This document shows, in pieces, positions 1 through 35,699 of a DNA stretch of 35,699 bases. The first letter of the stretch is position 1. Every line of letters begins with the position of its first letter. Below the pieces are notes generated by a model, which saw only the letters and a program-made list of their open reading frames with translations, was not told where the DNA came from and made no database searches. Where the stretch lies: assembly GCA_029880585.1 (NCBI GenBank), contig JAOUOC010000006.1, forward strand, positions 1 to 35,699. Direction: 5' to 3'. The translations under genes were made by a program, and so were the position numbers. Origin of the DNA: Gammaproteobacteria bacterium. GTDB taxonomy: Bacteria > Pseudomonadota > Gammaproteobacteria > Enterobacterales > Kangiellaceae.

Positions 1-687
1 AGTCGTTTGGTATTTGTCGCCATATTTGATGACTAAAGGAAATTCTCCTTCTTCAACAATTGCTTCTTGCAATTCAGGTCTGCGAATGTCTCTTTCACAA
101 TAGGGCGCTGTTTCTAAAAGCTGACCGGCTTCATTACGATAATGCTTGGGAATGCTCACCATTGAAAATGATTCAGTCACAAATAATCGAACATTTTCGT
201 AACTATCAAATTTTAATTGATAGGTTGTGCCTCTTGGTATAACAAGATAATCCCACTTTTTGATCTCCAATGTGCCGTATTCTGAATAAAGAGTGCCTGA
301 TCCTTCATGGACAAAAATCACTTCATCGGCATAGGCATTACGATAAAATTCATCGGTATCTTCGGTTACCCTGGCTGTGTACAAGGCACAATCATTATTG
401 AAAACAATTTTTTTGCGTGATGAGAAAAAGTTGCCGCCATACTCAAGGCGGTAAGTATGAATTTTGTAATTTTGTAATATCTCATCTTGCCATTCCTTAC
501 CATGCTCCAGCTTGTAAGGCTCAGTCTTTAAAACCTTGGTTGGCATATTATGATGATATTTGTTTGAATAGATGTTGGAAAAACCATGAGTGGAAAATAA
601 TTCCTCTCGATACAATTCGCCACTTTCCTTGTAAAAGGTTATGTGTCGCTTGTCAGGAATTTCACCTCTTTTTATATAAAATGGCAT
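1..687 (-). CDS. hmgA: Homogentisate 1,2-dioxygenase, N-terminal part (runs off left edge)
   Basis: The reverse strand reads open for 229 codons from an ATG at 687-685 to the window edge. The protein begins MPFYIKRGEIPDKRH and contains HHNMPTKVL, features I associate with the shorter bacterial homogentisate dioxygenases of roughly 380 residues, so about 60% is present. A cupin-like stretch follows (EVIFVHEGSGTLYSEYG, then VIPRGTTYQLKF). The family opens the ring of homogentisate with an iron centre to give maleylacetoacetate in tyrosine and phenylalanine breakdown. The iron ligands would be in the missing C-terminal part. An AAGGA ribosome site lies about 6 bases before the ATG. The gene is divergent from ftsY. 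Identification is by recalled family resemblance; a related cupin dioxygenase is the main alternative. Confidence 0.77.
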   Translation of the reverse strand, partial: MPFYIKRGEIPDKRHITFYKESGELYREELFSTHGFSNIYSNKYHHNMPTKVLKTEPYKLEHGKEWQDEILQNYKIHTYRLEYGGNFFSSRKKIVFNNDCALYTARVTEDTDEFYRNAYADEVIFVHEGSGTLYSEYGTLEIKKWDYLVIPRGTTYQLKFDSYENVRLFVTESFSMVSIPKHYRNEAGQLLETAPYCERDIRRPELQEAIVEEGEFPLVIKYGDKYQTT

Positions 688-900
688 AACGATTCCTTAA
701 AATGGATAAAATGCAAAGTTGCAATAGCTTACCTTCTGAAAGCAACAAAAAAAAGGATAATCTTTTTACCATTATTATCTATTTTTTAGATTAAGATGTC
801 ACCCTTGTGATTTAATGAGTTCATTTATCAAAAGCAGAATATTGAGTCAGCAATACAACAATCACAAGATCATGGTTACTGGCAAGATTAAGTGATAATA

Positions 901-929
901 TTGTCAGCAAAGTTTTATGGCATTATTAA
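901..929 (+). promoter_or_regulatory. Candidate sigma-70 promoter for ftsY
   Basis: TTGTCA (901-906) and TATTAA (924-929) are 17 bases apart, shortly before the ftsY ATG at 948. The -35 is good and the -10 mediocre. The leader would be about a dozen bases, just enough for the AGGA ribosome site. Confidence 0.33.
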
Positions 930-947
930 TACATTTTAGGATCTATC

Positions 948-2018
948 ATGTCAGAACAATCCGATTCTGAAAATAAAGAAAAAAAATTTAGCTGGTTTGG
1001 ATTAAGAAAATCTTCAAAACCGGAAGAAATTTCTGTAGAAAAACAGGAACCTCAAACCGAAGAACAAAAAGAAGCAGAAAAACTTTCATTTTTTCAAAAA
1101 TTAAGAGCAGGGCTGGCAAAAACCAGAGATCAATTTTCGCAAGGTTTGGCTGATCTGGTTCTGGGTGAAAAATCCATTGACGAAGATACGCTGGAAGAAC
1201 TGGAAACCATTTTGTTAATGGCTGATGTTGGCGTTGAAACCACTTCTACTATTATTGATCAACTGACTGATGCCGTTGATCGTAAAACCCTAAAAAATAC
1301 CAAAGAGATGGTTGATCAGCTTAAACAATCTTTATTGCAATACGCAACATCTGTGGAAGTTCCACTCTCTTTGGAAACTGAAAACAAGCCTTTTGTTATT
1401 CTGGTTGTTGGCGTAAATGGTGCTGGTAAAACGACTACCATAGGAAAAATGGCTCATCAGTTTCTTGCTCAGGGTAAAAGCGTGATGCTGGCTGCTGGTG
1501 ACACTTTCAGAGCTGCTGCCGTTGAGCAACTAAAAACCTGGGGTGACAGAAATAATGTTGCCGTTGTTGCTCAACATACTGGCGCAGACAGTGCCTCGGT
1601 TATTTTCGATGCAGTAGAATCTGCAAAAGCAAAACAAATTGATGTTGTCATTGCCGATACAGCCGGACGATTACACAACAAAAGTAATCTGATGGAAGAA
1701 TTGACCAAGGTTAAACGGGTGATGGGTAAGATTGATCCTGAAGCACCCCATGAAGTAATGTTGGTTGTTGATGGTGGAACCGGACAGAATGCGCTGGTTC
1801 AGGCTATTGAGTTTAATAAATCCGTCAAATTAACCGGAATTACCGTAACCAAACTTGATGGTACCGCCAAGGGTGGTATTATTTTTGCTCTGGCTGACAG
1901 AATGAAATTGCCTATCAGGTATATAGGTGTTGGAGAAAGCAAAACAGACTTAAGAACTTTTAATGCAGCTGAATTTGTAGAGGCGTTGTTTGAAACTGAC
2001 AGTTTAGAGTCGCAATAA
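948..2018 (+). CDS. ftsY: Signal recognition particle receptor FtsY
   Basis: FtsY is the SRP receptor GTPase that docks ribosome-SRP complexes at the inner membrane for co-translational insertion. At 356 residues it has an acidic, Lys/Glu-rich A domain (about 1-45), a helical N domain (about 46-140) and a complete NG GTPase domain. Visible motifs are the P-loop GVNGAGKTTT (155-164), DTFRAAAVEQL (185-195), DTAGRLH (237-243) and TKLDGTAKGG (301-310). The start is supported by AGGA 6 bases upstream. It opens the conserved ftsY-ftsE-ftsX-rpoH cluster, 47 bases before ftsE. Every key GTPase residue is present, so the assignment is secure. Confidence 0.97.
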   Translation: MSEQSDSENKEKKFSWFGLRKSSKPEEISVEKQEPQTEEQKEAEKLSFFQKLRAGLAKTRDQFSQGLADLVLGEKSIDEDTLEELETILLMADVGVETTSTIIDQLTDAVDRKTLKNTKEMVDQLKQSLLQYATSVEVPLSLETENKPFVILVVGVNGAGKTTTIGKMAHQFLAQGKSVMLAAGDTFRAAAVEQLKTWGDRNNVAVVAQHTGADSASVIFDAVESAKAKQIDVVIADTAGRLHNKSNLMEELTKVKRVMGKIDPEAPHEVMLVVDGGTGQNALVQAIEFNKSVKLTGITVTKLDGTAKGGIIFALADRMKLPIRYIGVGESKTDLRTFNAAEFVEALFETDSLESQ

Positions 2019-2065
2019 CATTAAATCAGAATGCTAATATTTAACAATAACTATGTGATAAGTAA

Positions 2066-2758
2066 ATGATCGAATTTGTTGATGTATCCAAGCGTTATCC
2101 TAATGGTCAGGAGGCTTTAAAAAGAGTCACCTTCTCATTGGCAGACGGCGAAATGGCTTTTTTAACCGGCCATTCCGGTGCTGGCAAAAGTACCATGCTG
2201 AAGCTGATTTGTCTGATGGAGCGCGCCACTTCCGGTCAGGTCATGGTCAATAATAAAAATCTCAATCGTGTCGGTAAACGTAAAATTCCGGATGTCAGAC
2301 GTGATATTGGCATGATATTTCAGGATCATAGACTTCTGTTTGATCGTAGTGTTTTTGATAATGTCGCATTGCCATTAATGATTGCTGGTTATCCTCAAAG
2401 AGAAATTGGGCGACGTGTTAGAGCTGCATTAGATAAGGTGGGGTTATTATCTAAAGAAAAATATACACCCATTATGCTTTCCGGCGGAGAACAACAACGG
2501 GTTGGAATAGCCCGCGCCGTGGTGAACAAGCCCCCATTATTGCTGGCAGATGAGCCTACCGGAAATCTGGATCCGGAATTATCAGCAGAAATTATGAATT
2601 TGTTTAAACAGTTTAATCAGGTTGGCGTAAGTCTTTTGATTGCTTCCCATGATTTGAGTCTGATAGCTCAAATGCATTACCGAACGCTGGTAATGAAAGA
2701 CGGACTACTTCATCAGGATAGAAGAGCTGAGAATTATTTTGAGGAGGATGTGTTATGA
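2066..2758 (+). CDS. ftsE: Cell-division ABC transporter ATPase FtsE
   Basis: FtsE is the cytoplasmic ATPase of the FtsEX complex, which couples ATP hydrolysis to activation of septal peptidoglycan hydrolases through EnvC-type partners. The 230-residue protein has Walker [10 protein letters not shown] (35-43), Q-loop Gln86, signature LSGGEQQR (138-145), Walker B LLLADE (158-163) and H-loop His195, all intact. Length and the [11 protein letters not shown] start match the family. The ribosome site before the ATG is weak. Its stop overlaps the ftsX start by 4 bases, which suggests translational coupling. Confidence 0.96.
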
Positions 2759-3729
2759 GTCAGGATACTCTAACCGGCGCACGTTTTTCTCAAGGTGCGA
2801 CCTTTAGTGCAAAGTTAAGCATGTGGTTTCGATTGCATCGAATTGAATCAAAACGAGGAATAAAGGATATATTCAGCAACCCTGTTTCCAACTTTATGAC
2901 GGTACTGGTGATAGCAATTGCCCTGGCTTTACCGACCGGCTTGCATATCTTTTTACAAAATGGTCAAACTCTTTTCCAAAATTGGGATGGTGTCAGTCGA
3001 ATTTCACTTTTTCTTAAATCAGAAGTTTCTGACAATCGCTTGCAGCAATTGGCCAAAGAAATTGAAGTAAGAAAAGATGTCGCCAAAGTGACTGTCATCA
3101 GCAAAACACAAGCCCTCGAAGATTTTAAGCAAACCTCCGGTTTTTCAGAAGCGATTGATCAATTGGATATTAATCCTCTGCCCGCTGTTATTGAAATACA
3201 GCCTGCTGGAAATGTCATTTCTCCTGAAGCATCAGATGCCATGTTGCAGTCATTAAAAGCATTACCTGAAGTTGAAATCGCAAAACTGGATCTGGAATGG
3301 GTCAGAAGACTACATGCTATCTTGCAATTTGCAGAAAAAATTGCAGCCGCTTTAAGTCTAGCTTTGGCAGCTTCGGTTTTATTAATTGTTGGTAATACCA
3401 TAAGACTTTCAGTGCAAAACAGGCGAGAAGAAATTGAAATCGTAAAACTGGTTGGTGCAACCGATGCTTTCATTCGAAGACCATTTTTGTACACTGGTTT
3501 TTGGTATGGTTTATTGGCTGGTGTCTGCTGCTGGGTTTTAATCAGTGGCTCACTCTATTGGCTGGATGATTCTATTCGCTTACTGGCTTCTGAATACAAA
3601 AGCCAATTTCAACTGCAAGGGCTAAATCTGGTTCAAAATCTACAGTTAATTGGGGTTGCCTGCTTTCTAGGCTTGCTAGGCTCATGGCTTAGTGTTGGTC
3701 GACATATCAGACAAATAGAACCGCGCTGA
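2755..3729 (+). CDS. ftsX: Cell-division ABC transporter membrane subunit FtsX
   Basis: FtsX is the membrane partner of FtsE and passes the ATPase signal to periplasmic hydrolase activators. The 324-residue protein has a cytoplasmic N-terminus, a first membrane helix (about 47-67), a periplasmic domain (about 68-185) and three further helices (about 195-216, 247-270, 295-313). A basic loop, NRREEIEIVKLVGATD, follows the second helix; this is the typical FtsX/MacB-like signature. The ATG overlaps the ftsE stop and has a strong AGGAGG ribosome site inside ftsE. No convincing terminator follows. The rpoH regulatory region begins about 60 bases downstream. Confidence 0.95.
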   Translation: MSQDTLTGARFSQGATFSAKLSMWFRLHRIESKRGIKDIFSNPVSNFMTVLVIAIALALPTGLHIFLQNGQTLFQNWDGVSRISLFLKSEVSDNRLQQLAKEIEVRKDVAKVTVISKTQALEDFKQTSGFSEAIDQLDINPLPAVIEIQPAGNVISPEASDAMLQSLKALPEVEIAKLDLEWVRRLHAILQFAEKIAAALSLALAASVLLIVGNTIRLSVQNRREEIEIVKLVGATDAFIRRPFLYTGFWYGLLAGVCCWVLISGSLYWLDDSIRLLASEYKSQFQLQGLNLVQNLQLIGVACFLGLLGSWLSVGRHIRQIEPR

Positions 3730-3786
3730 TAGCTGGTTTCTGTAGCTTTTATTTACAAATATCCTGTTTCAAATCTTTGAACTTTG

Positions 3787-3792
3787 TATAAA
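3787..3792 (+). promoter_or_regulatory. Candidate -10 box of the rpoH promoter
   Basis: TATAAA lies immediately before the first CIRCE element. No good -35 is found 16-18 bases upstream (TGTTTC at 3764-3769 is poor). Its position would place the start of transcription inside the first CIRCE, the usual geometry of HrcA-repressed promoters. Confidence 0.45.
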
Positions 3793-3793
3793 A

Positions 3794-3820
3794 TTAGCAC
3801 TCTCATAGACAAAGTGCTAA
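3794..3820 (+). promoter_or_regulatory. CIRCE element 1 (HrcA operator) upstream of rpoH
   Basis: TTAGCACTC (3794-3802), nine bases, then AAGTGCTAA (3812-3820). This matches the CIRCE consensus TTAGCACTC-N9-GAGTGCTAA at 17 of 18 arm positions, with the exact 9-base spacer. It starts one base after a TATAAA box, so bound HrcA would cover the likely start site. Confidence 0.87.
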
Positions 3821-3826
3821 AAAATG

Positions 3827-3853
3827 TTAGCACTCTACGAAAAAGAGTGCTAA
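3827..3853 (+). promoter_or_regulatory. CIRCE element 2 (HrcA operator), perfect match, upstream of rpoH
   Basis: TTAGCACTC (3827-3835), nine bases, then GAGTGCTAA (3845-3853): all 18 arm positions of the CIRCE consensus are matched. It begins 33 bases after the start of element 1, close to three helical turns, so both would lie on the same face of the DNA. It ends 57 bases before the rpoH ATG. Confidence 0.93.
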
Positions 3854-3910
3854 ACTAGCACCATTAAACTGGAACAATAATCATTCGGATTTCAGTACAG
3901 GAGATAATTT

Positions 3911-4756
3911 ATGACTAAATCACTAGCGCCCTTGGCAATGTCTGTCCCACAAGGCAATATTGAAGCCTATGTGACAGCCATTCATTCTGTGCCTATTTTA
4001 TCGGCTGAAGAAGAAAGAGAGCTGGCGTTGAAATATAAAGATCATGATGATTTAAATGCTGTCAGGGAATTAATTCTTTCTCATCTTCGTTTTGTGGTTC
4101 ATATAGCCAGAAGCTATTCAGGTTACGGACTGCCACAAGCCGATTTGATCCAGGAAGGCAATGTTGGCCTGATGAAAGCTGTCAAGCGCTTTGATCCTGA
4201 GGTCGGTGTCAGATTAATTTCTTTTGCGGTTCATTGGATCAAGGCTGAAATTCACGAGTTTGTATTAAGAAACTGGCGAATTGTTAAGGTTGCAACCACC
4301 AAAGCGCAACGAAAACTGTTTTTTAATTTACGCAGCCAGAAAAAATCATTGAACTGGTTAAATAATGATGAAGTCAAGGCAGTTGCTGAAGATTTGGGAG
4401 TACCTGAAGCTGAAGTAAGACAAATGGAAAGTCGCTTGAATGCCAGAGATGCTTCTTTCGATATGCCTGCAGATGCTGATGATGATTCAACCTTTGCGCC
4501 TGAATCCTTTCTTGAATCAGAGAATGACCCAGCACTTGCTGTAGAAAAAAACAATTGGGATGAGCACCATAGCCAAAGATTGTCTAATGCAATGCAGACT
4601 CTGGATCAAAGAAGTCGTGAAATTCTTGCGGCAAGATGGTTATCTGAAGATAAAGCAACATTGCATGAGCTGGCTGACAGATATGAAATCTCAGCGGAAC
4701 GGATCAGACAATTGGAATCCAATGCTTTAAACAAACTCAAATCCGCTATGTTGTAA
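3911..4756 (+). CDS. rpoH: Heat-shock sigma factor RpoH (sigma-32)
   Basis: RpoH directs RNA polymerase to heat-shock promoters for chaperones and proteases. The 281-residue protein has core-binding region 2.2 ([15 protein letters not shown] from 81), the DNA-melting region (about 100-130), the RpoH-box QRKLFFNLR (133-141) that separates sigma-32 from other sigma-70 relatives, and a region 4 helix-turn-helix (about 245-275, [19 protein letters not shown]). Length and order are typical. AGGAG lies 8 bases before the ATG. It follows ftsX as in many gammaproteobacteria, but its 181-base upstream gap holds two CIRCE operators, so HrcA repression is likely added to the usual post-transcriptional control. 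A bidirectional terminator follows. Confidence 0.97.
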
Positions 4757-4783
4757 AAATTCAACTGAGACATATAGATAAAA

Positions 4784-4806
4784 ACCCTGCCATGCAGGGT
4801 TTTTTA
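4784..4806. terminator. Bidirectional intrinsic terminator between rpoH and the PAS/GGDEF gene
   Basis: ACCCTGC (4784-4790), a three-base loop, and GCAGGGT (4794-4800) form a perfect 7-bp stem followed by a T run. An A run (4780-4783) precedes the stem, so it can work on both strands. The last bases overlap the stop codon of the converging gene. Confidence 0.85.
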
Positions 4807-5577
4807 ATTCTTGGCTGCCAGCAAATCTTCCAGATGTTTAACCAGACTGTCACGCGCTCTAGCCAAAATCTTTTTGGTATCATCATGGCGTTGCCAGCTG
4901 GAACCGCCAAACACAATATCATATTTAATATCGCCATTGACAGTATCTAGACGTTTTGACAAAGTTTTCTTTAGTTTGTCCTTTAGATTATCCAAAGCAT
5001 CAAACGGTGTTTCAGGTAATACAATCAGATAAGAACCATGCTCCGTATGACCCACCATATCTGACCATCTCATTTCATCATTGAGGGTGACTTTTATCGT
5101 TTGATGCAAAACTTCCTCACTAAAATCATCCGGCTTTTGAAAAACAATCAAATGTAATTTTAGTAATGACAAGGGATTACCATAACGCCGACTTCGACTA
5201 ACTTCATAATCCAGAAACTCTAGCCAGTTAGGTCTTTGTGGTAAATTGTGAGCTGAAACTTTTACAGTGTTGTGATTTGTTCGATTGCTAACAAAATAGT
5301 GTGCGACAGCACCAGAAGGAGTATCGACATTGCTTTGCCAATAACTGAACCTGAGCTGCTCATTATTCGATTTATCACCATCAGGTGGAAGTATCTGACA
5401 GTGATTATCTATCACTTCGATTGGCAAGGATAAATAAAGTTGGCCAACAACAGTACTTTGATCAAGTTTTGAATCATTAAGAAACTTGTCATTGCACCAT
5501 AACACTCTTTGATATTTATCACAGACAACTACGCCAACAGGAGATTTTTCATAAATTTCTGTTTGATCAATTGTCAT
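4804..5577 (-). CDS. PAS domain protein with degenerate GGDEF domain
   Basis: The 257-residue soluble protein has an N-terminal PAS-like sensor region (about 5-60, EKSPVGVVVCDKYQRVLWCN) and a C-terminal region resembling a diguanylate cyclase fold (about 115-255). Where an active enzyme has GGDEF, this one reads EHGSY (179-183), inside the otherwise recognisable T-EHGSY-LIVLPET context. Loss of the nucleotide-binding glycines and catalytic acids predicts no cyclic-di-GMP synthesis, so a sensory or binding role is more likely. There is no signal peptide or membrane helix. An AAGGA site lies about 12 bases before the ATG, rather far. The gene is convergent with rpoH. The PAS and GGDEF-like calls rest on pattern recognition. 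Confidence 0.68.
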   Translation of the reverse strand: MTIDQTEIYEKSPVGVVVCDKYQRVLWCNDKFLNDSKLDQSTVVGQLYLSLPIEVIDNHCQILPPDGDKSNNEQLRFSYWQSNVDTPSGAVAHYFVSNRTNHNTVKVSAHNLPQRPNWLEFLDYEVSRSRRYGNPLSLLKLHLIVFQKPDDFSEEVLHQTIKVTLNDEMRWSDMVGHTEHGSYLIVLPETPFDALDNLKDKLKKTLSKRLDTVNGDIKYDIVFGGSSWQRHDDTKKILARARDSLVKHLEDLLAAKN

Positions 5578-5834
5578 CTTTTTTAAATATCCTTTTAAGA
5601 TTTAAATTGTTATTACTTCTTTATTATAACTGGTTGCAGCTGCAAATATAAAATAAATGTCAAATATATTATTAAAAAGTGAACAACTTCAAATTATTAA
5701 CAGCATAATTTTTATCGCTTTAAGCTATATAAAGGGTTGTGCTGCTGTAATTCATTTAGTCAAAAAACAAACTCATTGATTTCTCAGGCAAAATTGTTGA
5801 GAATGAAGCAATGCTAATTTTTTATTCAGCTTAA

Positions 5835-6053
5835 ATGAAAAAATTTAAAAGTTTAATATTACTATCCGCTGTATTGTTGTTTTCCTGTGGTCAAAAAGGT
5901 GATTTGATTATTGAGGATGATCCTCACATCAAAACAATGAAAGATAACAAGTCAGATAATACGAATTCTGATATCCCTTTATCAATCGACACTCCTACGA
6001 ACAAAACCATATCACTCAAAGGTAAATCTGCTCAAAAAGGTGAGCAGTTATGA
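5835..6053 (+). CDS. lptM: Small lipoprotein, LptM (YifL)-like
   Basis: The 72-residue protein has a signal peptide ending in the lipobox LFSC with Cys18, followed by GQKGDL. This closely resembles the CG-K-GPL start of mature LptM, which helps the LptD/LptE lipopolysaccharide translocon mature by assisting disulfide rearrangement in the outer membrane. The usual Pro is Asp here. The rest is polar and low in complexity, as in relatives. The residue after Cys18 is Gly, not Asp, consistent with sorting to the outer membrane. Its stop overlaps the dapF start; gammaproteobacterial lptM genes often sit before lysA/dapF. No good ribosome site is visible before the ATG. Confidence 0.75.
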   Translation: MKKFKSLILLSAVLLFSCGQKGDLIIEDDPHIKTMKDNKSDNTNSDIPLSIDTPTNKTISLKGKSAQKGEQL

Positions 6054-6880
6054 TGTTAGGTTTCGCCAAGATGCATGGGCTAGGTAACGACTTTATGGTT
6101 GTGGATGGCGTTTCACAACAAATCTTTTTTAGTGAAGGCCAGATAAAAAAACTGGCTGACCGCAATCGCGGTGTCGGCTTTGACCAACTATTGCTTGTTG
6201 AGCCACCTCAGCAACCAGATGTGGATTTTCATTATCGCATTTTTAACGCTGATGGCAGAGAAGTTGAACAATGCGGAAACGGAGCGCGATGTCTGGCAAG
6301 ATTTGTTAGACATTTGGGGCTGACATGGAAAAATAAAATTCGTGTTAGTACTATCAACGGATTAATGAATCTTCATATTTTGCGTAATGGTCTGGTTAGT
6401 GTTGAAATGGGTGTACCAAAGCTGGAGCCTCACGATGTGCCCCTGAACCAGTCGGAGGAGGCAGAAAGTTATCAGATTGAAATTCAAAACAAATCCCTTT
6501 CATTTGGTGCTGTTTCCATGGGCAATCCCCATTGTGTCATCACTGTTGATGATGTACAAAAAGCTGATGTTCAGGGTATTGGAAGCCAATTAGAGAGACA
6601 TCAATTATTTCCGCAAGGTGCTAACATTAATTTCATGCAAATTGTTGCAAGAGATGAAATCAGATTGAGGGTTTTTGAGCGTGGCGTAGGAGAAACATTG
6701 GCTTGTGGAAGTGGGGCATGCGCCAGTGCGGTTATTGCCAATATTCAAAACAAAACCGATAAAAGGGTTAAAGTTTATTTGCCAGGCGGCCATTTACATA
6801 TAGAATGGAATGGCAGGGGAGAAATTCTTAAAATGATGGGACCAGCCGAATTAGTTTATCAGGGGTATATAGAACTATGA
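6050..6880 (+). CDS. dapF: Diaminopimelate epimerase
   Basis: DapF converts LL- to meso-diaminopimelate, the precursor of lysine and the peptidoglycan cross-link residue. The 276-residue protein starts with FAKMHGLGNDFMVVD and has both catalytic cysteines: Cys75 in EQCGNGARC and Cys219 in LACGSGAC. The substrate motif GNPHCV is at 158-163. Two consecutive ATG codons (6050 and 6053) could start it; the first overlaps the lptM stop, with AGGTGA upstream. lysA, often found between lptM and dapF, is absent. The downstream DUF484 gene overlaps by 4 bases. Confidence 0.96.
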   Translation: MMLGFAKMHGLGNDFMVVDGVSQQIFFSEGQIKKLADRNRGVGFDQLLLVEPPQQPDVDFHYRIFNADGREVEQCGNGARCLARFVRHLGLTWKNKIRVSTINGLMNLHILRNGLVSVEMGVPKLEPHDVPLNQSEEAESYQIEIQNKSLSFGAVSMGNPHCVITVDDVQKADVQGIGSQLERHQLFPQGANINFMQIVARDEIRLRVFERGVGETLACGSGACASAVIANIQNKTDKRVKVYLPGGHLHIEWNGRGEILKMMGPAELVYQGYIEL

Positions 6881-7599
6881 AAATATCAAATCCGCAACTA
6901 CTGGAAGAAGTCAGAAAAAACAAAATCAAGCAGCTAATGGATGAAGCACAAGTCAAAGATTATTTGGCAAATCATCCAGATTTTTTAAAGAATAACCCGC
7001 AGTTGCTCGCACACATGGAATTTTCTACTAACGATTCCACTATATCATCTCTGGTTGAACATCAGATCAAGGTTCTAAGAGAACGCAATCAGTCGCTTCA
7101 GGGACAACTGATAGAAATGCTCCGGTCTGCTCACAACAATGAAGAACTATTACTAAGATGTAATCAATTTATGTTGGATATTCTTGAAGCAAAATCACTA
7201 AAAGAATTGAGCGCAAAGATAATCAATGCTTTGAAAAAGGATTTTGATCTGGACGGCGCAGCGCTTGTGTTAGTGGGTGAATATAAATCCGCCTCAGCTC
7301 CAGCGCAAATCGTTTCAGATGCAAAAGACATTAAAGCCATGCTAAATTGTCATTTCCCGGATAATCAGACTTTATGTGGCCGACTGGGTTCTGAAGTTAA
7401 AGTTAAACTATTCGGTGATATGGGCAGAGACCTTCAATCCTTTGCTTTGGTTCCATTGGGCGACAAATGTGAAAGTGGACTTTTGGCATTAGCCAGTAAG
7501 GAAGTTGATCGCTTTGAGCCGCATATGGGAACCTTGTTTGTTGAACTCATTGCAAAACTGGTTGAACATCTCACTGACACGTATAAAAAGGTGACTTAA
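6877..7599 (+). CDS. yigA: DUF484 family protein (YigA-like)
   Basis: This 240-residue cytoplasmic protein belongs to the DUF484 family by position (between dapF and xerC) and by its N-terminal motif VKDYLANHPDFLKNNPQLL (27-45). A helical or coiled segment follows (about 60-100), then a region I read as GAF-like (about 105-235). The family's molecular function is not established; genetic linkage with xerC and dapF is all that is firmly known to me. The ATG overlaps the dapF stop in an ATGA arrangement. Met21 is a possible shorter start. Confidence 0.88.
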   Translation: MKISNPQLLEEVRKNKIKQLMDEAQVKDYLANHPDFLKNNPQLLAHMEFSTNDSTISSLVEHQIKVLRERNQSLQGQLIEMLRSAHNNEELLLRCNQFMLDILEAKSLKELSAKIINALKKDFDLDGAALVLVGEYKSASAPAQIVSDAKDIKAMLNCHFPDNQTLCGRLGSEVKVKLFGDMGRDLQSFALVPLGDKCESGLLALASKEVDRFEPHMGTLFVELIAKLVEHLTDTYKKVT

Positions 7600-7610
7600 A
7601 ACAGCATATC

Positions 7611-8543
7611 ATGGAAGCTGAAGATAACAATTCTACAAATTATCCTGAAGGCTTAACCTCCCCTGTTGAAAGCTTCCTCAAGCAGCTTGTAGAACAAAAA
7701 AATTATTCTCAATTAACCCAGTCAAATTATCAGCGCCAATTGGCCAAGTTGCTCCACTATGTCCATGAAAACTCGATAGAAAAATGGAGCTACTTAAAAA
7801 CTCAGGATGTTAGACAGTTTATTGCCAAATGTCATCGGCAAGGACTTTCTGCAAAGTCACTTGCCCTTTTACTTTCCTCTATAAGAAGTTTTTTTGTTTT
7901 TTTAATTGAAAATAATATGGCTAAAATCAACCCCGCAAAGGGTATCAAGTCACCCAAAGCGGGTAAGCGATTACCAAAAACTATAGAAATTGAACAACTG
8001 TTCCTGCTCCTTGATGAAATTGATGAGGGTGAAGATATTGGTATCAGGGATAAAGCTATTGCAGAACTATTCTACTCCAGTGGTTTACGTCTTGCAGAAT
8101 TAGTCCGACTTGATTGCCCGGATATCGATTTTAAATCAAGGCAAATAAGAGTCTTAGGTAAAGGCAATAAAAGCAGAATTGTTCCTGTAGGCCAAAAAGC
8201 ATTAACTGCAATTAAAAACTGGCTTGAGATCAGGCATGTATGGTTAAACGGTTATAACACAGAGGCGCTGTTTATTTCGGAGCAAAAGGCAAGATTGTCA
8301 CCAAGAACTATTCAACACAGAATGTCCTATTGGGGTAAAAAAGCGGGCATTAATGGGCGCATTCATCCTCACCGCTTTCGCCATTCTTGTGCGAGTCATT
8401 TGCTTGAATCTTCAGGCGACCTGAGAGCCGTTCAGGAATTGTTAGGACATTCCAATATCTCTACAACTCAAATCTACACTCATCTTGATTTTCAAAAATT
8501 GGCCAGTGTGTACGATGAAGCGCATCCTCGTGCAAAGAAATAG
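7611..8543 (+). CDS. xerC: Tyrosine recombinase XerC
   Basis: XerC acts with XerD at dif to resolve chromosome dimers, under FtsK control at the septum. The 310-residue protein has an N-terminal SAM-like core-binding domain (about 15-105) and a catalytic domain with the full set of residues: Arg160 (SSGLRLAELV), Lys184 (GKGNKSR), His254 and Arg257 (HPHRFRH), His280 (LGHSN) and nucleophile Tyr289 (TTQIYTH). It follows the DUF484 gene by 11 bases at the end of the lptM-dapF operon. The conserved position separates it from XerD and from integrases. Confidence 0.95.
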   Translation: MEAEDNNSTNYPEGLTSPVESFLKQLVEQKNYSQLTQSNYQRQLAKLLHYVHENSIEKWSYLKTQDVRQFIAKCHRQGLSAKSLALLLSSIRSFFVFLIENNMAKINPAKGIKSPKAGKRLPKTIEIEQLFLLLDEIDEGEDIGIRDKAIAELFYSSGLRLAELVRLDCPDIDFKSRQIRVLGKGNKSRIVPVGQKALTAIKNWLEIRHVWLNGYNTEALFISEQKARLSPRTIQHRMSYWGKKAGINGRIHPHRFRHSCASHLLESSGDLRAVQELLGHSNISTTQIYTHLDFQKLASVYDEAHPRAKK

Positions 8544-8544
8544 C

Positions 8545-8568
8545 GCTCACTGGAACACTCCAATGAGC
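8545..8568 (+). terminator. Possible terminator hairpin after xerC
   Basis: GCTCACTGGA (8545-8554) pairs with TCCAATGAGC (8559-8568) through one internal mismatch around a 4-base loop. Only three T follow, so termination would be weak or Rho-assisted. It begins two bases after the xerC stop. Confidence 0.38.
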
Positions 8569-8894
8569 TTTGATCTTGATGATAAGTTTTACGATAACAA
8601 ATCTGTAACTCAAGAAAAATTGACGAATTTGCTTCATTAAATGCCAGTGCTTCTTTTATCTGTTTTTCTTTTCACCGAAGGTATAACAAACAGTTGCGAA
8701 AGGTTATAAGCCTTTTTAAATTAAATATGACAGGAATCTCATTTTAATCTTAAACATGAGATATTTTTATAAACATTCATGTTTTGCTCAATAAAAAATG
8801 ATAAGGTGATTTGCATGATTTCAAAGGCAGTTAAATGGAGTAAGTTGCCCTAAATTAATATAACAACTAAGCGAATATAATAAAGGCAATGTAT
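8569..8894. other. Long AT-rich gap between xerC and the HD-GYP gene
   Basis: About 325 bases with no supportable gene. It holds an inverted repeat, AAACATGA (8752-8759) and TCATGTTT (8777-8784), with 17 bases between the arms; this could be a regulator site or transcript hairpin. A 25-codon reading frame at 8563-8640 has no convincing ribosome site. No tRNA-like fold was recognised. The promoter of the HD-GYP gene is presumably here but I cannot place it. Confidence 0.5.
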
Positions 8895-9554
8895 ATGTTT
8901 AAGTATGACGAGGTTACTGTAGAAACAGCCGCTGACAAACTAAGGCAAATATTGTTGGATCTTAAAGATCCCGAACAGAACATTGATGCTGCTATTGAAG
9001 CAATATCAAGTATTTGTTGCAAAGAAACCAATGCTCATATGCAGCGTGTTGCTGAATATTCCAGACTTTTAGCCAAACTTTATGGTGCTTCTGAAATAGA
9101 AGCAGAAATGGTAAAAAAGGCTTCGCCTTTACATGATATTGGCAAAATCGGCATTCCCGAAGAAATTCTAACCAAAGCTGACAATTTAACACCAATCGAA
9201 AGAGAGATCATGAATAGCCATGCTATTTTAGGCTATGAAATGCTTAAAAATTCTCCAATGAAAGTTTTGCAAACAGCCTCTCTTATTGCACTTGATCACC
9301 ATGAATGCTGGGATGGTTCGGGCTATCCTCAAGGAAAAAAACAGGAAGAAATACATCTGTATGGAAGAATCACATCTTTGTCAGATGTCTTTGATGCGCT
9401 AAGCTCAAATCGATATTATAAGGAAGCATGGAAAGATGATGCTATTTGCGATTATATTAAAGAGCATAGAGCCTCAAGATTTGATCCAACCCTTGTTGAT
9501 TTGTTTTTAGAAAACTATGACCAATTTGTTGCGATTCGTAATAAAATTAACTAA
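8895..9554 (+). CDS. Stand-alone HD-GYP domain phosphodiesterase
   Basis: The protein is a single HD-GYP domain without a receiver, PAS or membrane region. HD-GYP enzymes use a bi- or trinuclear iron centre to cleave cyclic-di-GMP to pGpG or GMP. Numbered from the upstream ATG at 8889, the signature is complete: HDIGKIGIPEEIL (His82, Asp83), His111, HHECWDGSGYP (His137, His138, Gly-Tyr-Pro 145-147) and SDVFDALSS. The ATG at 8895 is preferred because AAGG lies 8 bases before it and only 2 before the one at 8889; this gives 219 residues. The gene stands alone. Catalytic activity is predicted from intact motifs; the substrate is inferred from the family. Confidence 0.9.
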   Translation: MFKYDEVTVETAADKLRQILLDLKDPEQNIDAAIEAISSICCKETNAHMQRVAEYSRLLAKLYGASEIEAEMVKKASPLHDIGKIGIPEEILTKADNLTPIEREIMNSHAILGYEMLKNSPMKVLQTASLIALDHHECWDGSGYPQGKKQEEIHLYGRITSLSDVFDALSSNRYYKEAWKDDAICDYIKEHRASRFDPTLVDLFLENYDQFVAIRNKIN

Positions 9555-9653
9555 AAATTACCTGAAATTGCTTTATATTGCCTCTACTTTTCTTATCTGA
9601 TCACAAAATGAATCAAGAGAATCATTGCATTTCTACTGAACATTTAAGTAATA

Positions 9654-9662
9654 TGCTAGAAT
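9654..9662 (+). promoter_or_regulatory. Candidate extended -10 promoter of the first glycosyltransferase gene
   Basis: TGC followed by TAGAAT (9657-9662) resembles an extended -10 box, 36 bases before the ATG at 9699. The -35 is poor. Confidence 0.35.
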
Positions 9663-9698
9663 CGCGCTTTTAATATTACATTATTCAGCATCAATAAC

Positions 9699-10631
9699 AT
9701 GAAACCGACAAAACTTTATCCACAGCGATGGTATGATTTTTTGCTAGGCTATTTCTTTAGAGCCGCAGCCAGCAATCTATTTCCAGCTAGTTGGTTTCGT
9801 GATCCCATTCCTGCCGAAAAAGATAGAAAGAAAGCTGATGGTGATTTGGTTCTCGAAATTGTCAGCCATTGCTGGAATTACGGTAATATGCTGGCCTATC
9901 AATTAAGTTCATTTGTGAATTACCCGCCAACAAAACTATCTCTGATTGTGACGGTTTTCTATTCAGAAGAAGATAAAAGAACCGCTGAATTAATAAAATT
10001 TATTGGCAAGAAAAAGGTTAAAAACGTAACCTGGAATTTTGTAGCTTTGGAAAAACCTTTACTGTTTCGTCGAGGCATTGGGCGTAACATGGCCTCAAAA
10101 AATTCCAGGGCTGATTGGCTATGGTTTACCGACTGCGATATTATTTTCCATAAAGACTGTCTCGATACGCTTGCGGACGAACTTCAGGGCCGACAAGAAT
10201 CTTTGCTATTTCCTCGTCAGGAAAGAACAACACCTATGCTGGCAGAAGATGACCCCATGTTACAAATGGGCAGTAAACCTCAATTGGTTGATATAGAGGA
10301 TAAGGATTTTACGCTTTATTCCAGAGATAGAGCCAAGGGTGCATTCCAGATTGTTCATGGTGATGTTGCCAGAGCAATTGGCTACTGTGACGGACTTTCA
10401 TTGTATCAAACACCATCAGATACCTGGTGTAAATGCTATGAAGATCGTGCTTTTCGATGGCTATTAGGTACTCGTGGAATTCCTGTTGATGTCCCCGGTG
10501 TTTATCAAATTCGCCATATTTTCAAAGGGCGATACAAACCTGACTCGAAGCGTGCAAAAGTACGTAGTAAAATTCGTCAGGTTCAGAATGAATATCGAGA
10601 AAAGCAGGCCAACCTCGATCAGGATGAATAG
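9699..10631 (+). CDS. Glycosyltransferase-like protein (GT-A fold, DCD motif)
   Basis: The 310-residue protein resembles a GT-A nucleotide-sugar transferase. A Rossmann-like start (about 50-90, LVLEIVSHCWNYGNMLAYQ) is followed by a conserved FRRGIGRNMASKNSRADWLWFTDCDIIF-type region, where Asp145-Cys-Asp147 is the metal-binding DXD equivalent and the preceding Arg/Asn-rich segment matches the usual GT2 layout. Donor and acceptor cannot be told from sequence. No signal peptide or transmembrane anchor is clear; the C-terminus is basic and probably helical. It converges with the next glycosyltransferase gene at a 4-base gap, so both likely serve the same envelope polymer. Confidence 0.72.
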   Translation: MKPTKLYPQRWYDFLLGYFFRAAASNLFPASWFRDPIPAEKDRKKADGDLVLEIVSHCWNYGNMLAYQLSSFVNYPPTKLSLIVTVFYSEEDKRTAELIKFIGKKKVKNVTWNFVALEKPLLFRRGIGRNMASKNSRADWLWFTDCDIIFHKDCLDTLADELQGRQESLLFPRQERTTPMLAEDDPMLQMGSKPQLVDIEDKDFTLYSRDRAKGAFQIVHGDVARAIGYCDGLSLYQTPSDTWCKCYEDRAFRWLLGTRGIPVDVPGVYQIRHIFKGRYKPDSKRAKVRSKIRQVQNEYREKQANLDQDE

Positions 10632-10635
10632 TTAG

Positions 10636-11484
10636 TTACTTCTGTTCATCCAATATCAAATTTATCCCGTACTCTGTTTTGATTACTTTATTTTTTGCAT
10701 TGGCAATACGCAGTGCCTTGTTACGTGCAACCATTTCAGGATCTTTATAACCTCTGGCATGCTCCAGATGAATAATGTGTGCGTTATAGCGTACATGCTT
10801 GCCTTTAATCCCAAGATTCTTTAGCCGAACGCCAATTTCACGGTCAAGGCCACCCCACTGCATTCTTTGATCAAAACCGTTAACTGCCAAAATATCCTTT
10901 TTCCATGCTGAGGCATTGCCACCGGTAAAGTTGGTTCGTGCTGGCGTAATAAAGTTAAGTAGACCAGCCCACCTTTTTTTGGCTTTTAATTTGATATTTT
11001 TGCGTTTGGTTGGCAAACCATGGTCAGTTAACCATTTCCAGTTAAAACAACGATTGGTCAGGATATCATCTTTATCAATAGTTTCACTGGTGGACATTGG
11101 CAAGCGAATACAGCTGCCAGTCAGGTACAATCCTTCTTTGGCATGTAAAATGTGTTCTGCGACAAAATCATTTCGCGGAATACAATCACCATCCGAAAAA
11201 ATCAGATATTCATTTTTTGCCGTTAAAATCGCGCGATTTAATATTTCGCACTTTTTAAAACCATCATCTGGATGCCAGACATGTTGAATGGATAACCCGG
11301 TTTCTTTTTTTATTTTTTCAATCACAGCTTTTGTGCGTTCATCAGAACCGTCGTCAGCAATCACAATCTCAAAGTCCGGGTAAGTTTGAACACTGTAACC
11401 CCACAACACTTTTTCCAACCACTCATGGGCATTATAAGTGGTGAATATGACACTGACCTTCAATTTATTATTCAAGCCACTCAT
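10636..11484 (-). CDS. Family 2 glycosyltransferase
   Basis: The 282-residue protein has the full GT2 layout: VSVIFTTYNAHEWL at the start, the nucleotide-binding ADDGS (43-47), HPDDGFKKCEILNRAI (71-86), the metal-binding DGD (98-100) and a later GGLDREIG acceptor-side motif. Such enzymes move a sugar from a nucleotide donor to lipopolysaccharide or capsule, usually at the cytoplasmic membrane face. The exact sugar is unknown. An AGGGTG ribosome site lies inside the end of the upstream sulfotransferase-like gene, 5 bases away, so the two form an operon. Confidence 0.87.
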   Translation of the reverse strand: MSGLNNKLKVSVIFTTYNAHEWLEKVLWGYSVQTYPDFEIVIADDGSDERTKAVIEKIKKETGLSIQHVWHPDDGFKKCEILNRAILTAKNEYLIFSDGDCIPRNDFVAEHILHAKEGLYLTGSCIRLPMSTSETIDKDDILTNRCFNWKWLTDHGLPTKRKNIKLKAKKRWAGLLNFITPARTNFTGGNASAWKKDILAVNGFDQRMQWGGLDREIGVRLKNLGIKGKHVRYNAHIIHLEHARGYKDPEMVARNKALRIANAKNKVIKTEYGINLILDEQK

Positions 11485-11489
11485 ACCAT

Positions 11490-12284
11490 TTACACCCTGC
11501 TTACCAGATTGTCTTTGATTTCAGATTCCCACTTATCAAGCTGCTCTTCGCTAAAATCCAAATCTCTTTTTTTAGCAGATTTTGCATTTACTACAGTCCG
11601 AGTCATTTTATCAAAACGCTTTCTACCCCAAAAACCCAGTCGAGGAAGATGAAGTTGATCGCAAAAATCATTAAATGCTGACAGCACTTTAAGATCTTTC
11701 ACACTAACATTTACTGCAACACCACCTTTGCCTTGAATCAAATCAGCGTAATATTTTTTTCTCGCTTCCATTTCAAGACAATACCAATAGTTAAATTGAT
11801 AATCGCTATATTTTTCATCGCTAGCTGATTTCAACCCTTTTATGCTGGTCAGATTATTTGGATCCAGAGGAGATAGAAGGTAGGTTAAACCATTAATACT
11901 GCGACCTGGTATGCTGTTTAGCCGGGTAAAACTTAAACTGACATCACGATGAGAGCGATTTAAACAAATCAGATTAGGAACTGGCAAATCTTCGATATTT
12001 AACCAGTGTTCAAGAAAACCTTTGGCAAATAAATGACTAGTTTCAAAATAGTTTGTTTTACTACCTAACACCTTTTTAATCGAAGGCAATTTTTTTTCAA
12101 TCAGAAATTGTCTGGCTACATGTGGATGTGTTTGTACCGCTCGCATAATTCGATCATAACGGGGCTTGGGCTCATGTAAACTGACTGTATCAGGCAGGCA
12201 GGCAAAAACTTCTTTAATAAAATTAGAACCACTTCGACCTGTTGTTACCGTGTAGATAAAGTTTTTGTTGTGCAATTGGTGCAT
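11490..12284 (-). CDS. Sulfotransferase-like protein
   Basis: I start this at the ATG at 12284 (264 residues). A longer frame to 12455 exists but its first 57 residues precede or overlap a likely promoter. The protein begins with a P-loop-like TTGRSGSNF (14-22), the place where sulfotransferases bind the 5'-phosphosulfate of PAPS, and has RSHRDVSLSF (110-119), matching the 3'-phosphate site. Sulfotransferases move sulfate from PAPS to sugar hydroxyls or other acceptors. Sitting in an operon with a GT2 gene and opposite an acyltransferase, it may sulfate a surface glycan (inference). A distantly related P-loop family cannot be excluded. Confidence 0.68.
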   Translation of the reverse strand: MHQLHNKNFIYTVTTGRSGSNFIKEVFACLPDTVSLHEPKPRYDRIMRAVQTHPHVARQFLIEKKLPSIKKVLGSKTNYFETSHLFAKGFLEHWLNIEDLPVPNLICLNRSHRDVSLSFTRLNSIPGRSINGLTYLLSPLDPNNLTSIKGLKSASDEKYSDYQFNYWYCLEMEARKKYYADLIQGKGGVAVNVSVKDLKVLSAFNDFCDQLHLPRLGFWGRKRFDKMTRTVVNAKSAKKRDLDFSEEQLDKWESEIKDNLVSRV

Positions 12285-12337
12285 AAAGTATCTTTGGGTG
12301 TGAATTCGACACAATCCGTTAATCATCAAGTGCTCGA

Positions 12338-12346
12338 AGTATAACA
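12338..12346 (-). promoter_or_regulatory. Extended -10 promoter of the sulfotransferase-glycosyltransferase operon
   Basis: On the minus strand TGT is followed by a TATACT box. The start of transcription would be near 12331, so an ATG at 12455 could not be used; this supports the start at 12284. The -35 is weak, as is common with extended -10 promoters. Confidence 0.45.
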
Positions 12347-12496
12347 AAAACACGATTAAATTAATTAATGATTTATCAAATATGCTATTCAGTTCTATTT
12401 CTAAAATAGGGAATTGTGGCAAGATGTAATATAATTTCGCAATAGATGCTAACATGCATTAGTTGATGTTGTTTGATAAATGAATGTGATTGTTTA

Positions 12497-14515
12497 ATGA
12501 CTCCCAAATACCGTTCCGATATTGATGGCCTAAGAGCCATTGCCGTATTATCTGTTGTGTTCTTCCATTCCGGGCTTTCTATCTTTAGTGGCGGATATGT
12601 GGGGGTTGATGTTTTCTTCGTTATTTCCGGTTATCTGATCACCACAATTATTGTCAGAGAAATTCAGGACGATAATTTTTCCATTTCCCGCTTTTATGAA
12701 AGGCGTTTTCGTAGAATTTTACCAGCATTAACGGTAATGGTGTTTTTCACTCTTATTTTTGGTTCAATTCTGTTAAGCCCTAAAAGTGTGATTGATTTGG
12801 GTCAAAGTGCTATTTCAACTGCGTTATTTGTTTCAAATTTATTGTTCTATTCCGAGGCAGGATATTTTGATACCGCTGCAGAATTAAAACCACTGTTACA
12901 TACCTGGTCACTGGCAATCGAAGAACAGTATTATATTTTCTTTCCCTGGCTTTTGATTTTGATTGCAAAAGTTGATACCAGGCATTATCTCAGATGGATT
13001 TTATCACTCACTTTATTGTCCTTGATTGCCAGTATATTTTTGACAGAAAGCAATCCTTCCGGTGCATTTTACTGGTTACATACAAGAGCATGGGAATTGT
13101 TTGTTGGCAGCCTATTGGCAATAAATGCTATTCCTGCACCAAAGTCAAAAACCATTAGAGAGATCAATTCAATCATTGGTTTAGCCATGATTCTCTACAG
13201 TATTTTTGCGTTTACCGGTGACACAGCATTTCCGGGCTATGCCGCCATTTTACCGGTATTAGGAACTGCCTTGATCATCCATGCAGGCAGTGGCGGGCAA
13301 TCAGTTGTTTATCGTCTATTGAGTATTAAGCCGATGGTGTTTGTTGGTTTGATCTCCTATTCCTTATATTTATGGCATTGGCCAGTAATCGTTTATACCA
13401 AAGTAATTACTATTCATGAGCCTTCTCATATAGTTATGGCCATGATGATAGGACTAACTTTCGTTTTATCTATTCTTTCATGGAAATTTGTTGAAACACC
13501 TTTTAGAAAAAAACAACTTTTTAAAGAAAAGCGCCCTTTACTCAAAGCTGCTGGATGGACAACAGGTATCTTATTTATTTGTGGTGCTGCCCTTATAGCA
13601 AACAGAGGCTATCCAGATCGGGTTGCCAGAATTACATCTCAACCTTTTGATATTAAAGATGCCCAATGGGAGCATTGGGATGATTGTGAGGGCGTTGTAA
13701 AAAGAATAAAAAATAATGAATCTCTATGTGATATGGGTGTTGAGAATAGAGAAACCAGCTTTATTCTCTGGGGAGATTCTCATGCCAGAGCCATTGCCTC
13801 ATCCGTTGATTTTAGCGCGAAAAATTTAAATGTTAGCGGAAAGATTGCCACACAATCAGCATGCCCGCCTTTATTGTTACTGGAAAGACCGGATAAACCC
13901 AGATGTGTTCAATTTAATCAAACCGTACTGGAATTTATTGCTGATAATAATGAGATCACAACTGTGATTCTTGCAGCACGCTGGAGTCTGGCCGTTAATG
14001 GTGATCGTTTTAAACACGAGTCGGGCATTCCGATTTCCTATATTGATACCGGAAATCAAGATGTCGAACAGACTAACGCTCAAATGGTGGAAGCCGGATT
14101 TATCCGAACCATTAATGCTCTCAAACAACTGGGTAAGAAGGTGGTTATTGTCAATCAGGTACCTGAAGTTGGCTATGATGTACCAACTGTTTTTATGATT
14201 TCTGGATTAACCGATAGAGATGCCAATCATTTAATTTCACCGACGGTTAATGAATATCATCAACGAATTGAAAAAATGAATCCGATTTACGATCAGATAA
14301 AAAGTATCATGCCGATAACTTTTGTAGAGCCTGCTTCATATCTCTGCAATGAACAATATTGTCAGGTGGTTTTGGATGGTATGCCTTTATATCGGGATGA
14401 TGATCACCTTTCTACTTTTGGATCAGAACATATTGCTGATATGTTCAATGATGTTTTATCCGGTAAGCAACAGAAAGAGTCAATCAAAGATAGTTCTAGT
14501 AACCCAGATAATTAA
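12497..14515 (+). CDS. OafA-type O-acyltransferase: acyltransferase-3 membrane domain fused to SGNH domain
   Basis: The chosen ATG at 12497 gives 672 residues; an in-frame TTG at 12473 is the less likely alternative. The N-terminal half is a multi-helix acyltransferase-3 domain starting YRSDIDGLRAIAVLSVV, with the conserved His in VVFFHSG and the ERRFRRILPAL segment. The C-terminal half is a periplasmic SGNH domain with WGDSHARAI (nucleophile Ser428) and DDDHLS (Asp and His637). Such proteins acetylate O-antigen or other surface sugars using cytoplasmic acetyl-CoA. No clear ribosome site is seen. It is divergent from the sulfotransferase gene, which fits a glycan-modifying block. Confidence 0.92.
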   Translation: MTPKYRSDIDGLRAIAVLSVVFFHSGLSIFSGGYVGVDVFFVISGYLITTIIVREIQDDNFSISRFYERRFRRILPALTVMVFFTLIFGSILLSPKSVIDLGQSAISTALFVSNLLFYSEAGYFDTAAELKPLLHTWSLAIEEQYYIFFPWLLILIAKVDTRHYLRWILSLTLLSLIASIFLTESNPSGAFYWLHTRAWELFVGSLLAINAIPAPKSKTIREINSIIGLAMILYSIFAFTGDTAFPGYAAILPVLGTALIIHAGSGGQSVVYRLLSIKPMVFVGLISYSLYLWHWPVIVYTKVITIHEPSHIVMAMMIGLTFVLSILSWKFVETPFRKKQLFKEKRPLLKAAGWTTGILFICGAALIANRGYPDRVARITSQPFDIKDAQWEHWDDCEGVVKRIKNNESLCDMGVENRETSFILWGDSHARAIASSVDFSAKNLNVSGKIATQSACPPLLLLERPDKPRCVQFNQTVLEFIADNNEITTVILAARWSLAVNGDRFKHESGIPISYIDTGNQDVEQTNAQMVEAGFIRTINALKQLGKKVVIVNQVPEVGYDVPTVFMISGLTDRDANHLISPTVNEYHQRIEKMNPIYDQIKSIMPITFVEPASYLCNEQYCQVVLDGMPLYRDDDHLSTFGSEHIADMFNDVLSGKQQKESIKDSSSNPDN

Positions 14516-14527
14516 GCAATTAATCAA

Positions 14528-14962
14528 TTAATCAATCTCCTGACAAAATTGAATTTGAGCATTATTAGTCTGTTTTGAATCCACATCCCGGATATGCCAG
14601 TTTTCCAGACCTTTTCTTGGTTGATGTGCAGTCATTGTAAATCCTTCCTTTTCCAGTCTTTTCGTATTAGCCTCTAAATCATCAACAGCAAAAGAGAGTA
14701 GAAAAAAGCCTTCTCCATGTTCCTTTAAATGCTCGGCAGGAATGCCTGTATCAGATGTGGGCTGAACCAAAACGAACCATTGTTCACCAATCAGGGTTCT
14801 TGCGGTTTTAACTTTACGCTGGGGTAAATCATCAATAATAAATTCACAGCCGCCCAACAGCTTTTTATATTTAATAACAGCCTCTTCAAGATCTTTTACG
14901 ATAAAATTAATATGATGGATTTTGTTGATTTGCAAGTTTTGCGTGTTTAACGTGATTTGCAT
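14528..14962 (-). CDS. VOC (glyoxalase/bleomycin-resistance fold) family protein
   Basis: The 144-residue protein carries two beta-alpha-beta-beta-beta modules typical of the vicinal oxygen chelate fold. The first starts IHHINFIVKDLEEAVIKYKKLLG with metal-ligand candidate His17. The second begins GEGFFLLSFAVDDLEANTKRLEKEG. Members include glyoxalase I, methylmalonyl-CoA epimerase and ring-cleaving dioxygenases. The second-module acidic ligand position is unclear (the protein ends IQFCQEID). The layout is nearest to methylmalonyl-CoA epimerase-like proteins, but the reaction cannot be assigned. GGAGG lies 7 bases before the ATG, inside an inverted repeat next to a strong promoter. Confidence 0.82.
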   Translation of the reverse strand: MQITLNTQNLQINKIHHINFIVKDLEEAVIKYKKLLGGCEFIIDDLPQRKVKTARTLIGEQWFVLVQPTSDTGIPAEHLKEHGEGFFLLSFAVDDLEANTKRLEKEGFTMTAHQPRKGLENWHIRDVDSKQTNNAQIQFCQEID

Positions 14963-14967
14963 ATAGA

Positions 14968-14991
14968 GGCCTCCACAAGATATTGGAGACC
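14968..14991. repeat. 24-base inverted repeat at the start of the VOC transcript
   Basis: GGCCTCCA (14968-14975) and TGGAGACC (14984-14991) pair over 8 bases (one G-T wobble on the transcribed strand) around an 8-base centre. It lies between the -10 box and the VOC ATG and contains the ribosome site. Since transcription should begin near 14985, it is better read as an operator over +1 than as an RNA hairpin. Confidence 0.5.
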
Positions 14992-15021
14992 ATTATACAA
15001 ATTTGATTAATATAATGTCAG
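14992..15021 (-). promoter_or_regulatory. Sigma-70 promoter of the VOC gene
   Basis: On the minus strand CTGACA (15021-15016) and TATAAT (14997-14992) are separated by 18 bases: five of six and six of six consensus matches. The predicted start lies near 14985, about 23 bases before the ATG. Confidence 0.62.
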
Positions 15022-15035
15022 AAATAGAATGCTTT

Positions 15036-15842
15036 TTAGAACCAGTAAGCTAACCCTAGTTGGTATTCTTTAAGATCAGAAAAATCTCTATTACTACCAT
15101 AACTAATATTGGTAGAGAAATTATTGTTGAAGAAATGTCTGAGCCCGACTGAATAATCTTTCGTCTTGTCATATGCTAATGACAATGATGTCATTTTACT
15201 GAAATAATAACTGGCGTTGACAGCCCCATAATATTGACCCAGATCTTTTCTGGAAAAATATTGCGCGCCTAATTTCAAATAATGATCATCACCTAAATCT
15301 GCGAAGTATGTGGTTTGTAACTGAAAAATGCCATCGTTTAGTCCAACATTTAACCCTAAATAATCGTTACCTTCCAAGTCATGATTATATTTTATTCCGT
15401 ATAGAGATCCGGCTCCAGGTACAATTGCTCTTTCAGAAACAATCAATTGTATATTTTTGTTAAAGCTATACCCCAAAAAATCAATATCAAAATCATCTTC
15501 AGTTCTAAAAAAATCTGTTTCTCTTTTTTCATACGAAAGTCCAATGAAAAAATTATCCCCAAAGAATTCAGCACTCAGTGCGTTTACATCTATAAAATCA
15601 GAATGATACGTAAAAGCTGAAATATTGCTGGTGGTATTAATATATTCAAATTCAACCAGCGGACCTAAAGAAACCTTGGGATCAAAATAATGAGTTGCTG
15701 CTAAAGAATAGCTTTCATAGGTTTGATTAAAAAACTCAACATTTGAATAATTCAATGAAGTAAAAGTTTGATATTCTTCAGCTGAAATGGCTGAACTGAA
15801 TGCAACGGCCAACGAAGTAATAACCAATAATTTATTTTTCAT
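15036..15842 (-). CDS. Putative outer-membrane beta-barrel porin
   Basis: The 268-residue protein has a signal peptide cleaved after Ala-Ile-Ser-Ala (about residue 21). Its mature part consists of alternating hydrophobic and polar residues rich in Tyr, Phe, Ser, Asp and Gly, typical of transmembrane beta strands. It ends in AYWF, a C-terminal aromatic expected for BAM-inserted barrels. Repeated pieces such as YFSRKDLGQYYGAVNASYYF fit strand-turn-strand units. Length suggests 12-14 strands. I cannot name the substrate or an exact family. AAGGAG precedes the ATG by 5 bases, and TTGGTT-N17-TACAAT lies upstream. No partner gene is adjacent in the same direction. Confidence 0.78.
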   Translation of the reverse strand: MKNKLLVITSLAVAFSSAISAEEYQTFTSLNYSNVEFFNQTYESYSLAATHYFDPKVSLGPLVEFEYINTTSNISAFTYHSDFIDVNALSAEFFGDNFFIGLSYEKRETDFFRTEDDFDIDFLGYSFNKNIQLIVSERAIVPGAGSLYGIKYNHDLEGNDYLGLNVGLNDGIFQLQTTYFADLGDDHYLKLGAQYFSRKDLGQYYGAVNASYYFSKMTSLSLAYDKTKDYSVGLRHFFNNNFSTNISYGSNRDFSDLKEYQLGLAYWF

Positions 15843-15857
15843 AATAACTCCTTTTGT

Positions 15858-15886
15858 ATTGTATTAATTTAGTACGACATAACCAA
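15858..15886 (-). promoter_or_regulatory. Candidate sigma-70 promoter of the beta-barrel gene
   Basis: On the minus strand TTGGTT (15886-15881) and TACAAT (15863-15858) are 17 bases apart, just upstream of the AAGGAG ribosome site and the ATG at 15842. Confidence 0.5.
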
Positions 15887-15896
15887 AAGTAATTTA

Positions 15897-15913
15897 GTTC
15901 ATTAATCATGAAC
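15897..15913. promoter_or_regulatory. Inverted repeat between two divergent promoters
   Basis: GTTCAT (15897-15902), five bases, ATGAAC (15908-15913). It lies 10 bases upstream of the porin -35 and 38 bases upstream of the amidohydrolase -35, a reasonable place for a shared regulator. The cognate protein is unknown. Confidence 0.35.
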
Positions 15914-15951
15914 CAGAACTGAATTGAAAATGAATATCTGGTGTTTATAAA

Positions 15952-15981
15952 TTGACCACCCAATAACATCATCTATATAAT
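15952..15981 (+). promoter_or_regulatory. Sigma-70 promoter of the amidohydrolase lipoprotein gene
   Basis: TTGACC (15952-15957) and TATAAT (15976-15981) are 18 bases apart, with five of six and six of six consensus matches. The leader to the ATG at 16052 would be about 63 bases. Confidence 0.68.
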
Positions 15982-16051
15982 CCTTTGCTTCAACAAGCAG
16001 TTATCTTTCAACAGGAGTTATAAGAAGCAAAATTTTCACGGAGGAACCAAC

Positions 16052-17005
16052 ATGAAAAATCTTTTCCCATCGATATTTATTTTTTCACTATTACTGGCCT
16101 GTTCAGACGCAAGTCCGCCACAGCTTGAAAACAGCAATCAAATTTATACTGGCCCAATTATTGATATGCATCTTCATGCCTATACTGAAGCTGAACCAAG
16201 GTTTGGTCTTACTACGCCACCATTACCCAACGGTGATGTTTTCACTGCTTCAAAAGACCCGGAAAAACACAAGTCTGAAACCTTTGACCAAATGGCCAAA
16301 AATAATATCGTCAAAGCCGTTATAACCAGCGGGGAATTATGGAAAAATACTCATTCTGATAAAGTTATCATTGCTAATGATGAAACCCACACAATTGAAG
16401 AACTCGCGCAGCTTTATGAAAATGGCAATCTTGAAGTGATGGCTGAGTTGACTCCCTTTTATGATGGAATTTTAGCAAATGATGAATCAATGGAACCCTA
16501 TTTTGCGCTTGCAGAAGAGTTACAAATACCTGTTGGATACCATTTAATGCCAGGTGGGCCACCTGGAGGCCCTTATATCATGGATCCAGATATTAGAGCT
16601 CGTAATGCTAACCCGCTTCAGCTTGAAGAAGTTTTGATTAAACATCCCAATATGAAAATCTACATCATGCATGCTGCATGGCCTTATCTTGATGAGTTAA
16701 AGGCGCTTATGTACGCACACCCTCAGGTTTATGTTGAGATGGGCGCAATAAATTGGGCTTTGCCGAAAGAAGAGGTTCATCGTTATCTAAAGGGTTTGGT
16801 GGATGCTGGATATGGTAAACGTATTATGTTTGCCACTGATCAGATGGTATGGCCTGAAACTATTTCAGCTGCCGTTAAAGCAGTTAATTCGGCCAGCTTT
16901 TTAACCCTGCAACAAAAGGAAGATATCTTTTATAACAATGCCGCCAGATTTTTGGGGTTGAGTGAAGAAGAAATCAAACAACATAAGCAGAAAAAACAAA
17001 AGTAA
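16052..17005 (+). CDS. Amidohydrolase-family lipoprotein (metal-dependent hydrolase)
   Basis: The 317-residue protein has a lipoprotein signal with SLLLAC (Cys17), so it is anchored in the periplasm or outer membrane. The mature part is a TIM-barrel amidohydrolase: IDMHLHAY (His40, His42), His164 in YHLMPGG, His207 in IMHAAWP and Asp263 in FATDQM are the expected metal ligands in order. This resembles the amidohydrolase-2 group (decarboxylases, lactonases and related hydrolases). The substrate is unknown. Most members are cytoplasmic, so a lipid-anchored one is notable. GGAGGA precedes the ATG by 6 bases and a strong promoter lies upstream. The C-terminus is a Lys/Gln-rich tail. Confidence 0.83.
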   Translation: MKNLFPSIFIFSLLLACSDASPPQLENSNQIYTGPIIDMHLHAYTEAEPRFGLTTPPLPNGDVFTASKDPEKHKSETFDQMAKNNIVKAVITSGELWKNTHSDKVIIANDETHTIEELAQLYENGNLEVMAELTPFYDGILANDESMEPYFALAEELQIPVGYHLMPGGPPGGPYIMDPDIRARNANPLQLEEVLIKHPNMKIYIMHAAWPYLDELKALMYAHPQVYVEMGAINWALPKEEVHRYLKGLVDAGYGKRIMFATDQMVWPETISAAVKAVNSASFLTLQQKEDIFYNNAARFLGLSEEEIKQHKQKKQK

Positions 17006-17047
17006 ACACTTTTTACTTTCCTAAACCAGGGCTGGATTAATGTATTT

Positions 17048-17677
17048 TTAACTTGTCAGTGATTTGATTTCCAAATCCAGCCTTTCCTTAAACAACCCCA
17101 AATGATATCCATCAATAAAGCAGTGGTTGACTTGCAGGTTGTAGGGAATAACCGTTCTGTTTTCTTTTTGATAAAACTTCCCCCACATAATCCTTGGCAC
17201 AGAATCAACATTCTTTGTATCAGTTGCATGATCCAGTCCGGTAAAAGAAATCCAGGGAATAGATGAGAAATAGATAAAGTCGTCTCGGTGATTATTTTCT
17301 GTTGGAAAGTATTCTGTTTGCTTTTTAACTATTTGCTCAGCATTTTCATTAAACTGAAAAACATCATCAACAAATTCTACAGTGATGTACCTAAACAGAT
17401 TGGTTTCTTTGGATATAGAAGTAAAAGAAGGGGTTAGCTTGTCGTGTAAAACAACCTTGTCATCTCTTAAACGATAACGAAAATTTTCAGTCTGATTGGC
17501 CGCCTTAATCGATAAAAATACCATCGTATGATTTAAGGATAAATGATGTTGTTTAATAAAAGGTAGCAGTTCTGAAATATCCAGATCGAAGCAGATATTG
17601 TAGAGCGGGTTGTCCATTCGACGAAAGAACTCAAAATGCTGCTTTCTTTCCCAATTATCAATATCAACTTCAATCAT
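17048..17677 (-). CDS. Chloramphenicol acetyltransferase-like protein (CatA fold)
   Basis: The ATG at 17677 gives 209 residues; a TTG codon just upstream is less likely. Length, overall pattern (W-R--HF-FF, NPLYNICFDLDIS, LNHTMVFLSIKAAN, IPWISFTGLDHA) and the C-terminal active-site motif QVNHCFIDGYH match the trimeric CatA family. Catalytic His185 and structural Asp189 of H-x-x-x-D-G are kept, but the first His of the usual HH pair is Asn. Chromosomal relatives of this type are often not resistance enzymes, so a different small-molecule or acyl acceptor is plausible. It is the last gene of a minus-strand set, 14 bases after the zinc-ribbon gene. Confidence 0.85.
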   Translation of the reverse strand: MIEVDIDNWERKQHFEFFRRMDNPLYNICFDLDISELLPFIKQHHLSLNHTMVFLSIKAANQTENFRYRLRDDKVVLHDKLTPSFTSISKETNLFRYITVEFVDDVFQFNENAEQIVKKQTEYFPTENNHRDDFIYFSSIPWISFTGLDHATDTKNVDSVPRIMWGKFYQKENRTVIPYNLQVNHCFIDGYHLGLFKERLDLEIKSLTS

Positions 17678-17691
17678 CAAATTTCATTATT

Positions 17692-18240
17692 CTATTGTTG
17701 AGTATCATTCTGTTGCGTTTCTTCAGATGATTGAATTGGTGCCGCTGGTTGAGCTACAGGTGTTGCTGGCCGCCTTTGTTGTAACTCAATAATTTTTGTT
17801 GTCAGAGATTGCATTTCAGATTTTAGACGACTGTTTTCACGACTTAACCAGCCCGCTCTCTGTTCTGCTTTGGTCGCTCTTTCTTCTGCTTCTGCTAACT
17901 TGGCTTTTTCTTCTTCAACTGCACCACTGGTTTGCGCAGAACTTTCCTCAATGGCTTTTATTTTTTCCTGAGCTGATTGTAATTGTGTCTGGAGATCGTT
18001 TATTTGCTGATTAGATTGTTCAATCCTGACTTCATAAGAAGAAATTTGCTCATCAATCTGACCGGCAAATCGATTTTCCAATACCTTATAACCGACAGTC
18101 CCGCCAATAATCATGAGCACCAAAAAGGCAGAAATATCCTTCAGATAGTAAAGAAAATAATTTTGAGGCGCATTACAAAAAGGACACTGCTTTTGACCTA
18201 GTGTAATTTCCCTTTTACAACTTATGCAGTGGTTGTCCAT
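17692..18240 (-). CDS. Zinc-ribbon, single-helix membrane protein with coiled coil
   Basis: The ATG at 18240 (182 residues) has AGGA 7 bases upstream; an in-frame TTG lies two codons earlier. The protein has an N-terminal zinc ribbon, C-x-x-C then C-P-F-C (CISCK and CPFCNAP), one transmembrane helix (about 35-53, ISAFLVLMIIGGTVGYKV), a long heptad-like coiled coil (about 60-145) rich in Glu, Gln, Ala and Lys, and a Pro/Gln/Thr-rich tail. The ribbon is likely cytoplasmic and the coil periplasmic. I recognise no named family. It sits between the GTPase-like and CAT-like genes. Confidence 0.72.
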   Translation of the reverse strand: MDNHCISCKREITLGQKQCPFCNAPQNYFLYYLKDISAFLVLMIIGGTVGYKVLENRFAGQIDEQISSYEVRIEQSNQQINDLQTQLQSAQEKIKAIEESSAQTSGAVEEEKAKLAEAEERATKAEQRAGWLSRENSRLKSEMQSLTTKIIELQQRRPATPVAQPAAPIQSSEETQQNDTQQ

Positions 18241-18319
18241 TATCAATTCCTGTTTGTTATTGATTTTGTAAAGAATAACATGCTTGAAAATAATTTAAAA
18301 TTCAAGATTTCAAATCCAG

Positions 18320-18796
18320 CTATATTTTCTCAACAATTGATTTGACGGCATTATCAACTTCTTTTTGTCTTGCTATTAAACTGGTTGCAGTGATTGGAAT
18401 ATGCTTAATCTTGCTGTTGCCATAAAATTTCATGATGTTAGAAATAATAAGTTGAGCAGTACCATCCCATTTGTTGACCAGATAGATAATATGAACATTG
18501 TAATCTTTAAATGCTGTCTGGATTATTTTTGATGAGTTATTAGAATCTTCCTTAGTTGGCTGAATAGCAGCGATAATATTTTTACCTCTATTGGGAGAAC
18601 TGTTGACTATATCAGAAATGGTTGCCAGAAAATCTTCCTCGCATTTGTTTTCGTATTGAATAACGGAAAAAGGTTTGCTATGAAGTTTATGATCGGTGGT
18701 TTTGGCAAATCGTGTTTTACCAAAGAGATTTTGAATAACTGTATTTTTTCCCCAATTGGAAAAACCACAGATCAATATAGCCGTTTTCTGACTCAT
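18320..18796 (-). CDS. Small GTPase-like protein with abnormal P-loop
   Basis: The ATG at 18796 (158 residues) is preferred over the one at 18820, which would sit almost at the predicted transcription start. The N-terminus reads AILICGFSNWGKNTVIQNLFG: a Walker A-like G-x4-G-K where the next residue is Asn rather than Ser/Thr, followed by Thr. After a variable middle comes VHIIYLVNKWDGTAQ, which contains an NKxD guanine-specificity motif, and then IPITATS at the place of the G5 loop. This order fits a small P-loop GTPase fold, but no clear DxxG is seen. No known family is recognised. It is upstream of the zinc-ribbon gene by 79 bases. Confidence 0.6.
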   Translation of the reverse strand: MSQKTAILICGFSNWGKNTVIQNLFGKTRFAKTTDHKLHSKPFSVIQYENKCEEDFLATISDIVNSSPNRGKNIIAAIQPTKEDSNNSSKIIQTAFKDYNVHIIYLVNKWDGTAQLIISNIMKFYGNSKIKHIPITATSLIARQKEVDNAVKSIVEKI

Positions 18797-18828
18797 TGTT
18801 CTACCCCAAAAAAACAGCATAACTTGTT

Positions 18829-18834
18829 ATTATA
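18829..18834 (-). promoter_or_regulatory. Candidate -10 box upstream of the GTPase-like gene
   Basis: A perfect TATAAT on the minus strand, with no good -35. Transcription would start near 18822, which favours translation from 18796 and not 18820. Confidence 0.42.
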
Positions 18835-18991
18835 CCGAATCCTTGGCAGGTGGTTATAGCTGCTTATATATTACAAAAGGTTTAATCTTTTTATTAATTG
18901 TATTTTGCTATCAATAAAATAGCATAAAAAATGAATGGAATATATCTTAATGCACAATAGCTATTTAGCAAATTCTACCAGTTGCATAAAA

Positions 18992-19013
18992 AAGGCGGTT
19001 ATTTAACCGCCTT
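18992..19013 (-). terminator. Intrinsic terminator of the fadBA operon
   Basis: On the minus strand AAGGCGGTTA, two bases, TAACCGCCTT form a perfect 10-bp stem followed by further T (18991-18988). It begins 10 bases after the fadA stop codon. Confidence 0.88.
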
Positions 19014-19022
19014 ATGAATCAT

Positions 19023-20198
<1,176 letters not shown>

Positions 20199-20207
20199 TC
20201 AGCGGTA

Positions 20208-22352
20208 TTAAACGTTATAAAAAGATTCATTATTGGCAACCATTGAGGCAACCCTTTGCGGAATCTCGTAAGCAGCACCCAAATGCTGGTATTTTTCTGC
20301 CAGTTTCACCAGATTGGCCAAACCAATTTCATCAGCATATTTCAATGCTCCACCTCTAAAGGGCGGGAAACCAATGCCATAAATCAAAGCCATATCACAC
20401 TCGGCAGCGCTATCAACAATACCTTCATCAAGGCAGCGTACAACCTCAAAGATCAAAGGGATCATCATGCGTTCAACAATTTCCTGATCATCAAATTCTT
20501 TTGAAGGCGTACCAACCAAATCAAAAACAGCTTCATCGAACTCTTTTTTCGGCTTGCCTTTTTTGTCAATGGAATAGTTGTAAAATCCGCTACCAGACTT
20601 TTGACCATATTTGTCAGCTTTAAACAAGGTTTCAACCACATTGCCATCCAGCTTGCTCATTCTATCCGGATAACCATCTGCCAACACATCTTCACAATGA
20701 TATGAAGTATCAATACCGACAACATCCAACAAATAGGCAGGCCCCATTGGCCAGCCAAATTTGGTCATCACCTTATCAATTTGACGGAAATCAGCACCAT
20801 CATTAAGTAGCAGACTAAAGCCTCTGAAGTAAGGAAATAACACACGATTAACGTAGAACCCGGGACAATCCTTAACGACAACAGCAGACTTACCCATTGC
20901 TGTCGCATAGGCAACCGTTGCTGCCACGGTTTGTTCTGAAGATTTACTGCCTTGAATAACTTCTACCAATGGCATTTTGTGAACCGGATTAAAAAAGTGC
21001 ATGCCACAAAATTGCTCAGGTCTTTTCAGGTTAGTCGCCAGTAGATCAATAGAAATGGTTGAAGTATTGGATGTCAAAATAGCATCATCACTAATAATTC
21101 CTTCAACTTCCTGTAATACGATATCTTTGATTCTTGGATTCTCAACAACCGCTTCAACCACAATATCAGAATGAGCAACGGCTGAATAATCAAGCGTTGG
21201 TGTAATAGTCGCTACAACTTTGGCCATTTTTTCAGCACTGAGCTTGCCTAATTGTACGCCTTTGTTAAGGATCTTGATGGCTTCACCCATTCCCAAATCA
21301 AGTGCTGGCTGGTTAATATCTTTCATTACAACCGGAATACCCTTGGATGCCGATTGATACGCAATACCGCCACCCATAATTCCAGCACCTAATACGGCTG
21401 CGGATGCTACTTTTTTACTGGCAGCTTTGGCGGCAGCCTTGGCTTTTTTCTTGAGCAACTGATCATTAAGGAATATTTGTACCATGGCGCTGGCTTGCGA
21501 AGTTTGACAAACATTAACAAAACCAACATGCTCTTCTTTCAATGCATCATCACGACCCATTTGAGCAGTTTCTTCAATCACTCGAATAGCTTCCATTGGA
21601 GCCGGGTAATTAGGCAGTGCCTTTGCACCCACCACACCCTTGGCGACATTAAATGCCATTGTACTTTCCAACTTGTTAAGTTTTAATGGATCGAGTTTTT
21701 CCTGTCTTTTTGCTTTCCAGTCTAACTTGCCATCAATGGCATCTTGTAGCATTTGTATAGCAACTGTGCGTAAATCTTCTGGTGAAGTGACTGCGTCTAT
21801 GGCACCTGTTTTTAGAGCCGCTGGCGCTTTTTGAGGCTTGGCTGTGGCAATCCACTCAATTGCATTATCACTACCAATCACTCTTGGTAATCTGATAGTT
21901 CCGCCAAAACCTGGAATTAATCCCAACTGTGTTTCAGGCAAACCTACCATACCATTTGTAGAAGCAACGCGATAATCACAAGTTAACGCCATTTCAAAAC
22001 CACCACCCAAAGCAAAGCCATCAATAGCAACAACAGTCGGGAAAGGTAGGTCTTCATTGCTAGAAAAAACTGCGCCAGCTTCGGCACACCAGGCAATCAT
22101 TTGTTCTCTGGGGTTGGCAAACATAGACAAAAATTCAGTAATGTCTGCACCAACAATAAAAACAGACTTGGCACTGGTCGTTAGCGCACCTTTAATACCA
22201 TCAGTCTTGTTAAGTAGATCAATTACTTCTTGCCACTCTTTCATTGTCGTGGCATCAAACTTGTTTACAGACTCGTTTTTATTATCAAATATCACTTCAG
22301 CAATGCCATTGTCCAGCATTTGACAGCGCAGTGATTGACCGTCATAAATCAT
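20208..22352 (-). CDS. fadB: Fatty-acid oxidation complex alpha subunit FadB
   Basis: FadB combines enoyl-CoA hydratase/isomerase and 3-hydroxyacyl-CoA dehydrogenase. The 714-residue length is nearly that of E. coli FadB. The hydratase domain (1-190) has its acid pair Glu120 (GGGFEMALTCDYR) and Glu140 (GLPETQLGL). The NAD-binding domain starts at AAVLGAGIMGGGIAYQSA (from about 313), with the catalytic His in GMHFFNPVHKMPLVEV (about 450) and the C-terminal dehydrogenase domain ending in a PPFRGG motif. GGAG lies before the ATG. An extended -10 promoter and a PsrA-like operator lie upstream. Confidence 0.97.
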   Translation of the reverse strand: MIYDGQSLRCQMLDNGIAEVIFDNKNESVNKFDATTMKEWQEVIDLLNKTDGIKGALTTSAKSVFIVGADITEFLSMFANPREQMIAWCAEAGAVFSSNEDLPFPTVVAIDGFALGGGFEMALTCDYRVASTNGMVGLPETQLGLIPGFGGTIRLPRVIGSDNAIEWIATAKPQKAPAALKTGAIDAVTSPEDLRTVAIQMLQDAIDGKLDWKAKRQEKLDPLKLNKLESTMAFNVAKGVVGAKALPNYPAPMEAIRVIEETAQMGRDDALKEEHVGFVNVCQTSQASAMVQIFLNDQLLKKKAKAAAKAASKKVASAAVLGAGIMGGGIAYQSASKGIPVVMKDINQPALDLGMGEAIKILNKGVQLGKLSAEKMAKVVATITPTLDYSAVAHSDIVVEAVVENPRIKDIVLQEVEGIISDDAILTSNTSTISIDLLATNLKRPEQFCGMHFFNPVHKMPLVEVIQGSKSSEQTVAATVAYATAMGKSAVVVKDCPGFYVNRVLFPYFRGFSLLLNDGADFRQIDKVMTKFGWPMGPAYLLDVVGIDTSYHCEDVLADGYPDRMSKLDGNVVETLFKADKYGQKSGSGFYNYSIDKKGKPKKEFDEAVFDLVGTPSKEFDDQEIVERMMIPLIFEVVRCLDEGIVDSAAECDMALIYGIGFPPFRGGALKYADEIGLANLVKLAEKYQHLGAAYEIPQRVASMVANNESFYNV

Positions 22353-22435
22353 GGGTTACTCCGATGTTGGGTGTCATTTTGGAAAACAAATTATACAGAA
22401 TGACAAAAAGGAATTTTATGTTCGTACAGCTCATC

Positions 22436-22464
22436 ATTATAGCAGGAAAATCGAAAATTTAAAC
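22436..22464 (-). promoter_or_regulatory. Extended -10 promoter of fadBA
   Basis: On the minus strand TGC-TATAAT (22444-22436) is a consensus extended -10. The -35 position, GTTTAA at 22464-22459, is weak and lies inside the PsrA-like palindrome. A second TATAAT (22395-22390) without a good -35 is nearer the gene. Confidence 0.55.
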
Positions 22465-22476
22465 ACTTGTTTGAAT
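22457..22476. promoter_or_regulatory. PsrA-like operator between fadB and the DUF962 gene
   Basis: ATTTAAACACTTGTTTGAAT is a 20-base near-palindrome with one arm mismatch and a mismatched central pair. It contains CAAAC-N4-GTTT (minus strand), close to the C/GAAAC-N2-4-GTTTG/C site described for the TetR-type fatty-acid regulator PsrA. It overlaps the fadBA -35. The regulator itself is not in the window. Confidence 0.6.
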
Positions 22477-22620
22477 TTGGAATAAGGGAATTTATCCGTC
22501 AATTCTATGCAAAATATATATGTGTGAATAAAGTCCGTACTGCCACTTTACAATATCTTGCGAACTTGTCATGATTAGGCCGGTTAATAAAGCAGAGTTT
22601 AATAATATTAGAGGTAAGCT

Positions 22621-23154
22621 ATGAAAAGCGCACAAGAACAACTTTCCACCTACAAAAGCGTTCATTTAAACAGAAAAAATATTACCACTCATTTTGTAGG
22701 CATTCCCTTGATCATGTGGGCAATTGCGGTATTAATGAGTCTGGTTTCAGTGCAAATACCGGTTTCCGAGGCTGGCTATAAATTAACTTTGGCCAAAGCT
22801 TTTTTTTCCATTGCTATTATTTATTATTTTATTTTGCATTGGCGCCTGGCTATTGGTATTACTCTGTTTATTTTGCCCATGGTTTATTGTGCTGAAATTA
22901 TTTCCGGATATGACAATGGCCACTGGATTGCAATTCTTGTTTTTGTTATCGGCTGGGTATTTCAATTTATCGGACATTACTATGAAAAGGCAAAACCTGC
23001 TTTTGTGGATGATTTAAATCAATTGATGATAGGCCCATTTTTTATGATGGCGGAAGTTTATTTTCTACTTGGACTTTGCAAAGGGTTAAACGAAGAAATT
23101 ACGCCAATGGCTGTTGAAAAACGTCGTGCGTTTGAAGCAAAAAGTGCAAACTAG
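22621..23154 (+). CDS. DUF962 / Mpo1-like membrane protein
   Basis: The 177-residue protein is a small membrane protein with about four helices (about 27-45, 58-75, 77-93, 98-118), plus a hydrophobic segment near 140-155. Family marks are NRKNITTHFVGIPL (17-30) and FIGHYYEKAKPAF. The yeast member Mpo1 is an iron-dependent dioxygenase that shortens 2-hydroxy fatty acids during phytosphingosine breakdown; the His residues here (His26, His74, His101, His119) could be ligands. GAGGTAAG precedes the ATG. It is divergent from fadB and 40 bases upstream of pepQ. A role in oxidising unusual fatty acids is an inference from the family and its neighbour. Confidence 0.85.
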   Translation: MKSAQEQLSTYKSVHLNRKNITTHFVGIPLIMWAIAVLMSLVSVQIPVSEAGYKLTLAKAFFSIAIIYYFILHWRLAIGITLFILPMVYCAEIISGYDNGHWIAILVFVIGWVFQFIGHYYEKAKPAFVDDLNQLMIGPFFMMAEVYFLLGLCKGLNEEITPMAVEKRRAFEAKSAN

Positions 23155-23194
23155 TCTCAAGTTACCCGTGAATAAATACTGAAGGATATTTAAT

Positions 23195-24517
23195 ATGAAC
23201 ATGGCAGCCTTATATTCAGAGCATCTCGAAAATTTGCTGGCAAATCATCGTGGTTTAATGCAAAAAAATGGCTATGACACCTTGTTGATTCCTTCAGGAG
23301 AACCTGTTGGGATTTATCTTGATGATATGGATTATCCTTTCAAATCCAGCTTTTTCTTTAGAACCTATGTGCCCTTGACTGGTTTACCTTTCAGTTATCT
23401 GATAATTGGATTATCTGGAAAACCAAAGCTGGTTTATTATCAACCTGCTGATTACTGGCACACGCCTCCTTCGGATCCAGCCGGATATTGGGTTGAGCAT
23501 TTTGATTTGGTTGTTGTGTCTGAACAAGCTCAAATAGCTGAACATTTGCCAAAAGATGATGGCAAACTGGCTATTCTTGGTGGACAAAATTCGGTAACAA
23601 CTCGATTCTCCAAATCATCTCATAATCCCGAAAAGTTGATCAATGAAATATATTGGCAAAGGGCTTATAAAAGTGATTATGAAATTGCGTGTATCCAACA
23701 AGCTAATCTATTAGCTGCCAAAGCGCATAAAGCAGCTGAAAATGCTTTTAGGGAAAAGAAATCCGAACAACAGATCCATCTTGCCTATCTTGAATCATTA
23801 GGCGTGCTTGAACATGAATTACCCTATGGCAATATTGTGTGTTTAAATGAACATGCTTCTATTTTGCACTATATGGATAGTTCGTCTCACATGCCTGAAA
23901 AGCATCTTTCTTTTCTGATTGATGCCGGTGCAACCGTCAATGGCTATCATGCTGATATCACACGAACTTACAGCCATTCAGATGGTGAATTTGCTGATCT
24001 CATTCAGGCAATGGACAAAGCACAACTGGCTTGTATTGATTCTATTGAAGTCGGAAAAAGTTATGTTGATCTGCATATTGAAACCCATTTGAGAATAGCT
24101 CAAATCCTGAAAGACTTCGATCTACTCGATATGTCTGCAGATTCAATTGTAGAAGCAGGACTAAGCAATGTTTTCTTCCCTCATGGACTGGGTCATTTTA
24201 TTGGCCTTCAGGTACATGATGTAGGTGGGCATTTTGCCGATCAAACGGGAGTAATAAAAAGTCCGCCAGATGCTCATCCATTTCTGCGGTTAACTCGAAT
24301 AATTGAGGCCGGAATGGCATTTACCATCGAACCTGGTCTATACTTTATTGAGATGCTTCTGCGGCCACATAAATCCGGCTCATACTGCAATGCGTTTAAT
24401 TGGGAAAAGATTGATAGACTTAAACCCTATGGCGGTATCAGAATTGAAGATAATGTCGTTGTTAAGGGAAACAAGGTAGTAAACTTAACCAGAGAAGCTT
24501 TTAAAATGAATGACTAA
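23195..24517 (+). CDS. pepQ: Xaa-Pro dipeptidase PepQ
   Basis: PepQ cleaves dipeptides with C-terminal proline using a two-manganese pita-bread active site. The 440-residue length matches gammaproteobacterial PepQ. All five ligands are visible: Asp243 and Asp254 (LIDAGATVNGYHADITRTY), His334 (HGLGHFIGLQVHD), Glu379 (TIEPGLY) and Glu418 (GGIRIEDN). These enzymes also hydrolyse some organophosphate esters (known as OPAA), a side activity. AAGGA lies 8 bases before the ATG. Closeness to fadBA and yigZ repeats the enterobacterial gene neighbourhood, although there pepQ and yigZ are adjacent. Confidence 0.95.
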   Translation: MNMAALYSEHLENLLANHRGLMQKNGYDTLLIPSGEPVGIYLDDMDYPFKSSFFFRTYVPLTGLPFSYLIIGLSGKPKLVYYQPADYWHTPPSDPAGYWVEHFDLVVVSEQAQIAEHLPKDDGKLAILGGQNSVTTRFSKSSHNPEKLINEIYWQRAYKSDYEIACIQQANLLAAKAHKAAENAFREKKSEQQIHLAYLESLGVLEHELPYGNIVCLNEHASILHYMDSSSHMPEKHLSFLIDAGATVNGYHADITRTYSHSDGEFADLIQAMDKAQLACIDSIEVGKSYVDLHIETHLRIAQILKDFDLLDMSADSIVEAGLSNVFFPHGLGHFIGLQVHDVGGHFADQTGVIKSPPDAHPFLRLTRIIEAGMAFTIEPGLYFIEMLLRPHKSGSYCNAFNWEKIDRLKPYGGIRIEDNVVVKGNKVVNLTREAFKMND

Positions 24518-24618
24518 ACAGGATAGTTGTTAGTAGTGGCATCGCTATTATCCTGAAAATTTGTGTTGTATTGAATTTACTATTTTGAATAGTTGAATTC
24601 AATTACAGGGTATAAATA

Positions 24619-27162
24619 ATGAAAAAGAAAAAAACGCCGCTGCATCTGTTTTGTTTTTTTTGTATTTTATTTCAAGTCTTACTGTGTGCTCCTCTGCCTG
24701 CAAAGGAAATCTTACTTGATGACAAATTTTCTTCAATCAGCATTAAAGACGATTTACCAACCTTACTAGAGCCGGAGAACCAAAGATTCTCGGTTTATTA
24801 TCTTATTAACAAGCCAGAAATATTTTCTTCAGAACTGTATAACGACTCTCAGGAATTAGGCAAAGAGACATACTGGCACCGCCTTGTTATCAAATCACAA
24901 TCTTCAAACAATGGTAAATCAAGCGCCTATCTTATATTCCAAAATCCCACTATCTCCTATCTGGATGTTTTTCTTTTTAAAAATAAGCGTTTGGTGAGTA
25001 CAAAAAATCTGGGGGTTTTGAATACAACAACCCAAGGCGAATCTTTTTATCAAGGTATGATTTTTGAAATTCCATACGAAAAAAATCAAACGTTAGAGGT
25101 ATTGATCAGAAAGCAAAGTGGCGGCGCAATGATTTTGCCAATGCAATTATATGCTGAAAAACCATTCCAGAAATATTTATCACATCAATATATGTTCTGG
25201 GGAGTTGTCATTGGACTGCTGATTATTATCGCAATTTACAATACAGTAATTTTTATGTTGGTTCAGAATAAATCCTATGTCTGGTATCTGGTCTTCTATC
25301 TGGTTGTTTTTCTGCATTTATCCGGTACCTATGGATTTGGATTTTTACTTTGGTCAGATCAATTTCAGCAGAGTTTGACCAGACACCTACTGGAGCTGGA
25401 TTTTCTATTAGTCTGGATCATGATTAACTTTGCTTTGGTATTTTTAAACGCCAAAAAAATGGCTCCAATGCACTATGAAAAAGCAAAATTAATTAAGCAT
25501 GGCGCGATTATTGGCATTCCTCTTACTTTTGTAATAGAGAAGAACATTTTAGCACCTGTATTTATTACCTATTATTGTGTTTCATTATTATTTTGCCTTA
25601 GCATGGCGTTAACTTCATATAAAAATAAATTTATCCCGGCCAGATTTTATCTCTTGTCATGGTTTTTTGTTCTTTTGGGCGGTATATTGTCTCTAATGGC
25701 ATTTAGCAATTATATCCCTGCCAACTTTATCACTATCAACGGCTTTGTTATCGGCGTTCTAATCGAATTGCTGATCTTGTCCATAGCGCTTGCAGACCGA
25801 TTAAAATATACCGCTACTAATGCCATGTCCAGAGCATTTACCGACCCACAAACCAACCAGCCTAATTACTCATTTTTTATCAATCGTTTTTTGCAAGAAT
25901 TACCGGAGATGATAAAACCCAGACGAAAAGCTGTTCTAATTTTAATAAAAGCCAGCGGCTTTAGAGATTCTTTCACCTTGCTGGAAAAAAAAGCTGCCGA
26001 AGATGTCTATCAAATGCAGATCAATCGTCTGGAATCGTTGTTATCGATTGTTAACTGGTCAATACCTTTTTCAGGTCCGGGCTCAAAACCCTGTTACATG
26101 ATAGCATTGCCCAATGATCATATACTGCTGTTAGCTAATAAAAATAAACAAAAACTAGAAGATATTGCCTATGACCTGTCTCAAACAACCATTGAGCCGA
26201 TAAAGTTTAATAAATTTGAAATTAAATTTGATTTTAATATTGGTTTTGCTTTTTGCAATCTGCACACTGAAAAAGCGGAAACATGCTATCAGCATGCGCA
26301 ACTTGCTTTATTAAATGCTGAATCAAAACAAACCTGTTGGTCTGTTTATAGAGAGGAACAGGGCAAGGATCTGAAAGACAAGCTGGAGCTTTTGTTTGAT
26401 TTGAGAAAGGCTGTTAAAAATCAGGATCTGGAAATATATATTCAACCGCAATACAGTATGCACGACAGCAATCTGGTTGGAGGTGAAATACTGGTAAGAT
26501 GGAATCACCCTGAAAAAGGCATGATCAGCCCTGAATTGTTTATTCCCTTGGCAGAAGAATCCGGGGTGGTAATTGAAATTACCAAGATGATGATAGACAA
26601 AAGTTTCAGCTGGATTTCAAAACGTAATCTTTACAAATCGGAATATCATTTTTCAATCAACTTATCTGCTATCGATATCCAACAAGCCATATTAGTTCCC
26701 TATATAAGACAAAAGATTGAATCTTATCGAATTCCACCTTCGATAATCACTTTCGAAGTGACAGAAACAGCAGCTATGGAAAATCAGACTCAATTTTTGC
26801 GCGTGATTCAGGATTTACATGATATAGGATTCAAGGTTGCTATAGATGATTTTGGAAAAGAGTATTCCTCTATGCGATATTTGCAACAAATCAAGGCTGA
26901 TATCATTAAAATTGATATGTCATTTATCAGGGATATTCATAAGTCTTCTGTAAATAAAAATATAGTAAAAGCAATAATCCAAATGGCGGCATCAATAAAT
27001 GCCACAACTGTCGCTGAGGGGATTGAAACGATTGAAGAATACGAAACGCTTCATCAATATAATATTGATAATGTACAGGGATTGCTAACAGGCGAAGCTG
27101 TATCAGCCGAAAAATTCATTGATCAGTATATAAACGCTTCAACAGCAAATATAACCTCTTGA
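24619..27162 (+). CDS. 7TMR-DISM receptor with degenerate GGDEF and EAL domains (paralog 1)
   Basis: The 847-residue protein has a signal peptide (about 1-28), a periplasmic carbohydrate-binding-like DISMED2 domain (about 30-180), seven membrane helices (about 190-395), a degenerate GGDEF domain (about 405-575, with LPNDHILLL at the GGDEF site) and an EAL domain (about 587-840). EAL residues are Glu623 (GGEILVRW), Asp743-Asp744, Lys764, Glu800 and Glu803. The usual loop-6 sequence DDFGTGYSS reads DDFGKEYSS, and the C-terminal QGY---P motif reads QGLLTGEAV. It may sense an external ligand and bind or cut cyclic-di-GMP. AGGG lies before the ATG. A similar gene follows in tandem. Confidence 0.88.
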   Translation: MKKKKTPLHLFCFFCILFQVLLCAPLPAKEILLDDKFSSISIKDDLPTLLEPENQRFSVYYLINKPEIFSSELYNDSQELGKETYWHRLVIKSQSSNNGKSSAYLIFQNPTISYLDVFLFKNKRLVSTKNLGVLNTTTQGESFYQGMIFEIPYEKNQTLEVLIRKQSGGAMILPMQLYAEKPFQKYLSHQYMFWGVVIGLLIIIAIYNTVIFMLVQNKSYVWYLVFYLVVFLHLSGTYGFGFLLWSDQFQQSLTRHLLELDFLLVWIMINFALVFLNAKKMAPMHYEKAKLIKHGAIIGIPLTFVIEKNILAPVFITYYCVSLLFCLSMALTSYKNKFIPARFYLLSWFFVLLGGILSLMAFSNYIPANFITINGFVIGVLIELLILSIALADRLKYTATNAMSRAFTDPQTNQPNYSFFINRFLQELPEMIKPRRKAVLILIKASGFRDSFTLLEKKAAEDVYQMQINRLESLLSIVNWSIPFSGPGSKPCYMIALPNDHILLLANKNKQKLEDIAYDLSQTTIEPIKFNKFEIKFDFNIGFAFCNLHTEKAETCYQHAQLALLNAESKQTCWSVYREEQGKDLKDKLELLFDLRKAVKNQDLEIYIQPQYSMHDSNLVGGEILVRWNHPEKGMISPELFIPLAEESGVVIEITKMMIDKSFSWISKRNLYKSEYHFSINLSAIDIQQAILVPYIRQKIESYRIPPSIITFEVTETAAMENQTQFLRVIQDLHDIGFKVAIDDFGKEYSSMRYLQQIKADIIKIDMSFIRDIHKSSVNKNIVKAIIQMAASINATTVAEGIETIEEYETLHQYNIDNVQGLLTGEAVSAEKFIDQYINASTANITS

Positions 27163-27226
27163 TTAGACAAAACATATTGTATTTTCTTTATAGATAAATT
27201 TAATCATACAATGTTGGTTTTTGGGA

Positions 27227-27232
27227 TATACT
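27227..27232 (+). promoter_or_regulatory. Candidate -10 box for the second EAL gene
   Basis: TATACT, with CATACA (27205-27210) as a partial -35 at a 16-base spacing. Suggests that the second paralog can be transcribed independently of the first. Confidence 0.35.
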
Positions 27233-27272
27233 AGGTTTATCTTGCTGTAAGGATAATTATCAGGAAGATATA

Positions 27273-29789
27273 TTGAAAAATATATTATTAAAAATTCTTA
27301 TATTGTTGTTGGCCGGATTGGCAACAACATTGACAACATATCTTCGTGCAACAGAAATATTGCTGACAGATGTTTTTGTTGAACAACCAATTAATTTTCC
27401 TCTTGAAACGGCAATCATTCCCAAAACCAACGATTTAAGAGCCGATCAAATCATTTCTCAAGACTTGTTTTCGAAAGATAATTACAAAGCATCTCAAGCC
27501 TTGTCAGATAACATATTTTGGTACAAATTGCCCGTACAGGCAGGCGTGTTTTCGCAGGACAGCAAGAGATTTGTTCTGGTCATACAAAACAATCTTATAG
27601 AGCGTCTTGATATCTTTTTGTTTGATGGTAAAACGCTTATAAAAAAGAAGCGTCTGGGGGTCTCTGATCTGGTGATAGAACCAAGTCAGAAATTTACAGG
27701 TTCGTTTTTTGCTTTTGAAATTAATTCTGGTAAGAAACTGGACATATTAGTTAGAAAAGAAGATGTCAGAACAGCCAGTATACCAATGACCCTTTTATCC
27801 CAGAGTAGTTTTGAAACCTACATGATGGAGATTTATATTTTCTGGGGTATGCTGATTTCATTAATGCTAGTCATGGCTGTATTCAATTCCGTGATTACTT
27901 TTATCTCGCTTCATAGAGCATATTTTTGGTATTTAATATTTTACTGTGTTGTATTTGTTTACATTGCCACACTTGAAGGTTTTGGTCTTCTTTTTTGGTC
28001 AGAATCAACGCAATTATTTCTATACCGATCCTTGTTTAGTATTAACTTTGTACTACTATGGCTTGGGGTGATCTTTTCAAATATATTTTTGGATTCAGAA
28101 AAGAATGCTCCAGAATTTTATCGCTGGAAAAACCTTTTCCTGACTTTGCTTGTTATTGGATTTATCTTTTCTCTTTTAGTGCCAAAGCAAAAAATATTGA
28201 TGCTCTTCACTGTGACCAACTGGATAGTCAGCATTTATATTATATCTATGAGTGTCGTTGTGCTAAAAAAACAATTTTATCCAGCAAGGTTTTTTCTTGC
28301 CGCCTGGATATCATTATTAGTTGGTGGCTTTATAAGTTTTGCCGCTTTTAATGGAATAATACCGCCTAATTTATTTACCTTAAAAAGCCTCAGTGTTGGT
28401 GTTGCATTGGAACTTATCTTCCTGTCAATTGCCCTATCAGAAAATTTGCAATATTCTGAAAAAAGAGCAATTGCCAGAGCCTTTATTGACCCACAAAATT
28501 TACTGCCGAATTACTCTTATTTTAAAAATTACTTATTGGAAAATGAAAAATATCTATCCAAATTTCCTCAGCTTTATTTCATCGTGATAAAAGTTGACGA
28601 CTACCGTGATTTAGCTGGCTTACTTGGCAAGGATAAATTTGAAGGTGCATACCAAATGCATTCCGAAAATGCCAAAAAAGCTTTAAAACATTCCGGTTGG
28701 TGTGTTCCTTTTAAGCTACTCAATCAGGAAGACGGTTATCTTATTTCTTTGGCCAATGATCAGTTCCTGCTTTTTGCTAACCCGACCCACCATACCATCA
28801 ATGAAATTGTGCTTACGTTACTACAATGGGCTATTCACCCGGTTTATTTTGATAAAATTCGCACCAAGGTAAACTTTAAAATAGGTCTTGCAGAATACAA
28901 ACCCTATGAAACCTCAGCACAGGAATGTTACAACCATGCATTAATGGCCTTGCACGATGCAATGTCAAAGAACACCAGCTACACCTATTATGATCTCAGG
29001 CAGGAACGAGCCCTTATTGAAAAACTTCAACTCATTGATGATCTGAGAAAAGCTATTACAGATAAGGATATCTCAATAGTATTCCAACCTCAGTTTGACA
29101 TCAAAAATCAAAAACTTTACGGTGCTGAAGTGCTTTCCAGATGGCAACATCCGAGATTAGGGGAAATTCCACCATCTCAGTTTATTGCTTTGGCAGAAGA
29201 GGCTGGTATTATTTTTGATGTGACGCAAATCATAGCTGAAAAAACAATTCTTTGGCTAAATGAGCATGCACCTACAGGCAAGTTCCATCTTTCCATTAAC
29301 TTGTCAGCCTTTGATCTTCAAAACCCTTCTCTCATACCCTTTATCAGAAGTTTGAAAAAAAACTATTCATTTGATAACAAGCATATCGTTTTTGAAATTA
29401 CAGAATCCGGTTTAACATCCAATCAGGCGCATTTTTTCAGGGTGATCAAAGAGTTGCGAGATTTGGGCTTTAAGGTAGCCATTGATGACTTTGGGGTAGA
29501 ATATTCATCCATGCGTTACATTCAGCTGATGAATGCTGACATTATCAAGATAGATTCCTCTTTTGTAAGAGGGATAGAGAAGTCAAAAGTTAATCAAAGG
29601 ATTATTACTGCAACTGTACAAATTGCCGAGACAACAAAAGCCAAAACAATAGCCGAGGGAGTTCAGTCAATTGAAGAAATAGAATGGCTAAAAGAACTGG
29701 GGATTGATTATGTTCAGGGATATTATTTCAGCGAACCCTTGACCTCGGAAGAGCTTCTAAAACAATACATTAAAAAATTAATTAACTAA
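27273..29789 (+). CDS. 7TMR-DISM receptor with degenerate GGDEF and EAL domains (paralog 2)
   Basis: The 838-residue protein has the same layout as its upstream neighbour: signal peptide (about 1-28), periplasmic DISMED2 domain, seven helices (about 185-390), degenerate GGDEF (LANDQFLLF around 493) and EAL domain (about 585-835). Glu619 (YGAEVLSRW), Asp738-Asp739, Lys759 and Glu795 are kept, but the last Glu of AEGVE is Gln798. Loop 6 reads DDFGVEYSS, again with Glu in place of Gly. The C-terminal motif QGYYFSEPL is normal. The start is a TTG with GGAAG upstream; no in-frame ATG lies before the signal peptide. The 110-base gap to paralog 1 has a possible promoter. Confidence 0.87.
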   Translation: MKNILLKILILLLAGLATTLTTYLRATEILLTDVFVEQPINFPLETAIIPKTNDLRADQIISQDLFSKDNYKASQALSDNIFWYKLPVQAGVFSQDSKRFVLVIQNNLIERLDIFLFDGKTLIKKKRLGVSDLVIEPSQKFTGSFFAFEINSGKKLDILVRKEDVRTASIPMTLLSQSSFETYMMEIYIFWGMLISLMLVMAVFNSVITFISLHRAYFWYLIFYCVVFVYIATLEGFGLLFWSESTQLFLYRSLFSINFVLLWLGVIFSNIFLDSEKNAPEFYRWKNLFLTLLVIGFIFSLLVPKQKILMLFTVTNWIVSIYIISMSVVVLKKQFYPARFFLAAWISLLVGGFISFAAFNGIIPPNLFTLKSLSVGVALELIFLSIALSENLQYSEKRAIARAFIDPQNLLPNYSYFKNYLLENEKYLSKFPQLYFIVIKVDDYRDLAGLLGKDKFEGAYQMHSENAKKALKHSGWCVPFKLLNQEDGYLISLANDQFLLFANPTHHTINEIVLTLLQWAIHPVYFDKIRTKVNFKIGLAEYKPYETSAQECYNHALMALHDAMSKNTSYTYYDLRQERALIEKLQLIDDLRKAITDKDISIVFQPQFDIKNQKLYGAEVLSRWQHPRLGEIPPSQFIALAEEAGIIFDVTQIIAEKTILWLNEHAPTGKFHLSINLSAFDLQNPSLIPFIRSLKKNYSFDNKHIVFEITESGLTSNQAHFFRVIKELRDLGFKVAIDDFGVEYSSMRYIQLMNADIIKIDSSFVRGIEKSKVNQRIITATVQIAETTKAKTIAEGVQSIEEIEWLKELGIDYVQGYYFSEPLTSEELLKQYIKKLIN

Positions 29790-29856
29790 AACCATAACCA
29801 TCATTTAACAGATTATGATAAATTGATTTTCCAGATAAAACAGATCAGAAGCATAG

Positions 29857-30468
29857 ATGACAGGTTATCAGGTACCATCAAAACAGGTTGAGTTTTCCGA
29901 GAAGATCAAAAACAGTCAATTTGTCACCCGTATTGCGAATGTTGATTCCGTTGAGGCTGCCAGGCGATTCTTAAAGTTACTGAACAACCAATTTCCGGAT
30001 GCAACACATCATTGTTGGGCCTATATCGTAGGCAATCCTGAATCCACAACATTAGTAGGATGTAGTGATGATGGAGAACCCTCCGGAACGGCTGGAAAGC
30101 CAATGTTAAACGTGCTACAACATTCCGGGCTTGGTGACATTATGGCCGTTTGTACTCGATATTACGGCGGTACAAAATTGGGAACTGGCGGATTAAGCAG
30201 GGCATACGGTGGTGGCGTAAAACAGGCTTTGGAATTAGTGAAAATTAAATCAAAAATTGACTACATCCACGTACAATTCACTGTAGATTACGAAAATATA
30301 AAATCCTGCGAGAATTTGTTATCCAATTTTGAATGCAAAGATATTGTTGTTGATTATGAAGAACAAGTGACTTTCAAACTGGCTGTGGATGAAACCTCAT
30401 CTTCACAATTAAAAAGCCAGCTATATGATTTACTAAAAGGTAAACTGGAATGGAATATTATCAAATAA
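29857..30468 (+). CDS. yigZ: IMPACT-family protein YigZ
   Basis: The 203-residue protein has the IMPACT (YigZ) N-terminal domain with the signature CSDDGEPSGTAGKPML (about 70-85) and RYYGGTKLGTGGLSRAYGG (about 107-125). A C-terminal ferredoxin-like DUF1949-type domain follows. Eukaryotic IMPACT regulates GCN2; the bacterial role is unclear, with nucleic-acid binding suggested. In E. coli yigZ follows pepQ directly. Here the EAL pair lies between them. Its 3' end overlaps the next gene by 19 bases. Confidence 0.93.
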   Translation: MTGYQVPSKQVEFSEKIKNSQFVTRIANVDSVEAARRFLKLLNNQFPDATHHCWAYIVGNPESTTLVGCSDDGEPSGTAGKPMLNVLQHSGLGDIMAVCTRYYGGTKLGTGGLSRAYGGGVKQALELVKIKSKIDYIHVQFTVDYENIKSCENLLSNFECKDIVVDYEEQVTFKLAVDETSSSQLKSQLYDLLKGKLEWNIIK

Positions 30469-30821
30469 TTAAGCAAATACACCTTATTGCTGCCATCTTG
30501 TCTGTGTCAGGATTTTGCTTAAGAAGCTATTGGATGCTCACTGATAACAAATTATTGTTTAGTAAGCCGAGCAAGGTAATGCCTCATCTCATTGACACCA
30601 TTTTGCTCTCGGCAGCAATTTACATGTTAATTGCAAGCGGTGTTAATCCTTTTACCATCAAATGGCTGTTACTCAAAATTATTTTGTTGTTGCTATATAT
30701 CGTTTTTGGCAGCTTTGCACTTAAGAGAGGCAAAACAAGACAAAGAAGAATTGTTTTCTTATGTCTTGCTTTATTGTCAATTAGCGGAATTTTCACTCTA
30801 GCAATACTCAAACCATATTAA
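30450..30821 (+). CDS. SirB2-family small membrane protein
   Basis: The 123-residue protein begins YYQIIKQIHLIAAILSVSGFCLRSYWML and has about four hydrophobic helices (about 6-28, 44-64, 70-88, 99-119), which match the SirB family. A His near the N-terminus and the basic loop (LKRGKTRQRR) are typical. The family is named after a Salmonella invasion regulator, but its function is not clear. It overlaps yigZ by 19 bases, so translation is probably coupled. A short gap of 15 bases leads to the next orphan gene. Confidence 0.8.
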   Translation: MEYYQIIKQIHLIAAILSVSGFCLRSYWMLTDNKLLFSKPSKVMPHLIDTILLSAAIYMLIASGVNPFTIKWLLLKIILLLLYIVFGSFALKRGKTRQRRIVFLCLALLSISGIFTLAILKPY

Positions 30822-30836
30822 CTGGAGAAAATAATA

Positions 30837-31034
30837 ATGATAAAAAAATTACTTAGTTGGCAAAAAGATATTGCCTATACCGCATTGGTCATATTCTTAT
30901 TCGCCATCATAGACAGTCGAATTGAGGCTTTAAAAGGTGTAGTTTATTATTATGATTTCCTAATGACAGCAAAATGGTTGCTGATTGGTGGTTTTAGCAT
31001 AATGGCTATTTATCACTACTTTTTTGATTCATAA
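30837..31034 (+). CDS. Two-helix small membrane protein of unknown function
   Basis: The 65-residue protein has two hydrophobic helices (about 13-28 and 43-61) separated by a short polar stretch, and a basic N-terminus. GGAGA lies 8 bases before the ATG. It follows the SirB2-like gene by 15 bases and probably shares its transcript. I do not recognise a family. Its last 29 bases overlap, on the opposite strand, the 3' end of the acyltransferase gene. The overlap supports a real but small gene at best; coding status rests on the ribosome site and operon position. Confidence 0.58.
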   Translation: MIKKLLSWQKDIAYTALVIFLFAIIDSRIEALKGVVYYYDFLMTAKWLLIGGFSIMAIYHYFFDS

Positions 31035-31917
31035 TACTGTCGATTTCTTTATCTTTTGCTTGCCACAATTGGTTTAACCATTGCTGCATAGCCTTTCTTA
31101 TTTTGGGATCATCAATATAATTTCCTCTAACTTGATCGGGTACTTCTTCCACCACTGCATCAAGTTTCACATGTTTAACCTTGCCGCAAAGAAAATCCCA
31201 TGAGGAAAACGACGCGTTTTGAGGATAGGTAATTGTGACATTAATGACTTTGTTTATCTCATTGCCCATTAGTGATAATACATACCCCACGCCACCAGCT
31301 TTTGGTTTTAACAGGTTTTTGTAAGGTGACTTTTGAGCCGATTGCTTGGCTTTGGTAAAACGGGTACCTTCTAAAAAATTCATTACCGAAATTGGAATAT
31401 TCTTAAACTTTTCACAGGCTTTTTTAGTGGTTTTAAAATCTTCCCCCTTCCTGTGAGGATATTTTTTTAAATAGGATTTTGAATGTCTTTTCATAAACGG
31501 AAAATCCAGCGCCCACCAGGCCAGACCGATCACCGGGATCCAGATAAGTTGATGCTTCAAAAAAAACTTTAAAAAAGGAATTTTACGATTAAATGCCATT
31601 TGCAGTGCCAAAATATCAGCCCAGCTTTGGTGATTAGCTACCACCAGATACCAGTCGTTTGTTGAAAGGTTTTGCGGAAGATTAAATTCCCAAACAATAT
31701 CCTTACTGAAACGATGGATTAAAGTATTAAATGAAATCCAGATACTGGCGAACAGATTCAGAATATTGTTGCACAATCGTGTAATTATTTTGATCGGTAA
31801 AACAAACTTGACCAGTGCTACCAGTAAAATAAGTGGAACCCAAATAAGAATATTAATGATATGTAAGGATAAAGAAATTGCTCCAACCAGGTGAGCGGGT
31901 AAGAATTTAGAAAGCAT
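31006..31917 (-). CDS. PlsC-type acyltransferase (YihG-like)
   Basis: The 303-residue protein has an N-terminal membrane region (about 10-70) and a PlsC/LPLAT acyltransferase domain with H-x4-D (NHQSWAD, His96 and Asp101) and the substrate-binding EGTRF (183-187). Members move acyl groups from acyl-CoA or acyl-ACP to lysophospholipid. Overall length and the WWALDFPFMKRHSK motif match E. coli YihG, which is linked to phospholipid acyl-chain composition. The ribosome site is weak. Its end overlaps the convergent small membrane gene by 29 bases. It is divergent from ubiK. Confidence 0.87.
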   Translation of the reverse strand: MLSKFLPAHLVGAISLSLHIINILIWVPLILLVALVKFVLPIKIITRLCNNILNLFASIWISFNTLIHRFSKDIVWEFNLPQNLSTNDWYLVVANHQSWADILALQMAFNRKIPFLKFFLKHQLIWIPVIGLAWWALDFPFMKRHSKSYLKKYPHRKGEDFKTTKKACEKFKNIPISVMNFLEGTRFTKAKQSAQKSPYKNLLKPKAGGVGYVLSLMGNEINKVINVTITYPQNASFSSWDFLCGKVKHVKLDAVVEEVPDQVRGNYIDDPKIRKAMQQWLNQLWQAKDKEIDSIMNQKSSDK

Positions 31918-32025
31918 ATTATTTCAATTGACCGGAAAATCTGTACTTTGTTTTACAGAAAAAAGTTATTATCAAAAAATATGGTAAAATAAAAAACCAG
32001 TCCTGTAAATAGAGAGACCATAATC

Positions 32026-32280
32026 ATGCTTGATACCAAAACACTGGATGACCTGGCAACCAAACTTAATGATGCTATTCCACCGGGCGCAAAGGCCTTT
32101 CAGGCAGACCTGAAAAATCAATTTAAACAAATTTTGCAAACTGTTCTTGGGCAACTGGATATTGTGACTCGGGAAGAGTTTGATGCACAACTTAAAGTGC
32201 TTGAAAGAACCCGACAAAAAATTGAAGCGCTGGAAAAACAGGTTTCTGAAATTCAGGAAAACAGACACACCGAAAAATAG
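32026..32280 (+). CDS. ubiK: Ubiquinone biosynthesis accessory factor UbiK
   Basis: The 84-residue protein matches the BMFP (YqiC/UbiK) family: MLDTKTLDDLATKLNDAIP at the start, an amphipathic region, then a C-terminal coiled coil (about 44-78, TREEFDAQLKVLERTRQKIEALEKQ). UbiK forms trimers and helps UbiJ in aerobic ubiquinone assembly. GAGAG lies before the ATG. Length and sequence fit closely. It probably stands alone; a hairpin terminator overlaps its stop codon. Confidence 0.94.
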   Translation: MLDTKTLDDLATKLNDAIPPGAKAFQADLKNQFKQILQTVLGQLDIVTREEFDAQLKVLERTRQKIEALEKQVSEIQENRHTEK

Positions 32281-32288
32281 TGTGTCTG
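32262..32288. terminator. Bidirectional terminator between ubiK and the aldehyde dehydrogenase gene
   Basis: CAGACACAC (32262-32270) and GTGTGTCTG (32280-32288) form a perfect 9-bp stem with a 9-base loop. T residues follow in both directions (TTTT after CCC on the plus strand, TTTT directly on the minus strand). The ubiK stop codon lies in the loop/stem border. Confidence 0.75.
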
Positions 32289-32299
32289 CCCTTTTCGAT

Positions 32300-33748
32300 T
32301 TATGACTTGAGATAAAAACGGTAAATTAATTTGTGTATCAGTTTGCCATAAGGTGGCAGAGCAAATTTACCTGAATTAAATCGACCTTTCCTGAAAATAG
32401 ATTTTGCTTTTGAAAAAGTAATAAATCCTTCTTTTGCATGATAATGACCAATTCCTGATGCACCAATACCACCAAAAGGCAAATTATCCTGCGCTACATG
32501 GTAAACGGTTTCATTAATACAAACACCACCAGCATGCGTACTTTTCAAAATTTTGTCCTGTACCTTTTTGTCAAAACTGAAAATATATAAGGCTAACGGG
32601 CGAGGGCGAGACTGAATAAATTCTATTGCCTCATCAATTGATTTATAGGTAACAATCGGCAAAATCGGACCAAAAATTTCTTCCTGCATTATCGTACTAT
32701 CTGGATCGACATCAGTTAACAAAGTTAGCGGCATCGCGTTCTTGCTAGCTGTTTTGCCAAGCTCAATGGCCTTGGCACCTTTATCGACCGCTTCCTTAAG
32801 CCATTTGGATACACGCTTAAAATGCGTATCATTGATAATCGAAGTATACTGCCCATTTTCAAGATCAGGGTAAAGATTTGAAAATTGTGTTTTGAAAGCT
32901 GCTATCAAATCGTCCTGTTTTTCTTCAGGACATAAAACATAATCAGTGGCAACACAGGTTTGCCCGGCATTGAGACACTTTCCAAATATCATTCTTTCAA
33001 CTGCGAACTTTGGATCAATGTCGGGTGCTACAATAGCTGGAGACTTTCCACCCAACTCCAATGTTACAGGCGTAAGATTTTTGGCTGCTGCTTCCATTAC
33101 CTTTCTGCCAATACTGGTTGAACCCGTGTAGATCAGATGATCAAAAGGCAAAGAGGTAAAGGTTTGAGCAACAGTTGCATCTCCTTCAATCATGTATACT
33201 TCATCCTTTGAAAAAGCTTCACTGATGATGTCTTTTAGGATTCTATTGGTATAAGGACTGAATTCTGAAGGTTTTAACATCACCCTGTTACCTGCTGCCA
33301 AAGCCGCCACCATGGGCCCTAAAGACAGAAAGGTTGGGTAATTCCATGGCGAAATAATGCCCACTACCCCAAGAGGCTGGTACATCACATAGCCCTGAGC
33401 AGGTTGATAAAGTAAATCAATTTTGCGTTTTTCAGTTTTCATCCATTGGCGTAAATGTTTAAGGGCATGATTTATTCCCATAATAGTGGGTAAAATATCT
33501 GCCAACAGGGTTTCGTCATAGGATCGACAGCCAAAATCGGCAGATGTTGCCTTTAAGAGTTTGTCCTTATGCTTTAGAATGGACTTTTTCAGCGCCTTCA
33601 ATTGTTGTTTTCTGAGAGATTCAGAAGGATAAGGTGCTGCTTTAAAAGCGGTTTGCTGTAACTCAAAAATTTCGTGAACAATTTGTAATTGTTCATTTTT
33701 GTGAGTTGCTTTAACATCCAGAGACTTCTTACTCGCGGTTTTTGGCAT
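32300..33748 (-). CDS. Aldehyde dehydrogenase, coniferyl aldehyde dehydrogenase-like
   Basis: The start at 33748 (482 residues) has GGAAAG just before it and is preferred over a frame extension to 33844 whose 32 extra residues look unlike the family. The enzyme has SPWNYP (Asn136), the NAD site motif GSTSIG, general base Glu231 (LELGGKSP) and nucleophile Cys265 (NAGQTCVATDY). The pattern is closest to the coniferyl-aldehyde and fatty-aldehyde dehydrogenase group, lacking a C-terminal membrane anchor. Which aldehyde it oxidises is unclear. It is divergent from uvrD and convergent with ubiK. Confidence 0.88.
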   Translation of the reverse strand: MPKTASKKSLDVKATHKNEQLQIVHEIFELQQTAFKAAPYPSESLRKQQLKALKKSILKHKDKLLKATSADFGCRSYDETLLADILPTIMGINHALKHLRQWMKTEKRKIDLLYQPAQGYVMYQPLGVVGIISPWNYPTFLSLGPMVAALAAGNRVMLKPSEFSPYTNRILKDIISEAFSKDEVYMIEGDATVAQTFTSLPFDHLIYTGSTSIGRKVMEAAAKNLTPVTLELGGKSPAIVAPDIDPKFAVERMIFGKCLNAGQTCVATDYVLCPEEKQDDLIAAFKTQFSNLYPDLENGQYTSIINDTHFKRVSKWLKEAVDKGAKAIELGKTASKNAMPLTLLTDVDPDSTIMQEEIFGPILPIVTYKSIDEAIEFIQSRPRPLALYIFSFDKKVQDKILKSTHAGGVCINETVYHVAQDNLPFGGIGASGIGHYHAKEGFITFSKAKSIFRKGRFNSGKFALPPYGKLIHKLIYRFYLKS

Positions 33749-33885
33749 AGTGCTTTCCGAAAAAGTTAATAAAATTAGCGTTATCCAATTATAGAAAGAT
33801 AAACTGGCAAAGGTAAATGCTTTTTTGACAATGAAATGGAACAAATTTAACAGATCATCGGATCATTACGACACAATGAGGGGAA

Positions 33886-35699
33886 ATGGATCAATTAGCA
33901 CACATATTGAGTGAACTCAATGACGCACAAAAACAGGCTGTTACCGAAACGGAAAAATATCAGTTGGTTTTGGCAGGAGCCGGCTCTGGCAAAACACGCG
34001 TATTGGTACATCGTATTGCATGGTTGATTGGGCAACAACAACTTATGCCGCAAGCGATTATGGCAGTAACCTTTACCAATAAAGCCGCTGCTGAAATGCG
34101 TTCCCGTGTTGAAAGTCTGATTGGTCGCTCATCAGGAAGTATGTGGGTAGGTACTTTTCATGGTCTGGCTCATCGATTTTTGCGCGCCCATGCCAGAGAT
34201 GCCGATCTGGATGATGCTTTTCAAATTATAGACAGCGATGATCAACTCCGTTTGGTTAAAAGAATAATCAAGGAACTTAATCTGGATGATACCCAATGGC
34301 CGGCCAAGCAGGCACAATGGTTTATAAACAAACAGAAAGATGATGGTCTGAGACCTCAGGATATTCAGCATCGTGGTGATCTGTTTACCAGTACCCACTG
34401 TAAAATTTATTACCAATATGAACAGGCGTGTAAAACAGCAGGTTTGGTTGATTTTGCTGAATTACTGTTTAGATGTTATGAGGTGCTAAGGGATAACAAA
34501 CATCTGAGAGAGCATTATCAGGATCGTTTTAAACATATTCTGGTGGATGAATTTCAGGATACTAATGCAATTCAGTATGAATGGCTTAAACTGTTTGCAG
34601 GTAAGGACAATGGCATCACGATTGTCGGCGATGATGATCAAAGTATTTACGGTTGGCGGGGTGCAAAAATTGAAAATATCCAACGCTTTGGAAAAGATTA
34701 CCAACCTTTGAAGACTATTCGGCTGGAGCAAAATTACCGTTCTACTGGCTGCATCCTAAAAGCCGCCAATGCCATTATTGCCAATAACAGTGAGCGGTTG
34801 GGAAAGAACCTTTGGACCGATGGGAATGATGGTGACCCGATTTCTGTTTATGCTGCATTTAATGAACAGGAAGAAGCCCGTTTTATCGCCAGTAAAATAG
34901 CTGAATGGTTTGAACAAGGTAATGCCTACCATCAGGCTGCTATTCTTTACCGCTCAAATGCGCAATCTCGTGTTTTGGAAGAATTCCTGATTCAAAGGCA
35001 AATTCCCTATCGTATTTATGGTGGCTTTAAATTCTTTGATCGAGCTGAAATAAAAAATGTACTGGCCTATTTAAGATTAATGTACAACCGAAAAGATGAC
35101 GCGTCTTTTGAAAGAGTTGTTAACGTACCTGCCAGAGGCTTGGGCGCAAAATCAGTTGAACAGATCCGTTTAACCGCTCGTTCTCAACAAATTTCACTTT
35201 GGGATGCAGCAACACAACTTATTGCTGAAAAGGGGTTATCGACAAAAGCGCTTCAGGGACTTTCCAGCTTTTTGGATATAATATCTGAAACCTTTGATGG
35301 CATGGAAAATCTGTCCCTGGAAGAGCAAGTGGGTATCACCATTGAAGCCAGTGGCTTACTTGAAATGTATGCTCAGGAAAAAGGTGAGCAGGCCATTGCC
35401 AGAAAAGAAAATCTGGCTGAACTACAAGCTGCAGCAAGAGAATTTGACACAGAAGATTATCCTGAACTTTCACCCATGCTGGCATTTTTAACGCATGCTT
35501 CGCTGGAATCCGGTGAAAATCAGGCCGAAAAATATGAAGATTGTGTTCAGCTAATGACGCTTCATTCTGCTAAAGGTCTGGAATTTCCTTTGGTGTTTAT
35601 TGCCGGTATGGAAGAAAAACTGTTCCCGCATATGATGTCGATGGATGAACCTGACAAACTCGAAGAAGAAAGACGGCTTGCCTATGTTGGTGTCACGCG
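33886..35699 (+). CDS. uvrD: DNA helicase II UvrD (runs off right edge)
   Basis: The frame is open from the ATG at 33886 to the window end, 604 full codons of about 720. UvrD is the 3'-to-5' SF1 helicase of nucleotide excision and mismatch repair. Motifs in order: Q-motif LNDAQKQAV, Walker A AGAGSGKT (30-37), TFTNKAA, GTFHGLAHRFLR, Walker B VDEFQD (Asp221, Glu222), GDDDQSIYGWRGA, LEQNYRS, LMTLHSAKGLEFP and EERRLAYVGVT at the end. The HGLAHR and domain arrangement fit UvrD more than Rep or PcrA. GAGGGG precedes the ATG by 4 bases. Confidence 0.95.
   Translation, partial: MDQLAHILSELNDAQKQAVTETEKYQLVLAGAGSGKTRVLVHRIAWLIGQQQLMPQAIMAVTFTNKAAAEMRSRVESLIGRSSGSMWVGTFHGLAHRFLRAHARDADLDDAFQIIDSDDQLRLVKRIIKELNLDDTQWPAKQAQWFINKQKDDGLRPQDIQHRGDLFTSTHCKIYYQYEQACKTAGLVDFAELLFRCYEVLRDNKHLREHYQDRFKHILVDEFQDTNAIQYEWLKLFAGKDNGITIVGDDDQSIYGWRGAKIENIQRFGKDYQPLKTIRLEQNYRSTGCILKAANAIIANNSERLGKNLWTDGNDGDPISVYAAFNEQEEARFIASKIAEWFEQGNAYHQAAILYRSNAQSRVLEEFLIQRQIPYRIYGGFKFFDRAEIKNVLAYLRLMYNRKDDASFERVVNVPARGLGAKSVEQIRLTARSQQISLWDAATQLIAEKGLSTKALQGLSSFLDIISETFDGMENLSLEEQVGITIEASGLLEMYAQEKGEQAIARKENLAELQAAAREFDTEDYPELSPMLAFLTHASLESGENQAEKYEDCVQLMTLHSAKGLEFPLVFIAGMEEKLFPHMMSMDEPDKLEEERRLAYVGVT

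Follow-up and report, generated by a model that had tools for sequence, protein, structure and literature searches.

Two CIRCE elements, predicted operators of the repressor HrcA, lie in tandem upstream of the heat-shock sigma factor gene rpoH in a Kangiellaceae genome, and comparison with related sequences shows that they are real and conserved and indicates that they are probably functional. Within our present sample, CIRCE at rpoH is confined to the Gammaproteobacteria and goes with hrcA. We consider it likely that a sigma-E-type promoter drives rpoH and is blocked by HrcA, which would couple the supply of chaperonin to the heat-shock sigma factor.

Tandem operators at rpoH in Kangiellaceae

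The stretch of DNA analyzed (the window, 35,699 bases) corresponds to contig C206 in an assembly of 2.93 Mb and 384 contigs that is approximately 92% complete. Both operators are copies of the TTAGCACTC-N9-GAGTGCTAA inverted repeat of the HrcA/CIRCE consensus, and the original prediction of two sites with 17/18 and 18/18 arm matches and exact 9-base spacers was reproduced at the positions given in Table 1. No other CIRCE match was present in the window at up to three mismatches, and 100 dinucleotide-preserving shuffles of the window gave none. The predicted distance of 57 bases between the end of the second operator and the ATG at 3911 (positions 3854–3910) agrees with the coordinates, and the gene that follows is a true rpoH by TIGR02392. 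On the plus strand no terminator was found before rpoH; the four terminator-like sites listed all lie on the minus strand. Elsewhere in the window, dapF and xerC were confirmed within 6050–8543, and a 240-aa frame between them (6877–7599) resembles, by eye, a DUF484-type protein.

Table 1. Features of the rpoH locus, in window coordinates
Feature	Position	Strand	Remarks
ftsY	948..2018		precedes ftsE; TIGR00064
ftsE and ftsX, upstream neighbours	2066..3729	+	TIGR02673 and TIGR00439 over cut-off
GAACTT, putative -35 of sigma-E-type promoter	3779..3784	+	starts 15 bases before CIRCE1
TATAAA	3787..3792	+	promoter box of the original prediction; probably incidental
CIRCE1, HrcA operator (predicted)	3794..3820	+	17/18 arm bases; overlaps -10
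TCTCA, putative -10 of sigma-E-type promoter	3801..3805	+	16 bases after GAACTT; within CIRCE1
CIRCE2, HrcA operator (predicted)	3827..3853	+	18/18 arm bases; starts 33 bases after CIRCE1
AGGAGA, likely rpoH ribosome-binding site	3899..3904	+	by eye; 6 bases before ATG
rpoH, heat-shock sigma factor, 281 aa	3911..4756	+	TIGR02392, 407 bits, cut-off 323.1

The repressor itself is present, as HrcA control of rpoH supposes. A 362-aa frame in the same genome encodes a full-length HrcA, which scores 300.8 bits against TIGR00331 (cut-off 197.2), exceeds the cut-off of PF01628 and gives a partial match to the solved HrcA structure 1stz (residues 13–208). A search of the whole genome for CIRCE at up to three mismatches returned the two rpoH sites and none besides, and other sites may lie in the approximately 8% that the assembly is missing. 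A control with the reversed pattern gave two matches per strand at three mismatches and none at two mismatches, and three-mismatch sites alone therefore mean little. We detected no CIRCE at any chaperone operon of this genome at up to three mismatches, nor at the hrcA locus (L001) at up to four.

Within the family, hrcA was found in 34 of 37 genomes, the exceptions being G002, G013 and G021. The comparison within the family covers 35 upstream regions of rpoH, taken from 34 of the genomes; G018, G021 and G024 stand outside this count since no rpoH was obtained from them. Each of the 35 regions contains at least one CIRCE with no more than two mismatches, and two sites are present in 26/35 when up to three mismatches are allowed and in 29/35 when up to five are allowed. 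The start-to-start spacing of the tandem sites is 31 bases in 24 of these 29 loci, and the 33 bases of the window are unique. This spacing is about three helical turns, and two HrcA dimers could therefore sit on roughly the same face of the DNA. In the rest of the order (24 genomes), hrcA was found in one genome, G049, and the same genome alone showed a CIRCE at up to two mismatches. In G049 we also noted a short second match to the C-terminal part of HrcA (G049:C1:3030089–3030175; 28 profile positions, below cut-off), approximately 2.3 kb from the full hrcA. Another relative, G015, has two rpoH-like copies (L014 on G015:C30 and L246 on G015:C51) with tandem CIRCE-like sites at each; the L014 copy, at 58.6% identity by tblastn, contains no open frame of at least 150 aa and looks broken.

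The chaperonin operon of the window genome differs from that of most relatives. Its groEL is on contig C325, and a sigma-32-type promoter pattern, TTGAAC...CCCCAT, is found upstream of groES without a CIRCE; across the 4.5-kb groEL locus the best CIRCE match has 7/18 arm mismatches. In the 20 Kangiellaceae genomes where groEL was sought, 16, G001 among them, have a CIRCE at groESL at up to three mismatches, and in G011 both arms are present, by eye, with an 8-base spacer. The site is absent from three of the 20, namely the window genome (G000), in which hrcA is present, and G002 and G013, both without a detected hrcA; the sigma-32-type pattern persists in each of the three. In several relatives, including G004 (L127), G006 (L122) and G003 (L132), the sigma-32-type -35 at groESL, GGGGTTGAG, lies within the spacer and right arm of the CIRCE; HrcA and RNA polymerase with sigma-32 would thus be rivals for these bases.

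The loss of the groESL site in the window genome lends something to the view that the rpoH sites too are relics, at which HrcA binds weakly or not at all while control of rpoH is post-transcriptional as in E. coli, a mode of sigma-32 control that is well established elsewhere. We regard this as improbable, as the rpoH sites stand at one and zero mismatches alongside a full-length HrcA, whereas the hrcA-less G002 and G013 each retain a single rpoH CIRCE with two mismatches and have lost the groESL site. Such single, imperfect sites are expected if HrcA maintains the operators. G002 (98% complete) and G013 (100% complete) are natural cases of HrcA loss with decayed groESL CIRCE (loci L007, L133, L186 and L120). 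A case that counts against the tie between CIRCE and hrcA is G021, in which hrcA was not found, yet the groESL CIRCE is intact; hrcA may be absent there merely because the assembly is 95% complete.

Distribution of CIRCE at rpoH

In 276 gammaproteobacterial genomes, drawn evenly, hrcA was found in 205. We sampled rpoH in 35 of these 205 (30 plus a further 5) and in 17 of the 71 hrcA-negative genomes. The first hrcA-positive sample comprised 30 genomes from 30 families, of which 27 yielded rpoH and three gave none at E 1e-60. A CIRCE at up to three mismatches was present within 400 bases upstream of rpoH in 24 of the 27, as against 0/17 hrcA-negative genomes searched with the same limits and 0/5400 base-shuffled rpoH upstream regions. 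The five additional genomes, among them a pair from a single family and one whose family had been sampled before, had a CIRCE at rpoH in four cases. Pooled, the counts are 28/32 for hrcA-positive and 0/17 for hrcA-negative genomes (Fisher p 9e-10, relatedness ignored), with G049, which has both hrcA and a CIRCE at rpoH, excluded from the 28/32. The remaining four of the 32 have hrcA and no CIRCE at rpoH, and count against our preferred reading. The arrangement is nonetheless the usual one, both in the hrcA-positive Gammaproteobacteria sampled and throughout the 35 Kangiellaceae loci.

Beyond the Gammaproteobacteria, we read 20 rpoH regions of further classes in the phylum, 16 belonging to genomes with hrcA; none contained a CIRCE at up to four mismatches within the 550 bases covered. 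Among 80 named rpoH loci, taken irrespective of hrcA status, 19 have a CIRCE within 200 bases upstream; these include Ketobacter, Haliea, Halioglobus, Woeseiaceae and two Pseudoalteromonas.

The palindromes could also act mainly in RNA, with a CIRCE2 hairpin in the rpoH leader affecting mRNA stability or translation. The minimum-energy structure of the leader does contain the CIRCE2 hairpin, and the fold is more stable than those of shuffled sequences (z -2.31; 7/200 shuffles as stable). We nevertheless hold a main role in RNA to be very improbable: the two arms follow the HrcA consensus at the level of single bases, beyond what a hairpin needs, the ribosome-binding site lies 45 bases past CIRCE2, and the presence of CIRCE at rpoH tracks that of hrcA in the pooled counts above.

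A probable promoter beneath the operators

We aligned 40 rpoH loci from outside the Kangiellaceae on their CIRCE, a set later extended by four to 44. Both sets draw on mixed sources, and families may repeat in them; L068 and L090, near copies of L056 and L088, and the Kangiellaceae rows L033 and L034 were left out. Three conserved blocks stand out beside the arms. GAAC[TC] starts 14–16 bases before the CIRCE in 29/40 loci, while any other offset occurs at most twice; spacer bases 10–12 are T, A and A in 25, 25 and 32 of 40 loci; and the three bases that follow the right arm are A, A and T in 27, 31 and 36 of 40. The consensus for sigma-E promoters pairs a GAACTT-type -35 with a TCNNA-type -10 at a distance of 15–18 bases. 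Taken together, the GAAC[TC] and spacer blocks read GAACTT-N16-TCTAA, arranged like a sigma-E promoter whose -10 falls within the operator. The full sigma-E-type pattern overlaps the CIRCE in 29/44 loci; when the 60 upstream bases were shuffled 1000 times, the mean was 0.17 loci and the largest count 3.

The window conforms to this layout with GAACTT-N16-TCTCA at 3779–3805, and we conclude that the rpoH promoter here is probably of the sigma-E type. In the Kangiellaceae, 24 of the 35 rpoH loci have [GA]AAC[TC] starting 15 or 16 bases ahead of the first CIRCE. The 11 with no -35 at this position count against the sigma-E reading; seven of them show a GAAACTT...CTCTTA pair instead, no more than 60 bases upstream. 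The strict sigma-E-type pattern is also found in rpoH regions that have no CIRCE, in 26 of 61 named loci as against 0.43 by shuffling, and in only 2 of the 17 hrcA-negative regions as against 0.25, a low count that also speaks against our reading.

The original prediction had placed the operators just after a TATAAA box and implied that this was the promoter. That part did not stand: TATAAA occurs within 12 bases of the first CIRCE in one of the 35 Kangiellaceae loci, that of the window itself, as against 24/35 for the [GA]AAC[TC] block, and we rejected it as the main promoter. HrcA control of rpoH, the core of the prediction, is well supported by comparison, through the presence of hrcA, the conservation of the sites and the co-occurrence of the two.

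A related possibility is that HrcA represses rpoH and the main promoter is of the sigma-70 type, the GAACTT block being secondary, with a -10 formed either by TATAAA at 3787 or, in the manner of many loci outside the Kangiellaceae, by the right arm and the AAT that follows it there (TGCTAAAAT, a possible extended -10). The preference for A, A and T after the right arm outside the Kangiellaceae speaks for this, all the more as the third-base T follows the right arm in only 2/16 groESL sites; so do the 15 of 44 loci that have no sigma-E-type pattern, which count directly against the sigma-E reading. The window, however, has ACT after CIRCE2, a scan for sigma-70-type patterns found nothing at the operators (two promoter-like sites elsewhere, with a mean of 2.2 in shuffles), and TATAAA near CIRCE1 is confined to a single Kangiellaceae locus. 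On balance we think a main sigma-70 promoter rather unlikely and retain the sigma-E-type promoter.

The genome has the genes of a sigma-E system, with an rpoE above the cut-off of TIGR02939 and RseA_N and RseC_MucC domains beside it. rpoE, rseA and rseC are adjacent at L245 (G000:C294, 1108–3070), and an rseB-like frame is absent between rseA and rseC. The rpoE locus has a sigma-E-type motif within rpoE and another between that gene and rseA; the 200 bases upstream of rpoE showed the motif in none of four Kangiellaceae relatives, so that these regions did not bear out the sigma-E specificity of the family.

A proposed circuit and its relation to known systems

From the arrangement of sites and genes we infer HrcA binding, repression, use of the sigma-E promoter and GroEL feedback at this rpoH. 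In the unstressed cell, HrcA activated by GroEL would occupy CIRCE1, in the -10 region, and CIRCE2, just downstream, block the polymerase and keep transcription of rpoH low. Once misfolded proteins tie up GroEL, HrcA would come off the DNA and the rpoH promoter would become usable, with its output highest when sigma-E is active as well. Sigma-32 would in turn direct transcription of groESL and other chaperone genes, and the new GroEL would re-activate HrcA and close the loop. Such a feedback loop of HrcA, rpoH and GroEL is plausible, and it is simpler than that of the original prediction because a sigma-32-type promoter stands at groESL with no CIRCE beside it; HrcA would thus reach groESL only through rpoH. 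The layout of the promoter is what suggests an input of envelope stress via sigma-E.

Accounts of the heat-shock response commonly treat repression by HrcA and activation by sigma-32 as distinct routes, and place most of the control of rpoH at steps after transcription, a picture drawn from E. coli. The arrangement described here suggests that the two systems probably act in series. Should most Gammaproteobacteria that retain HrcA use it to control rpoH, the cell would gauge its chaperonin capacity when rpoH is transcribed, and a single promoter would combine this signal with envelope stress; the scheme known from E. coli may then be derived. We offer tentatively, as a reading that may well prove too broad, that HrcA-bearing Gammaproteobacteria share one such hierarchy, in which the operator-embedded -10 would require both envelope stress and a shortage of free chaperonin; the E. 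coli scheme would be the remnant after loss of hrcA and CIRCE, and in the present species the HrcA regulon would have shrunk to rpoH, so that HrcA would serve the master sigma factor alone. The predicted arrangement is specified to single bases and lends itself to testing in marine bacteria that can be cultured.

A report by Permina and Gelfand from 2003 is the likeliest earlier account of CIRCE at a gammaproteobacterial rpoH. Geobacter sulfurreducens, which belongs to a different phylum, offers a close parallel. CIRCE at rpoH itself has a precedent in that species: PMC545781 places a CIRCE 51 bases before its rpoH, in a genome that likewise has hrcA and a sigma-32 system, and gives none at rpoH for the other species in the same table. 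That rpoH site is a predicted single one, in contrast to the tandem sites overlapping a sigma-E-type promoter in the window, and G. sulfurreducens also has CIRCE at groESL and at hrcA-grpE-dnaK-dnaJ, where the groESL of the window genome has none. In the literature searched, outside which subscription papers mostly fell, the available portions gave CIRCE at rpoH in PMC545781 only and an overlap with a promoter in none. What appears to be new is the breadth, the tie to hrcA, the overlap of operator and promoter, and a groESL without CIRCE in the window genome.

Other systems share single elements of the circuit. E. coli was not among the control genomes with HrcA, and to our knowledge it lacks HrcA. 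An RpoE-type promoter at rpoH, putative in the window, is common to E. coli and the window, P3 of the E. coli gene being RpoE-dependent according to PMC8103513. The rpoH of Kosakonia (L111) has the same layout, GGAACTT...TCTGA, but no CIRCE, whereas the -10 of the window is covered by a predicted HrcA operator. For Campylobacter jejuni, PMC8533110 reports that GroE stimulates HrcA binding, and its authors invoke a titration model. The classical HrcA/CIRCE system at the groESL and dnaK operons has the same operator consensus and the same repressor family as the window, but its targets are chaperone operons, whereas the predicted target here is the gene for a sigma factor.
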